A DNA stretch of 64,000 nt, from assembly GCF_030848565.1 (NCBI RefSeq), contig NZ_JAVDDV010000005.1:124001-188000 (forward strand). The letters are read 5' to 3'. Below are positions 1-64,000 of the stretch, in pieces (within the stretch, counting starts at the first letter, position 1; each line of letters opens with the position of its first letter). A program made the translations under genes and the position numbers. The notes under the pieces were generated by a model. It was not told the origin of the DNA. It did no database searches and worked only from the letters and a program-made list of their open reading frames with translations. The DNA comes from Natronolimnohabitans sp. A-GB9. Its GTDB lineage: Archaea; Halobacteriota; Halobacteria; Halobacteriales; Natrialbaceae.

Positions 1-719
1 GGCCCCGGCGAATTCGGACGTTTGCAGAGCCGTTCGACGACTACGATCGACGAACGGACCAACACTTCTCCGAACTCAACGTCACCGACCACGGCGACGT
101 CCGCGCGTGGGACGACACTGCTGAGTACCTCGAGTATCTCGAGAGCACGCTGCGAAGCGTCGTCTGGGACGACGCCGTCCCGCTGCTGCTGGGCGGTGAA
201 CACACCGTCACGCTGGCCGGCGTCCGCGCCGTCGAACCCGAGGTAGTCGTCTGTCTCGACGCCCACCTCGACCTCTATGAGGGATACGACGGCAACGAGT
301 TCTCCCACGCCTCGGTGATGCGTCGCATCCTCGAGGTCGACAGTGTCGAGGAGATCGTCCTGCTTGGCATCCGAACGGGAAGCGAGCCGGAGTGGGAACG
401 AGCGAGCCACGACGACGTGACGGTCGTCGAGCCCGAAGACGTCGCCGACTGGTCGGCAACGCGACTCGAGGACCGCGAGGTCTACCTGAGCGTCGACATC
501 GACGCCGCCGATCCCGCCTACGCGCCGGGAACGGGAACGATGGAACCGTTTGGCCTCGAACCCCGTGAGATGCGCGACGTCGTCCGCGACGTAGCACCGC
601 AGGCGAGCGGGTTCGACGTCGTCGAGGTCAACGACCGCGACGACGGACAGACCGCGTCACTCGCCGGGAAACTTCTCCGGGAGTTCGTCTTCGAACGCGC
701 TGTCGCGGACTCGGGCTGA
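1..719 (+). CDS. speB: Agmatinase/ureohydrolase, 5'-truncated by window edge
   Basis: This is the C-terminal part of a ureohydrolase. The reading frame is open from base 3, giving 238 visible residues, and the start lies outside the window. It most likely hydrolyses agmatine to putrescine and urea in the cytosol, using a binuclear manganese centre. The family's metal motifs are visible: GGEHTVT (visible residues 64-70), DAHLD (86-90) and SVDIDAADP (163-171). In haloarchaea this gene commonly follows the gene for translation factor aIF5A; that neighbour is not in view. The stop is followed within a few bases by a palindromic repeat of family C. Arginase or another ureohydrolase specificity cannot be excluded from motifs alone. 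Confidence 0.9.
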   Translation, partial: PRRIRTFAEPFDDYDRRTDQHFSELNVTDHGDVRAWDDTAEYLEYLESTLRSVVWDDAVPLLLGGEHTVTLAGVRAVEPEVVVCLDAHLDLYEGYDGNEFSHASVMRRILEVDSVEEIVLLGIRTGSEPEWERASHDDVTVVEPEDVADWSATRLEDREVYLSVDIDAADPAYAPGTGTMEPFGLEPREMRDVVRDVAPQASGFDVVEVNDRDDGQTASLAGKLLREFVFERAVADSG

Positions 720-722
720 CAC

Positions 723-809
723 TAGTGGCGGTCCACGCCTGAACTGATGGGTCGGATCCTGCGGTGTCGTCCGATTCGACCCATCAGTCGACGATTGGAA
801 CGGTACTAG
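723..809. repeat. Intergenic palindromic repeat, family C, copy 1
   Basis: An 87-base element bounded by ACTAGT-like ends. Its core is a 13-base stem, CTGATGGGTCGRA pairing with TTCGACCCATCAG, around a loop. Close copies occur at 31266-31350 and 32247-32336, with a degraded one at 32331-32400. It lies directly behind the agmatinase stop, so it may also work as a terminator hairpin. Confidence 0.85.
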
Positions 810-865
810 AAGCCATCAGGTCACCGACATCCCGCTGTCTCCCGTCTCGTCTCACCAACAGCGAG

Positions 866-1696
866 TCACGCGACCGCCGAGACGACGTATCCGAGGGCGA
901 TCATGGCTCCACCGAGACCGGCCTGTTTGAGCGCGAGCGACCGCAACTGCGACTCTCGTTTCTCGAGGGTACCGACCACGACGGTCGGACGGTCGCCGCC
1001 GGAGCGTTGCAGGACGGGCCCGTCGCGCGTCTCCGCCAGTTCGCCCTCGATTGCGATCTCGTCGCCGTTGTCGACGACGGTCGCCTGATACCGGTCCGGA
1101 CTCAGCGAGTTCCCGCCGATACTGAGCGAGAGGTTCGGATCGCCCAGCACGCCGTTCGTCCCGATCAGCCGGAGTCGTTCTAAGACCTTCGTCAATGGGT
1201 CTGGCTCGCCGAGTCGAACGTCGGTCTCGGGCTCGCCCAACTCGAGGGCGGAGTCGTCGAACGGATCGAACGAATCGGCCGATTGGTGACCGTCGTCACC
1301 CGCGTCCGGGAGGGTGTCGCCGTCGATCCGAACGTATCTCCCGCCGTGGCGGACGTCGAACTCACCGACGGCCAGTCCGCCGTCGGCAGTTCTCCACCGA
1401 GAGCGGCCGTTGCGGCCGCCCGAGACGTGGCGACGGACGCGCCAGGCGACGAGCGCCGGCCTGGCGGTCCCGTCGATCACGCCCTCGGGTGGCTCCCGCC
1501 GCGGCGCCGCGGGTTCGACGGTCGACACCGGTCCGGAGACGGTCGTCGCGTCACCGGCGGCCCCCGTCTCGACGGCCGGGGCTGTCTCACGGACTGCCGC
1601 GTACCGGCCGTACGTCTTGTACGCCTGGTAGAAGGCGGCGAATCCGAACAGTACGAGAGCCAGCGGGACGATCGCCGGGACGTCGAACGGAATCAT
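866..1696 (-). CDS. GIDE-domain-like membrane protein
   Basis: A 276-residue protein with a transmembrane helix near residues 5-25 and a second hydrophobic helix at the extreme C-terminus. Between them is a GIDE-like region: a GTARP turn, a W-R-T-A-D segment followed by acidic beta strands, and a long soluble loop. GIDE is the non-RING part of the eukaryotic MULAN ubiquitin ligase and also occurs in prokaryotic membrane proteins of unknown role; no ligase activity is implied here. The ATG at 1696 is chosen because the first helix follows at once; an upstream extension to 1753 has no hydrophobic or conserved sequence. It is on the same strand as the acetamidase-family gene, 184 bases downstream of it. 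Confidence 0.7.
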   Translation of the reverse strand: MIPFDVPAIVPLALVLFGFAAFYQAYKTYGRYAAVRETAPAVETGAAGDATTVSGPVSTVEPAAPRREPPEGVIDGTARPALVAWRVRRHVSGGRNGRSRWRTADGGLAVGEFDVRHGGRYVRIDGDTLPDAGDDGHQSADSFDPFDDSALELGEPETDVRLGEPDPLTKVLERLRLIGTNGVLGDPNLSLSIGGNSLSPDRYQATVVDNGDEIAIEGELAETRDGPVLQRSGGDRPTVVVGTLEKRESQLRSLALKQAGLGGAMIALGYVVSAVA

Positions 1697-1880
1697 ATCG
1701 GAACTGGTCAACGAAGTGTAATAAAACGTCGTATCCGTCGTCGAACGGACCACGTCCCCATCGCGTCCCGGCTCAGCGGTTTTGCGCCGTCGCCTCGAGC
1801 GACCGTATGGGCGCGACCGCCACCGAACCGTAAACGACAGTCCTCGTTCATCGCGACGTTTCGGTCAGACACCGACAGTA

Positions 1881-2804
1881 TCAGAACGGTTCGGAGAGGT
1901 ACGCCTTGGGCACCGCGTTGCGAACCGTCACCAGCGGGTCGACGACCTGGCTGATCTCGAGGCCGCCGACCAGACTCGAGAACATGTAGGCGTCGGTCTC
2001 GTCGACCCCGTGTTCGGCCGCCAGCAGTTCGATCGCGTCCCGATTGGCCAGTTCGCAGGCCGCTTCGAGCGTCTCGGCACTCGCGACCGTCTTCCAGGCG
2101 TCGTCGGTCTCGATCAGTGGCCGCGCGACGTCGACGTCGGTCGCACCGCCGTCGATTACCTCGACGGTTACGTCGATCTCGGTGGCGATCTCGCCACCGG
2201 TGCCACACATCTCACCGTCGGCCATCGCGGCCTTGCAGTCGCCCATCGCGAACATCGCACCGTCCTGGAAGACGGGGAAGTAGATCGCGTTCCCCCCAGT
2301 CACGTCGGTCGTATCGAGGTTCCCGCCGTGGTCGTGGGGGACGAGCGTCGTATGCGACTCGGACGCGGGAGCGACGCCGATCGTCCCGATGACGGGTTCG
2401 ATCGGCACCTCGAGACCCGTGTTGCTGAACTCGAGCGTATCGCCGTCCGCGTCGACAGGGGCCATCCGCGTGCGGGGCGCTTCGATCTCGTCGTGACCGT
2501 CGAGCAGGCCGAAGCCGTCGATGGTGACCACACGGCCCTGGTCTTCCGCGAGTCGGATCTCCTCGAGTTCGATCCGCAAGACGTCGCCGGGATCGGCCTC
2601 CGCGACCGCGATGGGTCCCGTCGCGGCGTTTACCTCCTCGGGGATCGACTCGATCACGTCCGACTCGTCCTGGACGGCCCCATCGAGGCTGTCTCGCGTC
2701 TCGATCGTTAGCTCCGTTCCCGACTCCACTGTGGCGATCGGCTCGAGATCGGGGGAGAACTCGTAGATAGCACCGTCCTCGTCGGTAATCGTTCGACGTG
2801 CCAT
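1881..2804 (-). CDS. Acetamidase/formamidase family protein
   Basis: A 307-residue soluble enzyme of the FmdA/AmdA family, which hydrolyses short-chain amides to ammonia and the carboxylic acid. Family features visible are the central G-T-I-G-V-A-P segment, the following P-x-D-H-G-G-N-L-D metal-binding stretch, the F-Q-D-G-A-M-F-A-M-G-D segment and the C-terminal part rich in acidic residues. The length fits the shorter prokaryotic members of about 300 residues. The ATG at 2804 begins MARRTI; five further codons upstream add nothing recognisable. The true substrate (formamide, acetamide or another amide) cannot be read from sequence. It may supply nitrogen, but no urea or nitrogen-regulation gene lies next to it. 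Confidence 0.88.
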   Translation of the reverse strand: MARRTITDEDGAIYEFSPDLEPIATVESGTELTIETRDSLDGAVQDESDVIESIPEEVNAATGPIAVAEADPGDVLRIELEEIRLAEDQGRVVTIDGFGLLDGHDEIEAPRTRMAPVDADGDTLEFSNTGLEVPIEPVIGTIGVAPASESHTTLVPHDHGGNLDTTDVTGGNAIYFPVFQDGAMFAMGDCKAAMADGEMCGTGGEIATEIDVTVEVIDGGATDVDVARPLIETDDAWKTVASAETLEAACELANRDAIELLAAEHGVDETDAYMFSSLVGGLEISQVVDPLVTVRNAVPKAYLSEPF

Positions 2805-2937
2805 ACGACGATCTATCAACGGCCAAGATGGTAAAACGATCCCCCGATCGATCGGTTCGTCGTGCGGTCGTCGACACGAAGCCGGCCTCGGCGATCAGCA
2901 TCCGTGAGAGTCACGAGCGGCGAGTAGTGTCCCCTAC

Positions 2938-2949
2938 TGTTTTACTTAT
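2938..2949 (+). promoter_or_regulatory. TATA box for the universal stress protein gene
   Basis: The sequence TGTTTTACTTAT is centred about 26 bases before the ATG at 2971. This is the spacing expected for a leaderless haloarchaeal transcript. Confidence 0.55.
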
Positions 2950-2970
2950 GTGCTACGTACTACCAAATGT

Positions 2971-3465
2971 ATGTTCGGTAACATTCTCGTTCCGACGGAT
3001 GGAAGCGAGGCGTCAGAACGAGCGGTTCCATACGCCGCCGAGTTGGCCGAGCGGTTCGACGCGACGTTGTATCCGATGTATATCGTCGACACCGACGCGC
3101 TCAGTCACGCACTGGGCTCCGAGCAGGTCGATCGACTCGATACGGGACAGTTCGGCGAGATGACGGAGATCCACGAACGAGCTGCCGAAGCGATCGAACG
3201 TGTCCGCGATCACATCGACAGCGAATCGATCGACGTCGATCCGGTCATCGAGGCTGGCGTCCCGTACAAGGAGATCACGTCTTTCGCCGCGGAGAACGAT
3301 ATCGACCTCATCGTGATGACCTCTCGCGGTCGCGGTGGCGTTACACGCGCGTTGCTTGGTAGCGTCACCGAACGCGTCACCCGAAACACACCTGTGCCAG
3401 TGATGGTCGTCGATACGGAGGACGACGCTTACGAGGTGGCTGAGCCTGCGGTCGAGCCAGCCTGA
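2971..3465 (+). CDS. Universal stress protein, UspA family
   Basis: A 164-residue cytosolic UspA-fold protein. It opens with the typical N-I-L-V-P-T-D-G-S strand-loop and ends with the ATP-loop pattern SRGRGGVTRALLGSVTERV, where the glycines and final Ser/Thr bind nucleotide in ATP-binding Usps. The leading Gly of the usual G-x2-G loop is Thr here, which may weaken ATP binding. The ATG at 2971 is chosen because it begins MFGNILVPTDG and sits 26 bases after a TATA box. A paralogue with the same middle segment GQFGEMTE lies at 44755-45210. Usps modulate stress survival by unclear means. It is monocistronic, with a 364-base gap after it. Confidence 0.93.
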   Translation: MFGNILVPTDGSEASERAVPYAAELAERFDATLYPMYIVDTDALSHALGSEQVDRLDTGQFGEMTEIHERAAEAIERVRDHIDSESIDVDPVIEAGVPYKEITSFAAENDIDLIVMTSRGRGGVTRALLGSVTERVTRNTPVPVMVVDTEDDAYEVAEPAVEPA

Positions 3466-3829
3466 GACGGACTGCCGGACGTCGATACTGGTGCGACCCG
3501 ACTGCCCTGAGGTGGGGGTATCGGTATCCGGCACATCCTCGTGTCAGTGTCAGTGGCGAGACTGTCTCCTCAATGAACCAACACTCGAATGTGAGCAACG
3601 ATCGAACGAGGCGAACCGACGTCACGTCGGACAGTCCCTTGCATGTTCATGGCACACATTGATGCGGAGAATGAGTGGAGAAATCCCCTGTTAATGGGTC
3701 CCCTGATTCGTTCGTCCGGACGGCCGACGTCGTATCAGTGCGGTTCGCGAGGACTGTCGATTCGGCCGAACAGTCACCGGGAACGGACAGTAACGACGGT
3801 CGAATCACTACCTGTCGGAGGGGTCGGCG
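3466..3829. other. Noncoding gap upstream of the oxidase gene
   Basis: No convincing gene is seen in these 364 bases. The only strong signal is GGAGGGG at 3817-3823, a Shine-Dalgarno sequence about 7 bases before the oxidase ATG. That implies a leadered transcript whose promoter lies somewhere in this gap. Confidence 0.5.
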
Positions 3830-6286
3830 ATGAGTGACCTTCCGCCGATGACGTCGATTAAACGGTGGTTAGTCACGACCAATCACAAGGACGTCGGGAT
3901 TCTCTATCTCGCGACGTCGCTGTTTTTCCTCCTGCTCGGTGGCGTCCTCGCACTCCTGTTCCGGGCCCACCTGTGGGAAGCCGGTGGGACGGGACTGCTC
4001 TCGGCCGACGAGTTCAATCAGTCGGTCTCGGCTCACGGGCTGTTGATGGTGTTTTGGTTCCTTTCGCCGATTGCGACGGGGTTCGCGAACTACTTCGTTC
4101 CGCTGCAGATCGGGGCGAAAGACCTCGCATTCCCGCGGCTGAACGCCATGAGTTACTGGTTCTACCTGTTCTCGGGACTCCTGTTTGCGGTCTCGTTTTT
4201 CCAGGGACGGACGTTCGCCGGCGGGTGGACGATGTACGCGCCGCTGAACGTGCCGATGTACACGCCCGCGATGGAGGCGACGACCGGCGGCAACGGAACG
4301 ATCCTCGCGTTGATTCTGTTCGTCTTCTCGATCACGATCGGGACGGTCAACTTCATCACGACGATCCATCGCTCGCGTGCAGAGGGGCTGGGACTCTGGA
4401 ATATGCCCCTTTTCACCTGGTCGTGGCTGCTGACCGTCTGGATGATGCTGTTTGCGTTCGCCGCGTTACTGGCCGCGTTGCTGTTACAGGCGACCGATCG
4501 TGTCTTCTTGACGCAGTATTTGGCAACCGATCAGGGCTCGAGTCTGTTGTGGGCACACCTGTTCTGGTTCTTCGGCCATCCGGAGGTGTACATCGTCTTC
4601 TTCCCTGCCCTGGGGATCATGTTCGAGACGTTCCAGACGTTTACGGGACGTCGTCTGGTCGGCCGGAAGTGGGTCATCATCGCGATGGTCCTGGTGGCCG
4701 TCCAGTCTTTCCTGGTCTGGATGCATCACATGTTCCTGACGACGATCAACTTAGAGATCAAGACGCTGATGATGGCGACGACCATCGGGATCTCGTTACC
4801 GTTCGACCTGATGGTCTTTGCGTTGATCTACACGATGGTCAAGGGACGGGTTCGGTTCACGACGCCGTTTCTCTTCGCACTCGGTGCGCTCGTCTTGTTC
4901 ATCCTGGGCGGGATCACCGGAGTGTTCCTGGGTGCGGTCGTGCTCGACTACGAGTTCCGTGGCACCTACTGGGTCGTCGCCCACTTCCACTACGTGATGG
5001 TCTCGGGGGTCACTGCCCTGATCGGCGGCCTCTACTACTGGTGGCCGAAGATCTCCGGAAAGATGTACTCCGAGACGCTCGGGAAACTCAACTTCGCTGT
5101 CTACTTCGTTGGCTTCAACATGTTGTACTTCCCGCTGTTTCTCGCCTGGGAGACCCCACGCCGTGTCTTCCACTTCAGTGAGGGCATGGAGATCTACCAC
5201 CAGGTCGCGACCGTCGGCGCGTTCGTCCTCGGCGCGTCGTTCCTGATCATGTTCTATACGTTCGCCAAAAGCTGGGTCTCCGGTCCCGAAGCACCGGACA
5301 ACCCGTGGGAGTTCGCCCGTACCGCCGAGTGGGCGACGAACTCGCCGCCGCCACTCGAGAACTGGGGAGGACGTCCCAGCTACGCCAGTGGTCGCCTCGA
5401 GTTCGTCGACTCGGAAACAGCGACCGACGGCGGCGTGGCGACCGCCGAAGTGAGTCAGGAAGAACACGCTGACCACGCCAGCATCTGGCCGCTCGGAATC
5501 GGGTTCGGGATGTTCGTCTTTTTCCTCGGCCTGTCGGGCATCACGCCCTATATGGTCGAGTTCGCGGAGGGGACCGGGACGGCCCCCGACGGACTCGTCG
5601 GTACCGGTGCCGAGCAGAACGTGCTGTATCCCGTGTTGACGGTCCTCGGCGTTGTGATCCTCGGATATACGCTGTTCAAGTACGGGCGTGAGGAGTTCGT
5701 CGCCCCCGAGCTGGCGATCGCCGAACGCTGGCCGTTCGAAGGCGTTGGAACCACGAAACTCGGCGTCTGGGTCTTCCTGGCTTCCGACGTCGTCGTCTTC
5801 GGTGCCGTGATCGGCGCATACATTTTCATGCGCCTACACATGGGCTGGGGCGAGTGGACGACGGTTCCCTTTGCCTCCTGGCCCGGCCTGCTCAACACCT
5901 ACGTGTTGCTCACCTCGAGTTTCACCGTCGTCCTCGCGCTCGTCTTCGCCGAGCGCCAGAACAAGAAGGGGCTGCTCGGTGCGCTCGGTGCGACGTTACT
6001 GCTCGGCCTGACGTTCATGGGCGTCAAAGCCTACGAGTACAGCGTGAAGTTCGCCGACGGCGAGTACTGGTGGTACGGCCTCGAGTACTCGATCTACTAC
6101 GTCACGACCGGCCTACACGCGCTACACGTGCTCTTAGGCTTGCTGATCGCCGTGTTCATGATCTACCGGGTCGCGAGTATCGACGCCTACCTCGAGGATC
6201 ACCGTCCAGTGGAGTTCTTCGGACTCTACTGGCACTTCGTCGACATCGTCTGGGTCTTCCTCTTCCCGCTGTTCTACCTGATGTAG
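3830..6286 (+). CDS. coxAC: Fused cytochrome c oxidase subunits I and III
   Basis: An 818-residue integral membrane haem-copper oxidase that reduces oxygen to water and pumps protons. Residues 1 to about 490 are subunit I: haem a ligands His69 and His387, haem a3 ligand His385, CuB ligands His250, His299 and His300, and the HPEVY loop with Glu252 and Tyr254. After an acidic linker (about 490-550), subunit III follows with seven or so helices, as in SoxM-like archaeal fusions. The D-channel Asp98 is present. In an ungapped alignment by eye with A-type enzymes, the K-channel Lys position is Met328 and its Thr partner Phe325. A strong ribosome-binding site (3817-3823) fixes the start. No subunit II gene is nearby, so it must be encoded elsewhere. 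Confidence 0.95.
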   Translation: MSDLPPMTSIKRWLVTTNHKDVGILYLATSLFFLLLGGVLALLFRAHLWEAGGTGLLSADEFNQSVSAHGLLMVFWFLSPIATGFANYFVPLQIGAKDLAFPRLNAMSYWFYLFSGLLFAVSFFQGRTFAGGWTMYAPLNVPMYTPAMEATTGGNGTILALILFVFSITIGTVNFITTIHRSRAEGLGLWNMPLFTWSWLLTVWMMLFAFAALLAALLLQATDRVFLTQYLATDQGSSLLWAHLFWFFGHPEVYIVFFPALGIMFETFQTFTGRRLVGRKWVIIAMVLVAVQSFLVWMHHMFLTTINLEIKTLMMATTIGISLPFDLMVFALIYTMVKGRVRFTTPFLFALGALVLFILGGITGVFLGAVVLDYEFRGTYWVVAHFHYVMVSGVTALIGGLYYWWPKISGKMYSETLGKLNFAVYFVGFNMLYFPLFLAWETPRRVFHFSEGMEIYHQVATVGAFVLGASFLIMFYTFAKSWVSGPEAPDNPWEFARTAEWATNSPPPLENWGGRPSYASGRLEFVDSETATDGGVATAEVSQEEHADHASIWPLGIGFGMFVFFLGLSGITPYMVEFAEGTGTAPDGLVGTGAEQNVLYPVLTVLGVVILGYTLFKYGREEFVAPELAIAERWPFEGVGTTKLGVWVFLASDVVVFGAVIGAYIFMRLHMGWGEWTTVPFASWPGLLNTYVLLTSSFTVVLALVFAERQNKKGLLGALGATLLLGLTFMGVKAYEYSVKFADGEYWWYGLEYSIYYVTTGLHALHVLLGLLIAVFMIYRVASIDAYLEDHRPVEFFGLYWHFVDIVWVFLFPLFYLM

Positions 6287-6392
6287 GCGGGCTTTCGCCG
6301 TCGTTTCGACCCGGCATCGTTCGCCGTCGGTTCGATCCGATATCGGATCACAACCGGTCGGATACAAGGGCGTCGCCGAGCAACCTCGAGCC

Positions 6393-7160
6393 ATGGAGCT
6401 CTCGGAATTCGTCGATCGACTCGACGACGAGCTGCGAACCGACGACTACGCCGACCTCGATGCCAGTGCCAACGGCCTGCAGGTCGGGCCGGACGAGGCT
6501 GACGTCGAGCACGTCGCCTTCGCCGCCGACGGCGTCGAGGCGACGTTCCGGCGGGCGATCGACGCCGGCGCGGACGCCCTCGTTACCCACCACGGGATCT
6601 CGTGGGGCGGCTTCGACCACGTCACCGGCCGTACATACGACCGGCTCGCGCCGCTGATCGAGAACGACCTCGCGCTGTACGTCTCTCATCTCCCACTCGA
6701 CGGCCACCAAGAGCTGGGGAACGCCGCCGGCGTCGCCGACGTCCTCGAACTCGAGGCCTGCGAGCCCTTCGGCGAACTCGGCCCCGAGTACATCGGCCAG
6801 CGCGGGACCGCACGCGAGCCCTACGCGATCGATGACCTTCGCGATCGACTCGAGTCGACTCTCGAGACCGGCGGGCAGTCGGTCCAGACCCTCGAGTTCG
6901 GGCCCGAGGAGATCGAGGAGATCGCGATCGTCACCGGCAGCGGGACGGACTGGCTCGACGAGGCCGTCGACGCCGGCGCCGACACACTGGTGACTGGTGA
7001 GGGCAAACAGAAAGTCTACCACGAGGCTCGGGAAGCCGGGATCAACGTCGTGTTGGCGGGCCACTACGCGACCGAGACCTTCGGTGTCCGGTCGCTACAG
7101 GAACTGGTCGAGGGGTGGGGTCTCGAGACGACGTACTTCGAGGTTCCGACCGGACTCTGA
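6393..7160 (+). CDS. NIF3-like dinuclear metal-centre protein
   Basis: A 255-residue member of the NIF3 / GTP cyclohydrolase I type 2 family. Metal ligands are visible in THHG (His66, His67), in S-H-L-P-L-D (His99, Asp103) and near the C-terminus in G-H-Y-A-T-E. The fold binds two divalent metals and forms toroidal hexamers in known structures. The cellular reaction is not settled; some members are annotated as GTP cyclohydrolases, others as metal chaperones. The length is that of the compact archaeal form without an inserted PII-like domain. It lies 106 bases downstream of the oxidase gene on the same strand, probably with its own promoter, and is followed by a family B repeat. Confidence 0.92.
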   Translation: MELSEFVDRLDDELRTDDYADLDASANGLQVGPDEADVEHVAFAADGVEATFRRAIDAGADALVTHHGISWGGFDHVTGRTYDRLAPLIENDLALYVSHLPLDGHQELGNAAGVADVLELEACEPFGELGPEYIGQRGTAREPYAIDDLRDRLESTLETGGQSVQTLEFGPEEIEEIAIVTGSGTDWLDEAVDAGADTLVTGEGKQKVYHEAREAGINVVLAGHYATETFGVRSLQELVEGWGLETTYFEVPTGL

Positions 7161-7175
7161 TCGGTTCGAAAGGAC

Positions 7176-7260
7176 TGATACAGTCTCCTGTCATCAATTA
7201 CCGCCGATCGCTGACCCCGTCGTGGCGATCGGCGGGAACCCGTTACAGCAGTCCGTATGA
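7176..7260. repeat. Intergenic palindromic repeat, family B
   Basis: An 85-base element with outer inverted repeats, TGATACAGTCTCCTGT against the complement of ACAGCAGTCCGTATGA. An inner stem is formed by CCGCCGATCGC and GGCGATCGGCGG (subfamily B1). It sits between convergent genes, 15 bases after the NIF3 stop. Confidence 0.85.
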
Positions 7261-7307
7261 AACGCAGGCGCCGGCGAGAACGGCCCCGTCACCCGCCATC
7301 TCTCCTC

Positions 7308-7808
7308 TCAGATCACGCCCAATAGCGAGACGCCGAACACCGAGGCGACGACCAACAGTACCGTCCAGACACCGATCCCGACGGTCATCCAGCCGGCCGT
7401 GAGACGGGCGGAGCTTCCGGCGAGCAACGCGGCGAGTGTAGCGATGTGGACGCCGGTGAGAACCGGCGCACCGAAAGAGAGTCCGGGGAGCCCGTATCGC
7501 TCCCACAGTCGCCGCGCTCTCGCGTACCGGTCGCGCGAATCCGTGTCGGCGTCCGACCGGCGGCGGCGCCACCACGTCGTGAGACGCTGGTGGGCCGCGA
7601 TGAGTGCGTACACCGAAACGACGTTGCCGGCAAAGGCGACGAGCCCCGTCACGAGTGGGTCGAGTCCGAGGCCGATTGCGATGGGAACGACGACGAGAAT
7701 CTCGACGATCGGAATCGCCGCGAAGACGAACACCAGCGCGTACTGGAGGACGCCGCCGGCGTCCTCGAGTATCGATCCTACGTCGAGGGCAGCCTGTGTA
7801 AGGGTCAT
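7308..7808 (-). CDS. Small multidrug export protein family
   Basis: A 166-residue membrane protein with about four hydrophobic helices. The pattern I-P-I-V-E-I-L-V-V-V-P-I-A-I-G-L-G-L (residues 32-49), followed by a G-N-V helix, matches the small multi-drug export family (Sm_multidrug_ex). An arginine-rich cytoplasmic loop (about residues 75-105) precedes a G-L-P-G-L-S-F-G-A-P re-entrant-like motif and the last helix. Despite the family name, no drug substrate is established for haloarchaeal members. Its upstream region is occupied by a family A repeat starting 16 bases away, so its promoter must lie in or beyond that element. Confidence 0.85.
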   Translation of the reverse strand: MTLTQAALDVGSILEDAGGVLQYALVFVFAAIPIVEILVVVPIAIGLGLDPLVTGLVAFAGNVVSVYALIAAHQRLTTWWRRRRSDADTDSRDRYARARRLWERYGLPGLSFGAPVLTGVHIATLAALLAGSSARLTAGWMTVGIGVWTVLLVVASVFGVSLLGVI

Positions 7809-7823
7809 CTCTCGTCGTCGGTC

Positions 7824-7935
7824 TTATACTACCGGACAACAGTCAGTAGCCATCCGATCGCGTCGCGACGCCTGTCGTCCCGCGAGGGCGTCTCGAGTTC
7901 GATCGGTGTGTACAGCACGTTGTCCGGCAGTATAA
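7824..7935. repeat. Intergenic palindromic repeat, family A (subfamily A1)
   Basis: A 112-base element with inverted ends TTATACTACCGGACAACA and the complement of GTTGTCCGGCAGTATAA. Its interior shares the GACGCCTGTCGTC...TCTCGAGT...CGATCGGTGTGTA pattern with the element at 29459-29570, which is in the opposite orientation. Here it lies 5' of a gene rather than 3'. Confidence 0.85.
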
Positions 7936-8079
7936 GTACGGTGTCGTCGTGCCATAGGCATCTTCCAGTCAAATACGTACCGCTCGTCGGCTGGACGGAC
8001 CTCGACGAACGTCGGTTCGTTCGTGTGGAGCATATGCACGCCGTAGGGTCAACACCCTCGAGTGCGGAACCAGGGGTAA

Positions 8080-9273
8080 ATGAGCGAACGTTCGATCCCG
8101 ACCTACGAGGTCGTCGTGATCGGTGGTGGGCCCGCTGGGCTGACGACCGCGTTGTATACGACCCGGCTGGGACATCGCACGGCCGTCTTCGAGAAGGAAG
8201 GCGGCCGCCACACGACCGTCGATCACGTCCACAACGTACTCGGCGTCTCCGAGAACGTCTCCGGTCAGGAGCTTGCGACCCACGCCGTCGAGCAACTCGA
8301 GCACTACGGCGGTGACTTCTATCCCGACGCCGTCGAGTCGGTCCAGCGGGAGGGGGACGTGGGCGACGAACGCCGGTTTCGCCTCGAGTCGAGCCACGCC
8401 ACGGTCACGGCCGACAGGATCGTCTTCGCGACAGGGTTCCGAGACCGGAGTCCGGACGTGCCGGGACTCGAGCGCTTTACCGGACGGGGATTGCACTACT
8501 GTCTCCACTGCGACGCGTACACACTCGGTGACGGCCCCGTCTTCGTACTCGGCCACACCGAAAGCGCAGCCCACGTCGCGATGACGATGTGTAACTTCAC
8601 CGACGACGTCGATCTCTTACTCGACGGCCGCGAGCCGGAGTGGGACGACGAGACCGACACCCGCATCCGGGCCCATCCGGTCGACCGTATCGACACGGCC
8701 GTCGTCTCGGCCTACGCAGACGAGACCATCGACGCGGACGAGCCGCCGTGGCTTGGCGGCCTCGAGTTCGCCGACAGCGTGGGTCCGAATTCCACGGGCA
8801 GCCGGACGGCGTCCGGCGACGGTACCGAGCGGGACTACCTCGGAGGGTTCGCGATGTACGGCTCCGTGTACAACGCCGACCTCGCCGCCGACCTCGGGTG
8901 TACACTGCGCGACGACGGGGCGATCGCCGTCGACGAGAACCGCGAGACCAGCGTCGATGGCGCCTACGCCGTCGGGGACGTCACGCACGGTCAGAACCAG
9001 ACGACCATCGCGATCGGCGACGGCGCCTCCGCCGGGCTCGCGATCCACAAGGACCTGCGGCCGTTTCCGAAGTCGATCGCGGACCTCGAGAGTCGTGACG
9101 GCGACGGTGACGATGTAGGAGATGACACGCGCGCGAACAGTGATGGCGACGGCGTCGCCGGAGACGGCCTCGAGGCACCGGGAAGCGATCCGGCGTTACG
9201 AGCGCAAATGCGACGCGTCCGCGAACTGAAAACCCACCCGGGGCTTCGGGACCCATCACCTGGTCGCGACTGA
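8080..9273 (+). CDS. Thioredoxin-reductase-like FAD/NAD(P) oxidoreductase
   Basis: A 397-residue flavoprotein of the thioredoxin reductase class. The FAD dinucleotide motif GGGPAG is at residues 15-20, a redox-active CLHC pair at Cys140/Cys143, and the FAD-closing Y-A-V-G-D-V motif lies near residue 300. The second dinucleotide loop reads L-G-H-T-E-S-A, not the usual G-x-G-x-S/A-A form, so NADPH binding may be altered or absent, as in ferredoxin- or unknown-donor enzymes. An acidic, low-complexity tail of about 60 residues follows the catalytic part. It probably reduces a thioredoxin-like or disulfide partner. Its TGA stop is the first three bases of a family A repeat. Confidence 0.85.
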   Translation: MSERSIPTYEVVVIGGGPAGLTTALYTTRLGHRTAVFEKEGGRHTTVDHVHNVLGVSENVSGQELATHAVEQLEHYGGDFYPDAVESVQREGDVGDERRFRLESSHATVTADRIVFATGFRDRSPDVPGLERFTGRGLHYCLHCDAYTLGDGPVFVLGHTESAAHVAMTMCNFTDDVDLLLDGREPEWDDETDTRIRAHPVDRIDTAVVSAYADETIDADEPPWLGGLEFADSVGPNSTGSRTASGDGTERDYLGGFAMYGSVYNADLAADLGCTLRDDGAIAVDENRETSVDGAYAVGDVTHGQNQTTIAIGDGASAGLAIHKDLRPFPKSIADLESRDGDGDDVGDDTRANSDGDGVAGDGLEAPGSDPALRAQMRRVRELKTHPGLRDPSPGRD

Positions 9274-9400
9274 TACTGCCGGACAGCAGTCATACTGTCG
9301 GACAGCAGTCAGTGAGCAGTCGGTCGCGAACTCGCGGCCGTACCCGCGGGGACGGCCGCAGTCGCGCGACCGGTCGGTAATCGTGCTGGCCGGCAGTATG
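9271..9400. repeat. Intergenic palindromic repeat, family A (subfamily A2), left end duplicated
   Basis: The element begins TGATACTGCCGGACAGCAGT and supplies the stop codon of the preceding gene. A second left end, ATACTGTCGGACAGCAGT, follows 19 bases later. The interior carries a GGACGGCCGCAGTCGCGCGA segment shared with 41146-41257, and the right end is GGCCGGCAGTAT. Confidence 0.8.
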
Positions 9401-9702
9401 GCCAACTCACCTCGTTCGGCTGTCGGGTTCGATATTCGACTGCTGGAATGAAGCGTGCGATACTCGAGAACAAGTACGAATCACAACCATCACGGAGCCG
9501 CTACTCACGTGGACACGATGGTTCCCACGTCCTCCCCAGCCGACTGCGGTCCTCGCTTCGCTGCGGTCCTCGTCCCTCGCACGCGATCGTCGATCGGTCC
9601 TCGCTGTCGCTCGACACGATCGACAGCGTGCGCCACCGCACGTCGGTCGACCTCGAGTCATCTCGGTGAGGTGGCCGCGAGCCATCTCGGTGGGTCTCGG
9701 TG
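9401..9702. other. Noncoding stretch between convergent genes
   Basis: About 300 bases with no supported gene. It holds a CCTCGCTTCGCTGCGGTCCTC-type stretch repeating the word TGCGGTCCTCG, and two copies of GAGCCATCTCGGTG-like sequence near 9676-9690. Nothing functional is recognised. Confidence 0.4.
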
Positions 9703-10092
9703 TCAGTACGTTCGATAGCTCGCCGACCCGACGTCGATCCGGACGGGCGTGTTCTCGTCGTAGACGTCAGGATCGGCGCCGTACTTCGCGTTGATCCGAC
9801 GGTGGATGGCGTCCCCCTCGGCGTCGTCCTCGACGATCGACGCCGTGCCGAGCAGCGTCACCATCCAGCGCGTCTCGCCTCTGTCGTCGGCCTGGACGGA
9901 GAGAGCGACTCGAGGATTCTCCCGGATGTTCTCGAGTTTGCGGCCCGTCGTCGTGATCTCGACGACCGCCTCGTCGGCTACGTACCGATACCAGACCGGC
10001 GCGACATGTGGTCGGTCGTCGACGCTGGTCCCGAGGTGAGCCATCAGTGGTTCGCTCTCGAGGAGCCGTTCGGCCTCCGGTGGCACCGTCAC
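9703..10092 (-). CDS. Pyridoxamine 5'-phosphate oxidase-like flavin-binding protein
   Basis: A 129-residue split-barrel protein of the pyridoxamine-phosphate-oxidase-like group, which binds FMN, F420 or haem. Typical elements are L-M-A-H-L-G-T at the first strand, the R-P-H-V-A-P-V-W-Y-R-Y strand pair and the later R-K-L-E-N-I-R-E-N-P-R-V-A-L-S helix-strand. The start is taken as a GTG at 10092 (M-T-V-P-P-E-A-E-R), because the family's conserved region begins there and no ATG is near. The reaction is unknown; small members often serve as F420- or FMN-dependent reductases. It is followed downstream on the same strand by nothing for 300 bases, and the glycosyltransferase gene lies just upstream (89 bases). 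Confidence 0.82.
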   Translation of the reverse strand: MTVPPEAERLLESEPLMAHLGTSVDDRPHVAPVWYRYVADEAVVEITTTGRKLENIRENPRVALSVQADDRGETRWMVTLLGTASIVEDDAEGDAIHRRINAKYGADPDVYDENTPVRIDVGSASYRTY

Positions 10093-10181
10093 GGTAGCGC
10101 TCGCGACGCTCGACGACAAAAACGGTCCGCATGACGGTGCCGCGTCGGCGTCCCACCGCCGCTGGCGGCCTCGAGCCCCGA

Positions 10182-10952
10182 CTACGGCGTGGACCCGTAG
10201 CCACCCGAGTGTCGGATCCGTTCGATATCGAGGGAGAGGTAGTGCCAGAGCGTGCCGATGAGTCCGTCGGCGGCGATCCGGCGCCCGGAGCTCTCGATCA
10301 ACACCGCGGGACAGTATCCCGTCGGGTACTGCCGGGCGAGACGGCGACTGAACGCCGTGTCTTCGTTGGGGACGTCCGGAAAGCCGCCCAGGTCGTCGAA
10401 CGCCCGTCGATGGACGACGACGTTGAACCCCGGCAAGATCGGTTGCTCGAGGCGCGGAAAGACGTAGTTGATCGTCGCTTCCATGAGTTTCGCCCGCCGC
10501 GGACCGGTGATCCGACACCGGGAGCTGCCGGCTGCCAGCCCGTTTGCTTCGAGGTAGCCGAGCAGTTCGGTCAGGTAGTTCGCCCGCAGTTCCGTATCCG
10601 CGTCGACGAACGCGAGCCACTCACCGTCGGCGCGTGTCGCGCCCCGGTTTCTCGCCCGTGCGATCGTCGAGTCAGTGCCCTCGAGGACGGTCGCGCCGTA
10701 CTCGCGAGCGATCGATCGCGTATCGTCGCTCGAGTTCCCGTCGACGACGAGAACCTCGTAGGTGTAGTCGGTGTCGAGCGCGGCGATACTCGCGAGTGCA
10801 CCGCGGAGATACGTTTCCTCGTTGTGCGTCGGGATTACGAAACTCACGTCCGGTCGGTCGTGAACGCTCCCTATCGCGATAGCGTCGGTCCTGTCGGTCG
10901 ACGTCGATGTCGCATCTCGGTCTTCGACGTCGTCAGCCTGCCCCTCGTCCAT
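10182..10952 (-). CDS. Family 2 glycosyltransferase
   Basis: A 256-residue GT-A fold glycosyltransferase. Visible are the nucleotide-sugar strand D-V-S-F-V-I-P-T-H-N-E-E (35-46), the D-G-N-S-S-D-D-T loop, and the metal-binding D-A-D motif at 117-119. The acceptor-side segment G-F-N-V-V-V-H-R and the N-E-D-T-A-F-S-R-R region carry the likely catalytic acid. No transmembrane anchor is seen, so it probably works at the inner membrane face as a peripheral enzyme. The first 30 residues are a disordered acidic lead. The sugar and acceptor are unknown. No other glycan gene is adjacent, so the pathway cannot be assigned. Confidence 0.9.
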   Translation of the reverse strand: MDEGQADDVEDRDATSTSTDRTDAIAIGSVHDRPDVSFVIPTHNEETYLRGALASIAALDTDYTYEVLVVDGNSSDDTRSIAREYGATVLEGTDSTIARARNRGATRADGEWLAFVDADTELRANYLTELLGYLEANGLAAGSSRCRITGPRRAKLMEATINYVFPRLEQPILPGFNVVVHRRAFDDLGGFPDVPNEDTAFSRRLARQYPTGYCPAVLIESSGRRIAADGLIGTLWHYLSLDIERIRHSGGYGSTP

Positions 10953-11015
10953 CGGTACTCTACTCGAGTGGTCGTAGTCGGACGGCTTAAGGTATCGGCG
11001 TTTCGTCGCGTGGTT

Positions 11016-11076
11016 TCATACGGACTGCTGTACCGAGTTCCCGCCGATCGCCAGCACGGGATCTCCGATCGGCGAC
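11016..11076. repeat. Truncated family B repeat
   Basis: The left end TCATACGGACTGCTGTA and inner stem CCGCCGATCGCC...CCGATCGGCG are present, but the right outer arm is missing. The 10953-11312 gap otherwise holds a TTTTTATAC TATA-like sequence near 11148-11156, a plausible promoter for the small gene downstream. Confidence 0.65.
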
Positions 11077-11312
11077 ACGTGACTATCGTCGCCCTGGCTG
11101 ATCGTCGTGATCAGAAGAACGAGTCATACGGTACCAAGACACTTGTTTTTATACACCTGGGAGTGGGAGGATTATCTATCATGAACTTTTATAACCAAAG
11201 AGCCTGTACGGGTGAGTACAGATGTCGGTCGTACACGTAGCAGCGTAAGTTCGCCCCTCTCCGAGGAGTTTCCGTATCGTTCGACGACGACACCACATCA
11301 ACCCCGACCGAC

Positions 11313-11522
11313 ATGAGCACCCAACCCCTGCAGACACGATCCGAATCGCAGCCGAACTATCCATCGACCCGCACACGAACGACGGCCGAACGAACCACTA
11401 CTCGGTCGGCCGTCGAACGCTGTCCGCAGACGTTTTCCCACCAGGAGACGGCCCAGCTCCAGAACTTGATCGACGAGTTCAACGCCGCGTTCGCGACCGC
11501 CGATTCGGCGGGCGGCGCCTGA
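11313..11522 (+). CDS. Small hypothetical protein
   Basis: A possible 69-residue protein. The first half is rich in Thr, Ser and Arg; the second half (C-P-Q-T-F-S-H-Q-E-T-A-Q-L-Q-N-L-I-D) looks like a short amphipathic helix region with an acidic, haloarchaeal character. A TATA-like TTTTTATAC lies upstream, but about 160 bases away. No family is recognised. Against it: the Thr/Arg-rich N-terminus is not typical of haloarchaeal proteins, so a shorter start or no gene at all is possible. The 250 bases that follow, up to the convergent HTTM gene, contain nothing else supported. Confidence 0.4.
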   Translation: MSTQPLQTRSESQPNYPSTRTRTTAERTTTRSAVERCPQTFSHQETAQLQNLIDEFNAAFATADSAGGA

Positions 11523-11771
11523 CGACGCGGTCCGACTCGTAGAATCCAAACCGTCTTTGGAGTCGCTCGGCTAGACTCGAGTGGCCGATGACGATCTACT
11601 CGCTCCGAACCGGACTCGGCACCCGGTGACGACGAGCCCTATGAGTGCCGAGGCCACCGATTTTGACGATAGAACCCGACCCGTCTCGAGGAGGTGCTGG
11701 CTGTCGCCACGGTATCCGAACCCGGGTCGTTCGATGTTCACCACCGTCGATCCATCGACCAGCGGAATCGC

Positions 11772-13361
11772 TCACTCGGGAGGCTCGATAGCGTCCGGTT
11801 CGTTGTCGCCACAGCCGTGGTAGTAGATCGACTCGATTTCTCGATCGCGGTCTGCCGGCTCATCGATCGTCTCGAGGGTCACGTCCTCGGCGACGTAGTG
11901 TGCGTTGACGTGTGTGAGTTCCTCGCCGTGGTCGTCCGCCCACGTCTCACAGAGGTGTTCGGCGAGCGTTTCGACGACGATATCGTCGGGACCGCCACGT
12001 CTGACGCTGTTCATGTAAAAGCGTTCCCGATAGGTGTCGAACTGCTTCTGGAGTTCGTCGGATGGTCTGTCGTGTGTCACTGGGCGCTCGTTGTACGCGT
12101 CGACCGTGTCACCGCCTTCGGTTTCGGCCGGGAAGACGTAGTATCGGTCGACGGTTCGTGGATGGGGTGCGAAGACGGTCCAGTCGGGCTGGCTGACGCG
12201 GATCGTATCGGCCCTGTCGTCGATGCGGTCTTTCGGACCGTCCTCCTCGTCGACGAACTGAGCAACGGGGAGGTACGACAGCGTCGGCACGACGAGAAGG
12301 GAAACGACCGCGACGACCAGTGCGATAGTGTAGACGGTCGTTCTGACGTGCCCGAGGGTCTTCGAGTCGATCCGCGCTCGAGGGAGCCGAGAGCCGAGCC
12401 GTTCCAGTTCGGTTCGGACGTGGGCGAGTCGAGACCCGTCGAAAGTCACGGAGCGGACGAGGGCCTCCAGCCTGTCCCAGACCGGTGCCTGCAGGAACAG
12501 GAGCAGGCCGGCCATTGCGACGTAGGGGAACGCGCCGATTCGAACTGTGATCGCGAACGAAGCATGGCCGGCGATGAACATGGCGACGAAGAACGCGCGT
12601 GTGTTCCCCCGGAGGAGGATGAGAAGCCAGGCGAACAGCAGCATGTAGTACCACGTCACCCCTCCGTACTGGAGGAGCGTCGGGACGTTCCGCATGAGTT
12701 CTCCGAGGAGAAAGGTCGTATTGTCGAGTCCCATGATGAGCGGCGTGGCCTCCCCGCCGGTCCACAGCTCGGATTCCCGCTTGTGGTAGCCGTTGAGGAC
12801 GTACATGTAGACGACCTGCGCCAGGATCGCTGCGGACGCGAGGCTCGTGATTCCCGTTCTCGGCGAGGAGTCGGCGTGGACGGCGTCGACCGACCAGCGC
12901 TCGCCAAGCGGGAGAAACATCGCCCAGAACAGGAGCATCCGGAAGAGAGTGTCCGCGAAACTGAGGACCAGCGGATTGTGGTGATCGAGCGAGACGACCA
13001 GGAGAAACGACAGGACGGTCGCGATCCTCGTTTTGTAGCCGACGATCAGCTGGATCGCGATCAGTATCGTGAGGGCGAACAACGCCGCGATTACGGTCGA
13101 GTCCGTCGTGAAGTAGTAGACCGAGAACGCATTGTCCGCTGTCATCTCCGTGGCCAGGGACTGCGGAACGACGCCCGTCTCTGTATAGAAGAACGTGAAA
13201 TTTCGGAAGCGAAGGAGTATGTCCGCAACGATGAGCAACCCGGCAGCGATCCGAAACGCAGCGAGCGCCCGCGTATCGATTCGAATCGCGCCCGGATCGA
13301 TGTACGTGGCCCCACGAAGATATCCTCGAGCACGCGTCGCGATCGTGCGAAGTGGAATCAT
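11772..13361 (-). CDS. HTTM-domain membrane protein, paralogue 1
   Basis: A 529-residue polytopic membrane protein of the HTTM family, related to vitamin K-dependent gamma-carboxylase. The horizontally transferred transmembrane domain occupies the first 300 residues or so (R-I-D-T-R-A-L-A-A-F-R-I start, F-F-Y-T-E-T-G-V-V-P loop, L-P-L-G-E-R-W-S-V-D-A motif, N-G-Y-H-K motif). One further helix follows near residue 345, then an acidic soluble C-terminal domain with R-Y-Y-V-F-P and Y-R-E-R-F-Y-M-N-S-V motifs. It resembles 20062-21639 over its full length. The ATG at 13361 is preferred to a TTG two codons upstream. A TATA-like ATATATATT is at 13401-13409. Function is unknown; gamma-carboxylation is not shown for prokaryotic members. 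Confidence 0.88.
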   Translation of the reverse strand: MIPLRTIATRARGYLRGATYIDPGAIRIDTRALAAFRIAAGLLIVADILLRFRNFTFFYTETGVVPQSLATEMTADNAFSVYYFTTDSTVIAALFALTILIAIQLIVGYKTRIATVLSFLLVVSLDHHNPLVLSFADTLFRMLLFWAMFLPLGERWSVDAVHADSSPRTGITSLASAAILAQVVYMYVLNGYHKRESELWTGGEATPLIMGLDNTTFLLGELMRNVPTLLQYGGVTWYYMLLFAWLLILLRGNTRAFFVAMFIAGHASFAITVRIGAFPYVAMAGLLLFLQAPVWDRLEALVRSVTFDGSRLAHVRTELERLGSRLPRARIDSKTLGHVRTTVYTIALVVAVVSLLVVPTLSYLPVAQFVDEEDGPKDRIDDRADTIRVSQPDWTVFAPHPRTVDRYYVFPAETEGGDTVDAYNERPVTHDRPSDELQKQFDTYRERFYMNSVRRGGPDDIVVETLAEHLCETWADDHGEELTHVNAHYVAEDVTLETIDEPADRDREIESIYYHGCGDNEPDAIEPPE

Positions 13362-13400
13362 ACCCAACGTGAAACAGTTCTACTCACGACCGAGTGCCCC

Positions 13401-13409
13401 ATATATATT
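13401..13409 (-). promoter_or_regulatory. TATA-like element for the HTTM gene
   Basis: ATATATATT, about 44 bases before the ATG at 13361, in otherwise GC-rich DNA. It would give a leader of roughly 15-20 bases. Confidence 0.5.
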
Positions 13410-13483
13410 GTTCACCACAACTGTCCGGTTTTCGCGCCTCGAGCGGAACCTGGTGGCGTCCCCTCGCGATGCCACCAGTCTCG

Positions 13484-14407
13484 CTAGGCGATCGCTTCGA
13501 CCTCGATGGTCGCCGTCTCGGGTGGCTCGTCGACCAGCACCGTCGCCTCACCCTCGATGACCCGCTCTCCGTCCGCGTTGAGGACGTCGGTCGTCAGTTC
13601 GAACTTCCGGTCACCGATCTCGCCGACGATCACACAGACTGCCGTGACACGCTCTCCGACACCGATCGGTCCCAGGAACGACAGATCCTGGGAGACGTAG
13701 ATGGTCACTCCCGGGAGCCTGGCGAGGGCGGCGCTGATGAGCCCGCTTACGAGCGTTCCGTGAGCGATCCGCTGACCGAAGCGCGTCTCGCGAGCGTAGC
13801 TCTCGTCGAGGTGGAGACGGTTGGTGTCACCCGACGCCGTCGCAAACGACCGTACGTCCGCCTCGGAGATTGTCTTCGAGAACTCAGCCCGATCGCCTAC
13901 ACTTAGATGGTCGCGGGAGACCGTCGAGCACTCGAACGTCCAGTCGGAGTGTTCGTACTCGGTCTCCTGTCTGGCGTGATACTGCGGCGTCGGCTCGGAT
14001 TCGACGGCGAGTGCATCCCGGTGGAAGACCTGTGGGGCGTACCGAATCACGTCGTCGGTGCTTACCAGGCCGACGAGACTGCCGTTCTCGACGACGACCA
14101 GCCGCGCCACCCTCTGGTCGTGCATCGTCTCGAGGGCGTCTTTGAGTTCAGCAGCCGGATCGGTCGTGGCAACCGGCGTCGACATGACGTCCGTTAACGA
14201 CTTATCACGCGGCGATTCGCTTCGGTCGAGCGCCCGGACGAGATCCGTTCCGGTGACGATACCGACGACCTCGTCGTCCTCGACGATCACGACTGAGTTG
14301 ATTCCCTCCTCGAGGAATGTCCCCGCGGCGTCGGCGACCGTCTCGTTCGGCGCAGCCGTGACCACCGGCGTACTCATGACGTCTGCGACGCGGATCGGAT
14401 ACGACAT
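13484..14407 (-). CDS. CBS-domain pair fused to MaoC-like dehydratase
   Basis: A 307-residue fusion. Residues 5-125 form two CBS motifs, each beginning V-x-D-V-M-S-T-P-V and ending G-I-V-T-G-T-D / G-L-V-S-T-D-D, which typically sense adenosine nucleotides. Residues about 165-300 form a hot-dog fold with the (R)-hydratase motif D-T-N-R-L-H-L-D-E-S-Y-A and the R-I-A-H-G-T-L turn of MaoC enzymes. The catalytic Asp and His of that motif are retained. It may hydrate enoyl-CoA under control of cellular energy charge. The start at 14407 (MSYPIRVADVM) opens directly on the first CBS strand. Confidence 0.92.
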   Translation of the reverse strand: MSYPIRVADVMSTPVVTAAPNETVADAAGTFLEEGINSVVIVEDDEVVGIVTGTDLVRALDRSESPRDKSLTDVMSTPVATTDPAAELKDALETMHDQRVARLVVVENGSLVGLVSTDDVIRYAPQVFHRDALAVESEPTPQYHARQETEYEHSDWTFECSTVSRDHLSVGDRAEFSKTISEADVRSFATASGDTNRLHLDESYARETRFGQRIAHGTLVSGLISAALARLPGVTIYVSQDLSFLGPIGVGERVTAVCVIVGEIGDRKFELTTDVLNADGERVIEGEATVLVDEPPETATIEVEAIA

Positions 14408-14486
14408 GGACCGACACGTACGCTGCCGCCGATCATAGTATGGCGACCCGGTTTTCAGCGCCATGGAATCGTGGGCTGGTCCGGCA

Positions 14487-14570
14487 CGGTACGGACTGCT
14501 GTACCTAGTGGCCGTCGATGGCCAGGACGAGGACGGCGATCGGTGGGACGTGACGACAGGAGACCGTCGG
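14487..14570. repeat. Degenerate family B repeat
   Basis: Carries the left arm GTACGGACTGCTGTAC and a remnant of the GGCGATCGG inner stem, but no clear right arm. It lies between two genes transcribed on the minus strand. Confidence 0.5.
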
Positions 14571-14628
14571 AACGGCCGCTCGGCTCTCGACGATCGAGAA
14601 TCGGGATTCGGCCACGATCGGAGACAGG

Positions 14629-16611
14629 CTACAGTTGCGGGCTGAAGGTCCGATACGGATCGCCGATCGAGATGCTGGCCTCGGTGCCGTCGAGGGTCGC
14701 ACGATAGATGTCTCGAGACTCCCGGGCGTCGCCGACGACGTAGACCGACGCGGGGTACGCATCGAGTTCGTCGGCGAGGTCGTCGTTCGGCTCGTGTCCT
14801 ACCGCGAGCACCACTCGGTCGGCCTCGTGTGTCGTCGCCCCACCGTCGGCGTCGGTGGTGATCACGGCATCCTCCTCGATGGCCGTCACCGTCTCACCCG
14901 TGACGAGCGCGATACGGTCGTTCGACTCGAGGGCGTCGAGCATATCGATGCGACTGATCTGTTCTTTGTCCGGAGCGATCCGGTCGGCCTGCTCGACCAC
15001 GGTGACCTCACAGCCCCGTTCGGCCAGGAAACCGGCGGTGTCACAGCCTACGTCGCCCCCACCGATGACGACGACCGATTCGTCACCGACCGGTACCGAC
15101 CCGTCGATGATGTCCCACGACTGGACGACGTGATCTGCGTCGATCCCTGGAACGTCGATCCTGCGGGGCTTGGCGCCGGTCGCAACGACGACAGCGTCGG
15201 GCTCGACCGCCTCGACCGTCGATCGGTCGACGCGCTCTCCGAGTCGAACCTCGACCGGCCGACGGTCGAGTTGCGTCTCGAGGTACTCGAGGTACCATCC
15301 GTTTTTCCCTTTTCGCGGCGGAGCAGCCGCGAGATGGAGCTGGCCACCCACCTCCTCGGCCGCGTCGTACAGCGTGACGTCGTGACCCCGGTCGGCGCTT
15401 CGGATAGCCGCCTGGAGCCCGGCCGGGCCGGCGCCGACGACGAGTACCCGCTGGCGCTCCGGTGCGGGCCCGAGGGTGGCGAACTCCCGCTCGCGGCCCA
15501 CCGTCGGGTTGACCGTACAGCCCATCTCCCTGTCGGCGAAGATACCCTCGCCGATACAGCCGATGTTGCAGCCGATACACCGGTTGATCTCCTCCATGCG
15601 TCCGTCCCGAGCCTTGCGCGCGAAGTGTGGGTCAGCGATGTGACCGCGGCCGAGAGCAACGAAGTCGGCGTCGCCCTCGGCGAGTACTGCTTCGGCCGTC
15701 TCCGGCTGGCGGACGACACCGACAGTGATGGTGGGGACGTCGACGGCGTCACCGATCGCTGCAGCGTAGTGAGAGCGCCAGGCTTCCTCGTACCCCATCG
15801 GTTCGAGGGTCCGGGTCGGCGCGCCATAGGCGCCAACCGTGACGTCGAGGACGTCGACGCCGGCCGCGGCGAGCACTTCGGCCATCTGCGTGGCCTCCTC
15901 GAGCTCGTAGCCGCCGTCGACGAACTCCTCGGCGCTCAACCGGAACGACAACGCGAGGTCGTCGCCGATCGCGTCACGGATACCGTCGACGATCTCCGTC
16001 GGAAATCGCATCCGAGCGTCGAAGTCGCCACCGTATCTGTCGTCCCGTCGGTTGTTCCGTGGCGACATGAACTCCTGGATGAGGTAGCCGTGTGAGCCGT
16101 GCAGTTCTACCCCGTCGAATCCCGCCTTCTGTGCGCGTTTCGCGGCATCCACGAACCGTTCCACCAACGATTCGACGTCTTCGGTTTCCAAAACCCGCGG
16201 GTTCCGGGCGTTGTACGCGTTCTCGGCCCTCGAACTCACCACCGGTCGGGCCCCGCCGGTTTTCTTTACTGTGGTGCCGCCGCCGGCGTGGTGGAGCTGC
16301 ACGAACGCCTTCGCTCCGTGTTGTTGGATGCGCCGCGCGAGCTTCGAGAGTCCCGGGACGCGGCTGTTGTCGGCTATCGATAGCTGGTTGACGATAGCGC
16401 GTCCCCGCGGATGCTCGACGGCCGCAGTACCAACGGTGATGAGGCCGGTTCCGCCGGCCGCGCGTTCGGCATAGTAGTCGAGAAGCCGGTCGGTAACTTC
16501 GCCGGTGGCGGTGGCGTAATTCGTCCCCATCGGCGCCATAACGAGGCGGTTTCGGAGTTCGATGGGACCGATACATCCGGGGTCGAACAGGTGTGGGAAT
16601 TCGGAACTCAT
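14629..16611 (-). CDS. NADH:flavin oxidoreductase, 2,4-dienoyl-CoA reductase-like
   Basis: A 660-residue Fe-S flavoenzyme. Residues 1-340 are the old-yellow-enzyme TIM barrel that holds FMN (P-M-G-T-N-Y near residue 27; H-G-S-H-G-Y-L-I-Q-E-F-M-S-P). The 4Fe-4S ligands Cys345, Cys348, Cys352 and Cys365 come next, then an FAD/NAD(P) module with GAGPAG at 393-398 and V-I-G-G-G-D-V-G near residue 530. This is the full architecture of bacterial FadH and of trimethylamine dehydrogenase relatives. The retained H-G-S-H-G-Y fits dienoyl or enoate reduction in fatty-acid breakdown. The MSSEF start at 16611 is chosen; MSPMSSEF at 16620 is equally possible. Confidence 0.9.
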   Translation of the reverse strand: MSSEFPHLFDPGCIGPIELRNRLVMAPMGTNYATATGEVTDRLLDYYAERAAGGTGLITVGTAAVEHPRGRAIVNQLSIADNSRVPGLSKLARRIQQHGAKAFVQLHHAGGGTTVKKTGGARPVVSSRAENAYNARNPRVLETEDVESLVERFVDAAKRAQKAGFDGVELHGSHGYLIQEFMSPRNNRRDDRYGGDFDARMRFPTEIVDGIRDAIGDDLALSFRLSAEEFVDGGYELEEATQMAEVLAAAGVDVLDVTVGAYGAPTRTLEPMGYEEAWRSHYAAAIGDAVDVPTITVGVVRQPETAEAVLAEGDADFVALGRGHIADPHFARKARDGRMEEINRCIGCNIGCIGEGIFADREMGCTVNPTVGREREFATLGPAPERQRVLVVGAGPAGLQAAIRSADRGHDVTLYDAAEEVGGQLHLAAAPPRKGKNGWYLEYLETQLDRRPVEVRLGERVDRSTVEAVEPDAVVVATGAKPRRIDVPGIDADHVVQSWDIIDGSVPVGDESVVVIGGGDVGCDTAGFLAERGCEVTVVEQADRIAPDKEQISRIDMLDALESNDRIALVTGETVTAIEEDAVITTDADGGATTHEADRVVLAVGHEPNDDLADELDAYPASVYVVGDARESRDIYRATLDGTEASISIGDPYRTFSPQL

Positions 16612-16842
16612 TGGTGACATAGGCACTGGAAACGGAGAGGGCAAACAGTGGGCTACCGTCCACCGGCGCCGGCATAAATGTTCGTGATGTTCCACCTTTC
16701 GAGTAGTATCCGATAGCATATTCTACATCAAGAGCAGGCAGAGTGCCCCGGGCCACCGTACCCGCGGTACTTCACCCGGTATTCACCGTACTCGAGGAAT
16801 ATCGATCGGTTCGGATCCGTTTCCACCACTCTCTCAGGCCGT

Positions 16843-17730
16843 ATGAAGCACGTCTCATTACAGGTACAGGGTAATGGTGCTCCGTTCACATCGATCGCTG
16901 ACGCAATGGCCGACGGACCTCGGACCCGCCGATCGCTTCTCCTGTCGGCCGGCGCTGCCGGAAGCGTCTCGATCGTCGGTCACGTTCGAGCGAGCGCCGA
17001 GGACAGCGACGGCGACGGAATCCCCGACCGAACGAAACGATCGGCCGCGTTTCACCGCCGACTCGAGTCGATCTTCGGCGCCGAGCAGTTTTCGGGACTC
17101 GAGGTCGGCCGTCGCGACCTCCTCCTCGACGTCAGATACGTCGGCGAAACGCAACTCGTTCCGAGCACGAAGCGGACGATCGTCGAACAGTGTCGGGCAC
17201 GTGGGATCCACGCACAGTGGCTTGACTATCCCCGGCGGTACGACCTCGAGGAAGTCACGGAGCGGTATGGGACGGCGGTCAAAGACCTGCTGTGGGGACG
17301 GCGGAGTTTCTACGCCGGGGAGATCGAATCGGATCTCAAGAACGTCGCGCTACAACTGGTGGTCGTCCCGGGGGTTTCAAAGCCAGGTGTCGAGGGCCGT
17401 ATCTACAGTCACTGGATGGACACAACCGGTAGCGGCATCGACGGCTACGTCAACGGCTTCAGCGTCGGCAACCGTGCGGTCGTTGCGGAACGGGACGATC
17501 CCCTCGAGGAAGCGCGACTCGTCTTCCACGAGATCGCACACCTCGCTCTCTGTCACGATGACGACCCCGAGAACACGGGTGTGATGGGGACGGGTGACGA
17601 CGTCGATCTGACGGACGAGGAGTGGGAGCGGTTCCGTGACGGACTCTCGAACGTCAGAGACCGGACCGGCTACGACGTCCTCTTCCGACCGTGTCTTTGG
17701 CACGAGAACCTCTCGGCCGTGTTGGAGTAG
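16843..17730 (+). CDS. Tat-exported zinc metalloprotease-like protein
   Basis: A 295-residue putative extracellular zincin. A twin-arginine signal (T-R-R-S-L-L-L-S-A-G, residues 28-37) is followed by a calcium-binding type D-S-D-G-D-G-I-P-D (54-62). The zinc motif HEIAH (229-233) continues L-A-L-C-H-D-D-D, giving a third His at 238 and Asp at 239, with a later T-G-V-M turn. The third ligand is one position closer than the H-x2-G-x2-H/D spacing of classical metzincins, so the exact clan is uncertain. A second start at 16906 would place the Arg pair eight residues in, a more usual Tat spacing. It converges with the small zinc-ribbon gene. Confidence 0.75.
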   Translation: MKHVSLQVQGNGAPFTSIADAMADGPRTRRSLLLSAGAAGSVSIVGHVRASAEDSDGDGIPDRTKRSAAFHRRLESIFGAEQFSGLEVGRRDLLLDVRYVGETQLVPSTKRTIVEQCRARGIHAQWLDYPRRYDLEEVTERYGTAVKDLLWGRRSFYAGEIESDLKNVALQLVVVPGVSKPGVEGRIYSHWMDTTGSGIDGYVNGFSVGNRAVVAERDDPLEEARLVFHEIAHLALCHDDDPENTGVMGTGDDVDLTDEEWERFRDGLSNVRDRTGYDVLFRPCLWHENLSAVLE

Positions 17731-17799
17731 CCCACCGGCAAACGGCGGTTCGGTGAACGGGAGCCGGTCTCGAGACCCGATTCGAGCACTATCCGCGAG

Positions 17800-17946
17800 C
17801 TACCACTCGTAGTGGGCGATCTCGGTCGATCCACACTGGCGACACTCCTCAGTGTCCGCCGAGAGCGTCGTCCCGCAACTGCGACACTCGTAGAGCGTGA
17901 CGTCGCTATCGTCGACCAGTTCGGTGAGCGGCTCGAGGAGGTTCAT
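17800..17946 (-). CDS. Small zinc-ribbon protein
   Basis: A 48-residue protein with one zinc ribbon: C-R-S-C-G and C-R-Q-C-G knuckles separated by about 14 residues, then a short T-E-I-A-H-Y-E-W tail. The first 17 residues form an acidic amphipathic helix (MNLLEPLTELVDDSDV). Very small zinc-ribbon proteins of this sort are common in haloarchaea and mostly uncharacterised; nucleic-acid or protein binding is likely. It is convergent with the metalloprotease gene and is encoded 67 bases downstream of the acidic repeat-protein gene on the same strand. Confidence 0.75.
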   Translation of the reverse strand: MNLLEPLTELVDDSDVTLYECRSCGTTLSADTEECRQCGSTEIAHYEW

Positions 17947-18013
17947 TCGTGATCGAGTATCGATCGTCGTGATGATCGTGGGTCGTTCCGATCGGCGTCG
18001 GTTCTCGTCCCGG

Positions 18014-18973
18014 TCATTGGTCCGGTGCTCCACCATTGGATTCGGGCGCTGGATCGGGTTCCGGTGCCGAATCGGGGCCGGATTCCGGTCCGGGTCCAGG
18101 ATCAGAGTCGGGCTCCGGTGCCGGGCCGGGGCCGGACTCCGGTCCAGGTTCAGCTTCTGAGCCAGACTCCGGTGCCGGTTCGGGTCCGGGTTCCGGACTA
18201 CCCTCGTCTTCGAATCCACCGTCTGCATCGAAATCTCCGTCGGAGCCATCGTCCCCTGTCTCCGGGCGATCATCGGGGCCGTCGTCTTCCGCCGTCTCGA
18301 GTCCGTCATCGTCCGCTATCTCGGCGTCGTCTTCGGAGTCGGGGTCGTCCACGTCCGTCTCCGGATCTTCCTCGAGGTCGTCCGATTCGTCGGATGCGTC
18401 TGCGTCCTCGTCCACCGGGTCGGTGTCGGGATCGACGTCGTTCTCGTCGAGGTCGTCTGCTTCTGGCGCCTCATCGGGGTCGGCTTCCTCGAGGTCGTCG
18501 AGGTCCTCCGGCCGGTCGTCGGGCTCGTCCACCTCCTCGGGTTCTTCAGCAGCCCTTGTGACGGACATCAACGCCTGTTGTTCCAGCTCGTCTTCATCGT
18601 CGGTGCCGGCCTCGGCTGCGTAGCGCAGCGTCTCCGATCCTGCGTGTTCGACGATCGCCTGGAGCTGGTCGATCTCGACCGTCTGTTCCTGGACCAGTCG
18701 GTCGACCGACCGACACGCGCCTTTGGCCGCTCGCTGGACCTGGCGAACGGTCACTCGTTGTTCCTGTCTGACCACGCCACTCGAGGCACCGAACGCGACG
18801 TACTGGGCCTGTCGGACCTCGACCTCCTGGATCTGGACGGCGCCTCGCGCAGCCCCGAGGGCGGCGTGTTGTACCTGGCTGACGGAAACCGATTGTCGCT
18901 GGACGATACCGCTTGCCGCTCCCTGTGCCGCACCCGAAACTGCATACTGGACCTTTACAGCCGTCCAGGTCAA
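18014..18973 (-). CDS. Acidic protein with amphipathic repeats and Pro-Glu tail
   Basis: About 319 residues from an uncertain start. The N-terminal 130 residues hold four or five imperfect repeats of about 24 residues on the pattern V-x-V-x-Q-x-Q-x-A-A-x-G-A-x-x-G (for example VSVSQVQHAALGAARGAVQ). The rest is disordered: an Asp/Glu-rich block, then a Pro-Glu-Gly-Ser tail of alternating EPGPES-type units. No ATG fits; the TTG at 18973 begins LTWTAVKVQYAV. No domain is recognised. The repeat phase suggests an amphipathic surface that could coat a membrane or assemble into fibres, but this is inference. Confidence 0.6.
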   Translation of the reverse strand: MTWTAVKVQYAVSGAAQGAASGIVQRQSVSVSQVQHAALGAARGAVQIQEVEVRQAQYVAFGASSGVVRQEQRVTVRQVQRAAKGACRSVDRLVQEQTVEIDQLQAIVEHAGSETLRYAAEAGTDDEDELEQQALMSVTRAAEEPEEVDEPDDRPEDLDDLEEADPDEAPEADDLDENDVDPDTDPVDEDADASDESDDLEEDPETDVDDPDSEDDAEIADDDGLETAEDDGPDDRPETGDDGSDGDFDADGGFEDEGSPEPGPEPAPESGSEAEPGPESGPGPAPEPDSDPGPGPESGPDSAPEPDPAPESNGGAPDQ

Positions 18974-19199
18974 TCTGATTAACGCTATCCGAACGAAGCA
19001 CAGCGGAAGAAACGTTCTGACGGGCGAGCGGCGAAATCGTCCGGCGACGACGAACGTGTCGGCGCGCCGTGATGCGGAGCGGTTCCACACGCGCCTGGGA
19101 ACTCGGGACAGCAGTCCGTACCAGTCGACGCCCGCCCGATCGAGTATCGAGGGCGGTAATCGTGCAACGTTAACTGAACGGAGCGCCAGTAGACGAGAC

Positions 19200-19718
19200 A
19201 TGCGAGACGCTCCCACCACCGACGAGACGCTATCGGGGCATCCAGCGACGGAGATCGAAACCGTCGTGGTCGATCCGAACGACGTCGTCGAGGCGTTCAA
19301 ACGAAACCACGAGGAAGGGAATCCGTTGTGCACCCACGTCCTTCGTCTCGTGCCCCCCTTCGAAGAGGAAGTCCGTGCCGAGCCATACGTCCAGGAAGGA
19401 CCGAAACGGTACCCGCCGGACCAGGAGCCCGAACCGCTACACCTCGAGCCGGCTACGTTCGTCCGCAACGACGACGGTGTCCACCCGAACGAAACGCATC
19501 TCACGGTCCCGACACGAGAGGAAGCACGGGCGGCGGTCCGGGAAGATCACGGCGACGACGTCGACGAGGACGTCGTCGACGAATACCACGAGACCGCCCT
19601 CGAAGAGTGGGAGCGACGTGTTCGAGAGTCGGTTATCGACCGCATTCGGATCTACTTCGAGCACCAAAACGCCGACGAAATCTGGACCGACGCCAGATAC
19701 GAATCCCGCGACGACTGA
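19200..19718 (+). CDS. Conserved haloarchaeal hypothetical protein
   Basis: A 172-residue soluble acidic protein without transmembrane segments. Middle features are T-H-V-L-R-L-V-P-P-F-E-E-E-V, a proline-rich Y-P-P-D-Q-E-P-E-P-L-H-L stretch, and a C-terminal helix E-W-E-R-R-V-R-E-S-V-I-D-R-I-R-I-Y-F. I do not recognise a domain. The ATG at 19200 is the first in-frame start after the divergent gene's 5' end, and codon use downstream looks genuine. The TGA stop is the first three bases of a family B repeat, and the acidic repeat-protein gene diverges from it about 230 bases upstream. Confidence 0.75.
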   Translation: MRDAPTTDETLSGHPATEIETVVVDPNDVVEAFKRNHEEGNPLCTHVLRLVPPFEEEVRAEPYVQEGPKRYPPDQEPEPLHLEPATFVRNDDGVHPNETHLTVPTREEARAAVREDHGDDVDEDVVDEYHETALEEWERRVRESVIDRIRIYFEHQNADEIWTDARYESRDD

Positions 19719-19849
19719 TACGGTCTCTTGTCGTCACAGCTGTCAGTCCGACGGAATCGACCCGGCAGCCGTCGTCGACGTCGACGACGCGGTCCCCGAC
19801 CGACTCGAGCGGCGGTTACGCCGGTACATCGGTACAGCAATCCGTATCA
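19716..19849. repeat. Family B repeat with enlarged interior
   Basis: Left arm TGATACGGTCTCTTGT and right arm ACAGCAATCCGTATCA flank the inner GCGGCGGTTACGCCGG piece of subfamily B2. About 60 bases of extra sequence with GTCGTCGACGTCGACGACG lie inside the left half. It supplies the stop codon of the gene before it. Confidence 0.7.
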
Positions 19850-20031
19850 CTCGAGGAGTGGCACCTCGAGATGGACAAAGAAGAAGACTGGATACGAGCG
19901 AACTGAGCGCGGATCGAACCGGCGCTGGCGCTCTCGAGGCCGAGTGGCCACACTCGGTCGCCGCCGTTCGACAGCACCGATGATACTTCGTTCGATCGGT
20001 CGGGCGATACGGACGCTCCGTATGGGAAAAC

Positions 20032-20040
20032 ATATACTAA
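20032..20040 (+). promoter_or_regulatory. TATA box for the second HTTM gene
   Basis: ATATACTAA, about 26 bases before the ATG at 20062, the spacing of a leaderless or nearly leaderless start. Confidence 0.5.
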
Positions 20041-20061
20041 CGCTGTAAGGACCTCCAAAGG

Positions 20062-21639
20062 ATGGGGTCTGCCTCGAGTGTCGATCGACGAGATGTGGGA
20101 CGCTGCCGATCGTATCTTCGGGAGTGTCTGCGGATCGATACGCGGGCGCTGGCCGTCTTTCGGATCGTCGCCGCAGTGCTCATCCTCGCGGATCTGTTCC
20201 TCCGAGCGCGGAACTTCTCGTACTTCTACACCGACCAGGGGGTCGTCCCGCGATCACTCGCGATGGACGCTCTTCCCGTCGAGGCGTCGGTGTACTTTCT
20301 CACGGGAAGTCCCGTCGGCACTGCGGCGCTGTTCGTTCTCCATGGATTGATCGCCGTTCAGTTGCTGATCGGCTATCGGACCCGCATCGCGACCGCCCTC
20401 TCGCTGGTGTTCGTCCTTTCGCTCGATCTGCGAAACCCACTCGTGTTGAGCTACGCCGACACGCTGTTCGCGTGGCTCCTGTTCTGGGCGATCTTCCTCC
20501 CGCTTGGCGAGCGCTGGTCGGTCGATGCCGTCCACGTCGACCGCGAGCCTCGACAAAGCGTCGCCGGCGTTGCTTCGGCGCTGATCCTCGGCCAGATGGT
20601 CACGATGTACGTCGTCAACGGCTACCACAAGTCCGAATCGGAGCTGTGGACGAGCGGCGAGGCGGCCGCGCTGGTGCTCGGACTCGACGACATGACCTTC
20701 CTGCTCGCCGACGTCGTCAGGTCGGCGCCGACGCTGCTCGAGGTCGGCGGGTTGGCGTGGTACTACATGCTCGCGTTCGCGTGGGTTCTCCTGCTGGTGC
20801 GTGGGCGGCTGCGAACGGCGCTCGTGGCACCGTTTCTTTTCGCTCACCTCTCCTTTGCCGTCACCGTCCGCATCGGCGCGTTCGCGTTCGTCGCCATCGC
20901 CGGTCTGCTCTTGTTTCTCCAGGCGCCGTTCTGGGACGGCCTCCGGGGCCTGCTAAAACGGCTCGGAGTTCCGGTCGCTGGGGTGGCGACGCGACTCTCG
21001 CGACTCCAGGCGGTCGCAACCTACTTTCCGCAGCGCCAACCCGTAGAGGGAATCGTCGGTCGACTCTCAGGAAACCCACGTCGGACCGCGCTGGCGGCCG
21101 GCCTCGCGCTCTTTACCGTGTTCGCCCTCGTCGCGGTGCTTTCGGCCGGCGGGCTCGTCGCCGACGACGTCGATCCGGCGGCGACGGCCCAGCAGGGCGC
21201 TGTCGGCTTCGTCGACCACCAGACCGAATGGAGTATCTTCGCGCCGACGCCCCGGACGACGGATCGCTACTACGTCTTCCCGGCACGAACCGAAAGCGGC
21301 GAGCGAATCGACGTCTACAACGAGCGGCCGCTCACGTACGACAGACCAGCAGCCGAACTCCAGACCCAGTACGAGACGTATCGGGAGCGGTTCTACATGA
21401 ACAGCGTCCGCACAGGGGACCCACCGGCCACGCCGGAGCGTCTGGCCGAACACGTCTGTGCCGAGTGGAATACCGACCGCGACGACGAACTCACCCACGT
21501 CAACATGTACGTCGTCGAGGAGGACGTCACACGGGAGACGATCGACGACCCGGCTGATCGCGACAGGGACGCGTTCCGAATCCACCGACACGGCTGTGGC
21601 GATCGTGAGCCGACCGATATCGAGCCGCCAACGCGCTGA
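20062..21639 (+). CDS. HTTM-domain membrane protein, paralogue 2
   Basis: A 525-residue paralogue of 11772-13361. It has the same order of parts: R-I-D-T-R-A-L-A-V-F-R-I opening, F-Y-T-D-Q-G-V-V-P loop, L-P-L-G-E-R-W-S-V-D-A, N-G-Y-H-K-S, then a soluble C-terminal domain with R-Y-Y-V-F-P and the R-E-R-F-Y-M-N-S-V-R segment. The hydrophobic core and the C-terminal domain are both conserved between the copies; the linker near residues 290-360 is not. The duplicated pair is separated by about 6.7 kb and faces opposite ways. The TGA stop merges into a family B-like repeat that also touches the stop of the convergent regulator gene. Confidence 0.88.
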   Translation: MGSASSVDRRDVGRCRSYLRECLRIDTRALAVFRIVAAVLILADLFLRARNFSYFYTDQGVVPRSLAMDALPVEASVYFLTGSPVGTAALFVLHGLIAVQLLIGYRTRIATALSLVFVLSLDLRNPLVLSYADTLFAWLLFWAIFLPLGERWSVDAVHVDREPRQSVAGVASALILGQMVTMYVVNGYHKSESELWTSGEAAALVLGLDDMTFLLADVVRSAPTLLEVGGLAWYYMLAFAWVLLLVRGRLRTALVAPFLFAHLSFAVTVRIGAFAFVAIAGLLLFLQAPFWDGLRGLLKRLGVPVAGVATRLSRLQAVATYFPQRQPVEGIVGRLSGNPRRTALAAGLALFTVFALVAVLSAGGLVADDVDPAATAQQGAVGFVDHQTEWSIFAPTPRTTDRYYVFPARTESGERIDVYNERPLTYDRPAAELQTQYETYRERFYMNSVRTGDPPATPERLAEHVCAEWNTDRDDELTHVNMYVVEEDVTRETIDDPADRDRDAFRIHRHGCGDREPTDIEPPTR

Positions 21640-21673
21640 TACGGATTGCTACCGTGCAGTCGATCAGCAGTCA
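21637..21673. repeat. Short B-like palindrome between convergent stops
   Basis: TGATACGGATTGCTACCGTG and the following GATCAGCAGTCA occupy the entire gap between the HTTM and regulator genes and contribute both stop codons. Confidence 0.6.
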
Positions 21674-22468
21674 CTCGAGAGAGAACCCCGCCGCCTCGAG
21701 GGTAGCGGCGTTCGACCAGTAGTCGTCGATCGTCTCGCGGGCCCACGAACGAACGGCTGCATCGTCGGTGTCGATCGAGGCACGCAGGACACCCTGTTCG
21801 TCGCGGACGAGCAGGTAGACGACGTCGTCGATGAGCATGACTGCGAGGGGAACCGCACCGTCGCGGACCCTGATCGCCGCCTCGTCGGTCGACAGCAGGG
21901 CCTCGAGTCGGTCCCGAAGCTCCGGGTCGTCGATCAGTGCTTCGATCGCGGGTCGTGAGAAGACGCCCCGAAACGTCTGCTCGCCGGCTGTCGTACGCTC
22001 CTGAACGATCGACACCGTCTGTTCGTTGAAGGCATGCGAGACCGTCCGAACGTCGTCGGCGTTGGAGAGTAACTCGAGCAGCCGGGATAGTGGCGCGTTC
22101 GGTCGAGTCTGGCTCGGCGTCGTGATCGTCGCGTCGGCCAGCCGCCGGAGATCGAAGCTCAGTTCTGTCGTCGGGAGGTAGTCGACGACCTCCCGGAGCC
22201 GACGCTCGGTCTCGACGATGTCTTTGAGATCCGTAAAGCCCGACGCGACGAGTTGCCCCGTCGCGGTCGCGACGTACTGACTGCCGTCACGGCGGATCCA
22301 CGAACGCTCCTGAAAATCGCTGAGAATCCGTCCCAGGGTCGCCTGCGAGGCGCCCGTCGCGGCCGCGAGCTCGGTCCGGGTGTGTCCGTCTTCGGCGAGC
22401 AACTCGAGTACCTCGACGCGGTTGGCCGAGAGCGCGAGGAACTCGATCTCCTCGAGTGCCGATTCCAT
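21671..22468 (-). CDS. Winged-helix regulator with FilR1-type sensor domain
   Basis: A 265-residue cytosolic transcription factor. Residues 1-80 form a winged helix (F-L-A-L-S-A-N-R-V-E-V-L-E-L-L, then T-R-T-E-L-A-A-A-T-G-A-S-Q-A-T-L-G-R-I-L recognition helix). Residues about 110-260 fit the DUF1724/FilR1-like output domain common in archaeal regulators (E-Q-T-V-S-I-V-Q-E-R, D-D-V-V-Y-L-L-V-R, E-T-I-D-D-Y-W). It is transcribed away from the EamA transporter gene with a shared 186-263-base promoter region, so that transporter is its likely target. The ligand is unknown. Confidence 0.82.
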   Translation of the reverse strand: MESALEEIEFLALSANRVEVLELLAEDGHTRTELAAATGASQATLGRILSDFQERSWIRRDGSQYVATATGQLVASGFTDLKDIVETERRLREVVDYLPTTELSFDLRRLADATITTPSQTRPNAPLSRLLELLSNADDVRTVSHAFNEQTVSIVQERTTAGEQTFRGVFSRPAIEALIDDPELRDRLEALLSTDEAAIRVRDGAVPLAVMLIDDVVYLLVRDEQGVLRASIDTDDAAVRSWARETIDDYWSNAATLEAAGFSLE

Positions 22469-22654
22469 ACCGGAGATTTCGGCCCTCGTCTCATAGTGTT
22501 TTCGTACCGTGAAATGCTTTCATGGGTCGACGGTCGCCGCCGACGGTTCAGGTGTTTCCCGACGTGCCGTCTCGAACCCGGCTTCATCGAGTTTCTTGCT
22601 ATGAAATATTTTCTGAATTGAACTAAGGCCGTAGAGTCCCTACGTCGAACTAAG

Positions 22655-22732
22655 ATGACGTCTACTCCCTCCACGCCGGTCGCGTTCCGATCGGCGCCGC
22701 CGTTCGTACGCTCGGACGAGGTGAGACCCTGA
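22655..22732 (+). CDS. Possible 25-residue leader peptide overlapping the transporter start
   Basis: An ATG at 22655 opens a short frame (MTSTPSTPVAFRSAPP...) whose TGA, 22730-22732, overlaps the A of the transporter's ATG. The stop-start arrangement would allow translational coupling. It has no similarity I recognise, and chance is possible for 25 codons. Confidence 0.3.
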   Translation: MTSTPSTPVAFRSAPPFVRSDEVRP

Positions 22733-23718
22733 TGGACCGTCGCACGATCGCCTTCTTCGTCCTCTCGAGTCTCTTCTTTGGAGGGACGTTCGTCGCCGCG
22801 AAGGCCGGACTCGAGTACTTCCCGCCGCTGTTGTTCGTCGCGCTCCGGTTCGACGTCGCGGCGCTGATTATGCTCGGCTACCTCGCGGTCACCGCCTCTC
22901 GCGAGGAGGTCCGTCCACGGACGCGGGCCGACGTCGTCGGGATCCTCGCGACCGGCGGGCTCGCGATCGGGTTGGCGAACGCGCTCATCTTCGTCGGCCA
23001 GCAGTACGCCACCAGCGCCGTCGGTGCGATCGTCTTCAGTCTCAATCCGATCCTGACGCCCGTGTTCGCCGCGATACTGCTCTCGAACGAACGTCTCTCG
23101 AGTCGCGGCGCCGTCGGGATGGTCCTCGGACTCGTCGGCGTCGCGCTCGTGGTCAGTCCCGACCCCGCGATGCTGGTCGGCGGCGACGCTCTCGGCCGCG
23201 CGATCCTCTTTGCTGGCGCCGTAAGCGCCGCGCTCGGGGCCGTCCTCATCCGCCGTGTGAACGCCCGGGCGACGCTCTCGAGTACGGTCCGTGTCGCGTG
23301 GGGACTCCCCATCGCAGCGGCGCTCAGCCACGGGCTGTCCTGGTCGGCCGGCGAGTCGGCGAGCACGATCGCGTGGACCCCGGAGGCACTGCTCGCGCTG
23401 GCGTACGTCAGCGTCGTCGCCGGCGTCCTCGCGTACATCGCCTACTTCGGCCTGCTCGAGTCGACGGGTGCGATCCAGGCGAACCTGATCTTCTATGTCG
23501 TGCCGGTCGTCTCGACGCTTGGCGGTGCAGTCCTGCTGGGCGAGTCGATCGCGCCGCTTGCGGTCGTCGGCTTCCTGACGATCTTTGCCGGCTTCGCCGT
23601 GCTCGGCAGCGAGTCGATCGCGCTCTCGAAGCTGCTCCCCGAGTGGCCGACTGACACGTCGAACCGTGACGACGGAACGGCGGTCACCGAAGAACCACGT
23701 GGCTACCGCTCCGACTGA
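22732..23718 (+). CDS. EamA-family drug/metabolite transporter
   Basis: A 328-residue polytopic membrane protein with ten predicted helices in two five-helix EamA repeats. Visible marks are F-F-G-G-T-F-V-A-A-K in helix 1 and A-I-V-F-S-L-N-P-I-L-T-P-V-F in the first repeat, echoed by N-L-I-F-Y-V-V-P-V-V-S-T-L-G-G in the second. The family exports amino acids, nucleotides or other metabolites; the substrate cannot be predicted. It is divergent from the FilR1-type regulator and overlaps a possible leader peptide. The acidic C-terminal tail of about 25 residues is probably cytoplasmic. Confidence 0.92.
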   Translation: MDRRTIAFFVLSSLFFGGTFVAAKAGLEYFPPLLFVALRFDVAALIMLGYLAVTASREEVRPRTRADVVGILATGGLAIGLANALIFVGQQYATSAVGAIVFSLNPILTPVFAAILLSNERLSSRGAVGMVLGLVGVALVVSPDPAMLVGGDALGRAILFAGAVSAALGAVLIRRVNARATLSSTVRVAWGLPIAAALSHGLSWSAGESASTIAWTPEALLALAYVSVVAGVLAYIAYFGLLESTGAIQANLIFYVVPVVSTLGGAVLLGESIAPLAVVGFLTIFAGFAVLGSESIALSKLLPEWPTDTSNRDDGTAVTEEPRGYRSD

Positions 23719-23911
23719 GGACTTCTCCTCACCGTCCTGTTCACGGTCCTACGAACGGAACTACCGAGAGCACGTTCTCGAGCCCCCGTCTGCATGAGTG
23801 CGCCAGCAGATCGCTCAACCGGACACTCTCCCTACCACGGATAGCCGCCGACCGCGGCCGCGCCGGGTTCGATTGCCGTCAGGTCGGCACTCGCGTTTCG
23901 AGGACGATACC

Positions 23912-24925
23912 ATGTCACTCGCATCCTACGACCTCCACGAACGCCTCGATCGCCTCTCGTCTGCGGCCGCCGACCGCGACATCCTCGTTTCTCTGGCCGT
24001 GCCACCGGAACAGAGCATCGGCGAGGCCCGCCAGCCCGTCGAGACCGACTACGCGGAGGCGAGCCAGCCCGACGAACAGTCGTTTCCCGAACCGCTGACG
24101 GACGCCGTAGAGACCGTCCGCAGTGAGTTACACGAGTACGAGGAGATTCCCGACAACGGCCTGGCGATCTACGCCGGCGCACCCGACGGCGACCTCGTGA
24201 CGGCCGTCTTCGACGACCTTCCCGTCCCGATCGAGGAGTCGATCTACCGCCACGGAAACGAGTTCGACCTCGAGCCCCTCGAGGACGTCACCGAACCCGA
24301 ATCGACACACGGCCTGCTGGTCGTCGAACGCGGCGGTGCCGCGCTGGGCGTCCTCGACGACGAGGGCGTCGAGCCGACCGACACGCTCGAGAGCGACGTC
24401 CCCGGGAAATCGAGCGCCGGCGGCCAGTCGGCCGAACGGAGCTTCCTCGGCGACGAACCCGTCGACAGCGTTCTCCTGGGCGGAACGACGGGAGCGGTCG
24501 AGACGTTTCGCGAGGAGGCCGACCTCGACCACCGACTCGAGGACCGCATCGTCGGTGAGTTCGCCGTCGAGTACGCTACCCAGCAGGGTCTCGAGCAACT
24601 CGCCGAGACGGGTCAGGAGGCGATCGAAGAGCGCGACCGCGAGCGGGTACGGGAGTCTCTCGAGGCGTTTTTCGACCGCGTCGGTGACGACGACGAGCCC
24701 GTCGTGTACGGCCGCGACGACGTCGACGACGCCCTCGAGTTCGACGCGGTCGAGACGCTGTTGCTCTCGACAGCCCTCGAAGGCGACACGCTCCAGAAGT
24801 TCGGTGAGCGGACCGAACGGCAGGGTGGTGAGACAGTCGTCGTTCCGGACGACTTCCCCGACGGAAGCTGGTTCGCGACGGCGTTCGATGGCATCGGAGC
24901 GCTGTTGCGGTTTCCGATCGACTGA
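23912..24925 (+). CDS. Vms1/aRF1-like protein with GGQ motif
   Basis: A 337-residue release-factor paralogue. The centre resembles domain 2 of aRF1: E-P-L-E-D-V, G-L-L-V-V-E-R, then VPGKSSAGGQSAER with the peptidyl-tRNA-hydrolysing GGQ at 170-172. The C-terminal 140 residues match domain 3 (A-V-E-T-L-L-L-S, a Q-G-G-E-T-V-V-V segment, F-D-G-I-G-A-L-L-R-F-P). The stop-codon-reading NIKS domain is missing, and the helix after GGQ is shortened. This fits the Vms1/Ankzf1 and baeRF group, which frees nascent chains from stalled ribosomes without reading a stop codon. The start MSLASYD at 23912 is preferred to a frame opening 114 bases upstream. Confidence 0.85.
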   Translation: MSLASYDLHERLDRLSSAAADRDILVSLAVPPEQSIGEARQPVETDYAEASQPDEQSFPEPLTDAVETVRSELHEYEEIPDNGLAIYAGAPDGDLVTAVFDDLPVPIEESIYRHGNEFDLEPLEDVTEPESTHGLLVVERGGAALGVLDDEGVEPTDTLESDVPGKSSAGGQSAERSFLGDEPVDSVLLGGTTGAVETFREEADLDHRLEDRIVGEFAVEYATQQGLEQLAETGQEAIEERDRERVRESLEAFFDRVGDDDEPVVYGRDDVDDALEFDAVETLLLSTALEGDTLQKFGERTERQGGETVVVPDDFPDGSWFATAFDGIGALLRFPID

Positions 24926-25007
24926 TCGCGTTTCGTACGTCCAGTCTTTCGAAGACGCGGCCAGTGCAGGCACAACACGTTTTCAGCCCGCACTGCGAGA
25001 TTTACGC

Positions 25008-25358
25008 ATGTGTGCGACCTTCAGCGACGAGGATATCGACAAACCCGTCGAGCGGGCCGACGGGAAGGTTATCGGGACCATCGGATCCGTCGAAGGGAAC
25101 CGCGCCAGAGTCGAGCCCGCGCCCGACGTCGTCGATACGATCAAGGCTCGGTTCGGCTGGGCGGAGATCGACGACCCGTTCACCCTCGATGCCGACGCCG
25201 TCGACGCGATCACCGAGACGAGAGTCCACCTGGAAGAAGGGTTCTCTCGCGACGGCGCGACGGACACGCGGCCTGAACCGGATCGGGAGACCGAGACCGA
25301 GTCGGAGTCGGGCCGAGACACGGCGGACGAACCCGGCAGTCCACAGCCCGATCGGTAA
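25008..25358 (+). CDS. PRC-barrel-like protein, tandem copy 1
   Basis: A 116-residue protein. Residues 1-80 form a small beta domain of PRC-barrel type (MCATFSDEDIDKPVE, G-K-V-I-G-T-I-G-S-V-E-G, then I-K-A-R-F-G-W). The rest is an acidic, disordered Glu/Asp/Pro tail. Relatives in this window are the next gene and 55499-55744. PRC-barrel domains are found in RNA-processing proteins such as RimM and in many haloarchaeal proteins of unknown role. TTTTC at about -26 would give a leaderless start. It is the second gene after the Vms1-like gene, 82 bases away on the same strand. Confidence 0.8.
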   Translation: MCATFSDEDIDKPVERADGKVIGTIGSVEGNRARVEPAPDVVDTIKARFGWAEIDDPFTLDADAVDAITETRVHLEEGFSRDGATDTRPEPDRETETESESGRDTADEPGSPQPDR

Positions 25359-25452
25359 CGACGGTGGAGATACGTCGGTGTCGGCGACAACGACGTTTCC
25401 CTGACGACTGCAGGCACCACTGGCTTTACACGGTTCCTTGTTATATTCACGC

Positions 25453-26085
25453 ATGTGTGCAATGTTTACTGATGACGATGTCGGCAAGCCCGTCGAGAAC
25501 GGTAACGGCGAGGAAGTCGGCGTCGTCGCCTCGGTCGATGGGGACCGCGCCCACGTCAGACCGACCGTCGACGCGGTCGACTCCGTGAAATCCTCGATCG
25601 GCTGGGAGGGTGTCGCCGACGTGACACGGCCGCTCGAGGCGGAATCGATCCGGGAGATCACCGACGAGGCCGTCCGCCTCGAGGGGACTCTCCCGGTAGA
25701 AGACAAAGAGGACAGTGGCGCCGAAGCCGATCCGACGGCACGGGCCCGGGGCGACGACACCGGAACGGAGCGAAAGCGTGGCCTCGAGGCTGATCCCACC
25801 GAGTTGATCGGGGACCGAGAGCCCGGCGTTCGAACCGGGATCTCCGTCGACCCCGACGAAGACTACGAGCCGACCAACGCCGCAATCGATCCCAACGAGG
25901 ACTACGAGCCGACCAACGCCGCAGTCGATCCCGACGCCATCACCGACCCGGAGTCAGCAGACGGCGAACCGACGAGCGAGGACACACGCGAGACGGACCT
26001 CGAGGACGGTCCCGAACAGGAGCGACTGACCGACTTCGGGGACGAGACGGAGTCGGGCGAGTGTGACGACAGCGAGGAACGCTAA
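25453..26085 (+). CDS. PRC-barrel-like protein, tandem copy 2, with internal repeats
   Basis: A 210-residue paralogue of the preceding gene; both open with M-C-A-x-F-(S/T)-D and share the G-W...D-x-x-x-x-L-E/D-A spacing. The N-terminal 80 residues are the PRC-like domain; the remaining 130 are acidic and disordered. They include two tandem copies of a 14-residue unit, D-E/N-D-Y-E-P-T-N-A-A, at about residues 135-162. A TATA-like CTTTACAC lies about 26 bases upstream of the ATG, so each copy probably has its own promoter. Its stop overlaps that of the convergent winged-helix gene by four bases. Confidence 0.78.
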   Translation: MCAMFTDDDVGKPVENGNGEEVGVVASVDGDRAHVRPTVDAVDSVKSSIGWEGVADVTRPLEAESIREITDEAVRLEGTLPVEDKEDSGAEADPTARARGDDTGTERKRGLEADPTELIGDREPGVRTGISVDPDEDYEPTNAAIDPNEDYEPTNAAVDPDAITDPESADGEPTSEDTRETDLEDGPEQERLTDFGDETESGECDDSEER

Positions 26086-26912
26086 CCGTCACGATCGTCA
26101 TCGTCGAGTTCGCGCAGGAGCCGATCGGCGACGTCGGTCGTCACGTAGTAGGTGTGTTTTCGGTGTGTCTCGTCTTTCGGCTTGAGCTTTCGCTCGGTCC
26201 CTTTGATGATCGAGCCGTCGTAGGTTTCGACGAGGTCGATCTCCGCCATCGACCGATAGCAGTGACGGACGTGTGTCAGCTCCATCCCGAGTTCGTTGGC
26301 GGTCATCCGCGGATAGTCCGGCCCGCCACGTGAGATCCGGCGGGCGAGCGTTCGCGGGTCGTCGAGCCACCGCAGGAAGGTCAGTTTCCCCTCGCGCTCC
26401 TCGAGAAACGAGCGGATCGCACGGCCGTCGTCGGTGAGCCGGTAGGTGGTCGGCGTCGCTTCGCGATCGACCTCGAGATGACCGCTCGAGACGAGTTCGG
26501 CACAGCAGTCGGCGACGCGGTCGTGGTCGGCGTCGAGGTCGCCCGCCATCGACCGCGAGCCGTCGCCGTCGGTCGCCGCGAGGTGATGGAGGACGAGATA
26601 GGCAAGTGGCGCTGCGGGAATCGGCGCCAGCTTTCCCGCGACGGCCTCTCGCTGTGCGAGCTTCGACTCGAGTTCACTCGCCCGTTCGTACCGCTGTTGG
26701 GCGTTTTCGGCTGCACTGCAGTCGAGATCGAGCGTCACCGCGATCGTCTCTCCGGTCGGCGTCTCGAGGTCGAGTTCGAGCTCCCGTTGCTCCCAGTGGT
26801 CGCCGGCCTCCGAGCGAGCCCGCTCTAAGGCCTTGGTTACCCGCTCGAGACGCGTGAAAATGGTATCGGCCTCGGTCCGCAGTCGTTCGATCGCTGCCCG
26901 TGAGACGACCAT
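26082..26912 (-). CDS. Winged-helix protein with NFACT-like N-terminal segment
   Basis: A 276-residue protein. Residues 1-90 are a coiled-coil hairpin enclosing a strand pair and the pattern L-D-L-D-C-S-A-A-E-N-A-Q-Q-R-Y-E-R. That resembles the Leu-Asp...Ser-x-x-x-NAQ-x-Y-Y motif of NFACT proteins (Rqc2/NEMF/RqcH). Residues 105-270 contain two predicted winged helices (L-V-L-H-H-L-A-A-T-D; R-L-T-D-D-G-R-A-I-R; T-A-N-E-L-G-M-E-L-T-H-V-R). Haloarchaeal relatives are annotated only as uncharacterised. The NFACT link is by eye and must be tested. Its nearness to the Vms1-like gene (1.2 kb) is suggestive, because the eukaryotic counterparts act together on stalled ribosomes. Confidence 0.6.
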   Translation of the reverse strand: MVVSRAAIERLRTEADTIFTRLERVTKALERARSEAGDHWEQRELELDLETPTGETIAVTLDLDCSAAENAQQRYERASELESKLAQREAVAGKLAPIPAAPLAYLVLHHLAATDGDGSRSMAGDLDADHDRVADCCAELVSSGHLEVDREATPTTYRLTDDGRAIRSFLEEREGKLTFLRWLDDPRTLARRISRGGPDYPRMTANELGMELTHVRHCYRSMAEIDLVETYDGSIIKGTERKLKPKDETHRKHTYYVTTDVADRLLRELDDDDRDG

Positions 26913-27042
26913 CGGTCGACAGTAGGGTAGCGGAAAGGATACCGGTACCGGTTACCGGTCGCGAGCCGACAGGACGGCAGCAACCCCGAGTCGCTGTGTG
27001 TTCCGGCCAGACAACTAAGTCGACGCTCGTGATACGCCAGCT

Positions 27043-27840
27043 ATGGAACGACTCGGTGTCGACAGCGGACGTTCGGGTATCGACGTCGCCGGCCCCGAAG
27101 ACGGCCAGGCGATCGTATTCGTTCACGGCGCGATGTTTACGCGCAAGCTGTGGCTCCCGCAACTGGCGGGACTGGAAAACGAGTATCGCGTCGTTGCACC
27201 GGACCTACCCGGACACGGCGTCCGCAGCCACGAGACGTTCCGGATGGATCCCGCGATCGACCTCCTCGAGAGCGTGATCGACGAGTACACGGACGGCAGC
27301 GCCGTGCTGGTTGGGCTCTCGCTCGGAGGGTACGTCGCAACGGAGTACGCCTATCGCAACCCCGAGGAGGTCGACGGGCTGGTGTTGACCGGGTGTAGTG
27401 CGAACCCGGTCGGCGGCATGGCGATGCTGACACGCGCGGTCGGTGGTCTCTCCAGACTCGCGACGAAACCCGACGTCGGCTGTCGAGCAGTCGAGCGACT
27501 CGGCTACCGGTGGGTCCGCAATCGGGATCTGCCAGAAGACGTCGAAGCGGCGATCATCGACGCCGGGATCTACCCACGCGAGTTCGGACGTGCAGACCCC
27601 GACATCAGAGACGAGGATTTTCGGGCCAAGCTCTCGACGTATTCCGGGTCGACGCTGATCCTCAACGGCGAACACGACAAGATCATGCGCCGAGGCGAGA
27701 GGAAACACGCGGCAGCGGCCGTCGACGGTCGTATCGAGGTGTTGGCCGACGTCGGCCACATCTGTAACTTACACCGACCACAGACGTACACGAGTCGCGT
27801 TCACAACTTCATCCGACGACGGGTCGAGCAACTGCAGTGA
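27043..27840 (+). CDS. Alpha/beta hydrolase
   Basis: A 265-residue soluble hydrolase. Visible are the oxyanion H-G-A segment at 28-30, the nucleophile elbow GLSLGG with Ser93, an acidic residue in N-G-E-H-D near residue 207, and the catalytic His in V-G-H-I-C-N-L near the C-terminus. The lid region between residues 120 and 190 is helical. Esterase, lipase, haloalkane dehalogenase and C-C hydrolase activities share this fold, so the substrate is open. The ATG at 27043 is within 30 bases of a short ACAACTAAG promoter-like tract. It is monocistronic and convergent with the BrkB-like gene. Confidence 0.9.
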   Translation: MERLGVDSGRSGIDVAGPEDGQAIVFVHGAMFTRKLWLPQLAGLENEYRVVAPDLPGHGVRSHETFRMDPAIDLLESVIDEYTDGSAVLVGLSLGGYVATEYAYRNPEEVDGLVLTGCSANPVGGMAMLTRAVGGLSRLATKPDVGCRAVERLGYRWVRNRDLPEDVEAAIIDAGIYPREFGRADPDIRDEDFRAKLSTYSGSTLILNGEHDKIMRRGERKHAAAAVDGRIEVLADVGHICNLHRPQTYTSRVHNFIRRRVEQLQ

Positions 27841-27971
27841 CAGCCTCCCCGGCGTGAACGGAGAGGGGTCGAAGAACCCTCAGGCAGTCGGGCGTCGCCC
27901 GACGGTGACGGGGACTCTCTCGTTTTGAAAGGGAGACGAGGAACGGTCGCGACAGAGCGGTGATCGCCGGT

Positions 27972-29288
27972 TCAGGAGCGGCGTTCACCGATCATATCGC
28001 GCACGCGGCCAGGAACGCCGAGCATCGAAATCCCGAAGCCAAACAGCACCATCAGCGCGTAGACGCCCAGCGTCGAGGTCCAGACGACGAACATCGCGAG
28101 AATCGCCCAGCCGCCCGACAGGAAGTAAAACGCCGCGATCGACATCGCGGTCCCGTAGAGCAAGACGAGATACGGTCCCCAGTCGCGGGCGTGGCCGCGG
28201 CGGAGTCGACGGCGAACGTATCGCTTGAGTTCGCTCTCGAGGGATTCTTTCCTGACAGTTCGGCGCTCGACGTCGTCCTCGAACGACTCGACTCGATCGC
28301 GAAGCCGCTCGATCTCCTCGCGAAGCGCTTCGGGATCGTCCGATCGGTCCCGCGTGCGGGCGCTTCGGCGAGCGCTCGAGGTCGACTCAGCGGTCGCTGC
28401 GCCCATCCCTTCGCGGTCCTCCGTCGCCCCCTCGTCGGCACCCGTGGCGTCGTCGGTCATCGCTTCTGTTGGGATCTGTCGAGCGCCGGGACTTTGTAGC
28501 TGCCGATCCAGTTCACGGTCGGCGATGACGGCGTTGAGGACGGCGCCGAAAACGAGGATGATCGCGCCGACGTACAGCCAGACGAGCACGAGGAAGACGG
28601 CCCCGAGTGCACCGTAGACGACTTGCTCAGTCGCAAACTGGGCGTAGATCGTGAACGTCCGGCTCAGAGCGAACCAGCCGACGGCGGCGACGATCGTTCC
28701 CGGAAGTGCCTCCCGAATCCTGACGTCTGAATCCGGAAAGACGACGTACAGCGGCAGAAAGGTCACGACTAGGCCGAGCACGACGAGAATCGGACCGACG
28801 ACGGACACCCCCAGAAACGGGACGAGCCGGATCATGGCCTCGAGGACCGCGACGAGGATGAGCCCGAACGTGATCACGAGAAAGACGATCGTCGCGTCCC
28901 AGACGGAGTCGAGAAACGACTTCGATGCTGCAGTGCCGTAGATCTGTGAGAACGCCCGGTCGAGTCCCCGGAGAACCCGACTCGAGCCCCACAGGAGGCC
29001 GAACGCGCCGACGACGGTCGCGCTCTGACGGCCGGTCTCGTCCAGTACCGTCTCGGCGAGCAGTTCCTGAGCAGACGGCGTGAGGATGCCACTGGCGGCG
29101 GCCGTGAGCTGGTCGGCCAGTGCCTCGCCACCGAGCGAGGCGGCGATCCCCAGCGCGAGCAACAGGATCGGGACCAGCGAGAGAAAGCCATAGAAGGCGA
29201 CGCCAGCCGCCAGCAGCGTTAACTGTTCGGTGCGTGCGAGCCGAACAACGTCGGTCGCGAACTCGAGACTCGGACGGCGGTCGGTCAC
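27972..29288 (-). CDS. BrkB/YihY-family membrane protein with coiled-coil extension
   Basis: A 438-residue membrane protein of the YihY/BrkB family, once called RNase BN. The first 265 residues carry six or so helices with family marks A-A-G-V-A-F-Y-G-F-L-S-L-V-P (helix 1), G-L-L-W-G-S-S-R-V-L-R-G-L, and a Y-G-A-L-G-A-V-F-L-V-L-V-W-L-Y end. An insert with a coiled coil (E-E-I-E-R-L-R-D-R-V) and an Arg-rich patch follows at about 290-365, then two more helices. The extension is not standard for the family. The start is a GTG at 29288 (MTDRRPSLEF); the upstream frame has no hydrophobic sequence. Function is unknown; transport of lipid-linked or small molecules is a guess. Confidence 0.88.
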   Translation of the reverse strand: MTDRRPSLEFATDVVRLARTEQLTLLAAGVAFYGFLSLVPILLLALGIAASLGGEALADQLTAAASGILTPSAQELLAETVLDETGRQSATVVGAFGLLWGSSRVLRGLDRAFSQIYGTAASKSFLDSVWDATIVFLVITFGLILVAVLEAMIRLVPFLGVSVVGPILVVLGLVVTFLPLYVVFPDSDVRIREALPGTIVAAVGWFALSRTFTIYAQFATEQVVYGALGAVFLVLVWLYVGAIILVFGAVLNAVIADRELDRQLQSPGARQIPTEAMTDDATGADEGATEDREGMGAATAESTSSARRSARTRDRSDDPEALREEIERLRDRVESFEDDVERRTVRKESLESELKRYVRRRLRRGHARDWGPYLVLLYGTAMSIAAFYFLSGGWAILAMFVVWTSTLGVYALMVLFGFGISMLGVPGRVRDMIGERRS

Positions 29289-29458
29289 GTCTCGTAATTG
29301 TCGATGGCCAGCAGTATAGGCGATTCTGTGGCACGGGCCAGGGTTCAAAAAGGGGCCATCGGTGAGTTCCACGTCGTTCGCTCGAGGCGTCGTCTGTTTG
29401 TCTGCGAATCGCCCGACAGTACCGGTAACTCGGACGGAACCGAGTCTCGCGGTCTGTC

Positions 29459-29570
29459 TCATACTGCCGGACAACACGATGCACACACCGATCGTACTCG
29501 AGACACCGTCGCGAGACGACAGGCGTCGAGACACGATCGGGTGTGTACTAACTGCTGTCCGGTAGTATCA
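29459..29570. repeat. Intergenic palindromic repeat, family A (subfamily A1)
   Basis: Ends TCATACTGCCGGACAACA and CTGCTGTCCGGTAGTATCA enclose a core like that of 7824-7935 in reverse. Its last TCA is the reverse complement of the Trm1 TGA stop. Confidence 0.85.
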
Positions 29571-30689
29571 GTCCAGGCTCTCCTCGGTCGCCGCGCGAAT
29601 CTCGTCGACGCTTGCGTCCGTCTTGAACGTCGTTCCGCCGTAGTGAGCCGGCGAGGCCGCATAGCCAGCCGTCCGGAGATCGGCGAGGAACTCGTCCATC
29701 GCGTTCGCGGGCAGTCCCCAGTTCTTACAGAGTTTGTGCTGGTCGTAGTGGGTCGGCACGTCGAGTTCGTTCTCGAGTGTCGTACAGAGTTCGCGGGCCG
29801 TCTCAGTGGTCCCGAACTCCTCGGGGAGTTCCTCGCGAACGGCGGCGACGAACGCTGGGTCCTGAATCGATCCGAGCCAGACGGGGCCAGCCGTAAGCAG
29901 GCGCTGTCCGCCACAGTGGGGACAGGACTCGAGCGGGTCGGCGACCAGTCCGGGGTCGGCCTCGCGGTAGAGACAATCCTCACAGTGATAGATGTGGCCC
30001 AGTTCGTCGATCGCCGCGTCGGCTGCACTCGCTTTCCGGTCGAGCTCGAGGTAGGTTCGAACGTAGTGGCTGGTCGCGTGCGTGAAGATCGGTTCGACGC
30101 CGACGTCGAAGCGGGCCCCGCTGCGGGCGAGCGCGGAGATGAGGATCCGAACACCCATCTCGGGATGGTAGTCGGTGTTTCGTGGGACGGCGCTGTAGGA
30201 TCGGACGCCGCTGTTGAAGTGAGCACCACACAACGGCGCGGTGTCGGTCGCCGTCACACAGAGCAGATCCCGACAGCGGGCGAAGGCCGCGTCGGCGAAG
30301 GGCATCGGACTCCCGTACGGATCGAGGTCGATGACGTCGAACGCCTCGTCGTGCATGAGGGCGTTGACGTTTCGGTGTTCGACGCGTGCGTTCTCAGCGA
30401 GGTCGTTTCGCTCGAGGTTTTGTCGAGCGAGGTCGACGGCCTCGCCCTCGAGATCACAGCAGGTTACGTCCCAGCCGTCGGCGGCCGCACGGATCCCCCG
30501 AACACCGCTTGCCGTCATCGCGTCCAGATACGTCTCGGCCCGCTCCTCGCGATCGCGGAAGGCCCGCAGCGTCGCGATCGTCAGATCCCGGTTCAACTCT
30601 TGACGGGGGTTGTAAAACACCGTCTCCTCGATACCCTCGGTCTGCTCGCCGGGGACCTCGAGTTCGACGCCGCCCTCGGTGACACGCAT
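29568..30689 (-). CDS. trm1: tRNA (guanine26-N2)-dimethyltransferase
   Basis: A 373-residue SAM-dependent enzyme that dimethylates G26 of tRNAs. It has the N-terminal T-E-G motif (M-R-V-T-E-G-G), the SAM-binding [10 protein letters not shown] loop near residue 57, and the catalytic D-L-D-P-Y-G-S-P motif near residue 110. A four-cysteine zinc module (C-E-D-C near 244; C-P-H-C-G near 268) precedes a C-terminal winged region. This is the usual archaeal length. The ATG at 30689 begins the known N-terminus, and upstream codons overlap the divergent SWIM gene. The two genes share a promoter region of about 93 bases. Confidence 0.95.
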
Positions 30690-30782
30690 ACGGGACGTCT
30701 CGGCGGGGCAGTGCGAAAAGCAGCGTGGTCTCGGACGACGGACAACCAAACCGATTTTACAGTCCGGACCACAGTTTCGGTC

Positions 30783-31139
30783 GTGCCGGAGGCCAACCCA
30801 GTCGAGCGATGGCAGGCAGCTCTCGAGGAGTCGGGCGAACTCACACCCGAGATCGTCGACCGGATCACTCGGATCCACGGCGACCGCGGCGTCCGCGCGA
30901 TCGAAGCCGTCGGCGAAGGGCGGGTGAAGGCTTACCGCGATTTCACGATCGTCGTCGGCTACGAGGACGAGTACATCGTCGAGGATGGCGGCTGTACCTG
31001 CAAGGACAGCGAGTACAACTTAGATGCCGACGACCCGACCGATCGCTGCTGGCACTCGCTTGCCGTCGCGATCGCGCGTCGAGTTGGCCACGTCGACTAC
31101 CACGACATGTGGTACTCCGAGGTTCGAGAATTTCTGTAG
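30783..31139 (+). CDS. SWIM zinc-finger protein
   Basis: A 118-residue protein with a C-terminal SWIM motif, C-T-C-(x)17-C-W-H, at about residues 74-97. It is preceded by the [10 protein letters not shown] strands that SWIM domains often pack against. The N-terminal 45 residues form a short helical, HhH-like region ([13 protein letters not shown]). SWIM domains bind zinc and support DNA or protein contacts in helicases and recombination mediators. The start is a GTG at 30783 ([10 protein letters not shown]); no ATG lies before the conserved part. It is divergent from trm1. Confidence 0.88.
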
Positions 31140-31226
31140 GCGCTGGGTACCAGCCCCTCGAAAACGCTCGACTGGGGCTAATATGTGGTGTCGGTCGCTG
31201 TGACGTCGTATCGCGAGCGCCCGTTG

Positions 31227-31253
31227 AATCGTTCTAATCGTTCTAATCGTTCT
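31227..31253. repeat. Nine-base tandem repeat, three copies
   Basis: AATCGTTCT occurs three times in direct succession, directly before a family C repeat. The gap from 31140 to 31265 contains nothing else recognised. Confidence 0.9.
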
Positions 31254-31265
31254 GTTCGACAGTCT

Positions 31266-31350
31266 TAGTGGCGGTCCACGCCTGCACTGATGGGTCGAAT
31301 CCTGCGGTGTCGTCCGATTCGACCCATCAGTCGACGGGTGGAACGGTACT
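31266..31350. repeat. Intergenic palindromic repeat, family C, copy 2
   Basis: Nearly identical to 723-809, with the same CTGATGGGTCGAA/TTCGACCCATCAG stem. Its last base is the first base of the reverse-complement stop of the TIM-barrel-like gene. Confidence 0.85.
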
Positions 31351-32183
31351 CAGGCGGATGGCGTCGGCGCCTCGGTCTCGCCGACGCTGCGAATCACGTC
31401 TCTCACGACGGCTTCGGTCTCCGGATAGGTCCCGTAGACGATCGTGTCTGCATGCGAGTCGAGTTGACGCGTCAGCCCCGCGAGTCGGTCGGGATCGACG
31501 TCGGTCGTCGAGAGCTGGATCGCAAACGTCGCGTCGAGATCCTCGAGTTCGCGGGCGAAACCGCGAGCAAGCGACTCCACCCAGTAGGTCGTCCCGTAGC
31601 CGGCGCCACAGAGCGGGACGACGAACTCGGAGACGTGGGGTGTAAGCGCCTCGGGATCGAGCCCGGCGCGTTCGCGGAGGTTCCCGGGATAGGGGTCCGG
31701 ATACAGAGTTGCTAGCAGCTCACCCGAGACGCGTGCTGCCGCGTCGGCGACGAAGTCAGTGATGACGTCGGTCCGCCAGGCAGTGCGGTCCGTGGCATCG
31801 CTCGCCTCGAACTCGCGGTCGCACCGATCGCAGTGACAGAACGACGCCCCGGGGAAGCCAAGCGTCGTGAGCCGGACGTCACCTGTGGCGCCGAGACGCT
31901 CGATCCGCTCGAGGACAGCGGCGCGGTAGTCGGGATCTGTCGGGCAGACCGTCCCCCAGTGGTGGCCCTCGGCGTCGGGCGTGGCACGGGTTCCGTCGGC
32001 CGCGACGGCGGCCCGGCCGGGTTCGTCGCGAACCGTTTTCGTATCCCCCCAACACGAAACGGAGCTGATCGCCCCCTCGAGTGGTTCGTTGCGCGTTCCA
32101 TCGACGTACTCGGCGAAGAAGTGTGTGACCTCGCCCGGGCCGGTTCGGGCCAGCTCGGGATCGTCGGTGAGGATGCCGTACAT
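31350..32183 (-). CDS. Putative TIM-barrel hydrolase-like protein
   Basis: A 277-residue soluble protein. It has the segment G-T-V-C-P-T-D-P-D-Y-R-A-A-V-L-E-R-I (about 77-93) and the motif F-C-H-C-D-R-C-D-R-E-F about 20 residues later, which also occurs in putative glycosidase-like TIM barrels of prokaryotes (C-x-C-x-x-C). The repeated V-V-P-L-C-G and D-T-I-V-Y-G-T-Y strands fit a barrel. No catalytic glutamates can be assigned by eye. The ATG at 32183 (MYGILTDD) is chosen. Family C repeats flank it on both sides: one touches its stop, and two in tandem lie upstream. I am unsure of the function. Confidence 0.6.
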   Translation of the reverse strand: MYGILTDDPELARTGPGEVTHFFAEYVDGTRNEPLEGAISSVSCWGDTKTVRDEPGRAAVAADGTRATPDAEGHHWGTVCPTDPDYRAAVLERIERLGATGDVRLTTLGFPGASFCHCDRCDREFEASDATDRTAWRTDVITDFVADAAARVSGELLATLYPDPYPGNLRERAGLDPEALTPHVSEFVVPLCGAGYGTTYWVESLARGFARELEDLDATFAIQLSTTDVDPDRLAGLTRQLDSHADTIVYGTYPETEAVVRDVIRSVGETEAPTPSA

Positions 32184-32246
32184 GCTATCGACTGCGTGAG
32201 TGGGAGTGATAAAGCCTGACGTGACGTTCCGAACACCGAAGTCGGG

Positions 32247-32400
32247 ACTAGTGGCGGTCCACGCCTGCACTGATAGGTCGAATCCTGCGGTGTCGTCCGA
32301 TTCGACCCATCAGTCGACGGTTGGAACGGTACTAGTGGCATTCCAGGCCTGCACTGCTGGGTCGAATCCTGTCGTGCGGGTCGGTTCGACCCACCGTCTC
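32247..32400. repeat. Two family C repeats in tandem, the second degraded
   Basis: Copy 3 (32247-32336) is a full element with ACTAGT ends; copy 4 (32331-32400) shares the joining ACTAGT, keeps the TGGGTCGAATCCTG arm and a variant GGTTCGACCCA arm, and then fades. Confidence 0.8.
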
Positions 32401-32430
32401 GGGGATAACTGTGGGGATCGCGGTACAGGC

Positions 32431-33630
32431 TCACTCGGACTCGTTACAGGCCGCGATGATGACCTCCGGATCGTCGATCAGCCGGTTTTCCATGTAGTTG
32501 CCCTTCCCCTTGCCGGCCCACTTGCGCTCCTGATCGATAATCGAGAGAAACTCGAGTTCCGAGAGGATATCCCGGACCCGACGGAGCTTGAGATGGTCGG
32601 ACTGGTCGCGCTCACAGAGGCGCTTGTAGAGGTCGTAAGCCTCGTTGGTCGTGACGGGCACGTCGTCACCGCCTTTCTGCTGAGTCAGAAGGGCCATCGC
32701 CTCGAGGACGAGTTTCGCGTGACTCGGGCTCTTGGAGATCAGTTCTGCCAGTCGGCTGGTCTCCTCGCGTTCGTGGGCCTGGTCGACGCAGTCCTCCGTG
32801 ACGGTCTCTAAGTCGTTCTCCTCGGCGATCTCGCCGGCGAACCGGAGGATATCGATCGCCTTGCGAGCGTCGCCGTGTTCGCGAGCCGCCAGTGCGGCCA
32901 CTCGGGGGACGACGCCGTCCTCGAGGACGCCTTCGTGGAACGCGTCCGACCGCGAACGCAGGATTTCACGGATTTGAGTCGCGTCGTACGGTGAGAAGAC
33001 GTACTCCCGCTCACAGAGACTCGACTTGATGCGTTCGTCCAGTGAGTCCTTGTACCGGACCTTGTTCGAGATGCCGATGACGCCGACCGTACTCGAGGTG
33101 AGCTTGCCGGATTCGACCGCCCGCGAGAGCTGCATCAGGATGTCGTCGTCCTCGATCTTGTCCACCTCGTCTAAGATGATCAGGGCGACGTCGTATCGAG
33201 TGTCGATGATCCGCCAGAGCCGACGATAGTACTCGGACGTGCTCAGCCCCGAGTGGGGGATCGAAATGTCGGTCTCGGGTTGGTCGTTGAGCTGGTGGCC
33301 GGCGGACTGGACGGCCTGTGTTTCGGTCGACTCCTGGAGACAGTCGACGTAGGCGACGCCGATCGAGACGTCGTTGCCCTTTGCCCGTTCGACGGCCTGA
33401 TTCGTGATGAACTTCGAACACAGCGATTTGCCGGTTCCCGTCTTCCCGTAGACGAGGACGTTGTTCGGCGTGTTCCCCCGCGTCGCGGGTTTGATCGCGT
33501 TCGCGAGGTTCGTCAGTTCGTCCTCACGGCCGATGATCCGATCGCCGTCGGGGAGGTGCGAGACCTGCAGGAGTTCCTTGTTCCGGAAGATCTCGTTCTC
33601 GCTTCCGAAGTAGTCCATCGAATCCGACAT
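32431..33630 (-). CDS. orc1/cdc6: Orc1/Cdc6 origin-recognition and helicase-loading protein
   Basis: A 399-residue AAA+ initiator. Walker A is GKTGTGKS (62-69), Walker B L-I-I-L-D-E-V-D (about 150-157), and sensor-1 G-I-S-N-K about 30 residues on. The initiator-specific motif and lid follow, and the C-terminal 80 residues form a winged helix that contacts origin DNA. It loads MCM at the origin. The noncoding region directly upstream carries repeated boxes and an AT-rich core, so gene and origin form one unit. The ATG at 33630 has a TTTAAG TATA-like element about 30 bases upstream; Met at 33618 is an alternative. Haloarchaea carry several such genes, each usually paired with its own origin. 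Confidence 0.95.
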   Translation of the reverse strand: MSDSMDYFGSENEIFRNKELLQVSHLPDGDRIIGREDELTNLANAIKPATRGNTPNNVLVYGKTGTGKSLCSKFITNQAVERAKGNDVSIGVAYVDCLQESTETQAVQSAGHQLNDQPETDISIPHSGLSTSEYYRRLWRIIDTRYDVALIILDEVDKIEDDDILMQLSRAVESGKLTSSTVGVIGISNKVRYKDSLDERIKSSLCEREYVFSPYDATQIREILRSRSDAFHEGVLEDGVVPRVAALAAREHGDARKAIDILRFAGEIAEENDLETVTEDCVDQAHEREETSRLAELISKSPSHAKLVLEAMALLTQQKGGDDVPVTTNEAYDLYKRLCERDQSDHLKLRRVRDILSELEFLSIIDQERKWAGKGKGNYMENRLIDDPEVIIAACNESE

Positions 33631-33672
33631 TCAGGTATCGGTGACGTCACACTACGATAGCTTAAACGTTCG

Positions 33673-33869
33673 GAACCGCGCTGCCGCTGTATAACTCGAG
33701 TTCTCAGGAAAGAGTGTCTGAAAGCCCTAGTACGCACCCCTTAGTTCCGCTGTATAGACGCATTCACACCCCTCGGTGCCGCTGTATAGTCACCGCCGTC
33801 GTCGGTGAACGGCTAACCCCGGAGTGCCGCTGTATAGCTGCCATCGGACCCCGGAATGCCGCTGTATAG
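33673..33869 (+). repeat. Origin boxes 1-5
   Basis: Five copies of a box of about 23 bases with the core TGCCGCTGTATAG, usually preceded by a C-rich part such as CACCCCTCGG: 33673-33695, 33735-33757, 33767-33789, 33815-33837 and 33847-33869. Spacing between them is 39, 9, 25 and 9 bases. Confidence 0.85.
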
Positions 33870-34034
33870 CGGGGCGGTGGCAGTCAAGAGCGGATGGCCC
33901 TGCAGGCGACAGAAGCCAGCCGATCGAAGCGACACGCGGGAACGGGACGTCTCGTCTCGATCGCTGTAAACCGGGAGAAGACCGTGCTCGAGCCATCGGC
34001 CGGATGTTCTCGAGCCGTCCCGGCAGTAGGGCAG

Positions 34035-34151
34035 GTACCGTATTTCCGCTGTATTGATTGAAAAGAGTTTCTATAGGAATTGATCCCGTCGGTCTCCACC
34101 CCTCGGTGCCGCTGTATCGGGGACACACACACCCCGCGTTGCCGCTGTAAC
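34035..34151 (+). repeat. Origin boxes 6-8
   Basis: Three further copies at 34035-34056 (core TTCCGCTGTATTG), 34097-34119 (CCCCTCGGTGCCGCTGTATC) and 34129-34151 (GTTGCCGCTGTAAC), in the same orientation as boxes 1-5. Confidence 0.8.
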
Positions 34152-34220
34152 GATGGATGGGTGGTGGTCGACTCGAAACGAGGGTACGTTCGGGCAGCCG
34201 ACGGCACGATCGTGATCACT

Positions 34221-34316
34221 GAAGGGGCCGCCCGAGCGACCAAAACCTCACCGAAGGGCCCACCCGAGCGACCAAAACCTCACCGAAGGGCCCACCCGAG
34301 CGACCGAAAACTGACT
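34221..34316. repeat. 32-base tandem repeat, about three copies
   Basis: Units start at 34221, 34253 and 34285 on the pattern GAAGGGCCCACCCGAGCGAC followed by an AAAACCTCACC tail; the third is diverged at its end. A shorter direct repeat, CGGTCCGAGAGTARCACAAC, occurs at about 34408 and 34441. Confidence 0.9.
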
Positions 34317-34536
34317 CGAGATTCCGAAACCAAGGCGTACATCGGCAGCGACCGAAGCACACGACGATCCGAAACAGCGGAGTGGCCGAGGAAACACGCT
34401 CGAGAACGGTCCGAGAGTAGCACAACAGGGAACGGAAGCACGGTCCGAGAGTAACACAACGATGGCGAACCGAAAAAGCCAGACGGACCTGAGAGTCCGG
34501 TTCGTCTGGGTCCGATTCGTCTCGAGCGGCGACGCC

Positions 34537-34640
34537 GCGTTCAATACCGATTGAACGCTATTGCGTTCAATACACTCAATGGACTTTCACACAGAACTAG
34601 TATTTATGGATATCGATCAAAGATCCTCTCGATCGAAAGT
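34537..34640. other. AT-rich core, candidate duplex-unwinding element
   Basis: GCGTTCAA (34537-34544), TTGAACGC (34551-34558) and GCGTTCAA (34563-34570) alternate. They are followed by AGTATTTATGGATATCGATC, the most AT-rich part of the region between the two groups of origin boxes. Confidence 0.6.
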
Positions 34641-34710
34641 CGACAACCTGCCGGAGAGTCACTATAGACGGATTCCCGAATTTCTCTCAGTACAGCCACT
34701 CTCCCGAACC

Positions 34711-34733
34711 CATACAGCGGCAACGAGGGGTGT
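34711..34733 (-). repeat. Origin box 9, inverted
   Basis: CATACAGCGGCAACGAGGGG and three more bases form the reverse complement of the origin box, on the far side of the AT-rich core. Confidence 0.85.
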
Positions 34734-34752
34734 GTCTCTCCACTCGAGTCGA

Positions 34753-34790
34753 CTCATACTGTCGGACAGCACGATCCCACGATCGGTCGC
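34753..34790. repeat. Truncated family A repeat
   Basis: TCATACTGTCGGACAGCACG and the adjacent GATCGGTCGCGGG are a left end of family A lying just downstream of the hisH stop; no right end is seen. Confidence 0.6.
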
Positions 34791-34799
34791 GGGTCGTGG

Positions 34800-35459
34800 C
34801 TACTCGGCGCAGATCTCGACGAAGTTCCGCAGGATCTGAAGTCCCGTCTCGCCGCTTTTCTCCGGATGGAACTGCGTCCCGAAAACAGTTCCCTCCTCGT
34901 TGGCGACGATCGAGGGGAACTCGAGTTCGTAGTCCGTCGTCGCGACCGTCGCGTTCCCATCGTCAGGTCTGGCGTAGTAGGAGTGGACGAAGTAGGCGTA
35001 TCGACCGTCGATACCCTCCACGAGGGGGTGGTCACGACGGACGTCCAGTTCGTTCCAGCCCATGTGAGGAACCTTCTGGCCCTCGGCGAACCGGACGTTG
35101 GTTCCCGGGATCAGATCCAGGCCCTGGACGGCCGACTCGCCGTCGTTTTCCCCCTCCTCGCTGGTCGTCAGTAGCATCTGCATCCCGAGACAGATGCCAA
35201 AGAGCGGCGTCCCGCTCTCGGCGACCTCGAGTAAATCCTCGCGGATCGGATCGGCGTTCTCGACGCCTTCGCGGAACGCGCCGACGCCCGGGAGGACGAC
35301 GCCGTCGGCCGACGCGAAGGCCGCTGGATCGTCGGTGATCTCGACGTCCGCGCCGGCACGTTCGAGGCCACGGGTGACGCTACGCAGGTTCCCCAGTCCG
35401 TAGTCGACGACGACGACGGATGCGAGGGATTGATCGCTGGAAGACGAAACGGTGCTCAT
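34800..35459 (-). CDS. hisH: Imidazole glycerol phosphate synthase, glutaminase subunit
   Basis: A 219-residue class I glutamine amidotransferase. It supplies ammonia to HisF in the fifth step of histidine synthesis, giving imidazole glycerol phosphate and AICAR. The catalytic triad is visible: Cys in G-I-C-L-G-M-Q (about residue 91) and His-Glu in F-H-P-E-K-S near residue 200. The N-terminal strand is V-V-V-V-D-Y-G-L-G-N-L-R-S, and H-M-G-W-N-E fits the glutaminase loop. The start at 35459 (MSTVSSSSD) adds a short Ser-rich lead. No other his gene is adjacent, as is usual in haloarchaea, where his genes are scattered. Confidence 0.95.
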   Translation of the reverse strand: MSTVSSSSDQSLASVVVVDYGLGNLRSVTRGLERAGADVEITDDPAAFASADGVVLPGVGAFREGVENADPIREDLLEVAESGTPLFGICLGMQMLLTTSEEGENDGESAVQGLDLIPGTNVRFAEGQKVPHMGWNELDVRRDHPLVEGIDGRYAYFVHSYYARPDDGNATVATTDYELEFPSIVANEEGTVFGTQFHPEKSGETGLQILRNFVEICAE

Positions 35460-35638
35460 ACCGGCCATGGGTGCGGCGCCTTGAAGTCAATTACCATTCG
35501 AGCAATGCTCGATTTCGATCCCCCGGTATCGGCATCGAGTCACGCACTCGAGGGAACGACCGCAAGCGAGAGACCGAGTCGGAGTCACAGCGTCCGACGA
35601 ACTCGAGTCGTCCGGTCGACTCGGGCCAGTGCGACGGA

Positions 35639-36244
35639 TCAAAACCCGTCGAGTCGCGTCTGACCGCTCTCGCCGTCGCCGACGTCGGCGAGGTCGGCCG
35701 CTCGCTCGAGTGCATCCGCAAACGTCTCCTCTTGACTGCGATCGTACAGCGTCGCAGCCGGGTGGACACAGATCAGGACGCGTCGTGGCGTCCCCCCGAT
35801 ACGGACTTCCTCGAGCGAGCCCGCTTCCTTCGTTACCGCGACGGACCGCCCCAACAGGTGTTCGCTTGGAACCTTGCCTAACGTAACGATCACGTCGGGA
35901 TCTAACCGCTCGATTTCGGTCTCGAGGTAGCCCCGACAGTTCGCGAGTTCGTCTTTCGTCGGGTCGCGGTTCTCGGGCGGCCGACAGCGAACACAGTTCG
36001 TGATGCGAACGTCACACCGCTCGAGGCCGACGTCACGAAGTCCGTCGTCGAGGACGGTCCCGCTTCGTCCGACGAACGGTTCGCCCTGTTCGTCCTCGTT
36101 GGCGCCCGGTCCCTCGCCGACGAACAGCAGATCGGCGTCCTCGGGTCCGGTTCCGTTGACGATCCGGCTACGAGAGTCGACGAGCTTTGGACACTGTGTG
36201 CAGTCGGTGACACAGAGCCCGTCCATCTGTCCCGGCTCTTCCAT
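35639..36244 (-). CDS. udg: Uracil-DNA glycosylase, family 4
   Basis: A 201-residue DNA repair enzyme that removes uracil from DNA. Motif 1, G-E-G-P-G-A-N-E-D (about 43-51), holds the catalytic-loop acidic residue, and motif 2 is H-P-A-A-T-L-Y (about 161-167). Four cysteines (C-T-Q-C in the N-terminal C-x2-C-type pair; N-C-V-R-C-R-P-P-E-N-R near residue 85) bind the 4Fe-4S cluster of this family. All key residues are present. The ATG at 36244 is 127 bases downstream of the DUF99 stop, with a family D repeat part in between. Confidence 0.93.
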   Translation of the reverse strand: MEEPGQMDGLCVTDCTQCPKLVDSRSRIVNGTGPEDADLLFVGEGPGANEDEQGEPFVGRSGTVLDDGLRDVGLERCDVRITNCVRCRPPENRDPTKDELANCRGYLETEIERLDPDVIVTLGKVPSEHLLGRSVAVTKEAGSLEEVRIGGTPRRVLICVHPAATLYDRSQEETFADALERAADLADVGDGESGQTRLDGF

Positions 36245-36267
36245 ACCGGAGGTAGCCGGTCATCACC

Positions 36268-36305
36268 TATAGTAGCCACTGAAAGTCAGTGCGCACTCGA
36301 TCGCC
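36268..36305. repeat. Family D repeat, left arm only
   Basis: TATAGTAGCCACTGAAAGTC and the 18 bases after it match the right arm (reverse complement) of the full family D element at 45739-45822; its other arm is missing. Further to 36371 lie three GATCACTGACR-like words without clear structure. Confidence 0.6.
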
Positions 36306-36371
36306 ACCGTCGTCATCGGCCCTGCCGACAGAGATCACTGACAGTCGAGACTCGAGATCACTGACGTCCCG

Positions 36372-36938
36372 TCACTCGAGGTCACCGACGTACGCAGCGC
36401 CCGCCCGAGCGGCGACCCGTGCGACTCGAATCGGCTCCGGTCGACCGCCGTCTGGAGTGAACGTCCGGACGACCTCGTCGGCCGTCGAAGCGTCACAGCC
36501 GACGTGACGTACGTAGACAGTCTCGTCGTTAACCGATAGTTCACGGCGCTCGGGGAGCGACCGGTAGGTCTCGAGACGCTCCTCGAGCTCGCGTCCGGAA
36601 AAGGCGTCTCGGAGGCCAGCCTCGAGTCCGTCACTCGCCTCGAAGGTGACGGCGATCACCGGTCGGTCGGCGGCCTCGTGAAGACGGGTGAGATCGAACA
36701 GGTTGTACCACGCGGGTGCGATCGCGCCGAGCAGCAGGTATCGCACGTCGGGGCGACCGAGGTCGTCGACGAGAGCTGCCACGGCGTCGGTCGCGTCGGT
36801 TCCCCCGACGGTACACGGACGATACGCGAGTCCATCGAGGACACGGTCGGCACGGACGACAGCTCCAGCAAGCGTGCTCCGGTCATCGTCGCCGCGGACC
36901 GATTCGGCGATGCCCAGCGCCCGCACCCCGGGCTTCAT
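36372..36938 (-). CDS. DUF99 family protein
   Basis: A 188-residue member of DUF99, a family distantly related to endonuclease V. The opening M-K-P-G-V-R-A-L-G-I-A-E-S, the D-G-L-A-Y-R-P-C-T-V-G-G-T-D-A-T segment and the middle L-L-G-A-I-A-P-A-W-Y-N-L-F-D-L strand are all typical. The RNase H-like fold suggests a nucleic-acid role, but none is proven. Its ATG overlaps the TAA of the DUF5786 gene (TAATG-type overlap), so the two are translated from one message. Confidence 0.9.
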   Translation of the reverse strand: MKPGVRALGIAESVRGDDDRSTLAGAVVRADRVLDGLAYRPCTVGGTDATDAVAALVDDLGRPDVRYLLLGAIAPAWYNLFDLTRLHEAADRPVIAVTFEASDGLEAGLRDAFSGRELEERLETYRSLPERRELSVNDETVYVRHVGCDASTADEVVRTFTPDGGRPEPIRVARVAARAGAAYVGDLE

Positions 36939-37111
36939 TAGTCCTCGTCTTTGATCTCCTGTAGACGATCGAGTAACTCGTCGCTGGAAGCACCGTTTTC
37001 GAACTCGATCGTGCCTTCGTGGCTGTTCTCACCGGATTTTACCGCGTCATCGTCGTCAAAATCAGCGTCGACTTCCTGTTGCTCGGATTCGTCGTAGCTC
37101 CCGAATCCCAT
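36938..37111 (-). CDS. DUF5786 family small protein
   Basis: A 57-residue acidic protein. The start MGFGSYDESEQQ, the middle H-E-G-T-I-E-F-E-N-G-A-S-S-D-E-L-L and the D-R-L-Q-E-I-K-D tail are the hallmarks of haloarchaeal DUF5786. Function is unknown. It lies first in the message shared with DUF99; the 3' end overlaps the next ATG by one base, which suggests coupled translation. A TTTATAGG-type TATA sequence (complement strand, about 37169-37177) lies upstream. The start at 37111 is preferred because the conserved sequence begins there. Confidence 0.88.
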   Translation of the reverse strand: MGFGSYDESEQQEVDADFDDDDAVKSGENSHEGTIEFENGASSDELLDRLQEIKDED

Positions 37112-37312
37112 ACAGTGTTCTCTTTGGGATTGCGATTGAAAAATCTTCGTGGTCACTCGATTACCTCTGTTTATAGGGCTGTTAGGGACCTGTAAGCGAC
37201 CCATAGATCGAGCCTCAGAGATACAGGCAAACCGTGACGACCGACGGCCGTGACGGCCGACAGCCGTGCCGCGGACAGCATCGTTTTGGGGCCGGCCCGT
37301 GACTGATCACGT

Positions 37313-37924
37313 ATGGAAGTCCATCACGTCACCGACGACGCAGCGACGTTCACCTGCAACGCCTTCCTGGCGATCGGCGAGGAGACGACGCTGGTCGACG
37401 CCGGCGCCTGGGACGACATTGTCGACGAGCTCCACAGCCACACCGACGGCGTCGATGCCGTCGTGCTGACACACCAGCACGGAGATCACGTCGAACAACT
37501 CGAGGCCGTCGCCGACGCCTTCGATCCGGACGTCTACGCCTACGACGACCATCCGATGCGGACACACGCGATCGACGACGGTGATACGGTAACGATCGGC
37601 GACGAGACGTTCGACGTGGTCTATACTCCCGGCCACGCCGACGACCACGTCTCGTTCGTCTCCGAGAACACGTTGTTCTCGGGCGACGTGGTGGTTCACG
37701 ACGATGGCGCGTTCGACTACGGGAGTTTCGGCCGCACCGATATGGAGGGCCAGTCGCGCGAACGCCTCATCGAGAGCATCCAAGAGCTACTCGATCGCAT
37801 GCCCGAGGGCGTCGAACACATGTACGCCGGCCACGGTAGCGTCTTCCACGGCGACGTGCGAGACGTCGTCGAAACCGCACTCGAGCGCGCGGAGAAACGA
37901 GAACCGAAATATCCCGACGAGTAG
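37313..37924 (+). CDS. MBL-fold metallo-hydrolase
   Basis: A 203-residue metallo-beta-lactamase-fold enzyme. Metal ligands are seen in THQHGDH (about 53-59), in T-P-G-H-A-D-D-H (His near residue 107), in F-S-G-D-V-V (bridging Asp near 124) and in Y-A-G-H-G-S (His near 171). This is the complete binuclear zinc set of the glyoxalase II / persulfide-dioxygenase group of short members. Thioester hydrolysis is the commonest role for this shape, but the substrate is not predictable. It is monocistronic and convergent with nothing nearby; the next gene starts 260 bases on. Confidence 0.9.
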   Translation: MEVHHVTDDAATFTCNAFLAIGEETTLVDAGAWDDIVDELHSHTDGVDAVVLTHQHGDHVEQLEAVADAFDPDVYAYDDHPMRTHAIDDGDTVTIGDETFDVVYTPGHADDHVSFVSENTLFSGDVVVHDDGAFDYGSFGRTDMEGQSRERLIESIQELLDRMPEGVEHMYAGHGSVFHGDVRDVVETALERAEKREPKYPDE

Positions 37925-38150
37925 GGGCAGTCGACACGACGAGAACGCAGTCGTCGACGAGAACGCAGTCGAATCCGTTCGGACTCCGTTTCAGGGGGAT
38001 GAACGTAGAGCACGAACGACAGCAAAACAACATTCTCACAGCTACCGCTTTCCGTCGTGTAGTTCTATCAACCGATCGTTGTAACTGAGAAACTACTGTT
38101 TAGCTATCTCCGGTATTACTGTACCCCTCGGCACATGTTGGTAAACCACA

Positions 38151-38159
38151 AATAATATT
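38151..38159 (+). promoter_or_regulatory. TATA box for the small regulator gene
   Basis: AATAATATT, centred 29 bases before the ATG at 38184, as for a leaderless transcript. Confidence 0.5.
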
Positions 38160-38183
38160 CTGCTGAATTCGTTTTCTAGGATC

Positions 38184-38600
38184 ATGACTACTGGGGAGGA
38201 TGCGTCCGATCAGTCGGACGGTCCGCCGTTCGAGAAACGACGTATCGACACCGACTGTAATACTGACGAGACACAACTCAGTCACTACTTAGAGCTCCTC
38301 TCGAATCGACGTCGACGTCGTATCCTCTACTATTTGGAAGCACACGAGGTCACGGATATCGACAGCCTGGCGAGACACGTCGCCGAGACCGCCGGTGATC
38401 AGGAGACGTTCAACGAACGCGAGTTCGAACGGGCGAAAACGAGCGTCGTCCACGTCGACTTACCGAAACTAAGCGAGATCGGAACGGTCGAGTACGACCG
38501 ACGAAACGGAGCGGTTCGGTACAGACAACCGCCGACGCCGCTGGCGAATCTCCTCGATGCGTGTACGGAACTCGACGCACAGCCACACGACGTCGATTGA
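38184..38600 (+). CDS. DUF7344-like winged-helix protein
   Basis: A 138-residue likely transcription regulator. After a 30-residue acidic lead, residues 33-110 form a winged helix: L-E-L-L-S-N-R-R-R-R-R-I-L-Y-Y-L (helix 1), D-I-D-S-L-A-R-H-V-A-E (helix 2), H-V-D-L-P-K-L-S-E-I-G-T-V-E-Y-D (recognition helix into wing) and G-A-V-R-Y-R (wing). This pattern is common in haloarchaeal small HTH proteins of the DUF7344 kind, several of which sit beside mobile or secreted-protein genes. Targets are unknown. The nearby fragment at 40805-40984 ends in a similar V-R-Y-x-P-P piece. Confidence 0.78.
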   Translation: MTTGEDASDQSDGPPFEKRRIDTDCNTDETQLSHYLELLSNRRRRRILYYLEAHEVTDIDSLARHVAETAGDQETFNEREFERAKTSVVHVDLPKLSEIGTVEYDRRNGAVRYRQPPTPLANLLDACTELDAQPHDVD

Positions 38601-38716
38601 CATGGAGTAGTGGGCACCTGACGCGATTTCGGTACGGACATCGGTCGGAGAACTGGCCGAGAACCGAGCCGTCGCTATCGCAGGTGTCGAAGTATCGGAA
38701 AACGAACTGCCCGACG

Positions 38717-38866
38717 TTATGCTGCGCGCGGTTCCTTCGCCTTGGGACGGAGGTTCTTGTAGCCACACTTCCGGCAGGAGTCGGCATCTCCCGGGTTACG
38801 GGCGTTACAGCGCATACAGATCATCTTCTCGAGCGTTCGTTCCTCAGCAGCGTCGAAACTGGGCAT
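38717..38866 (-). CDS. rpl40e: 50S ribosomal protein L40e
   Basis: A 49-residue zinc-ribbon ribosomal protein. It reads [18 protein letters not shown] then R-C-N-A-R-N and [13 protein letters not shown], with four zinc cysteines in two C-x2-C knuckles. It sits on the large ribosomal subunit and is the archaeal version of the ribosomal half of the eukaryotic ubiquitin-L40 fusion. The gene is short enough to be easily overlooked. A GTTATATG TATA box about 27 bases before the ATG indicates a leaderless transcript. No other ribosomal gene is near; in haloarchaea it commonly stands alone. Confidence 0.95.
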
Positions 38867-38888
38867 ATCGCCCCGTTAGCCCGTAGTA

Positions 38889-38897
38889 CATATAACC
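38889..38897 (-). promoter_or_regulatory. TATA box for rpl40e
   Basis: On the minus strand GGTTATATG; its centre is about 27 bases from the rpl40e ATG. Confidence 0.6.
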
Positions 38898-39176
38898 GCT
38901 GTGGTCGCCGCCTGGAACGAGTCCTTCGATGGCCGCCAACTGAGGTGCTATTAGCAGGGCAAGTTCCTATCGGTTACTCACGCAGAAACGACGAGTGTCG
39001 ACCGACGAGTGATGCTCGCCTATCTGGTCACGCTCACGGCCGCCCACGGTCACGATGGTGTATGTCACGATCTACGCCGAAAGCCCAGTCAAGATCGACT
39101 CATTGCTGATGGTTACTACAATCGGCCAGAAGAGCGGTTCTCGCCGCCATTTAACTAAGGCCTAAATGTGCGAAAA
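38898..39176. other. Noncoding stretch at the left edge of an AT-rich island
   Basis: No supported gene. GC content falls visibly from about 39150 onward. The only structured word is the TTAACTAAGGCCT near 39150-39162. Confidence 0.4.
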
Positions 39177-39185
39177 TTTTATATT
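39177..39185 (+). promoter_or_regulatory. TATA box for the Cys-rich secreted protein gene
   Basis: TTTTATATT, about 29 bases before the ATG at 39210, with no room for a leader: a strong leaderless promoter. Confidence 0.6.
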
Positions 39186-39209
39186 AGAGGCAATCCACAA
39201 TAGGTTCGT

Positions 39210-39875
39210 ATGGTGGAGAAATTCACTAACTCTGATCGGAAAGACGACGAATATAAACAGAAATCAACTCGCCGGCAAGCGCTGAGTGCTATCGGCACGG
39301 TTGGTGCGGGAGGACTACTTTTCCCAGGAATTGTCGCAGGTGACAATGATGAGTATTCGAGCGAAGTTACCGAATATGAACCGAAATCTATCGGTGAATA
39401 CGATGGGGGCGATAGAGTAAAAGTTGAAGAAGGTGTGACTGATTGGATCAGTGACAATGACGAAACTCCTGATTGGTTTACGATTCATGAAGATGATGAA
39501 GTGAGATATAAACCCCATGGAGTAATTAGCGAAGATAATGAAGTTAGCACGCAAGATGCCGAACTATGTCTCCCGACGAGCGTTGACGTCGGCCCAGCCA
39601 CCGTAGGAATCGAAGCATGCCACTACGGGGGCTGTGAATGGGAAGTCAATGTATGTCTCGCAGCGTGTATAGGTACCGGCAGGAACGATGATTGTTCGAG
39701 CGAATATAAAATCAGTGGTGATATTGGAGTTGTCAACGCCGAACTAGTCGCTGATCCGAGATCTGATAGTGGGTGGGGAGTTGACCGGATACATGTTTCT
39801 GGGGAACTCTGTTATTATTATGTCACCGGTAGCTCCTGTGAAACCGTAAATCACACATTCCACTTCCAAGAATAA
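39210..39875 (+). CDS. Tat-exported cysteine-rich protein, halocin-like candidate
   Basis: A 221-residue secreted protein in an AT-rich island. A twin-arginine signal (S-T-R-R-Q-A-L-S-A-I-G-T, residues 19-30) is followed by a hydrophobic core and an A-G-D cleavage-like point near residue 44. The next 70 residues are acidic and cysteine-free. The last 100 hold eight cysteines (120, 137, 142, 149, 153, 162, 201, 210), enough for four disulfides. No family is recognised. A pro-region followed by a compact disulfide-rich end is the plan of known halocin precursors such as HalC8, but no residue similarity to HalC8 is claimed. The gene has its own TATA box and the next gene encodes a membrane protein. 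Confidence 0.7.
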   Translation: MVEKFTNSDRKDDEYKQKSTRRQALSAIGTVGAGGLLFPGIVAGDNDEYSSEVTEYEPKSIGEYDGGDRVKVEEGVTDWISDNDETPDWFTIHEDDEVRYKPHGVISEDNEVSTQDAELCLPTSVDVGPATVGIEACHYGGCEWEVNVCLAACIGTGRNDDCSSEYKISGDIGVVNAELVADPRSDSGWGVDRIHVSGELCYYYVTGSSCETVNHTFHFQE

Positions 39876-39948
39876 ATGAATTAAAAAGAAATAATTAAGT
39901 GACTACTTATTTACGTTTCCGTACAATAATACTGGACAACGAATCATC

Positions 39949-40407
39949 ATGACCACGACTGAGAGTTCCATGGAATTCACGGAATTTCGAACAGCAATAC
40001 TTCTTGGGATCGCCTCAATTCCGTTTACAATCGGGATCAATTTACTATATTCGCCTACTCAAGCTGAGGCGTTACCGGTGTTTGTTGCATGCGTAATTTC
40101 AGGGTATCTATATCAGTCCACGCCGATACGCGGGACTCGTGTGGGGATAGTAACCGGATTGGTAGGTGGTGTCCCCATACTTGTCTGGCAAACTGTTACG
40201 GTCTTGACTGAGTGGTGGGGTCACTCGCTGTTGATTGACATTGTCGGTGACTCCGGACTGATGGCCATTTCGTCGGCTGGGGCTGCGGTGATCACGTTCG
40301 GAATATTGGTAATCGTCCTGTCGATAATCGGCTACATTGGTGGCTTCATTGGTAGTTGGTTGAACTCGGATGGATCGATCGGACCCAAACGTATCCACAG
40401 GGAGTGA
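39949..40407 (+). CDS. Four-helix membrane protein, DUF5518-like
   Basis: A 152-residue membrane protein with four predicted helices (about residues 13-33, 36-57, 60-85 and 105-135), short loops and a charged C-terminal tail. It resembles haloarchaeal DUF5518 proteins in helix spacing, in the G-x-x-x-G-T-R-V-G-I-V-T-G-L-V-G-G loop and in the G-Y-I-G-G-F-I-G-S-W end. The ATG at 39949 is followed by a second at 39970. It lies 73 bases after the cysteine-rich protein gene on the same strand, with a TATA-like CTTATTTA at 39906. Small membrane proteins next to secreted toxins often give immunity; that role is inferred only. Confidence 0.7.
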   Translation: MTTTESSMEFTEFRTAILLGIASIPFTIGINLLYSPTQAEALPVFVACVISGYLYQSTPIRGTRVGIVTGLVGGVPILVWQTVTVLTEWWGHSLLIDIVGDSGLMAISSAGAAVITFGILVIVLSIIGYIGGFIGSWLNSDGSIGPKRIHRE

Positions 40408-40539
40408 ACTCACTCAACATAATTCACACAACTTTAATCACATTCCATCCCTCAGATTTGGACCTAAAATGAGAGAACATCATAGAAGTTGATAACAACA
40501 GATAATACCGACCCTGGACTTCCTATCGTGTACTGAAGT

Positions 40540-40775
40540 CCGTGACGAGTTTGAGCCGCTACCTTCTCTCCAGCACGAATGAAAGCAGTCAATACGCATT
40601 GTGACCGTCTGGAACCACTTCTCGATGTGGTTCCGCTCGCTATAGTTGAGGTGACCGCTCAATTCGTGGCGAAGGAGAGCAGTTAGATACCCGCCGCCGT
40701 CAACCAAAAACTCGGTCTCCGAGACGTCGTGTTTCTCAGTGAGCCGGTGAAGGAACGCCGCCGAGACTCTATTTG
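40540..40775 (-). pseudogene. IS6-like transposase fragment
   Basis: The frame reads R-V-S-A-A-F-L-H-R-L-T-E-K-H, then L-V-D-G-G-G-Y-L-T-A-L-L-R-H and Y-S-E-R-N-H-I-E-K-W-F-Q-T-V-T-M-R-I-D. These are the catalytic-core C-terminal parts of haloarchaeal IS6-family (ISH-type) transposases, in which R-N-H-x-E-K-W precedes the final helices. The N-terminal DDE half is missing, and after H-S-C-W the sequence leaves the family pattern, so the gene is dead. It marks an old insertion event beside the cysteine-rich gene island. Confidence 0.75.
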
Positions 40776-40804
40776 TGCAAGTTTACTGAAGGGTACTGGC
40801 TGTG

Positions 40805-40984
40805 GACGAACTTGACCGAACTATAGCGACGCAACTTATCAAGTGTTAAAAGGATGGTGCGGTAAGGTACTCTCCACCGCCACTGCTTGATCGGCCGATC
40901 GCCGACGCGCAGAAGATCCACAAACAACGGCCAGTTCTTCAGGAACAACTCGCTACCGTCATCAAACCGGCAGCTGAGTCCTAA
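40805..40984 (+). pseudogene. Decayed end of a regulator-like gene
   Basis: In one frame with a single internal TAA (40847-40849), this reads D-E-L-D-R-T-I-A-T-Q-L, then K-D-G-A-V-R-Y-S-P-P-P-L-L-D and Q-R-P-V-L-Q-E-Q-L-A-T-V-I, up to a TAA at 40982-40984. The V-R-Y-x-P-P segment matches the wing-to-C-terminus region of small haloarchaeal winged-helix proteins such as 38184-38600. No start or first half is present. The rest of 40985-41145 shows no coding potential. Confidence 0.4.
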
Positions 40985-41145
40985 CTAAAGACCAATGCTG
41001 AGGTGCTGATCACCGCCGAACGTCTCGTCTGATCTCCTGTATCGATGTGCCGGCGGCTCCACAGTAGGTCATGTTGTGTCGGTGAATGGGTGTGCCAACG
41101 TAGGTCGGTCGGCCTCGAGTCACCGGGATAGCAGTGGAAACCGTC

Positions 41146-41257
41146 TCATACTGTCGGACAGCAGTCAGTGAGCCGTCGGTCGCGAACGCGGGCCGTCACC
41201 CTCGGGACGGCCGCAGTCGCGCGACCGATCGTCGACTCGTGCTGTCAAACAGTATCA
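41146..41257. repeat. Intergenic palindromic repeat, family A (subfamily A2)
   Basis: Ends TCATACTGTCGGACAGCA and GCTGTCAAACAGTATCA flank an interior with GGACGGCCGCAGTCGCGCGA, shared with 9271-9400. The final TCA is the reverse-complement stop codon of the Tsr3 gene. Confidence 0.85.
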
Positions 41258-41755
41258 GTCGTCAGCCAGATAATCCTCCTGTACTGCGACGACCTCACTC
41301 GAGTCCGCACACTCGCTGTAGCGGCGAAGGGGTTCCTCGTTTAGCGTCAGGAAGGTCTCGCCCCAGCGGAACGGCTCGAGGAGCTGCTCGGCGCGGTCGT
41401 ACTCGTCGAAGATACAACACGCCGCCGCCAGCGCCTCGACGGTCGTCAGCCGAAACGGCCGACCGTAGTTGACCGGGTTCGCGGCGACGAGAAACGGCAG
41501 GGCGCGGTGAACGCCGTTCATCCGGAACGAGGCCGCTTCGGCGGACTCCCAGGAACAGTCGAGCGCGACGAGCGTACCCAGGCCGTCTTCGGCGTCGGCC
41601 GGCGAGAGCGCCTGCTCGGCGTGGGGGTTGAGGACGACACCGTAGGGCACCTGCTCCATCTTCCGATAGAGCGTCGCCTCGTCGAACTTCTCGAGGCGAC
41701 GCGCAGTGCACTTGTTCGGGTCGTCGTCGCCCTCGTAGTAGACGTGACACTCCAC
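41255..41755 (-). CDS. tsr3: rRNA aminocarboxypropyltransferase Tsr3-like
   Basis: A 166-residue SAM-dependent enzyme of the DUF367/Tsr3 family, which transfers the 3-amino-3-carboxypropyl group of SAM to a modified uridine in small-subunit rRNA. The D-D-P-N-K-C-T start, the S-P-A-D region, L-V-A-L-D-C-S-W (about 74-81), the R[14 protein letters not shown] stretch and [10 protein letters not shown] all match. The start is a GTG at 41755, directly before the conserved E-C-H-V-Y-Y. Its stop is inside a family A repeat. It diverges from the NTF2-like gene about 118 bases away. Confidence 0.92.
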
Positions 41756-41872
41756 GCGAAGCCGTAGGGCCAGCCGACTCAAAAGAATCGCGGATCGACC
41801 CACGGAACCACAACCGCTTGCTCGAGAACCGCGAGCGCCGACACTTTTGGCGGTGGCCACGAACGTTCCGGT

Positions 41873-42229
41873 ATGCCCGCCGTTTCACCGTCGGATTCGG
41901 ACGACACCGATCCCGTCTCGGTCGTCAAGCAATACTACAGGGCCCTCGACGAGCACGACTACGAGACGCTCGAGGACGTTCTTACGAGCGAGTTCGTCCA
42001 GCGTCGTCCCGACAGGACGTTCGAAAGTCGCGAGGCATTCGTTTGTTTCATGCGCGACGCGCGGCCGAACCCCGATACTGAACACGAACTCGAGACCGTC
42101 GTCGCCGACGGCGATCGTGTCGCCGTCCGCGGCCGGGTGTTCGATGGCGAGACGGCGCTGTTCGAGTTCGCGGACTTCTTCGTACTCGAGGATGGTCGGA
42201 TCGGTCGACTCGAGACGTATACGCAGTGA
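41873..42229 (+). CDS. SnoaL/NTF2-like protein
   Basis: A 118-residue cone-fold protein of the NTF2/SnoaL type. The first helix [16 protein letters not shown], the L-T-S-E-F-V-Q strand and the final G-R-I-G-R-L-E-T-Y turn are the usual marks. Such proteins act as small isomerases or binding domains; without ligands visible no reaction can be proposed. The ATG at 41873 is just before the conserved region. It is monocistronic. Confidence 0.85.
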
Positions 42230-42668
42230 CACGTGGTGACCGGAGACCGACCTCGTTAGAGCCGGTGAGCAGGCTCGGAGTCGAGTAGTTCGAGAGACAT
42301 CGCTTTTCGTACGGCCCCGTGGATTTCGGCGTGTCTACCGCCAAAGGACATATTTCTGATATGTATCGTTATAGCGAAACCGATCCGATATTCAGCGGTA
42401 TGGTTCCATTTATCAAGGTAATAGTAGCGTATAATACTGTGTGGATAGGTACCGTTACCCTTGTCCCTCCTTGCGGTTTTGGGCAAGTATTGTGAGTTTG
42501 TGCACCCTTAACTATCATAATAAATTATACTGGCGTGCATGAGTGGCATTCGTGGCAACACACCGCAAAATATAGAATATCAGATACGATTATTATCGTC
42601 TGGGGGTGGGCCGGTCAGTTCGAGGCTAGCTGATACGGAACGGTGGATTTCGGGTGAGTTTCTAGCCG
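42230..42668. other. AT-rich intergenic region upstream of the symporter operon
   Basis: No supported gene in 439 bases. The stretch 42340-42600 is markedly AT-rich and contains several TATA-like words (TATAATACTG at about 42432, ATAATAAATTATA at about 42518). These could be operon promoters or the remains of an insertion. One short open frame (42256-42486, minus) was judged unconvincing. Confidence 0.5.
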
Positions 42669-43097
42669 ATGACTGACGACGAGTCTACTACCGACGGACA
42701 GCAACGCCAACTCGAGACCGACGGTGGTCACGAGACCGTCGACTATCTCGACGAGAAAATCCACATGTTCAGACCCGCGACACCGTTTATGCGGGATCAT
42801 CTGAAGCTGATCTGGGGGCTGTTTGCCGTTTGGGTGGTGTTCACGTTCGGTCCGGTGACCGCGACGCTGCTCGCGACGGACTTCATGACGGGCACTCACG
42901 TGCTCGGCTTCCAGCTCCACTACTTCCTCACCGCGATCGGTTCGCCGGTCAGCGTGCTCGTGCTGTGTGCGGCCTACGCGTGGCAGCGCGACCGGCTGGA
43001 CGCGGAGTACGGCGTCAGCCACGAGACCGAAGCCGAGGCCGAAGCCGAAGCGGAAGCCGGTAAGGCCGTCGCCGCCGACGGTGGTGAAAAGCCATGA
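42669..43097 (+). CDS. DUF4212 small subunit of a sodium:solute symporter
   Basis: A 142-residue membrane protein with two helices (about 47-68 and 76-102) after a polar lead. It has the family's P-F-M-R-D-H-L-K-L-I-W-G-L-F-A-V-W and T-G-T-H-V-L-G-F-Q-L-H-Y-F-L-T-A-I-G-S-P segments. DUF4212 proteins are always found before a VC_2705-type solute symporter and are thought to be its small subunit. The ATG at 42669 begins the operon, and its TGA overlaps the next ATG by four bases. An alternating E-A tail (E-A-E-A-E-A) precedes the end. Confidence 0.92.
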   Translation: MTDDESTTDGQQRQLETDGGHETVDYLDEKIHMFRPATPFMRDHLKLIWGLFAVWVVFTFGPVTATLLATDFMTGTHVLGFQLHYFLTAIGSPVSVLVLCAAYAWQRDRLDAEYGVSHETEAEAEAEAEAGKAVAADGGEKP

Positions 43098-44752
43098 TCG
43101 AACCGATCCTTCTTGAGGGAGTCGCAACCGACTTCTTAGAGGGAGACTTCAAACTCCTGCCTGCATTGACACTCGCCGCGATGCTGGTGATCTTCTTGGG
43201 AGTCGGCTACTTCTTCCGTGTTGCGGCGGTCGACGACATGTGGGTGGCCGGCCGCTCGATCGGATCGATCGAGAACGGGATGGCGATTGCGGCCAACTGG
43301 ATGAGCGTCGCTGCCTACCTGGGCGTGGCGTCGACGATCGCGTTCCTGGGATACTTCGGGCTGGCGTACGTCGTCGGCTGGACGACAGGATATTTCATCC
43401 TCTTGATCTTCCTCGCCGCCCAGTTCCGCCGATTCGGGAAGTACACCGCACCCGACTTCGTCGGTGACCGGTACTACTCCGATCTCGGCCGGGCAATCGC
43501 TGCAACGACGACGCTTCTGATCGCGTTCGTCTACATCATCGCCCAGGGGAACGGCCTCGGCCTGATGGCCCAGTACATCTTCGGCGTCTCCTACGAAGTC
43601 GGCGTCGTCCTCCTGATGGCGATCACGATCGGGTACGTCGCCCTCTCGGGGATGCTGGGCGCGACCAAGAACATGGCGCTGCAGTACGTCATCCTTATCT
43701 CCGCGTTCCTGCTCGGGCTGTACGCGACCGGCTGGGTCCAGGGTTGGTCGACGGTCCTACCGTTTATCGAGTACGGTACACAGTCGACCGAAATCGCGAC
43801 GGAGATCGACCGTCAGTTCACCGAGCCGTTCACGGACGCAAGCTACTACCACTGGATCGCCCTCTGTGTCAGTCTGATCGCCGGGACCTGTGGACTACCC
43901 CACGTCCTCGTGCGGTTCTACACCGCTGACAACGAGCGCAACGCTCGCTGGGCGACCGTCTGGGGGCTGTTCTTTACCCTGCTGCTGTTCCTCGGAACGA
44001 CTGTCTACGCCGCGTTCGGCACCCTGCTATACGAACAGAGCGGTGGCGATTACACCGAGATGACCGGCCAGCAAGCCGACACGCTCGTCGTCCTCACCAC
44101 GTACCTCGCCGAACTTCCGGAGTGGCTCGTCGGCCTCGTCGCCGCCGGTGCGATCGCGGCCGGACTGGCGACGACCGCCGGACTGTTCATCTCCGCGTCC
44201 TCGGCGGCTGCACACGACATCTACACCAATCTCTACAAGCAAGACGCAAGCGCTCGCGAGCAGATGATCGTCGGTCGTTCGACGATCCTCGTGCTCGGTG
44301 CGATCGTTACGTACCTGGCGCTTAGCCCGCCAGCACTCATCGCCGAAGTCGTCGGCATGTCCTTCGCACTCGCCGGCACCGTGTTGTTCCCGGTGTTCTT
44401 CCTGGGACTCTGGTGGGAAGACGCCACTCGAGAGGGCGCGATCGCCGGCATGCTCGTCGGGCTGTTCTTCGGCTTCGGATCGATCTTAAACGAGATCCTC
44501 CCGCAGTACATCGGCGCGCTGTCCGGCGACGCGATCTTCCCGACGTTCGCGACGATCGTCCCCGCGACGTCCTCGTCGCTCGTCGGCGTCCCGGCTGTCA
44601 TGCTCACGATCATCGTCGTCTCGATGTTCACCGAGGATCCGCCGGAAGACGTCAAACGCCTCGTCCGACAGTGTCACAGTCCAAAGCCGATGTCGAAGAT
44701 GGACTCCGCAGAAGACGTCGCCACTGACGGTGGCACTCCCGCAGACGACTAA
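43094..44752 (+). CDS. Sodium:solute symporter, VC_2705/ActP-like
   Basis: A 552-residue sodium:solute symporter with about 13 helices, of the type annotated as cation-acetate or VC_2705-family symporter. Recognisable parts are W-V-A-G-R-S-I-G-S-I-E-N-G-M-A-I-A-A-N-W-M-S (helix 1-2 region), G-T-C-G-L-P-H-V-L-V-R-F-Y-T and S-A-S-S-A-A-A-H-D-I-Y-T-N-L. Acetate, pyruvate or another small organic acid is the likely substrate, driven by sodium or protons. It overlaps its DUF4212 partner by four bases and is followed two bases later by a Usp gene, so all three form one operon. Confidence 0.92.
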   Translation: MIEPILLEGVATDFLEGDFKLLPALTLAAMLVIFLGVGYFFRVAAVDDMWVAGRSIGSIENGMAIAANWMSVAAYLGVASTIAFLGYFGLAYVVGWTTGYFILLIFLAAQFRRFGKYTAPDFVGDRYYSDLGRAIAATTTLLIAFVYIIAQGNGLGLMAQYIFGVSYEVGVVLLMAITIGYVALSGMLGATKNMALQYVILISAFLLGLYATGWVQGWSTVLPFIEYGTQSTEIATEIDRQFTEPFTDASYYHWIALCVSLIAGTCGLPHVLVRFYTADNERNARWATVWGLFFTLLLFLGTTVYAAFGTLLYEQSGGDYTEMTGQQADTLVVLTTYLAELPEWLVGLVAAGAIAAGLATTAGLFISASSAAAHDIYTNLYKQDASAREQMIVGRSTILVLGAIVTYLALSPPALIAEVVGMSFALAGTVLFPVFFLGLWWEDATREGAIAGMLVGLFFGFGSILNEILPQYIGALSGDAIFPTFATIVPATSSSLVGVPAVMLTIIVVSMFTEDPPEDVKRLVRQCHSPKPMSKMDSAEDVATDGGTPADD

Positions 44753-44754
44753 CG

Positions 44755-45210
44755 ATGTACGACAACATACTCATTCCGACCGACGGAAGCGACGTCGCCG
44801 AAAACGCCATCGATCACGCGATCGACCTCGCACGACGGTACGATGCGACGCTGCACGCGCTGTACGTCGTCGACATCGACGCGATCGATATCAGCCTCGG
44901 CACCGAACAGGTCCAGCGCATCAAAGGGGGTCAGTTCGGTGAGATGACCGAGCTGAAAGCGCGCGCCACGGCGGCGACCAGTAGCGTCACCGAACAGGCC
45001 GACGACCTCGAGGTAATCGAGTCGGTCGAAGCTGGCCAGCCACATCGGGTGATCGATTCATACGCGACGGCCAACGGAATCGACCTCGTCGTGATGGGGT
45101 CGGCCGGACGGAGTGGCGTCCGTCGAGCCATTCTCGGCAGCGTCGCCGAGCGAACGCTTAGAACCACGCAACTGCCGGTGTTAGTCGTCGACGCCCGCGG
45201 AGACGACTGA
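44755..45210 (+). CDS. Universal stress protein of the symporter operon
   Basis: A 151-residue UspA-fold protein with N-I-L-I-P-T-D-G-S at its start and the full ATP-loop G-S-A-G-R-S-G-V-R-R-A-I-L-G-S near residues 117-131. Unlike the copy at 2971-3465, the leading Gly is retained, so ATP binding is likely. It begins two bases after the symporter stop. Usp genes behind solute symporters and other transporters are a recurring haloarchaeal arrangement; a regulatory role on the transporter is inferred, not shown. Confidence 0.92.
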   Translation: MYDNILIPTDGSDVAENAIDHAIDLARRYDATLHALYVVDIDAIDISLGTEQVQRIKGGQFGEMTELKARATAATSSVTEQADDLEVIESVEAGQPHRVIDSYATANGIDLVVMGSAGRSGVRRAILGSVAERTLRTTQLPVLVVDARGDD

Positions 45211-45354
45211 GACGGACGGCCGTACCGAGTTTCGACGCGACGGGAGACTGGTCGGTAGTCTGCCAGCACTCGGACGCGCGTATCAGCGACCGGGCCGACC
45301 GGAAGACCGATGTCACAATGCCTACGGTCTCCCGCTGCGAACCCGAGTGCAACG

Positions 45355-45633
45355 ATGCCACCGATTCGCTCCGTCCTGCGGGGACTCCTCGCCAGCGTCA
45401 TCGGAATCCTCGTCATCGGCCTCCTCGCGACGATCGTCTTCGCCCTCGCGATCTTCGTCGTCTCGACCGGCGCCGGTCTCGCAGGCTACGAGCCAAGCGC
45501 TGATTTCGTCGTCCTCTCGGCGGCGTTGGTCGTCGTCGCCGTCATCCTCACCGGCGGATTCACGCCGCGGCTGTCGAACACCGGGGCCGACGAGGACTCG
45601 AGTGACGCGTTCGACGACCGGACGTTCAACTGA
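45355..45633 (+). CDS. Small two-helix membrane protein
   Basis: A 92-residue protein with two transmembrane helices (about residues 6-33 and 43-66) and an acidic C-terminal tail. No family is recognised. The ATG at 45355 is chosen because the first helix follows directly; an earlier ATG at 45310 would add 15 residues without features. It follows the Usp gene by 144 bases on the same strand and is followed by a mosaic of palindromic repeats. Confidence 0.7.
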   Translation: MPPIRSVLRGLLASVIGILVIGLLATIVFALAIFVVSTGAGLAGYEPSADFVVLSAALVVVAVILTGGFTPRLSNTGADEDSSDAFDDRTFN

Positions 45634-45675
45634 TAGCTAGACAGCGGACGCCCACGACTTCAGCAGCTACTGTTT

Positions 45676-45840
45676 ATACTGTCGGACAGCAGTCAGTGAG
45701 CCGTCGGTCGCCGCCCCGTTCTGGCGATCGGCGGTAAATATAGTAACAACTGCAACGGTTTACACACTGATCGCCGATCCGTCTGGCGATCAGGTGTGCA
45801 ATGACTTGCAGTGGCTACTATAGGTACAGCAGTCCGTATG
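45676..45840. repeat. Mosaic repeat: A-left end, B1 core, D insert, B-right end
   Basis: From 45676, an A-left end (ATACTGTCGGACAGCAGT) runs into a B1-type inner stem (GGCGATCGGCGGTAA). This is interrupted by a complete 84-base family D element (45739-45822), and then closes with the B right arm GTACAGCAGTCCGTATGA. It reads like successive insertions, D into B into A. Confidence 0.8.
45739..45822. repeat. Family D palindromic repeat, full copy
   Basis: An 84-base element with arms of about 38 bases, TATAGTAACAACTGCAACGG against the complement of CATTGACTTGCAGTGGCTAC-type sequence, closing in TATA at both ends. A lone left arm of the same family lies at 36268-36305. Confidence 0.75.
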
Positions 45841-45919
45841 AGAATATCAGGCCTCCGTGACCGCACCAGTCGTCGATCGAGAGAGGGTAATTTAACTGAT
45901 ACACGACCGAACGTCCGGT

Positions 45920-47452
45920 ATGTCCCTCTCAGACGTCGTCGGTGCAGCCGCTTCCGCGTTCCGTCGCCGACCGACGGATCTCCTTCCCTGGTACGTCCTC
46001 GGGGCCGCCGTCCCCGCGATCGCTCGCGTCGTCCCGTTTCTCGCGATCGCAGTCGGTGTCGCTTATCTCGAGGTGACCGGGCGACTCGAGGCGGCCATCA
46101 CGCAGTTTCAGGAACTCGAGACCGAGCCGCCCGATCCGGAGGCGGATCCGGACGCGTTCGAGGCGTGGGCCGAGAGCGTCGGTACAGCCTTCGAACCGTT
46201 GTTTTCGCCGACGATCGCGCTGCTCGTGCTCGTCGCCGTCGGTGGCGCGATCGTCGTCGGCGTCGGGCTGTACGCGGCCGTCTCCGCTGGCCAGCTCACG
46301 GCCTGTTCAGCTCGTCTCCGGAGTAATCGCGGACTGACGGCCGGTTTCGCCGGCTCGAGACGGTACTGGCTTCGCTTCCTCGGGCTCTACCTCCTCGAGT
46401 TGCTGGCCTGGATCGCGGTCCTGCTGACGGTCGGTATCGGAACGTCGATCGTCGCTGTGCTCGTCGCAGCTGCGACCGGCTCGGCTGGGGCCGCCATCGT
46501 CGTCGTCGTCATCGCGATATTCGTCACTGGCCTCGCGCTCGCGGCAGTCCGTGCGCTGTTTGCGTTCGCACCGGTCGCGGTCGTCGTCGACGACACGACC
46601 GCGGTCGATGCGGTGTCGAACACCGTCGGATTCGTCCGTTCACAGCCGCTTCGTGCGGGCTTTTACTACGCCGTCGTCCTCGCGACGGTCGTCACACTCG
46701 CGATCGTCTCGAGTGCCCTCGCGCTCGTCAACGCTACCGCCGTCGTCTCCCTGCTTACTGTGTTGCTCGTCTTCCCGGCACTGGATCTCCTGAAGACGGC
46801 ACTTTACAACGCGTATCGGGAGCGGCTCCGACCGCCAGCGACACCCGAGCGGACGCTCTCGAGGCAGTTCCGCGATGGAATCGGTCGCGGCTGGAACGAA
46901 CTGGTCGCGTTCGTCCGCGAGACGCCAGGCACCCACACGCTCGTCGTCGTCCTGGCTATCGGTAGCTTCTGGGTCGGCTGGGAGGCCGCCGAACCGCTCG
47001 TCGATCTCGGCGTCGAGACGTCGATCGCGGCCCGTCTCGAGGGCCACAACCCGGCCGCGGCGACGCTCGAGTTCTTTGGCAACAACTGGATGGTCGCGCT
47101 GACGACAGCGCTTTCCGGACTGATCTTGGTGCTCCCAGCGATCGTCTCGCTCGTATTCAACGGGTTCGTCATGGGTATCTACGGCCGGACTGAGGTCGAT
47201 CCGACGGAGCTGCTCGCGTTCGTCGTCCCCCACGGTGTCTTCGAGGTCCCCGCGATCTTCGTCGCCTCGGCGCTCGGGATCCGACTCGGCATCGCCGGCT
47301 GGCTGGCCTATCGCGGGCAGACGAGCCGGACGGAGCTCGCTGACACGCTCGAGCGCGCGTTCTGGGTGTTGGTCGGAATCGGTATCCTGCTCGCTGTCGC
47401 AGCGGTTATCGAAGGGTTCGTGAGTCCGTACTATTACGAACTATTGTTCTGA
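45920..47452 (+). CDS. SpoIIM-like polytopic membrane protein
   Basis: A 510-residue membrane protein. The first 320 residues hold about six helices. The last 170 form a stage II sporulation protein M (SpoIIM)-like domain: a long extracytoplasmic loop, F-F-G-N-N-W-M-V-A-L, then L-I-L-V-L-P-A-I-V-S-L-V-F-N-G-F-V-M-G-I and P-H-G-V-F-E-V-P-A-I-F-V-A-S-A-L-G-I-R-L-G. Archaea do not sporulate; in them the domain occurs in membrane proteins of unknown role. The extra N-terminal helices make this copy larger than plain SpoIIM proteins. It is monocistronic behind the repeat mosaic. Confidence 0.8.
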   Translation: MSLSDVVGAAASAFRRRPTDLLPWYVLGAAVPAIARVVPFLAIAVGVAYLEVTGRLEAAITQFQELETEPPDPEADPDAFEAWAESVGTAFEPLFSPTIALLVLVAVGGAIVVGVGLYAAVSAGQLTACSARLRSNRGLTAGFAGSRRYWLRFLGLYLLELLAWIAVLLTVGIGTSIVAVLVAAATGSAGAAIVVVVIAIFVTGLALAAVRALFAFAPVAVVVDDTTAVDAVSNTVGFVRSQPLRAGFYYAVVLATVVTLAIVSSALALVNATAVVSLLTVLLVFPALDLLKTALYNAYRERLRPPATPERTLSRQFRDGIGRGWNELVAFVRETPGTHTLVVVLAIGSFWVGWEAAEPLVDLGVETSIAARLEGHNPAAATLEFFGNNWMVALTTALSGLILVLPAIVSLVFNGFVMGIYGRTEVDPTELLAFVVPHGVFEVPAIFVASALGIRLGIAGWLAYRGQTSRTELADTLERAFWVLVGIGILLAVAAVIEGFVSPYYYELLF

Positions 47453-47563
47453 GGTCGTCGGTCGGCTCGCCGACCTGCGTCCGGGTCGAGTACCGACACG
47501 CAAACTGCCCGCCCGCTGGTGAACACCGAACCAATAAAGGCGAACGGTTCCGTCGTCTGTGAC

Positions 47564-48523
47564 ATGACGACGACGCTCGGAACGGCGAGCGCGGCCCCCG
47601 GCGAGATCGATACGGGTCGTCTCGAGGTCGGTGAGACTCGAGACGGAAGCCCGTTCGGACTGCCGGTCGCCGTGATCAACGGCCAGCGGTCGGGGAAGAC
47701 TCTCTACATGCAGGCGGCGAGCGATGGCGACGAACTCAACGGCGTCGGCGTCATCCAGCGCGTCGTCCCCCAACTCGATCCTGCGGAGATCGCCGGGACG
47801 ATCCTGATCGTCGGGATCGTCAACTACCACGCGTTCCAGGTCGCAGAGCATCGCAATCCGATCGACGACACGAAAATGAACCGGGCCTACCCCGGCAACG
47901 AGAACGGGACCTCGAGCGAGCGAATCGCGGCCGCGACGTTCGAAGCCGCGACCCGGGCGGACCTGATTCTCGATCTCCATCAGGGTTCGACCAGCCGAAT
48001 GATCGACGAGGTCCGCGTCCGTTGTGGGAAACGCCACCGACTCCACGACGACTGTCTCGAGCTGGCGAAGGTCTTTGGCTGTGGGTACATCCTCGATCAG
48101 AAAGGTCCCGACGGACAGCTCGCACGGGCAGCACCGGACGAAGGGATCCCGACGGTCGACCCCGAACTCGGCGGCACCGTCGGCTGGGACGAGACGAGCA
48201 TTCGGAAAGGCGTCGAAGGCGTCTTCAACGTCCTGACCTACTACGGCTTCCTCGACGGCGACGTCATCCCCGAGTCACAGACGCGAGCCCGCGGGTTCGA
48301 GCAGTACGGCGCTCCCGGTGGCGGGTTGATCTCGTTCCAGAAGGATCTTGGCGAGCGCGTCCGCGCCGGCGAGACGCTGTTCGAACTGACGACCCCATTT
48401 GGCGAGCCCAAAGCCGAGGTGACCGCCGACAGCACGGGGATCCTCTGGCGCACCCGTCGGCTGCCACAGGTCGCGACCGGAGAGTACGTCTGCTCGGTCG
48501 CCACCGATATCGACGACTACTGA
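47564..48523 (+). CDS. Succinylglutamate desuccinylase/aspartoacylase-family protein
   Basis: A 319-residue metallohydrolase-like protein of the M14 carboxypeptidase clan. The usual first zinc motif H-G-D/N-E is S-D-G-D-E here (near residue 58), with Asp in place of His; the second zinc His is kept in L-D-L-H-Q-G-S, and the D-D-T-K-M-N-R-A-Y-P-G segment matches the substrate-binding loop. A C-terminal beta domain (from about residue 220) completes the fold. It probably splits an N-acyl amino acid, but the altered ligand makes this uncertain. It ends one base before the threonine-synthase gene, suggesting an operon. The start MTTTLGT at 47564 is preferred to one 45 bases upstream. Confidence 0.85.
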   Translation: MTTTLGTASAAPGEIDTGRLEVGETRDGSPFGLPVAVINGQRSGKTLYMQAASDGDELNGVGVIQRVVPQLDPAEIAGTILIVGIVNYHAFQVAEHRNPIDDTKMNRAYPGNENGTSSERIAAATFEAATRADLILDLHQGSTSRMIDEVRVRCGKRHRLHDDCLELAKVFGCGYILDQKGPDGQLARAAPDEGIPTVDPELGGTVGWDETSIRKGVEGVFNVLTYYGFLDGDVIPESQTRARGFEQYGAPGGGLISFQKDLGERVRAGETLFELTTPFGEPKAEVTADSTGILWRTRRLPQVATGEYVCSVATDIDDY

Positions 48524-48524
48524 G

Positions 48525-49688
48525 ATGCCGTCGGACCTCGTCTGTCCGGACTGTGAGATCGTCTACGAGGCCAGCCCGTCCGAACCGTGGCGCTGTGGCT
48601 GTGGCAGTCCCCTCGAGTTCGCGGACCGACCGCTCCCGCAGGGCGATCCGCTGCCGCTTCACCGGCTCGACACCAGTGACGGACTCTGGACCTTCTTCGA
48701 GTTCCTCCCGATCGAGCGACACGTGACGTTTCACGAAGGGTTTACGCCGCTGGTCGACGCCCCCGAGTGGAACGCCCGGTTCAAACTCGAGTACGTGCTC
48801 CCGACGGGGTCGTTCAAGGACCGTGGTGCGACGACGACCCTCTCTCGAGCGGTCGAGGTCGGCGCCGAGACGGTCGTCGAAGACTCCTCGGGCAACGCCG
48901 GCGCCGCGATCGCAACCTACGCGGCCCGGGCGGGCCTCGAGGCCGAGATCTACGTCCCGACGGACGTCAAACAGTCGAAGCTGATGGCGATCCAGCGAGC
49001 CGGTGCCCGGCCCGTTCGGATCGAGGGGAGCCGAGAGGACGTAACCGAGGCCTGTATCGACGCCGTCGAGGGCGATCGAGGAGACGCCACAGAAGGCACG
49101 GCCAGAGCGACTCCCTATCAGACCGGCGAGGGCTGGTACGCCAGCCACGCCTGGAACCCGGCCTTCTACGCCGGGACGATGACGTTCGCGTTCGAGATTG
49201 CGGCCCAGCGAGGATGGGAAGTACCGGATGCCGTCGTTCTCCCGATCGGGCACGGAACGCTGTTTCTCGGTGCCTATCGAGGCTTCGCTCGGCTCAACGA
49301 GGCCGGTATCGTCGACGGAACGCCCCGGCTGTTGGGTGCACAGGCGACGGGTTATACGCCGATCGTCGGTGCGGTCGACGGCGAGGCGGTCGGCACGAAC
49401 GACGGCGAGACGGTCGGCGCTGACATCGCCGATGGAATTCGGATTATCGAGCCGGCACGGGGCGACGAGATTCTTACGGCGATCGAGGCGACCGACGGGG
49501 ACGTCATCGCGCTCGGTGCGGACCCGATCGAGAGCGCACTCGATCGCCTCCACCGCGGTGGCTTCTACGTCGAGCCAACCAGTGCGGTCGCGCCCGCAGC
49601 CCTCGAGGCGTACCGCGAACACGGCGTCCTCTCCGCGGACGACGACGTCGTCGTTCCGCTCACCGGCAGCGGACTGAAAACCCTATGA
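48525..49688 (+). CDS. thrC: Threonine synthase-like PLP enzyme
   Basis: A 387-residue PLP enzyme that converts O-phosphohomoserine to threonine. The PLP lysine lies in L-P-T-G-S-F-K-D-R-G (about residue 100), followed by S-S-G-N-A-G-A-A and the phosphate-binding P-I-G-H-G-T-L-F-L loop in the middle. An N-terminal zinc-knuckle-like C-P-D-C...C-G-C-G precedes the core, as in archaeal threonine synthases. Close relatives include cysteate and other PLP fold-II synthases, so identity rests on the family only. It begins one base after the upstream stop, so the two genes are co-transcribed. Confidence 0.82.
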   Translation: MPSDLVCPDCEIVYEASPSEPWRCGCGSPLEFADRPLPQGDPLPLHRLDTSDGLWTFFEFLPIERHVTFHEGFTPLVDAPEWNARFKLEYVLPTGSFKDRGATTTLSRAVEVGAETVVEDSSGNAGAAIATYAARAGLEAEIYVPTDVKQSKLMAIQRAGARPVRIEGSREDVTEACIDAVEGDRGDATEGTARATPYQTGEGWYASHAWNPAFYAGTMTFAFEIAAQRGWEVPDAVVLPIGHGTLFLGAYRGFARLNEAGIVDGTPRLLGAQATGYTPIVGAVDGEAVGTNDGETVGADIADGIRIIEPARGDEILTAIEATDGDVIALGADPIESALDRLHRGGFYVEPTSAVAPAALEAYREHGVLSADDDVVVPLTGSGLKTL

Positions 49689-49713
49689 ACACCCAGTTCC
49701 GATGACGGAATAG

Positions 49714-50250
49714 ATGGTCAGCCGTCCAGCCGAGTTCTGCCCGCACTGTGGAGACCCCCTCGAGTCGATTACGGCCGATGGTCGCGAGCGAGAGCACTGT
49801 CCGAGCTGTGAGGACGTAATCTGGCACAATCCGGTCCCCTGTGCGAGCGTCGCGGTCGTCGATCGCTCCCGCCCCGATCCGGCGGTACTCTGTGTCGAAC
49901 GTGGCGTACCGCCGGGGATCGGCGAGTGGACGCTCCCCGGCGGCCACATGGAGGTCGGCGAGGAGCCGGCCGTCGCCGCCGTCCGCGAACTCGAGGAGGA
50001 AACCGGCGTGGCTCTCGATCCCGACGCGCTCGAGATTCTCGATGCGACTACGATGCCGCCACAGAAGGACAAACACGTCGTAACGGTCCACTACGTCGCG
50101 AGACGGGCCGACGCGACCGGCGAACCGATCGCCGGCAGCGACGCGACCGCGGCCCGGTTCTGGTCGCCGGCGGAGTTCGACGACTCGAGTGAGGCGTTTC
50201 GTCCGATTCACGAGCGCCGGTTCCGCGAGGCCGCCGTCTACTTCGACTGA
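49714..50250 (+). CDS. Nudix hydrolase with N-terminal zinc ribbon
   Basis: A 178-residue protein. A zinc ribbon (C-P-H-C-G near residues 9-13; C-P-S-C near residues 29-32) is followed by a Nudix fold whose box GGHMEVGEEPAVAAVRELEE (starting near residue 75) continues E-T-G-V, with all catalytic glutamates in place. This layout is that of the archaeal NUDIX group related to NADH pyrophosphatase (NudC), so hydrolysis of a nucleoside-diphosphate derivative is likely. It follows the threonine-synthase gene by 25 bases on the same strand and could share its message. Confidence 0.9.
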   Translation: MVSRPAEFCPHCGDPLESITADGREREHCPSCEDVIWHNPVPCASVAVVDRSRPDPAVLCVERGVPPGIGEWTLPGGHMEVGEEPAVAAVRELEEETGVALDPDALEILDATTMPPQKDKHVVTVHYVARRADATGEPIAGSDATAARFWSPAEFDDSSEAFRPIHERRFREAAVYFD

Positions 50251-50328
50251 ATGCTCCCCCCGGGGCTCGACTCGCGCGAATCCGGGAGTCGCTGCGGCCA
50301 TCAGTCACGCGGGCGAAACCCGACATTC

Positions 50329-50335
50329 CTTTACT
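50329..50335 (+). promoter_or_regulatory. TATA-like element for argS
   Basis: TTTACTT, about 26 bases before the ATG at 50358, as expected for a leaderless message. Confidence 0.5.
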
Positions 50336-50357
50336 TGCGCCCTGAATACGGGCGGGT

Positions 50358-52145
50358 ATGTTCCTCTCCCTACGCGCGGAGGTCGAGGACGCCCTCGAGG
50401 GGGCGCTCTCGGAACTCGACTTCCCGACCGACGATCTCGGGCTCGAAGAACCGCCGGAAGACGTCGACAGCGTCCTCGCCTCGAGCGTGGCGTTCCGACT
50501 GGCCAGCGAGGCCGGCGCACCGCCGCCGCAGGTCGCCGGCCAGCTCGCGGATGCACTCGACGCCGACGACCTGACATACGTCTCCGAGGTCCGAACGCAG
50601 GGACCCTACCTCAACTTCCTGCCCAGCGAGGCCTACTTCGAGGAAACCCTCGAGGCCGCCACGGCCGACGACTACGGCCACCTCGAGGACCGGGAGACGT
50701 CGGTCGTCGTCGAACACACTAGCGCGAACCCGACTGGGCCGGTCCACGTCGGTCGCGCGCGAAACCCGATCATCGGCGACGCCGTCGCAAACGTCCTCGA
50801 TTTCGCCGGCTACGACGTGGATCGCCACTACTACGTCAACGACGCCGGGCGCCAGATGGCCGTCTTCACGTGGGCCTACGAGACGTTCGACGAAGACGAC
50901 CTCGAAAGCGAGCCCGAGCGTGACCGCATCGAGTACGATCTCGTACGCTACTACCGGAAAGGGAACGCCTACCTCGAGAACGCAAGCGAGGCGGACGTCG
51001 CCGAAGCCGAGGCCGAGATCGAGTCGATCATGCAGGGCCTCGAGGCCGGCGACGACGAGGCCTACGAACGCGTCAGCGAGGTCGTCGATCAGGTGCTCTC
51101 GGGTATGAAAGCCTGTCTCGGCCGTCTCCCCGCAGAGTTCGACGAGTTCGTCAAAGAAACCCGTTTCATGCGCAACGGCGACACCGACGACCTCGTCTCG
51201 CGGTTGAAAGAACTCGACGAGGCCGTCTACGAGGACGACGCCTGGCAGCTCGAACTCGACGACCACGGCATCGACAAGAACCTCGTCTTCCTGCGCTCGG
51301 ATGGCACCTCCCTCTATGCGACCCGCGACCTCGCCCACCACGAGTGGAAGTTCGAGGAGTACGACCGTGCGGTGACCGTCCTCGGCGAGGACCACAAGCT
51401 GCAGGCCAAACAGCTCCGGACGAGCCTCGAGTTGCTCGGCAACGACACCGATGGGCTCCAGCAGGTCCTCTATTCGTACGTCAATCTCCCGGAAGGGAAA
51501 ATGTCGACCCGCCGTGGCACTGGCGTCGACCTCGACGATCTGTTAGACGAGGCGATCGACCGCGCCCGCCAGGAAGTCGAGGACCGTCTCGACGACCGCA
51601 TCCGCGACGACGAGTTAGACGACGACGACATCGAACGCATCGCCCACCAGGTCGGGATCGGCGCAGTTCGCTACGACATCGTCTCGAAACAGCCGACGAA
51701 GGCGATTACCTTCGAGTGGGATCGCGCCCTCGACTTCGAGGCCCAGTCTGCGCCGTACGTCCAGTACGTCCATGCCCGATGCTGTGGGATCTTAGAGGAG
51801 GCCGACCTCGATCCGACGACGCCGCTTGCGACACAGGACGTGGCGCTGGCGGATCTCGAGGCCGACGTCCTCGCGACCGACGCCGAGCGGGACTTACTCG
51901 AGACGATCGGTCGGTTCCCAGCCGTCGTCGATGAGGCAGCCGACGATCTAGAGCCTCATCGCGTCGCGACCTACACGCGGGAGTTCGCCGACCGATTCAA
52001 CGCCTTCTATCGGGAGTGTCCGGTGCTGGCCGACGACGTCGATCCTGCGGTTCGTGAGACACGACTGGCACTCGTCGCGGCGTCGAAACACACGATCGCC
52101 AACGCGTTGTCGATCCTCGGCGTCGAAGCACCGCGGTCGATGTAA
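50358..52145 (+). CDS. argS: Arginyl-tRNA synthetase
   Basis: A 595-residue class I synthetase that charges tRNA-Arg. An N-terminal additional domain (about residues 1-110) binds the tRNA elbow. The HIGH-type motif is [14 protein letters not shown] near residues 120-133, and the KMSKS-type loop is K-M-S-T-R-R-G near residue 380. The C-terminal anticodon-binding helices follow, ending [17 protein letters not shown]. It has the usual family length and carries no break. A TATA-like TTTACTT 26 bases upstream points to a leaderless transcript. Confidence 0.97.
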
Positions 52146-52196
52146 CTCCGGGGCCAACACTGTCCTCGACTCGGCGCGCGAAAAAGACGGTTCTTC

Positions 52197-52224
52197 GATC
52201 GACGATCGACGATCGACGATCGAT
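52197..52224. repeat. Seven-base tandem repeat, four copies
   Basis: GATCGAC occurs four times (the last as GATCGAT) between the argS and lipoprotein genes. Confidence 0.85.
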
Positions 52225-52253
52225 GGTCGACGTTCGTACGGATACGGTCGGCG

Positions 52254-52775
52254 TCACTCGGCTGTCGACTTGACTTTGTCCCTGAACTCGTCTTTGGTTA
52301 TCTTCTCATCGTGGTAGTCGGCGATCCACGTGACCTCGATGGTAAACGAGGCGACTTTCATCTCGTCGTGGTCGACCGTTAACTCGATGGCACTGATCTC
52401 GTCTTTGAGCCTGTCGAGGTCGGCGACTACCGCGTCGAAGTCGTCGGCGAGGGACTCGAGTTCCTCGTACAGCTCTTCGTGGTCGGTGACGTCGGTTGCG
52501 GCGACGATGGACACGGTGTCGCCGTCGTGGTCGACCTGCTCGATCGTCACCGCGTCGGTATCGAACTCGAGTTCGTCGCTGTCCAGTCCGGGAACGTCGT
52601 CGACGTCACCGTCGTCTTCGTCGCCGTTATCTTCGGAATCGTCACCGGAGCCACCTTCAGTGGCCGGCTCGCTGCCGTCGTCCCCGTTTTCGTCGTCGGA
52701 GTCACTGCCGAAACAGCCGGCCAGTGCGGTTGTGAGTGCGGCGCTACTTCCCAGGAGGATCTTTCGTCGCTCCAT
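52254..52775 (-). CDS. Tat-lipoprotein, hypothetical
   Basis: A 173-residue cell-surface lipoprotein. The signal M-E-R-R-K-I-L-L-G-S-S-A-A-L-T-T-A with lipobox L-A-G-C (Cys21) is a Tat signal of the haloarchaeal lipoprotein type. It is followed by a linker of about 40 acidic and Gly/Ser residues and a soluble domain of about 100 residues with alternating strands and a long helix (E-E-L-Y-E-E-L-E-S-L-A-D-D-F-D). No family is recognised. It would be tethered outside the membrane. It converges with argS, and the gap holds only the short tandem repeat at 52197-52224. Confidence 0.85.
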   Translation of the reverse strand: MERRKILLGSSAALTTALAGCFGSDSDDENGDDGSEPATEGGSGDDSEDNGDEDDGDVDDVPGLDSDELEFDTDAVTIEQVDHDGDTVSIVAATDVTDHEELYEELESLADDFDAVVADLDRLKDEISAIELTVDHDEMKVASFTIEVTWIADYHDEKITKDEFRDKVKSTAE

Positions 52776-53072
52776 GGGCGGGTCGTTGATACGATAGGTG
52801 ATTAGTAATCAGTTCGTTACTGTCGAGTACTCGAGAACGTCACGTTGAGACTGATTTTCTTTTCCCATCACTATTTCACCGCTGTTAGCGCCCCTCGATG
52901 GCGATACCGAAATGGTACGCGATTCCTGAACGTCGTGTTTTAGAGAGAGTAGCTATATTCTATAACTACTTCCTTCTTATCCAAAACCGGCTGTAAAGTG
53001 CCTGCAACCGGAAGTAGGTGGTGCTTACCGATGTCGAGCGGACCGTAGTAGCGATCGCGGTCGCGGTACCGA
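52776..53072. other. Intergenic promoter region, AT-rich in its right half
   Basis: No gene seen. The part 52935-52985 is AT-rich (GCTATATTCTATAACTACTT) and may hold promoter elements for the lipoprotein gene, or be a terminator-like end of minD. Confidence 0.4.
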
Positions 53073-53963
53073 TCAGGAATCGGACTCGGCTTCCGTGATC
53101 GCACTCGAGACGTCGTCGTGTGCGGCCTCTCCGTCGGCGCCGTCGGTATCGCTGTCGGTTTCAGTCGCGTTCGTGTCACTGTCGGTACCAGCGACGGGAG
53201 CGGTTCGATCGGACGACTCGGCGCCGGTGTCCTCGCTCGTCGTCTCAGCGATCTCGATACCGGCGAGGTCGGCGGCGAGTTGCCGATACGCGACGGCCGC
53301 CGGACCGTCGGGTTCGTAGACGACCAACGGCGTTCCGGCATAGACACTCTCGCGGGCGGCAGGATCGTCCGGAATCGTCCCCAACAGCGGCGTCTCGAGG
53401 CGGGACGCGATCTCCTCGTAGGAGACGTCGCTGTCGGGTCGGGTCCGCGTAAGGAGGAGGCCGGCGACCTCGCCGCCGGCACGTTCGGTCAACTCGAGGG
53501 TTTTCTTCGAGTCGTGGACGGCCGCGGGTTCTGGCGTCGAGACGAGGACGACGGCGTCGGCCAGTCCAAGCGGGAGGACGGTCTCGTGGCTGACGCCCGC
53601 GCCGACGTCGAGAAAGACGTAGTCGAACTCCGCCCGGAGCTCCGAGACGACCTCCCGGAGGCGTTCCGGAGCGGTGTCGGCGTACTCGTCGAGGCTCGTC
53701 CCGCTCGGAACTGCGACGATATTATCCGCTATCTGGTAGGTTGCATCGTCGATCGATTCGTCACCGGCGAGGACGTCGTGTAGCGTCGTCGAGTCGGGTG
53801 AGAGGCTGACGAATCCAGCGAGATTCGCCATTCCGAGATCGGCGTCGACGACCGCGACGCGTTCGCCGGCCTGAGCCAGTGCCGTCCCGAGATTGACCGT
53901 CGTCGTCGTCTTCCCGACGCCGCCTTTCCCGCTCGCGATAGCATAGACCGTCTCGTGAGACAT
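53073..53963 (-). CDS. minD: MinD/ParA-family ATPase
   Basis: A 296-residue deviant-Walker ATPase. The Walker A loop is G-K-G-G-V-G-K-T-T (residues 12-20) with the family's signature lysine; Asp in V-V-D-A-D-L-G-M-A-N (about 40) and F-L-D-V-G-A-G (about 116-122) complete the site. The last 55 residues are an acidic, disordered Asp/Glu/Ser/Thr tail. It lacks a clear amphipathic C-terminal membrane helix of bacterial MinD. Haloarchaea have several MinD paralogues; known ones place archaella and chemoreceptors rather than the division plane, so the role here is open. It is divergent from the aRF1 gene, which starts about 185 bases away. Confidence 0.88.
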   Translation of the reverse strand: MSHETVYAIASGKGGVGKTTTTVNLGTALAQAGERVAVVDADLGMANLAGFVSLSPDSTTLHDVLAGDESIDDATYQIADNIVAVPSGTSLDEYADTAPERLREVVSELRAEFDYVFLDVGAGVSHETVLPLGLADAVVLVSTPEPAAVHDSKKTLELTERAGGEVAGLLLTRTRPDSDVSYEEIASRLETPLLGTIPDDPAARESVYAGTPLVVYEPDGPAAVAYRQLAADLAGIEIAETTSEDTGAESSDRTAPVAGTDSDTNATETDSDTDGADGEAAHDDVSSAITEAESDS

Positions 53964-54114
53964 ACTGGAGTACTGATCGGACAGAAGAACGGCAACACCT
54001 TAAACGTCACCTCAATTGCCAGCTGTGAGGGGTTCGGTCGGTGTCTTTCGCCCCGCGCTTACCGTGTGCGGAGTAGTCTCGGCATACCGATCCGTCGAGC
54101 GCTGTCGTCTCAAA

Positions 54115-54123
54115 GAATACTTA
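54115..54123 (+). promoter_or_regulatory. TATA box for the aRF1 gene
   Basis: GAATACTTA, about 28-30 bases before the ATG at 54149; a leaderless transcript is likely. Confidence 0.5.
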
Positions 54124-54148
54124 CCCACAGAACCGTTTTGTACGGCCA

Positions 54149-55405
54149 ATGAGCCAGGAGGGCGAGCAGGAGCATTCCGACCGGAAGAAATACGAGTTCC
54201 GGAAGGTTCTCGAGGATCTCAAGGAGTACGAAGGCTCCGGGACACAGCTCGTAACGATCTACGTGCCGGAGGACCGCCAGATCAGTGACGTCGTTCAACA
54301 CGTCACACAGGAACACAGCGAAGCGGCTAACATCAAGTCCAAACAGACCCGAACGAACGTCCAGGACGCATTGACGAGCATCAAAGACCGGCTCAAGTAC
54401 TACAAAGAGCCACCCGAAAACGGGATGGTCCTGTTTTCGGGCGCGGTCGACTCCGGCGGCGGCCGTACCGAGATGGTCACGAAGGTCCTAGAAAACCCGC
54501 CCCAGCCCGTCCAGTCGTTTCGCTACCACTGTGACTCGGCGTTTCTGACCGAGCCACTCGAGGAGATGATGGCGGACAAGGGTCTGTACGGCCTGATCGT
54601 CCTCGACCGACGCGAGGCAAACGTCGGCTGGCTGAAAGGCAAACGCATCGAGGCCGTCAAATCTGCCTCTTCGCTCGTCCCCGGCAAACAACGGAAAGGA
54701 GGCCAGTCCGCACAGCGATTCGCCCGCCTGCGTCTCGAGGCCATCGACAACTTCTACCAGGAGGTTGCAGGGATGGCCAACGACCTGTTCGTCCCCAAGC
54801 GCCACGAGATCGACGGGATTCTCGTCGGCGGTCCATCGCCGACGAAAGACGAGTTCCTGGACGGCGACTACCTCCACCACGAGCTCCAGGACGAGGTCAT
54901 CGGCAAGTTCGACGTCGCCTACACCGACGAGTCCGGCCTGAAGGACTTAGTCGACAACGCCGAAGACGCGCTGGCCGACGCCGAGGTGATGAAAGACAAG
55001 AAGGTGATGGAGGAGTTCTTCGAGGAACTCAACGCGGGCGAGCTCGCGACCTACGGCTTCGAGCAGACCCGTCAGAACCTGATGATGGGCGCCGTCGACC
55101 GGCTGCTCATCAGCGAGGACCTCCGAAAGGACGTCATCACCTTCGACTGTTCGGAGTGTGGCAACACCGACCGCGAGGTGATCGATCGGCGTAAATCGAC
55201 GCCCGATCACACCTGTACCGACTGTGGCGCCGAGGTCGAAGCAAGCGAAGAGGACCGTGAGGATGCGATCGATCACCTGATCGAGATCGCCGAACAGCGC
55301 GGCACCGAGACCAAGTTCATCTCGACGGACTTCGAGAAGGGCGAACAGCTCTACAACGCTTTCGGCGGTTTCGCCGGACTCTTGCGGTACAGCACCGGCG
55401 TCTAA
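54149..55405 (+). CDS. prf1: Peptide chain release factor aRF1
   Basis: A 418-residue translation termination factor that reads all three stop codons and triggers peptide release. Domain 1 carries the stop-codon-recognising NIKS (residues 61-64). Domain 2 carries the GGQ at 184-186 in V-P-G-K-Q-R-K-G-G-Q-S-A-Q-R. Domain 3 has a zinc-binding C-S-E-C-G and C-T-D-C-G (about 333-360), and the end F-G-G-F-A-G-L-L-R-Y is typical. It forms a natural comparison for the GGQ-bearing paralogue at 23912-24925, which lacks NIKS. The length is normal. Confidence 0.97.
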   Translation: MSQEGEQEHSDRKKYEFRKVLEDLKEYEGSGTQLVTIYVPEDRQISDVVQHVTQEHSEAANIKSKQTRTNVQDALTSIKDRLKYYKEPPENGMVLFSGAVDSGGGRTEMVTKVLENPPQPVQSFRYHCDSAFLTEPLEEMMADKGLYGLIVLDRREANVGWLKGKRIEAVKSASSLVPGKQRKGGQSAQRFARLRLEAIDNFYQEVAGMANDLFVPKRHEIDGILVGGPSPTKDEFLDGDYLHHELQDEVIGKFDVAYTDESGLKDLVDNAEDALADAEVMKDKKVMEEFFEELNAGELATYGFEQTRQNLMMGAVDRLLISEDLRKDVITFDCSECGNTDREVIDRRKSTPDHTCTDCGAEVEASEEDREDAIDHLIEIAEQRGTETKFISTDFEKGEQLYNAFGGFAGLLRYSTGV

Positions 55406-55498
55406 CGCTTCTCCTATCGACTTGCTGGTTCTCGTTTCGGTATCGACCTCCGACTGCTGGTCTTCGAACGCGACGATGTCGACACGTGTCGGATTCGA

Positions 55499-55744
55499 CT
55501 AGAGCGTCCCGCGGAGATAAACCGCGTCGTCCGTGATCTTCTCGATACTGCCCTCGTCTAACGGATGGGCGTCGTCGCTTCGCGTTCCCCAGCCGAGTTT
55601 CGCCTTGATCGTCGCCGTCAGACTCGGATCGGGTTCGACGTAGCCGCGGCCGTCTTGGACGTCGACGAGTCGACCGATTTCGGTTCCATCGGTATTCAGA
55701 ACCCGTTTCCCCTCGTCGTCTTTGGTGAGCCGCTGCTTGGTCAT
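55499..55744 (-). CDS. PRC-barrel-like small protein
   Basis: An 81-residue protein of the same beta-domain type as the pair at 25008-26085, without any tail. It has L-T-K-D-D-E-G-K-R-V-L-N at the start, a G-R-G-Y-V-E-P strand and the T-I-K-A-K-L-G-W to E-K-I-T-D-D-A-V-Y-L-R-G-T-L end. The comparison shows the domain alone is the conserved unit. The ATG at 55744 is chosen because the conserved domain follows at once. Role unknown; RNA- or membrane-linked functions are known for PRC-barrels. Confidence 0.8.
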   Translation of the reverse strand: MTKQRLTKDDEGKRVLNTDGTEIGRLVDVQDGRGYVEPDPSLTATIKAKLGWGTRSDDAHPLDEGSIEKITDDAVYLRGTL

Positions 55745-56010
55745 TGATCCGTACGAGTCCGTTCGATCGATCGATATCGGCTCGCGCCGTTCGAAGCGCT
55801 GCTGTGATCGCCGAATGGACGATCTGGTCGACGGTCGATCGGGAGATAAAGCGGGAAAATAGTTTCCGCCGGTCAGGTGATCGTTACGCCCCGAGAACGA
55901 CGGTCGTGCCGAGTAGGCACTGGTTACGGCGGACGTCCGTTTCGACGACCGACTCGAGGCCGCGAACAACGGAAGGGTTATAGCGGTAGTCACGTATTAC
56001 CAGTCGATCA

Positions 56011-56757
56011 ATGGACGAGTCCCCGCCCTTTGCCGCGTCGTTCGACGACCCCCGAATTACCACCCAGTTCTGCCGTCGGGTGACCGGGCCGTCGGGCGAT
56101 GTTACCCTCCTCGGCGTCGTCCACGACCACCCCGCGAGTATCGCCCGCGTCGAACGCGTTCTCGAGTCGGTCGACCCCGAAACGGTCGCCCTCGAGTTGC
56201 CGAGTGCAGCCCTCCCGCTGTACCGTGCTTACGCTCGTGATGGCTCTACGGAGGCCCCGCCGCGGTTCGGCGGCGAGATGAGCGCGGCGATCCGTGCCGC
56301 AGCCGACGCGACCGTCGTCGGCATCGACGCCCCGAACTGGTCGTTCGTCCGACGACTCGTGACACGACTGATCGCGGACCGCGTCTCGCCCGCGACGGCC
56401 CGTCGCGTCCTCTCCGGGCTCAGCGGCGCGACGCGGGAGGCACTGACCTGTCGTGTCGCCGCGACGCTGACTCACGCGACGTCGATGACCGTCGCCTGTG
56501 ACGATCCGATCGAGTACGACTGTGACCACGACGATCCGCCGGAGCGCCAGGCCGCCCACGAGCGCTCACACGTTGCCAGCATCCAGGCGTTGCTCGGCAG
56601 CGTCCAGACTGACGAGAGCGCACTTACGTACCGCGACGAGACGCGCGAACGCTGTATGATCGATCGCTTGGAAGAGCTACGCTCGAGCGACGGCGACGTC
56701 GTGGCCGTCGTCGGCGTCGACCATCTCGAGACGCTTGCTGACGCGCTGGTCGAGTGA
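56011..56757 (+). CDS. TraB-family protein
   Basis: A 248-residue soluble protein of the TraB/GumN-like family. It begins with L-L-G-V-V-H-D-H-P-A-S-I (the conserved His-containing strand), then E-T-V-A-L-E-L-P, D-A-P-N-W-S-F-V-R near residue 106, and ends with the V-G-V-D-H-L-E-T-L helix. The fold is a Tiki-like erythromycin-esterase-type metal-dependent fold; plasmid TraB degrades a peptide pheromone, but chromosomal members have unknown substrates. The start at 56011 has a GTTATAGCG-type element about 29 bases upstream. Confidence 0.85.
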   Translation: MDESPPFAASFDDPRITTQFCRRVTGPSGDVTLLGVVHDHPASIARVERVLESVDPETVALELPSAALPLYRAYARDGSTEAPPRFGGEMSAAIRAAADATVVGIDAPNWSFVRRLVTRLIADRVSPATARRVLSGLSGATREALTCRVAATLTHATSMTVACDDPIEYDCDHDDPPERQAAHERSHVASIQALLGSVQTDESALTYRDETRERCMIDRLEELRSSDGDVVAVVGVDHLETLADALVE

Positions 56758-56794
56758 CAACCGAGTATCGACTGAACTCGAAGGGAGAAAACGG

Positions 56795-57115
56795 CTACCG
56801 GTGGACAGGCGGTTCGATCACGATCTCGCCGTCGCTCGTGATCGTCACGTAGTGGTCCCGAACGGTAAACGAAAGCGAGCTACCGTGTCGAGCTCGGCCG
56901 TCGTGTCGCGGCCGAAAGAGCCTATCGAGCGCATCGGGGTCGACGGCGTCGTACAGCAAGACTCGACCGTCGGAGACGTCGATTCCGAGACAGTCGGCGA
57001 GGGCGTGGGCGGCGGTCGTGCTGAGCCGTGCCGGCCCGTCCGGATCGTGGAACACACGGTACACCGATGGAGGGCGGGCGTGAGAAGCGGGTGCTGGGGG
57101 ATGCTCTCCGTTCAT
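56795..57115 (-). CDS. HalOD1 output-domain protein
   Basis: A 106-residue protein made almost entirely of a HalOD1 domain, found at the ends of haloarchaeal signalling proteins and alone. It shows the helix-rich H-A-L-A-D-C-L-G-I-D, the D-A-V-D-P-D-A-L-D-R-L-F core, the F-T-V-R-D-H-Y-V-T-I-T strand and the final D-G-E-I-V-I turn. It is a stand-alone output module of unknown partner. The start at 57115 gives a Pro-rich lead of about 15 residues. It converges with the TraB gene and its upstream region is the A/B repeat nest at 57267-57492. Confidence 0.88.
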   Translation of the reverse strand: MNGEHPPAPASHARPPSVYRVFHDPDGPARLSTTAAHALADCLGIDVSDGRVLLYDAVDPDALDRLFRPRHDGRARHGSSLSFTVRDHYVTITSDGEIVIEPPVHR

Positions 57116-57266
57116 GACTGGCCGTCGGCTCTCGAGTCCGGACCTCGAGCTTAAAAGCGTAACCGTTCATTACACGACGGTTTTTCCGTCGCTCCCGACC
57201 GGTATCCGAGAAGCGACGCAGGGACACCGATCGCCGGACGGCGTTGCGATCGGTGTGTACATCGGT

Positions 57267-57435
57267 TCATACTGTTGGACAGCACGATTCGACGATCGGT
57301 CGCGCGACTGCGGCCGTCCCGACGTCTCATACGGTTTACTGTACGTCACTGCCGGCGTAACCGCGACCCGGGCGGCGGTTACGCCGGGAAACCGTTACAG
57401 CAATCCGTATCACTGACTGCTGTCCGACAGTATCA
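57267..57435. repeat. Family A repeat with a family B repeat nested inside
   Basis: An A-left end (TCATACTGTTGGACAGCA) is split from its A-right end (CTGCTGTCCGACAGTATCA) by a complete B2 element (57327-57412) with the inner stem CCGGCGTAACCGC. The nested order shows B arrived after A. Confidence 0.85.
57327..57412. repeat. Nested family B2 element
   Basis: TCATACGGTTTACTGTA left arm and ACAGCAATCCGTATCA right arm with inner GGCGTAACCGC/GCGGTTACGCC stem, 86 bases, same structure and size as 62013-62098. Confidence 0.85.
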
Positions 57436-57455
57436 GTAGCAACTAGAGAACGGTC

Positions 57456-57492
57456 GGCGATTGGCGGGACAGCGTTTCAGCAGTCTGTATCA
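57456..57492. repeat. Half of a family B1 repeat
   Basis: GGCGATTGGCGGGACAGCGT and TTCAGCAGTCTGTATCA form a B1 right half. Its final TCA is the reverse-complement stop of the zinc-ribbon membrane protein gene. Confidence 0.7.
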
Positions 57493-57819
57493 CTGCCGGA
57501 GCGTCGAAATACAGTTCCAGCAGTACGTGAAGGTCTGATCGGCCTCGTTTCGCACCCCACAGTGTGGACAGCGGATCGTCTCGTCGTCGAACTCGACGTC
57601 GTGATCCTCTTCGAGGGCTTCGGGATCGTCGACGTCGTCGGGCGCACGCGGATAGCGCTCCGGACCGGGTGCTGTCCGCGAACTCGCGCGATTTGGATCG
57701 GCAAACGACGGCGAGCCGGCGCTCTCACTGTCGTCACCACGGACGTAGACGTAGTACAGCACGAGGTGGAGGAGGGCGAACAACACCACGTATCCGATGA
57801 GCCAGCCCCAGAGCTCCAT
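57490..57819 (-). CDS. DUF7577-like membrane protein with zinc ribbon
   Basis: A 109-residue protein. One transmembrane helix (about 3-24) is followed by a variable acidic linker (25-80) and a C-terminal zinc ribbon, C-P-H-C-G and C-W-N-C, near residues 83-105. The layout is that of small haloarchaeal membrane-anchored zinc-ribbon proteins; DUF7577-like is a guess at the family name. The ATG at 57819 opens directly on the helix. Its stop lies in a family B repeat, and the acyltransferase gene is 93 bases upstream on the same strand. Confidence 0.78.
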   Translation of the reverse strand: MELWGWLIGYVVLFALLHLVLYYVYVRGDDSESAGSPSFADPNRASSRTAPGPERYPRAPDDVDDPEALEEDHDVEFDDETIRCPHCGVRNEADQTFTYCWNCISTLRQ

Positions 57820-57912
57820 CGCTGTGATATTGGTTCTCAAGGCACTTGGATATTCCCTGTATCAGCAATTGCAGAGAGTCGCCTCGAGGAGAATTCCAGA
57901 GTTACGGACCGG

Positions 57913-58800
57913 TCAGAACTCGCGCTGGAACTCGTCGAAGACCTCGAGATCCTCGGGGAGGTCGTACTCGATGTGGCGCTCCTCCTGGCGGTTGACGCCG
58001 GCGTCTTCGATCGGTGTGGCGACGTCCTCCCAGCCGGGTTTGATCTTGACGCTTTTGGCCGGCATTCCGATGGCGATGTGGTGGGCGGGGATATCGTGCT
58101 GGACGATTCCGCGTGCACCGACGATGGCGTTCTCGCCGACCTTACAGCCCGCACGAACCATCGAGTCGTAGGTGAGACGAACGTCGTCTTCGACGATCGT
58201 GTGGTAGTTGCGGACTTCGGTCTGGTCGACGACGTCGTGGTCGTGGCTGTAGATATGGACGCCGTCTGAGACCGAGACGCGATCGCCGATAGTGAGTTTC
58301 CCGCGATCGTCTAAGTGGACGTCGTCGTGGACGACTGTGTTGTCACCGATCGTGATGTTGTGTCCGTAGGTGAAGGTGATGCCCTTGAAAAAGCGGCAGT
58401 TGTCGCCACACTCCTCGAAAAGGTGGTCGGCGAGCATTCGTCTGAATCGGAGGGCGAACTCGACGTTGTCCGCGATCGGCAGGCTATCGAACTGGCGCCA
58501 CAGCCACTGCAGGTGTTTCGATCGGCGGAACTTCTCCTCGTCCTTTTCGGCGTAGTACTCGCTCTCTAAGGTCGTGTTGCAGGGGTCGTAGCTTTGCAGA
58601 CGGACGCGTTCGGCCGCAGAGAGCGACTCACCGTTTTGCCAGCGTTCGTAGGCCTCGCGATCGCCCGAGAGGTCGATCAGGACGTCTTCGACGACGGAAC
58701 AGGTGTCCTCGTCACTCGAGAGCCGCCGGTCGACCTCGTCGATGAACTCACGCATTCCCGTCTCCGCCTCGTCGGGGAGCGAGACGTACCGCTTTGTCAT
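57913..58800 (-). CDS. Acyltransferase, left-handed beta-helix (hexapeptide) type
   Basis: A 295-residue transferase. The first 130 residues are helical. Residues about 140-250 show hexapeptide repeats ([I/V]-G-x-x-x-x) such as I-T-I-G-D-N-T-V-V-H-D-D-V, L-T-I-G-D-R-V-S-V-S and G-E-N-A-I-V-G-A-R-G-I-V, building a left-handed beta helix with its acyl-donor site between monomers. It is similar to maltose/galactoside/lipid O-acetyltransferases. The ATG at 58800 (MTKRYVSLPDEAE) is at the start of the divergent region shared with the glycosidase-like gene. The pairing suggests glycan or glycolipid modification, but the substrate is unknown. Confidence 0.88.
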   Translation of the reverse strand: MTKRYVSLPDEAETGMREFIDEVDRRLSSDEDTCSVVEDVLIDLSGDREAYERWQNGESLSAAERVRLQSYDPCNTTLESEYYAEKDEEKFRRSKHLQWLWRQFDSLPIADNVEFALRFRRMLADHLFEECGDNCRFFKGITFTYGHNITIGDNTVVHDDVHLDDRGKLTIGDRVSVSDGVHIYSHDHDVVDQTEVRNYHTIVEDDVRLTYDSMVRAGCKVGENAIVGARGIVQHDIPAHHIAIGMPAKSVKIKPGWEDVATPIEDAGVNRQEERHIEYDLPEDLEVFDEFQREF

Positions 58801-58963
58801 ACTCCGACGTATTGCCCCGGTGGTCAAAGGGGTTCGGTTGTACGTCGACCGGCGACGCCGTCGCCGAGAGGGGGCACAGGACACTCGAGTCACGCGGGCC
58901 GCTCGCGGTCCGCCGTCTCGTGCAGCCAGACGGCACTTCCGGCCTCGCGTCTTCGAGAGCAGT

Positions 58964-60088
58964 ATGGAGGCCACCGAGGCCGTCCGGAACGGTCGATACT
59001 ACACGCGGGAGCTGTGGCGACGACTCGCACACTACGTCGCGAAGCGTCGCCACGGCTATCGCCACTACGGCTCGCTCGAGCAGGCCGCCGAGACGATCCT
59101 GAACGCACGGGCTGAGCGGAGGTTCGAAGCGGGCAGCCACTTTCGAGGCGTCTGGCCACGAGACCTCTGTTTCGCCGCCCGTGGACTCTCCGCCAGCGGG
59201 TTCGACGGCGCCCTCGCCGACACTGCCGGCTGGATCGTCGAGCAACTCCTCGCAAGTGACGTCTTCTATACGGACTTTCACGATCGGTACCACGCCGCGA
59301 CGCCGGCCGAAGGCGTCGATACGTTCCCCGCTGTCGTCCTCTTGCTCGCCGAGTGCGGTTGCCTCCGCGAACACGCCGACGCGATCGTCGCTCTCGCCGC
59401 GCGCCATCGCGAGCGGTTCGTCGCCGACTCGGGACTCGTCACCGGTGCGGGCAGTTCCTGGTGGGACTCCGCGCTCGCGCCCCGCGAGACGTACAACACC
59501 GCGATGTTGCTGGCTGCCGTCGAACGCCTCGAGTCGCGGGACATCGAGACGACGTTTACCGGCGACGCCGGGCTAATTCGGGACGCCCTCTACTCGCGGC
59601 TCTGGAACGGCCGCTACTTCGACGAGCACCGTACTCGCCACGGTCCCGACGGTCGCTCGTCGGTCCTCGCCTGTGACGCGAACGTCGTCCCGCTGTATCT
59701 GGGTGTGGTCGACGACGACCGCGCGGCGTCGATCGTCGCGACACTCGAGGATCTCGAGACGCCAAACGGGCTCTGTATGCGCTCCGAACCGTTCTCGCAT
59801 ACGGCGGTTCATCCCTTCTTTCTCCTCCATCGGGACTATCATTACCACGTCTGGCCCTGGAACAGCTTCATGTACGCCATCGGACTCTATCGGTACGGCT
59901 ACACCGAGCGCGCACGCCGGGAACTAACGCGCGTCGAAGGGGTCCTCGAGTCGTACGGAAATTTCCTCGAAGTGTATACGTTGTCGGGTGCGCCCTACGT
60001 CAAGCGCGGCTACGCGAGCGCAGCAGAGTTTACCGTCGCCGCTGCGCTGTGGACGGAGTATCGCCACCTGACATCAGAATCAGTGTGA
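58964..60088 (+). CDS. (alpha/alpha)6-barrel glycosidase-like protein
   Basis: A 374-residue soluble protein with the helical barrel of GH15/GH37/GH63 enzymes. Family-like marks are F-R-G-V-W-P-R-D-L-C-F-A (near residues 57-68), V-T-G-A-G-S-S-W-W-D-S-A (near 163), E-T-Y-N-T-A-M-L-L-A-A and the late V-W-P-W-N-S-F-M-Y-A-I-G-L-Y-R-Y-G (near 310). The two acidic residues that would act as general acid and base cannot be fixed by eye. No signal peptide is seen, so it is probably cytosolic. The ATG at 58964 is used; it is divergent from the acyltransferase gene. Confidence 0.8.
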   Translation: MEATEAVRNGRYYTRELWRRLAHYVAKRRHGYRHYGSLEQAAETILNARAERRFEAGSHFRGVWPRDLCFAARGLSASGFDGALADTAGWIVEQLLASDVFYTDFHDRYHAATPAEGVDTFPAVVLLLAECGCLREHADAIVALAARHRERFVADSGLVTGAGSSWWDSALAPRETYNTAMLLAAVERLESRDIETTFTGDAGLIRDALYSRLWNGRYFDEHRTRHGPDGRSSVLACDANVVPLYLGVVDDDRAASIVATLEDLETPNGLCMRSEPFSHTAVHPFFLLHRDYHYHVWPWNSFMYAIGLYRYGYTERARRELTRVEGVLESYGNFLEVYTLSGAPYVKRGYASAAEFTVAAALWTEYRHLTSESV

Positions 60089-60201
60089 CAGAATGTTCTC
60101 CAGATACAGACAGTCACTGTGAGTCCGAAAAACCCTCAACACCAGGTCCGCCGTATGTCAGCCATAGACGCGCCGGCGTTTGGCGCACGAGAGGGAATCC
60201 A

Positions 60202-61887
60202 ATGAGCGAGACTCATCAGCCCGAGCCCGTCGATATCGATCCCGAGTACGACCACCGCCGGGAGGACGGCGTCGACGAGTCACGACTCGAGTCGTTGCTC
60301 GCCGAGTACACGCTTCGGCGAGACGACCACGAGAACGCGCCCGGATTCGTGATCCGTCCGGACGAGGTCCAGGAAGTCCTGGAACTACTCCGCGACGAGG
60401 CCGGGTTCGACCACCTCTCGTGTATCACGCCCCAGGAGTACGAAGACCGGTACGAGTCGATTCTGCACCTGACGAAGTACGACAATCGGACCCACGAGGT
60501 GACACTGGTCGTTCAGTTACCACAGAGCGATCCCCGCTGTCAGACCGCCGAGCCGGTGTTCCGGACCGCCGACTGGCACGAACGGGAGGCGTTCGATCTC
60601 GTCGGGATCGAGTACGAGGGTCACCCCGATCCACGCCGTATCCTGTTGCCGGAGAGCTGGCAGGGCCATCCACTCTCGCTGGATTACGACCAGGAGAAAC
60701 CACAGATCGTCCGCTACAGCGAACACACGAATCCACTTCAGCCCGATCACAGCGTTACCGAAACCGATACGATGCTGTTGAACATCGGCCCACACCATCC
60801 GGCGACACACGGTGTGCTTCATCTCAGGACCGTCCTGGACGGTGAGACGGTCGCCGACGTCGATCCGGACATCGGCTACCTCCACCGCTGTGAGGAGCAG
60901 ATGTGTCAAAACGGCACCTATCGCCACCAGATCATCCCGTACTCGAACCGGTGGGATTACACGGCGAATCTCCCCAACGAGTGGGCGGTCGCCCGCGCCA
61001 TCGAGGACCTCGCCGATATCGAGGTCCCCGAGTACGCCCAGATCTTGCGGACGATGTCGACCGAACTCGGGCGAATGCTCGGACACTTCCTCGCGCTCGG
61101 AACTTTCGCGCTCGACGTTTACGGTGACTTCACCGCTATCTTCCAGTATGCCTTCCGCGACCGGGAGGTCGTCCAGGACATCTTAGAGGACCTCACCGGA
61201 CAGCGAATGATGTTCTACTACTTCCGACTCGGTGGGGTCGCCTGGGACCTGCCCGAACCCCGCGAGGAGTTCATCGAGAAGACCCGCGATTTCCTCGACG
61301 AACTCCCCGCAAAGGTCGACGAGTACCACAATCTGATCACCGGCAACGAGATTTTCCAGGCCAGGACGATCGACACGGGGATCTTAGAGCCCGAGGTAGC
61401 GAAGGAGTACGGCTGTACGGGCCCGGTCGCTCGTGGATCGGGCATCGACTACGACCTCCGCCGGGACGACCCCTACGGCTACTACGAGCACCTCGACTGG
61501 GAGGTCGTCACGCGGGACGGCTGTGACAATCACTCACGGGTCCTCGCGCGCATGCAGGAAGTCGAGGAGTCCGCGAAGATCGTCGAACAGTGTCTCGATC
61601 TGCTCGCCGACTGGCCCGAGGACGAACGCACGGTCCAGAGCAACGTCCCGCGGACGCTGAAACCGGACGCAGACACCGAGACGTACCGTGCGGTCGAATC
61701 CGCGAAGGGGGAACTCGGCATCTACATCCGGTCCGATGGCTCGAACTCGCCGGCCCGGTTCAAGATCCGCAGCCCCTGCTTCCACAACCTCTCGGTGTTA
61801 CCGGAGATGGCCGAAGGCGAGTACGTCGCGGACCTGATCGCGTCGCTTGGCAGTCTCGACATCGTTCTCGGAAGCGTCGATCGCTAG
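60202..61887 (+). CDS. nuoCD: Orphan NADH dehydrogenase-like NuoCD fusion
   Basis: A 561-residue fusion of the 30-kDa (NuoC, residues about 1-175) and 49-kDa (NuoD, about 190-561) subunits of complex I, related to the hydrogenase large subunit. NuoC shows Y-E-D-R-Y-E-S-I-L-H and E-R-E-A-F-D-L-V-G-I-E-Y-E-G-H-P-D-P-R-R-I-L-L-P. NuoD shows N-I-G-P-H-H-P-A-T-H-G near residue 195 and R-G-S-G-I-D-Y-D-L-R near 410. The quinone-site His pair and motifs look intact. In haloarchaea this gene sits in a nuoA-N operon, but here the neighbours are a glycosidase-like gene and a small helical protein, so no other complex I subunit is present. It may be a second, dedicated copy. Confidence 0.92.
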   Translation: MSETHQPEPVDIDPEYDHRREDGVDESRLESLLAEYTLRRDDHENAPGFVIRPDEVQEVLELLRDEAGFDHLSCITPQEYEDRYESILHLTKYDNRTHEVTLVVQLPQSDPRCQTAEPVFRTADWHEREAFDLVGIEYEGHPDPRRILLPESWQGHPLSLDYDQEKPQIVRYSEHTNPLQPDHSVTETDTMLLNIGPHHPATHGVLHLRTVLDGETVADVDPDIGYLHRCEEQMCQNGTYRHQIIPYSNRWDYTANLPNEWAVARAIEDLADIEVPEYAQILRTMSTELGRMLGHFLALGTFALDVYGDFTAIFQYAFRDREVVQDILEDLTGQRMMFYYFRLGGVAWDLPEPREEFIEKTRDFLDELPAKVDEYHNLITGNEIFQARTIDTGILEPEVAKEYGCTGPVARGSGIDYDLRRDDPYGYYEHLDWEVVTRDGCDNHSRVLARMQEVEESAKIVEQCLDLLADWPEDERTVQSNVPRTLKPDADTETYRAVESAKGELGIYIRSDGSNSPARFKIRSPCFHNLSVLPEMAEGEYVADLIASLGSLDIVLGSVDR

Positions 61888-62012
61888 CGGCTGAGCCGCA
61901 GTAGCTACCGAAACCGGCCGCCGTCCCGCCACACCCTACACATCGATTGCAACGTCGTCGGGCGATCGAAGGGAACTGCATCGGTGGCTGCTGTGGGGCT
62001 GTGTTGTGCCTC

Positions 62013-62098
62013 TCATACGGACTACTGTAAGTCGTTACCGGCGCAACCGCAGCCCGGGTCGCGGTTGCGCCGGTAAATCGTTACAGCAATCCGTATCA
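62013..62098. repeat. Intergenic palindromic repeat, family B (subfamily B2)
   Basis: An 86-base element, TCATACGGACTACTGTAAGT on the left and ACAGCAATCCGTATCA on the right, with GGCGCAACCGC/GCGGTTGCGCC inside. It holds the reverse-complement stop of the next gene. Confidence 0.85.
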
Positions 62099-62428
62099 CT
62101 CGGTCTCTGCGTCTCGAGACCGTTCGTCGTCGTCACTTTCGGCTACGTACTCGAGGCAGTGATCTCGAGCCGTACGGACGTGGTCGGTGGTCTCGCCCGA
62201 GGCTTCGTCGGCCAGTCCGTCGAGTTTCTCGGCGACCTCGGCGATGCGGTCGACTTTCGGTCCTGGCTCGGACTGCGTCAGGTCGCCCTCCTGTTCTTCG
62301 AAGACGCCCGCGGTAATCGAGTTCAGTTGTGTCTGGACGGACCGATCCGCGCTTGCGGTCGCTCGCTGGAGGCGTTCGCGGACGCGTTTTAAGTGCTCTG
62401 CCGGCTCGTGGCCCGCGTCGTCGGTCAT
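62096..62428 (-). CDS. Helical haloarchaeal hypothetical protein
   Basis: A 110-residue acidic protein that is almost entirely helical (A-E-H-L-K-R-V-R-E-R-L-Q-R-A; D-R-I-A-E-V-A-E-K-L-D-G-L-A-D-E-A), with no membrane segment. It looks like the small coiled-coil family DUF7553, but the assignment is uncertain. The ATG at 62428 is within a long non-repeat upstream region. Its stop lies in a family B repeat that separates it from the convergent NuoCD gene. It may be a scaffold or a bundle-forming protein. Confidence 0.7.
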   Translation of the reverse strand: MTDDAGHEPAEHLKRVRERLQRATASADRSVQTQLNSITAGVFEEQEGDLTQSEPGPKVDRIAEVAEKLDGLADEASGETTDHVRTARDHCLEYVAESDDDERSRDAETE

Positions 62429-62618
62429 ACTCGTCCATCGTCGCGCGGACGGAAGTGACCGATCCCTGAATGTGTCGCCACCGGACGGAGTTTCGAATGA
62501 ATCAATACGGTCCTATTCGCGCGATATTCCTCCCTTTTGTCGTAGACAGAGGCAATATCTCCCGCTACCTCTGACGGGATCGGCAACTATTAACTGCAGT
62601 CGCCTCTGGAGATCGGAT

Positions 62619-62759
62619 ATGTCGATCGATGGATGGCGCCCGAACGTCGATACCGTAGTCGCTCGCTGGTCGGCACTCGAGCGCGACTGGAAGAGCGTCT
62701 TCGTCGGAGTCGCGATCGTCGCGCTCGTCGGTGTTCTCGAACTGCAGATCCCCTGGTAG
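62619..62759 (+). CDS. Single-helix microprotein preceding the YeiH exporter
   Basis: A 46-residue protein with a short polar lead (MSIDGWRPNVDTVVARWS) and one hydrophobic helix, V-F-V-G-V-A-I-V-A-L-V-G-V-L-E-L, ending Q-I-P-W. It ends four bases before the exporter ATG on the same strand, so the two are co-translated. A single helix before a transport protein may be a small subunit; no family is recognised. Confidence 0.65.
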   Translation: MSIDGWRPNVDTVVARWSALERDWKSVFVGVAIVALVGVLELQIPW

Positions 62760-62763
62760 CGAG

Positions 62764-63747
62764 ATGAGCGTTCGTCGACTGCTGCCGGGCGTTCTCGCTC
62801 TCTGTCTCGGTGCGATACTCGCGCGAGCGCTTGCGCTGTCGGTCGGCGTCAACCACCTCTTGCTCGCGATCGCGCTCGGATTCCTCGTTACGAACGTCGT
62901 CGGAATCCCCGACCGACTCGAGCCCGGCATCGCGACCCACAAACTGTGGCTGGGGGCGGGAATCGTCCTCATGGGGGCGTCGATCTCGCTCGAGAGTGTC
63001 CTCGAGGTCGGCGGGGTCGTCTTGCTCGTCGTGGTCGGCGTCACCGCCACGACGCTGCTCGTCGTCGAACTCCTCGCACGCAACGTCTTCGGGCTCGCCG
63101 ATCGGATGGGATCGCTGCTCGCGGCCGGTGCCAGCATCTGTGGGGTCTCGGCGGTCGTCGCGGTCGCCGGCGCCATCCGTGCGCGCGAGGAACAAATTGC
63201 GTACGCCGCAGCGACGGTCCTGTTGTTCGACGCGATCACCATCGTCGTCTACCCGATCGTCGGCGACCTCTTGAACCTCTCGGGGGTGGTCTTCGGGACC
63301 TGGGCGGGTGTCAGTATGTTCTCGACGGGACCGGTCGTCGCCGTCGGCTTCGCTCACTCCGAGGTCGCCGGCCAGTGGGCGACGATGACGAAACTCGCGC
63401 GAAACGCCTTGATCGGTGCCGTCGTGCTGGCGTACGCGAGTTACTACGCCCGCGATGGCGGCGGCGGTCGCCCCTCCGTACGGACGCTCTGGGACGAGTT
63501 CCCGAAGTTCGTGCTGGGGTTTCTCGCGCTCGCCGTCGTCGCGAGTGCGGGCGTGCTCTCGTCGGCCCAACTGGACTCGATCGAGAACGCCTACAACTGG
63601 TTGTTCGTACTCGCGTTCGTCGGCCTCGGAACCGAGATCCGACTCGGTGACCTCCGCAACACCGGCGCGACGCCCGCGGTCGTCGTCCTGTTCGCGTTGC
63701 TCGTCAGTAGCGCCCTCTCGCTTGCGGTGTTACTAGCGGTCCTCTGA
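62764..63747 (+). CDS. YeiH-family putative sulfate exporter
   Basis: A 327-residue polytopic membrane protein of the YeiH/UPF0324 family, with about ten helices. Marks are L-L-P-G-V-L-A-L at the start, the W-L-G-A-G-I-V-L-M-G-A-S-I helix, A-A-G-A-S-I-C-G-V-S-A-V-V-A (family signature), and G-T-W-A-G-V-S-M-F-S-T-G-P-V-V-A-V-G. Sulfonate or sulfate efflux has been proposed for the family but is not established here. The length is the usual one. It follows the microprotein gene by four bases. Confidence 0.9.
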   Translation: MSVRRLLPGVLALCLGAILARALALSVGVNHLLLAIALGFLVTNVVGIPDRLEPGIATHKLWLGAGIVLMGASISLESVLEVGGVVLLVVVGVTATTLLVVELLARNVFGLADRMGSLLAAGASICGVSAVVAVAGAIRAREEQIAYAAATVLLFDAITIVVYPIVGDLLNLSGVVFGTWAGVSMFSTGPVVAVGFAHSEVAGQWATMTKLARNALIGAVVLAYASYYARDGGGGRPSVRTLWDEFPKFVLGFLALAVVASAGVLSSAQLDSIENAYNWLFVLAFVGLGTEIRLGDLRNTGATPAVVVLFALLVSSALSLAVLLAVL

Positions 63748-63880
63748 ACTGTCTCGTCTCGAGTGTGGGCGGTCCTCGACCCAGCTGTCGGTTGCCGTGC
63801 CGAGCGGACGAGACGACAGACAGCTCTCGAGTCAGTCCGACAACGACACTGTTAACATTGCTTAATTGACATTTGGACAC

Positions 63881-64000
63881 ATGTCCGAATGTCACTCTCC
63901 CGACGACGGCGATGACTTAGAGCGGAGAGTCGCCGAACTGGAACGAACGGTCGATCGACAGGCCACGCAGTTGCGCCGACTCCAGTGGATGCTCCTTTCC
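63881..64000 (+). CDS. Acidic coiled-coil protein, 3'-truncated by window edge
   Basis: The first 40 residues of a protein read MSECHSPDDGDDLERRVAEL then E-R-T-V-D-R-Q-A-T-Q-L-R-R-L-Q-W-M-L. This is an acidic lead followed by an amphipathic coiled-coil helix that may run into a membrane helix. The frame is open to the edge. TATA-like GTTAACATT and TTAATT elements lie 16-30 bases before the ATG. The function cannot be judged. Confidence 0.75.
   Translation, partial: MSECHSPDDGDDLERRVAELERTVDRQATQLRRLQWMLLS

Follow-up and report, generated by a model that had tools for sequence, protein, structure and literature searches.

The route from a release factor to a rescue or hibernation factor is known mostly from its end points, namely aRF1, Pelota, Vms1 and Balon. 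In eRF1, GT and YxCxxxF are stop-codon contact motifs. Pelota has no catalytic Gln, and its N domain is Sm-like; VLRF1 families lack the stop-codon or the Pelota domain (PMC6514570), and Vms1-type proteins are without both and have different domains instead; this 2019 release-factor survey treats the baeRF and VLRF1 clades, and no 'halo-' word appears in its main text. For NIKS and GGQ, we follow the roles given in PMC10901736, where Balon is described as an A-site binder lacking both motifs. A 2026 study that looked for proteins lacking NIKS and GGQ reported putative archaeal Balon from Methanosarcinia, Syntropharchaeia and Thermoplasmatota; its main text uses neither 'Halobacteria' nor 'haloarchaea' (PMC13324472). 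Our literature search found no described haloarchaeal aRF1 paralogue, which does not prove absence.

The window analyzed here, a 64,000-nucleotide stretch of Natronolimnohabitans sp. A-GB9 (contig NZ_JAVDDV010000005.1, positions 124,001 to 188,000), contains such a paralogue together with the canonical aRF1 of the same genome. The features referred to are as follows:

23912..24925, + strand: NIKS-less aRF1 paralogue of 337 amino acids, with an ATG start as in relatives (start conserved in the family alignment)
23924..24295, + strand: eRF1-type domain 1 (residues 5 to about 128), full length, without the stop-codon motifs
24065..24076, + strand: NIKS position, here QPDE (residues 52-55), from the family alignment
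24419..24427, + strand: GGQ motif (residues 170-172), from sequence and alignment
24439..24440, + strand: point at which 66 bp (22 codons) were deleted in frame; in relatives, GCCGARCGG near-repeats lie on either side of the missing stretch
24650..24919, + strand: eRF1 domain 3 (Pelota-like, C-terminal; residues 247-336), without a zinc-ribbon insert
25008-25358 and 25453-26085, + strand: two small homologous genes downstream of the paralogue, with no Pfam match
54149..55405, + strand: canonical aRF1, used as comparison sequence, with NIKS, GGQ and zinc ribbon all present

Upstream of its ATG, the reading frame of the paralogue runs on without a stop as far as a GTG at 23798. The product, VPGKSSAGGQSAER, shows 25% identity with the canonical aRF1 (54149-55405) in an alignment of almost full length (tblastn, E about 2e-34), and the homology is far beyond chance. 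Pfam matches were obtained for eRF1_3 (E 8e-17) and eRF1_2 (E 4e-11) with hmmscan, while eRF1_1 alone gave no score. Against the NCBIfam aRF1 equivalog model, TIGR03676, the paralogue reaches 197.4 bits, below the cut-off of 234.7, and the aRF1 reaches 567 bits. The preliminary description of this DNA had taken the gene for a release-factor paralogue whose GGQ is intact, and the tblastn, TIGR03676 and two Pfam results bear this out. That description had also considered the stop-codon (NIKS) domain to be missing, which proved wrong. Residues 6-177 of the paralogue align with residues 15-192 of the haloarchaeal aRF1 4af1 (phmmer), and a profile built from 33 family members aligns with 4af1 over the whole length (E 1.8e-96), covers the whole of the Aeropyrum aRF1 3agk (positions 4-357) and matches the isolated human eRF1 N-domain 2llx (positions 8-129, E 9e-18). 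As domain 1 aligns with both aRF1 and eRF1 N-domains, it was not deleted; the motifs alone were lost.

The paralogue thus resembles aRF1 in its three-domain order, in the VPGK..GGQSAxR context of its GGQ and in its whole-length alignment. eRF1 domains 1, 2 and 3 and GGQ are all present, as in canonical aRF1, with domain 2 cut by the 22-residue deletion. It differs in that NIKS is replaced by QPDE, GT by RD and YxCxxxF by YxHxxxF (Cys to His), all three motifs being absent throughout the window clade. The zinc-ribbon insert of haloarchaeal aRF1 domain 3 is likewise absent from every family member, although there are true aRF1 proteins that are just as short. In the host genome, eRF1 domain 3 was found in three proteins: aRF1, the window paralogue and a protein of contig C12 with weak aRF1 likeness, which is most likely Pelota. 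With a separate aRF1 and this third protein, the host does not need the paralogue for normal termination. With Pelota/Dom34, the family shares eRF1 domain 3, and Pelota's role is an ABCE1-linked rescue, but the N domain of the family is of the eRF1 type, and GGQ is mostly kept.

Members of the family are patchily spread, being found in 48 of the 292 genomes of the class among the matches listed, a count that depends on the search cut-off and may leave out weak members. Of 52 aligned members, 11 have all three reading motifs (one with HIRS in place of NIKS), 41 have none and no mixed state occurs. A maximum-likelihood tree of 92 rows, aRF1 proteins included, supports both the aRF1 clade (100/100) and a clade of the 41 motif-less proteins (100/99), with the placement of two long-branch members (L093 and L094) being unsure. 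The basal members, several of them plasmid-borne, keep all three motifs; eight of those with motifs lie on secondary contigs as near-identical ORFs of 380 codons, resembling genes that are called prf1 on annotated plasmids. GGQ is kept in 31 of the 41 motif-less members. In the other ten, it was replaced in three dissimilar ways, of the VAEETPSLDSAPEE, VPSKQDATGR and REDNPTSGALG types. The tree forces no more than one GGQ loss, and independent losses therefore rest on how different these replacements are; as ten members in three sequence contexts lack GGQ, catalysis is not essential to every member. dN/dS among close orthologues is about 0.10-0.21, indicating a gene under selection. No PADLOC defence model was matched, and scans of viral contigs found no relatives.

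In four genomes of a haloarchaeal family other than Natrialbaceae, f2 (G010, G222, G237 and G424), abce1 and the paralogue share a strand, abce1 coming directly before the paralogue and about 40-190 bp separating the two. In the same family, G418 has abce1 and the paralogue at contig ends, an arrangement compatible with adjacency, G419 has a frameshifted paralogue remnant 164 bp downstream of abce1, and G039 is an exception. The link is confined to f2. ABCE1 is the archaeal ribosome-splitting ATPase, as described in PMC7196836, and the adjacency points to ribosome recycling or rescue. The Natrialbaceae order, namely a FilR1-type regulator, an EamA transporter, the paralogue, one or two small proteins and an alpha/beta hydrolase, is conserved among genomes too closely related for it to say much. 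The window copy adjoins the EamA transporter and the two small proteins, and most Natrialbaceae loci have at least one such small gene downstream on the same strand; this speaks for a conserved gene order, without proving a partnership.

The family is, in our view, best explained as a codon-independent release and rescue factor derived from aRF1, some branches of which would be catalytically dead A-site binders, and we give this reading a probability of roughly 0.5. According to this reading, an archaeal aRF1 was duplicated to yield the haloarchaeal paralogue family, whose members would enter the A site with no need for a stop codon and bring GGQ to the peptidyl-transferase centre, freeing the nascent chain from stalled ribosomes, with ABCE1 then splitting the subunits or having already done so. 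Such a role would be analogous to that of ArfB/ICT1, but built from aRF1, and would supply archaea with a candidate codon-independent release activity. That stop-codon reading was lost and GGQ was not suggests peptide release that does not depend on a stop codon. The all-or-none loss of NIKS, GT and YxC (11 versus 41), the single clade of motif-less members, most of which keep GGQ, the low dN/dS, the abce1 neighbourhood and the separate aRF1 of the host all argue for this reading, and the ten GGQ losses, the lost helix of the window copy described below, the restriction of the abce1 link to one family and the low confidence of the structure models argue against it. Release without stop-codon reading, as proposed in the preliminary description, is thus a fair inference for the family, given the joint motif loss, the retained GGQ and the four abce1 loci, while for the window copy itself it is doubtful.

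The reason lies beside GGQ. All other GGQ-bearing members that were compared, including the same-genus orthologue of G292 (L095), carry a stretch of 22 residues (FERDRERQKREFFDEVADRAER or the like) that separates GGQSAER from the next strand; in the window copy, this stretch is missing altogether. At the DNA level, the gap is a clean 66 bp, exactly in frame. The lost stretch corresponds to FARLRLEAIDNFYQEVAGMAND of aRF1, which, from what is known of eRF1, we take to be the long helix behind the GGQ loop. With this helix deleted, hydrolase activity becomes doubtful, and the window copy probably has reduced activity or none, so that its role may be confined to A-site binding. Structure models from five-row alignments had a mean pLDDT of 42 for the window protein and 43 for an intact orthologue, too poor for a comparison of folds. 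In these low-confidence models, the helix after GGQ spans residues 174-203 in the orthologue (pLDDT about 60-66) and is a 5-residue stub in the window protein, consistent with the deletion. Compared with its closest relatives, the window gene has a dN/dS of 0.15-0.19, no different from what these relatives give among themselves, and the window branch of the tree is no longer than its sister branches. Selection on the window gene thus looks unrelaxed, and either the damage is recent or the gene still serves a purpose that needs no normal catalysis.

These losses should also be considered in terms of a Balon-like hibernation factor, i.e., a plug that binds the A site of idle or stalled ribosomes and protects or inactivates them. 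If GGQ is dispensable for such a plug, its loss in ten of the 41 NIKS-less members with three dissimilar replacements, as well as the window deletion at normal dN/dS, would be tolerated; Balon itself, an A-site binder without NIKS or GGQ (PMC10901736), has the same eRF1 architecture, and some family members weakly match hibernation-factor models. Nonetheless, the window paralogue keeps GGQ, and 31 of the 41 members keep it together with its flanking residues, which would be superfluous for a plug and hazardous on an idle ribosome holding a nascent chain; ten relatives are without both NIKS and GGQ. The hibernation-factor matches are, moreover, far under the cut-off (42 versus 320 bits, and 21.4 bits for the window paralogue). 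We regard a plug role for the family as rather unlikely, yet the GGQ losses and the window deletion still lend it some weight.

The preliminary description had assigned the gene the function of Vms1/Ankzf1, i.e., a quality-control factor freeing chains from split 50S subunits. The two share a GGQ-type release domain without a stop-codon motif, adjacency to abce1 would place the action after splitting, the host genome encodes an NFACT/RqcH-type protein, and there is a weak match to the acVLRF1 model (31 bits in Pfam, and 34 bits in NCBIfam, where the cut-off is 125). The assignment is, however, not supported by the architecture, as the paralogue keeps both the stop-codon and the Pelota-like domain, unlike Vms1 and other VLRF1 proteins, and its best score, to aRF1 (197.4 bits), is far stronger; nor did an NFACT gene stand out among the conserved neighbours of the family loci. 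A similar role on split subunits is accordingly given little credence. As a side observation, contig C12 of the host (174188-181899; L158, L096) carries the NFACT/RqcH-type gene and the Pelota-like eRF1_3 gene within about 8 kb.

A functionless duplicate, decaying and already lost from most haloarchaea, would account for the patchy distribution, the window deletion and the broken copies, which include one lacking its N-terminal half in G020 (L062, 5842-6501), a frameshifted one in G282 (L090, 6001-7168) and the remnant in G419. The low dN/dS of both the window branch and its sisters, the unexceptional length of the window branch, and the GALLRFPI C-terminus and other invariant positions conserved in the 33-sequence alignment make such decay improbable. 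An ordinary intact member in which faulty assembly or sequencing mimics the 66-bp deletion could be suspected from the stretch being kept by all other GGQ-bearing members compared and from the window species being represented by one genome, but is unlikely, given that the gap is exactly in frame between short direct near-repeats that suit natural slippage and are too short to confuse an assembler.

A more far-reaching history can be proposed, although tentatively, as we would sooner doubt than accept it in full. The aRF1 of the haloarchaea would have given rise to a release factor that needs no particular codon and works with ABCE1, and this factor in turn, between one and three times, to a Balon-like A-site factor that is catalytically dead, with intermediates of every step surviving. 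The surviving states are NIKS and GGQ both present, GGQ without NIKS, GGQ without NIKS and with the GGQ helix deleted, and neither motif. The family appears to form a graded series inside one genetically tractable archaeal class. It also presents an annotation hazard: the same-genus NIKS-less orthologue (L095, 6001-7077) scores 239.4 bits and passes the NCBI aRF-1 equivalog cut-off of 234.7, so that automatic annotation would label it a termination factor.

Several minor observations were made along the way. A third homologue of the small downstream genes, also without a Pfam match, adjoins aRF1 on the opposite strand (55502-55744). That a block duplication left both aRF1 and the paralogue with a small gene beside them was considered and dropped, as, in the stretches checked, the small gene lies beside aRF1 in the window genus alone. 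On the Haloferax mediterranei plasmid pHME132 (L165, 5001-7802), the gene of a PemK/MazF toxin and an aRF1 paralogue (prf1) are about 1 kb apart. Finally, the 'putative cell division protein' of Halorubrum virus BJ1 (AM491333.1; L164, 982-2049) has all three eRF1/Pelota domains in Pfam and is thus a virus-borne Pelota-like factor.
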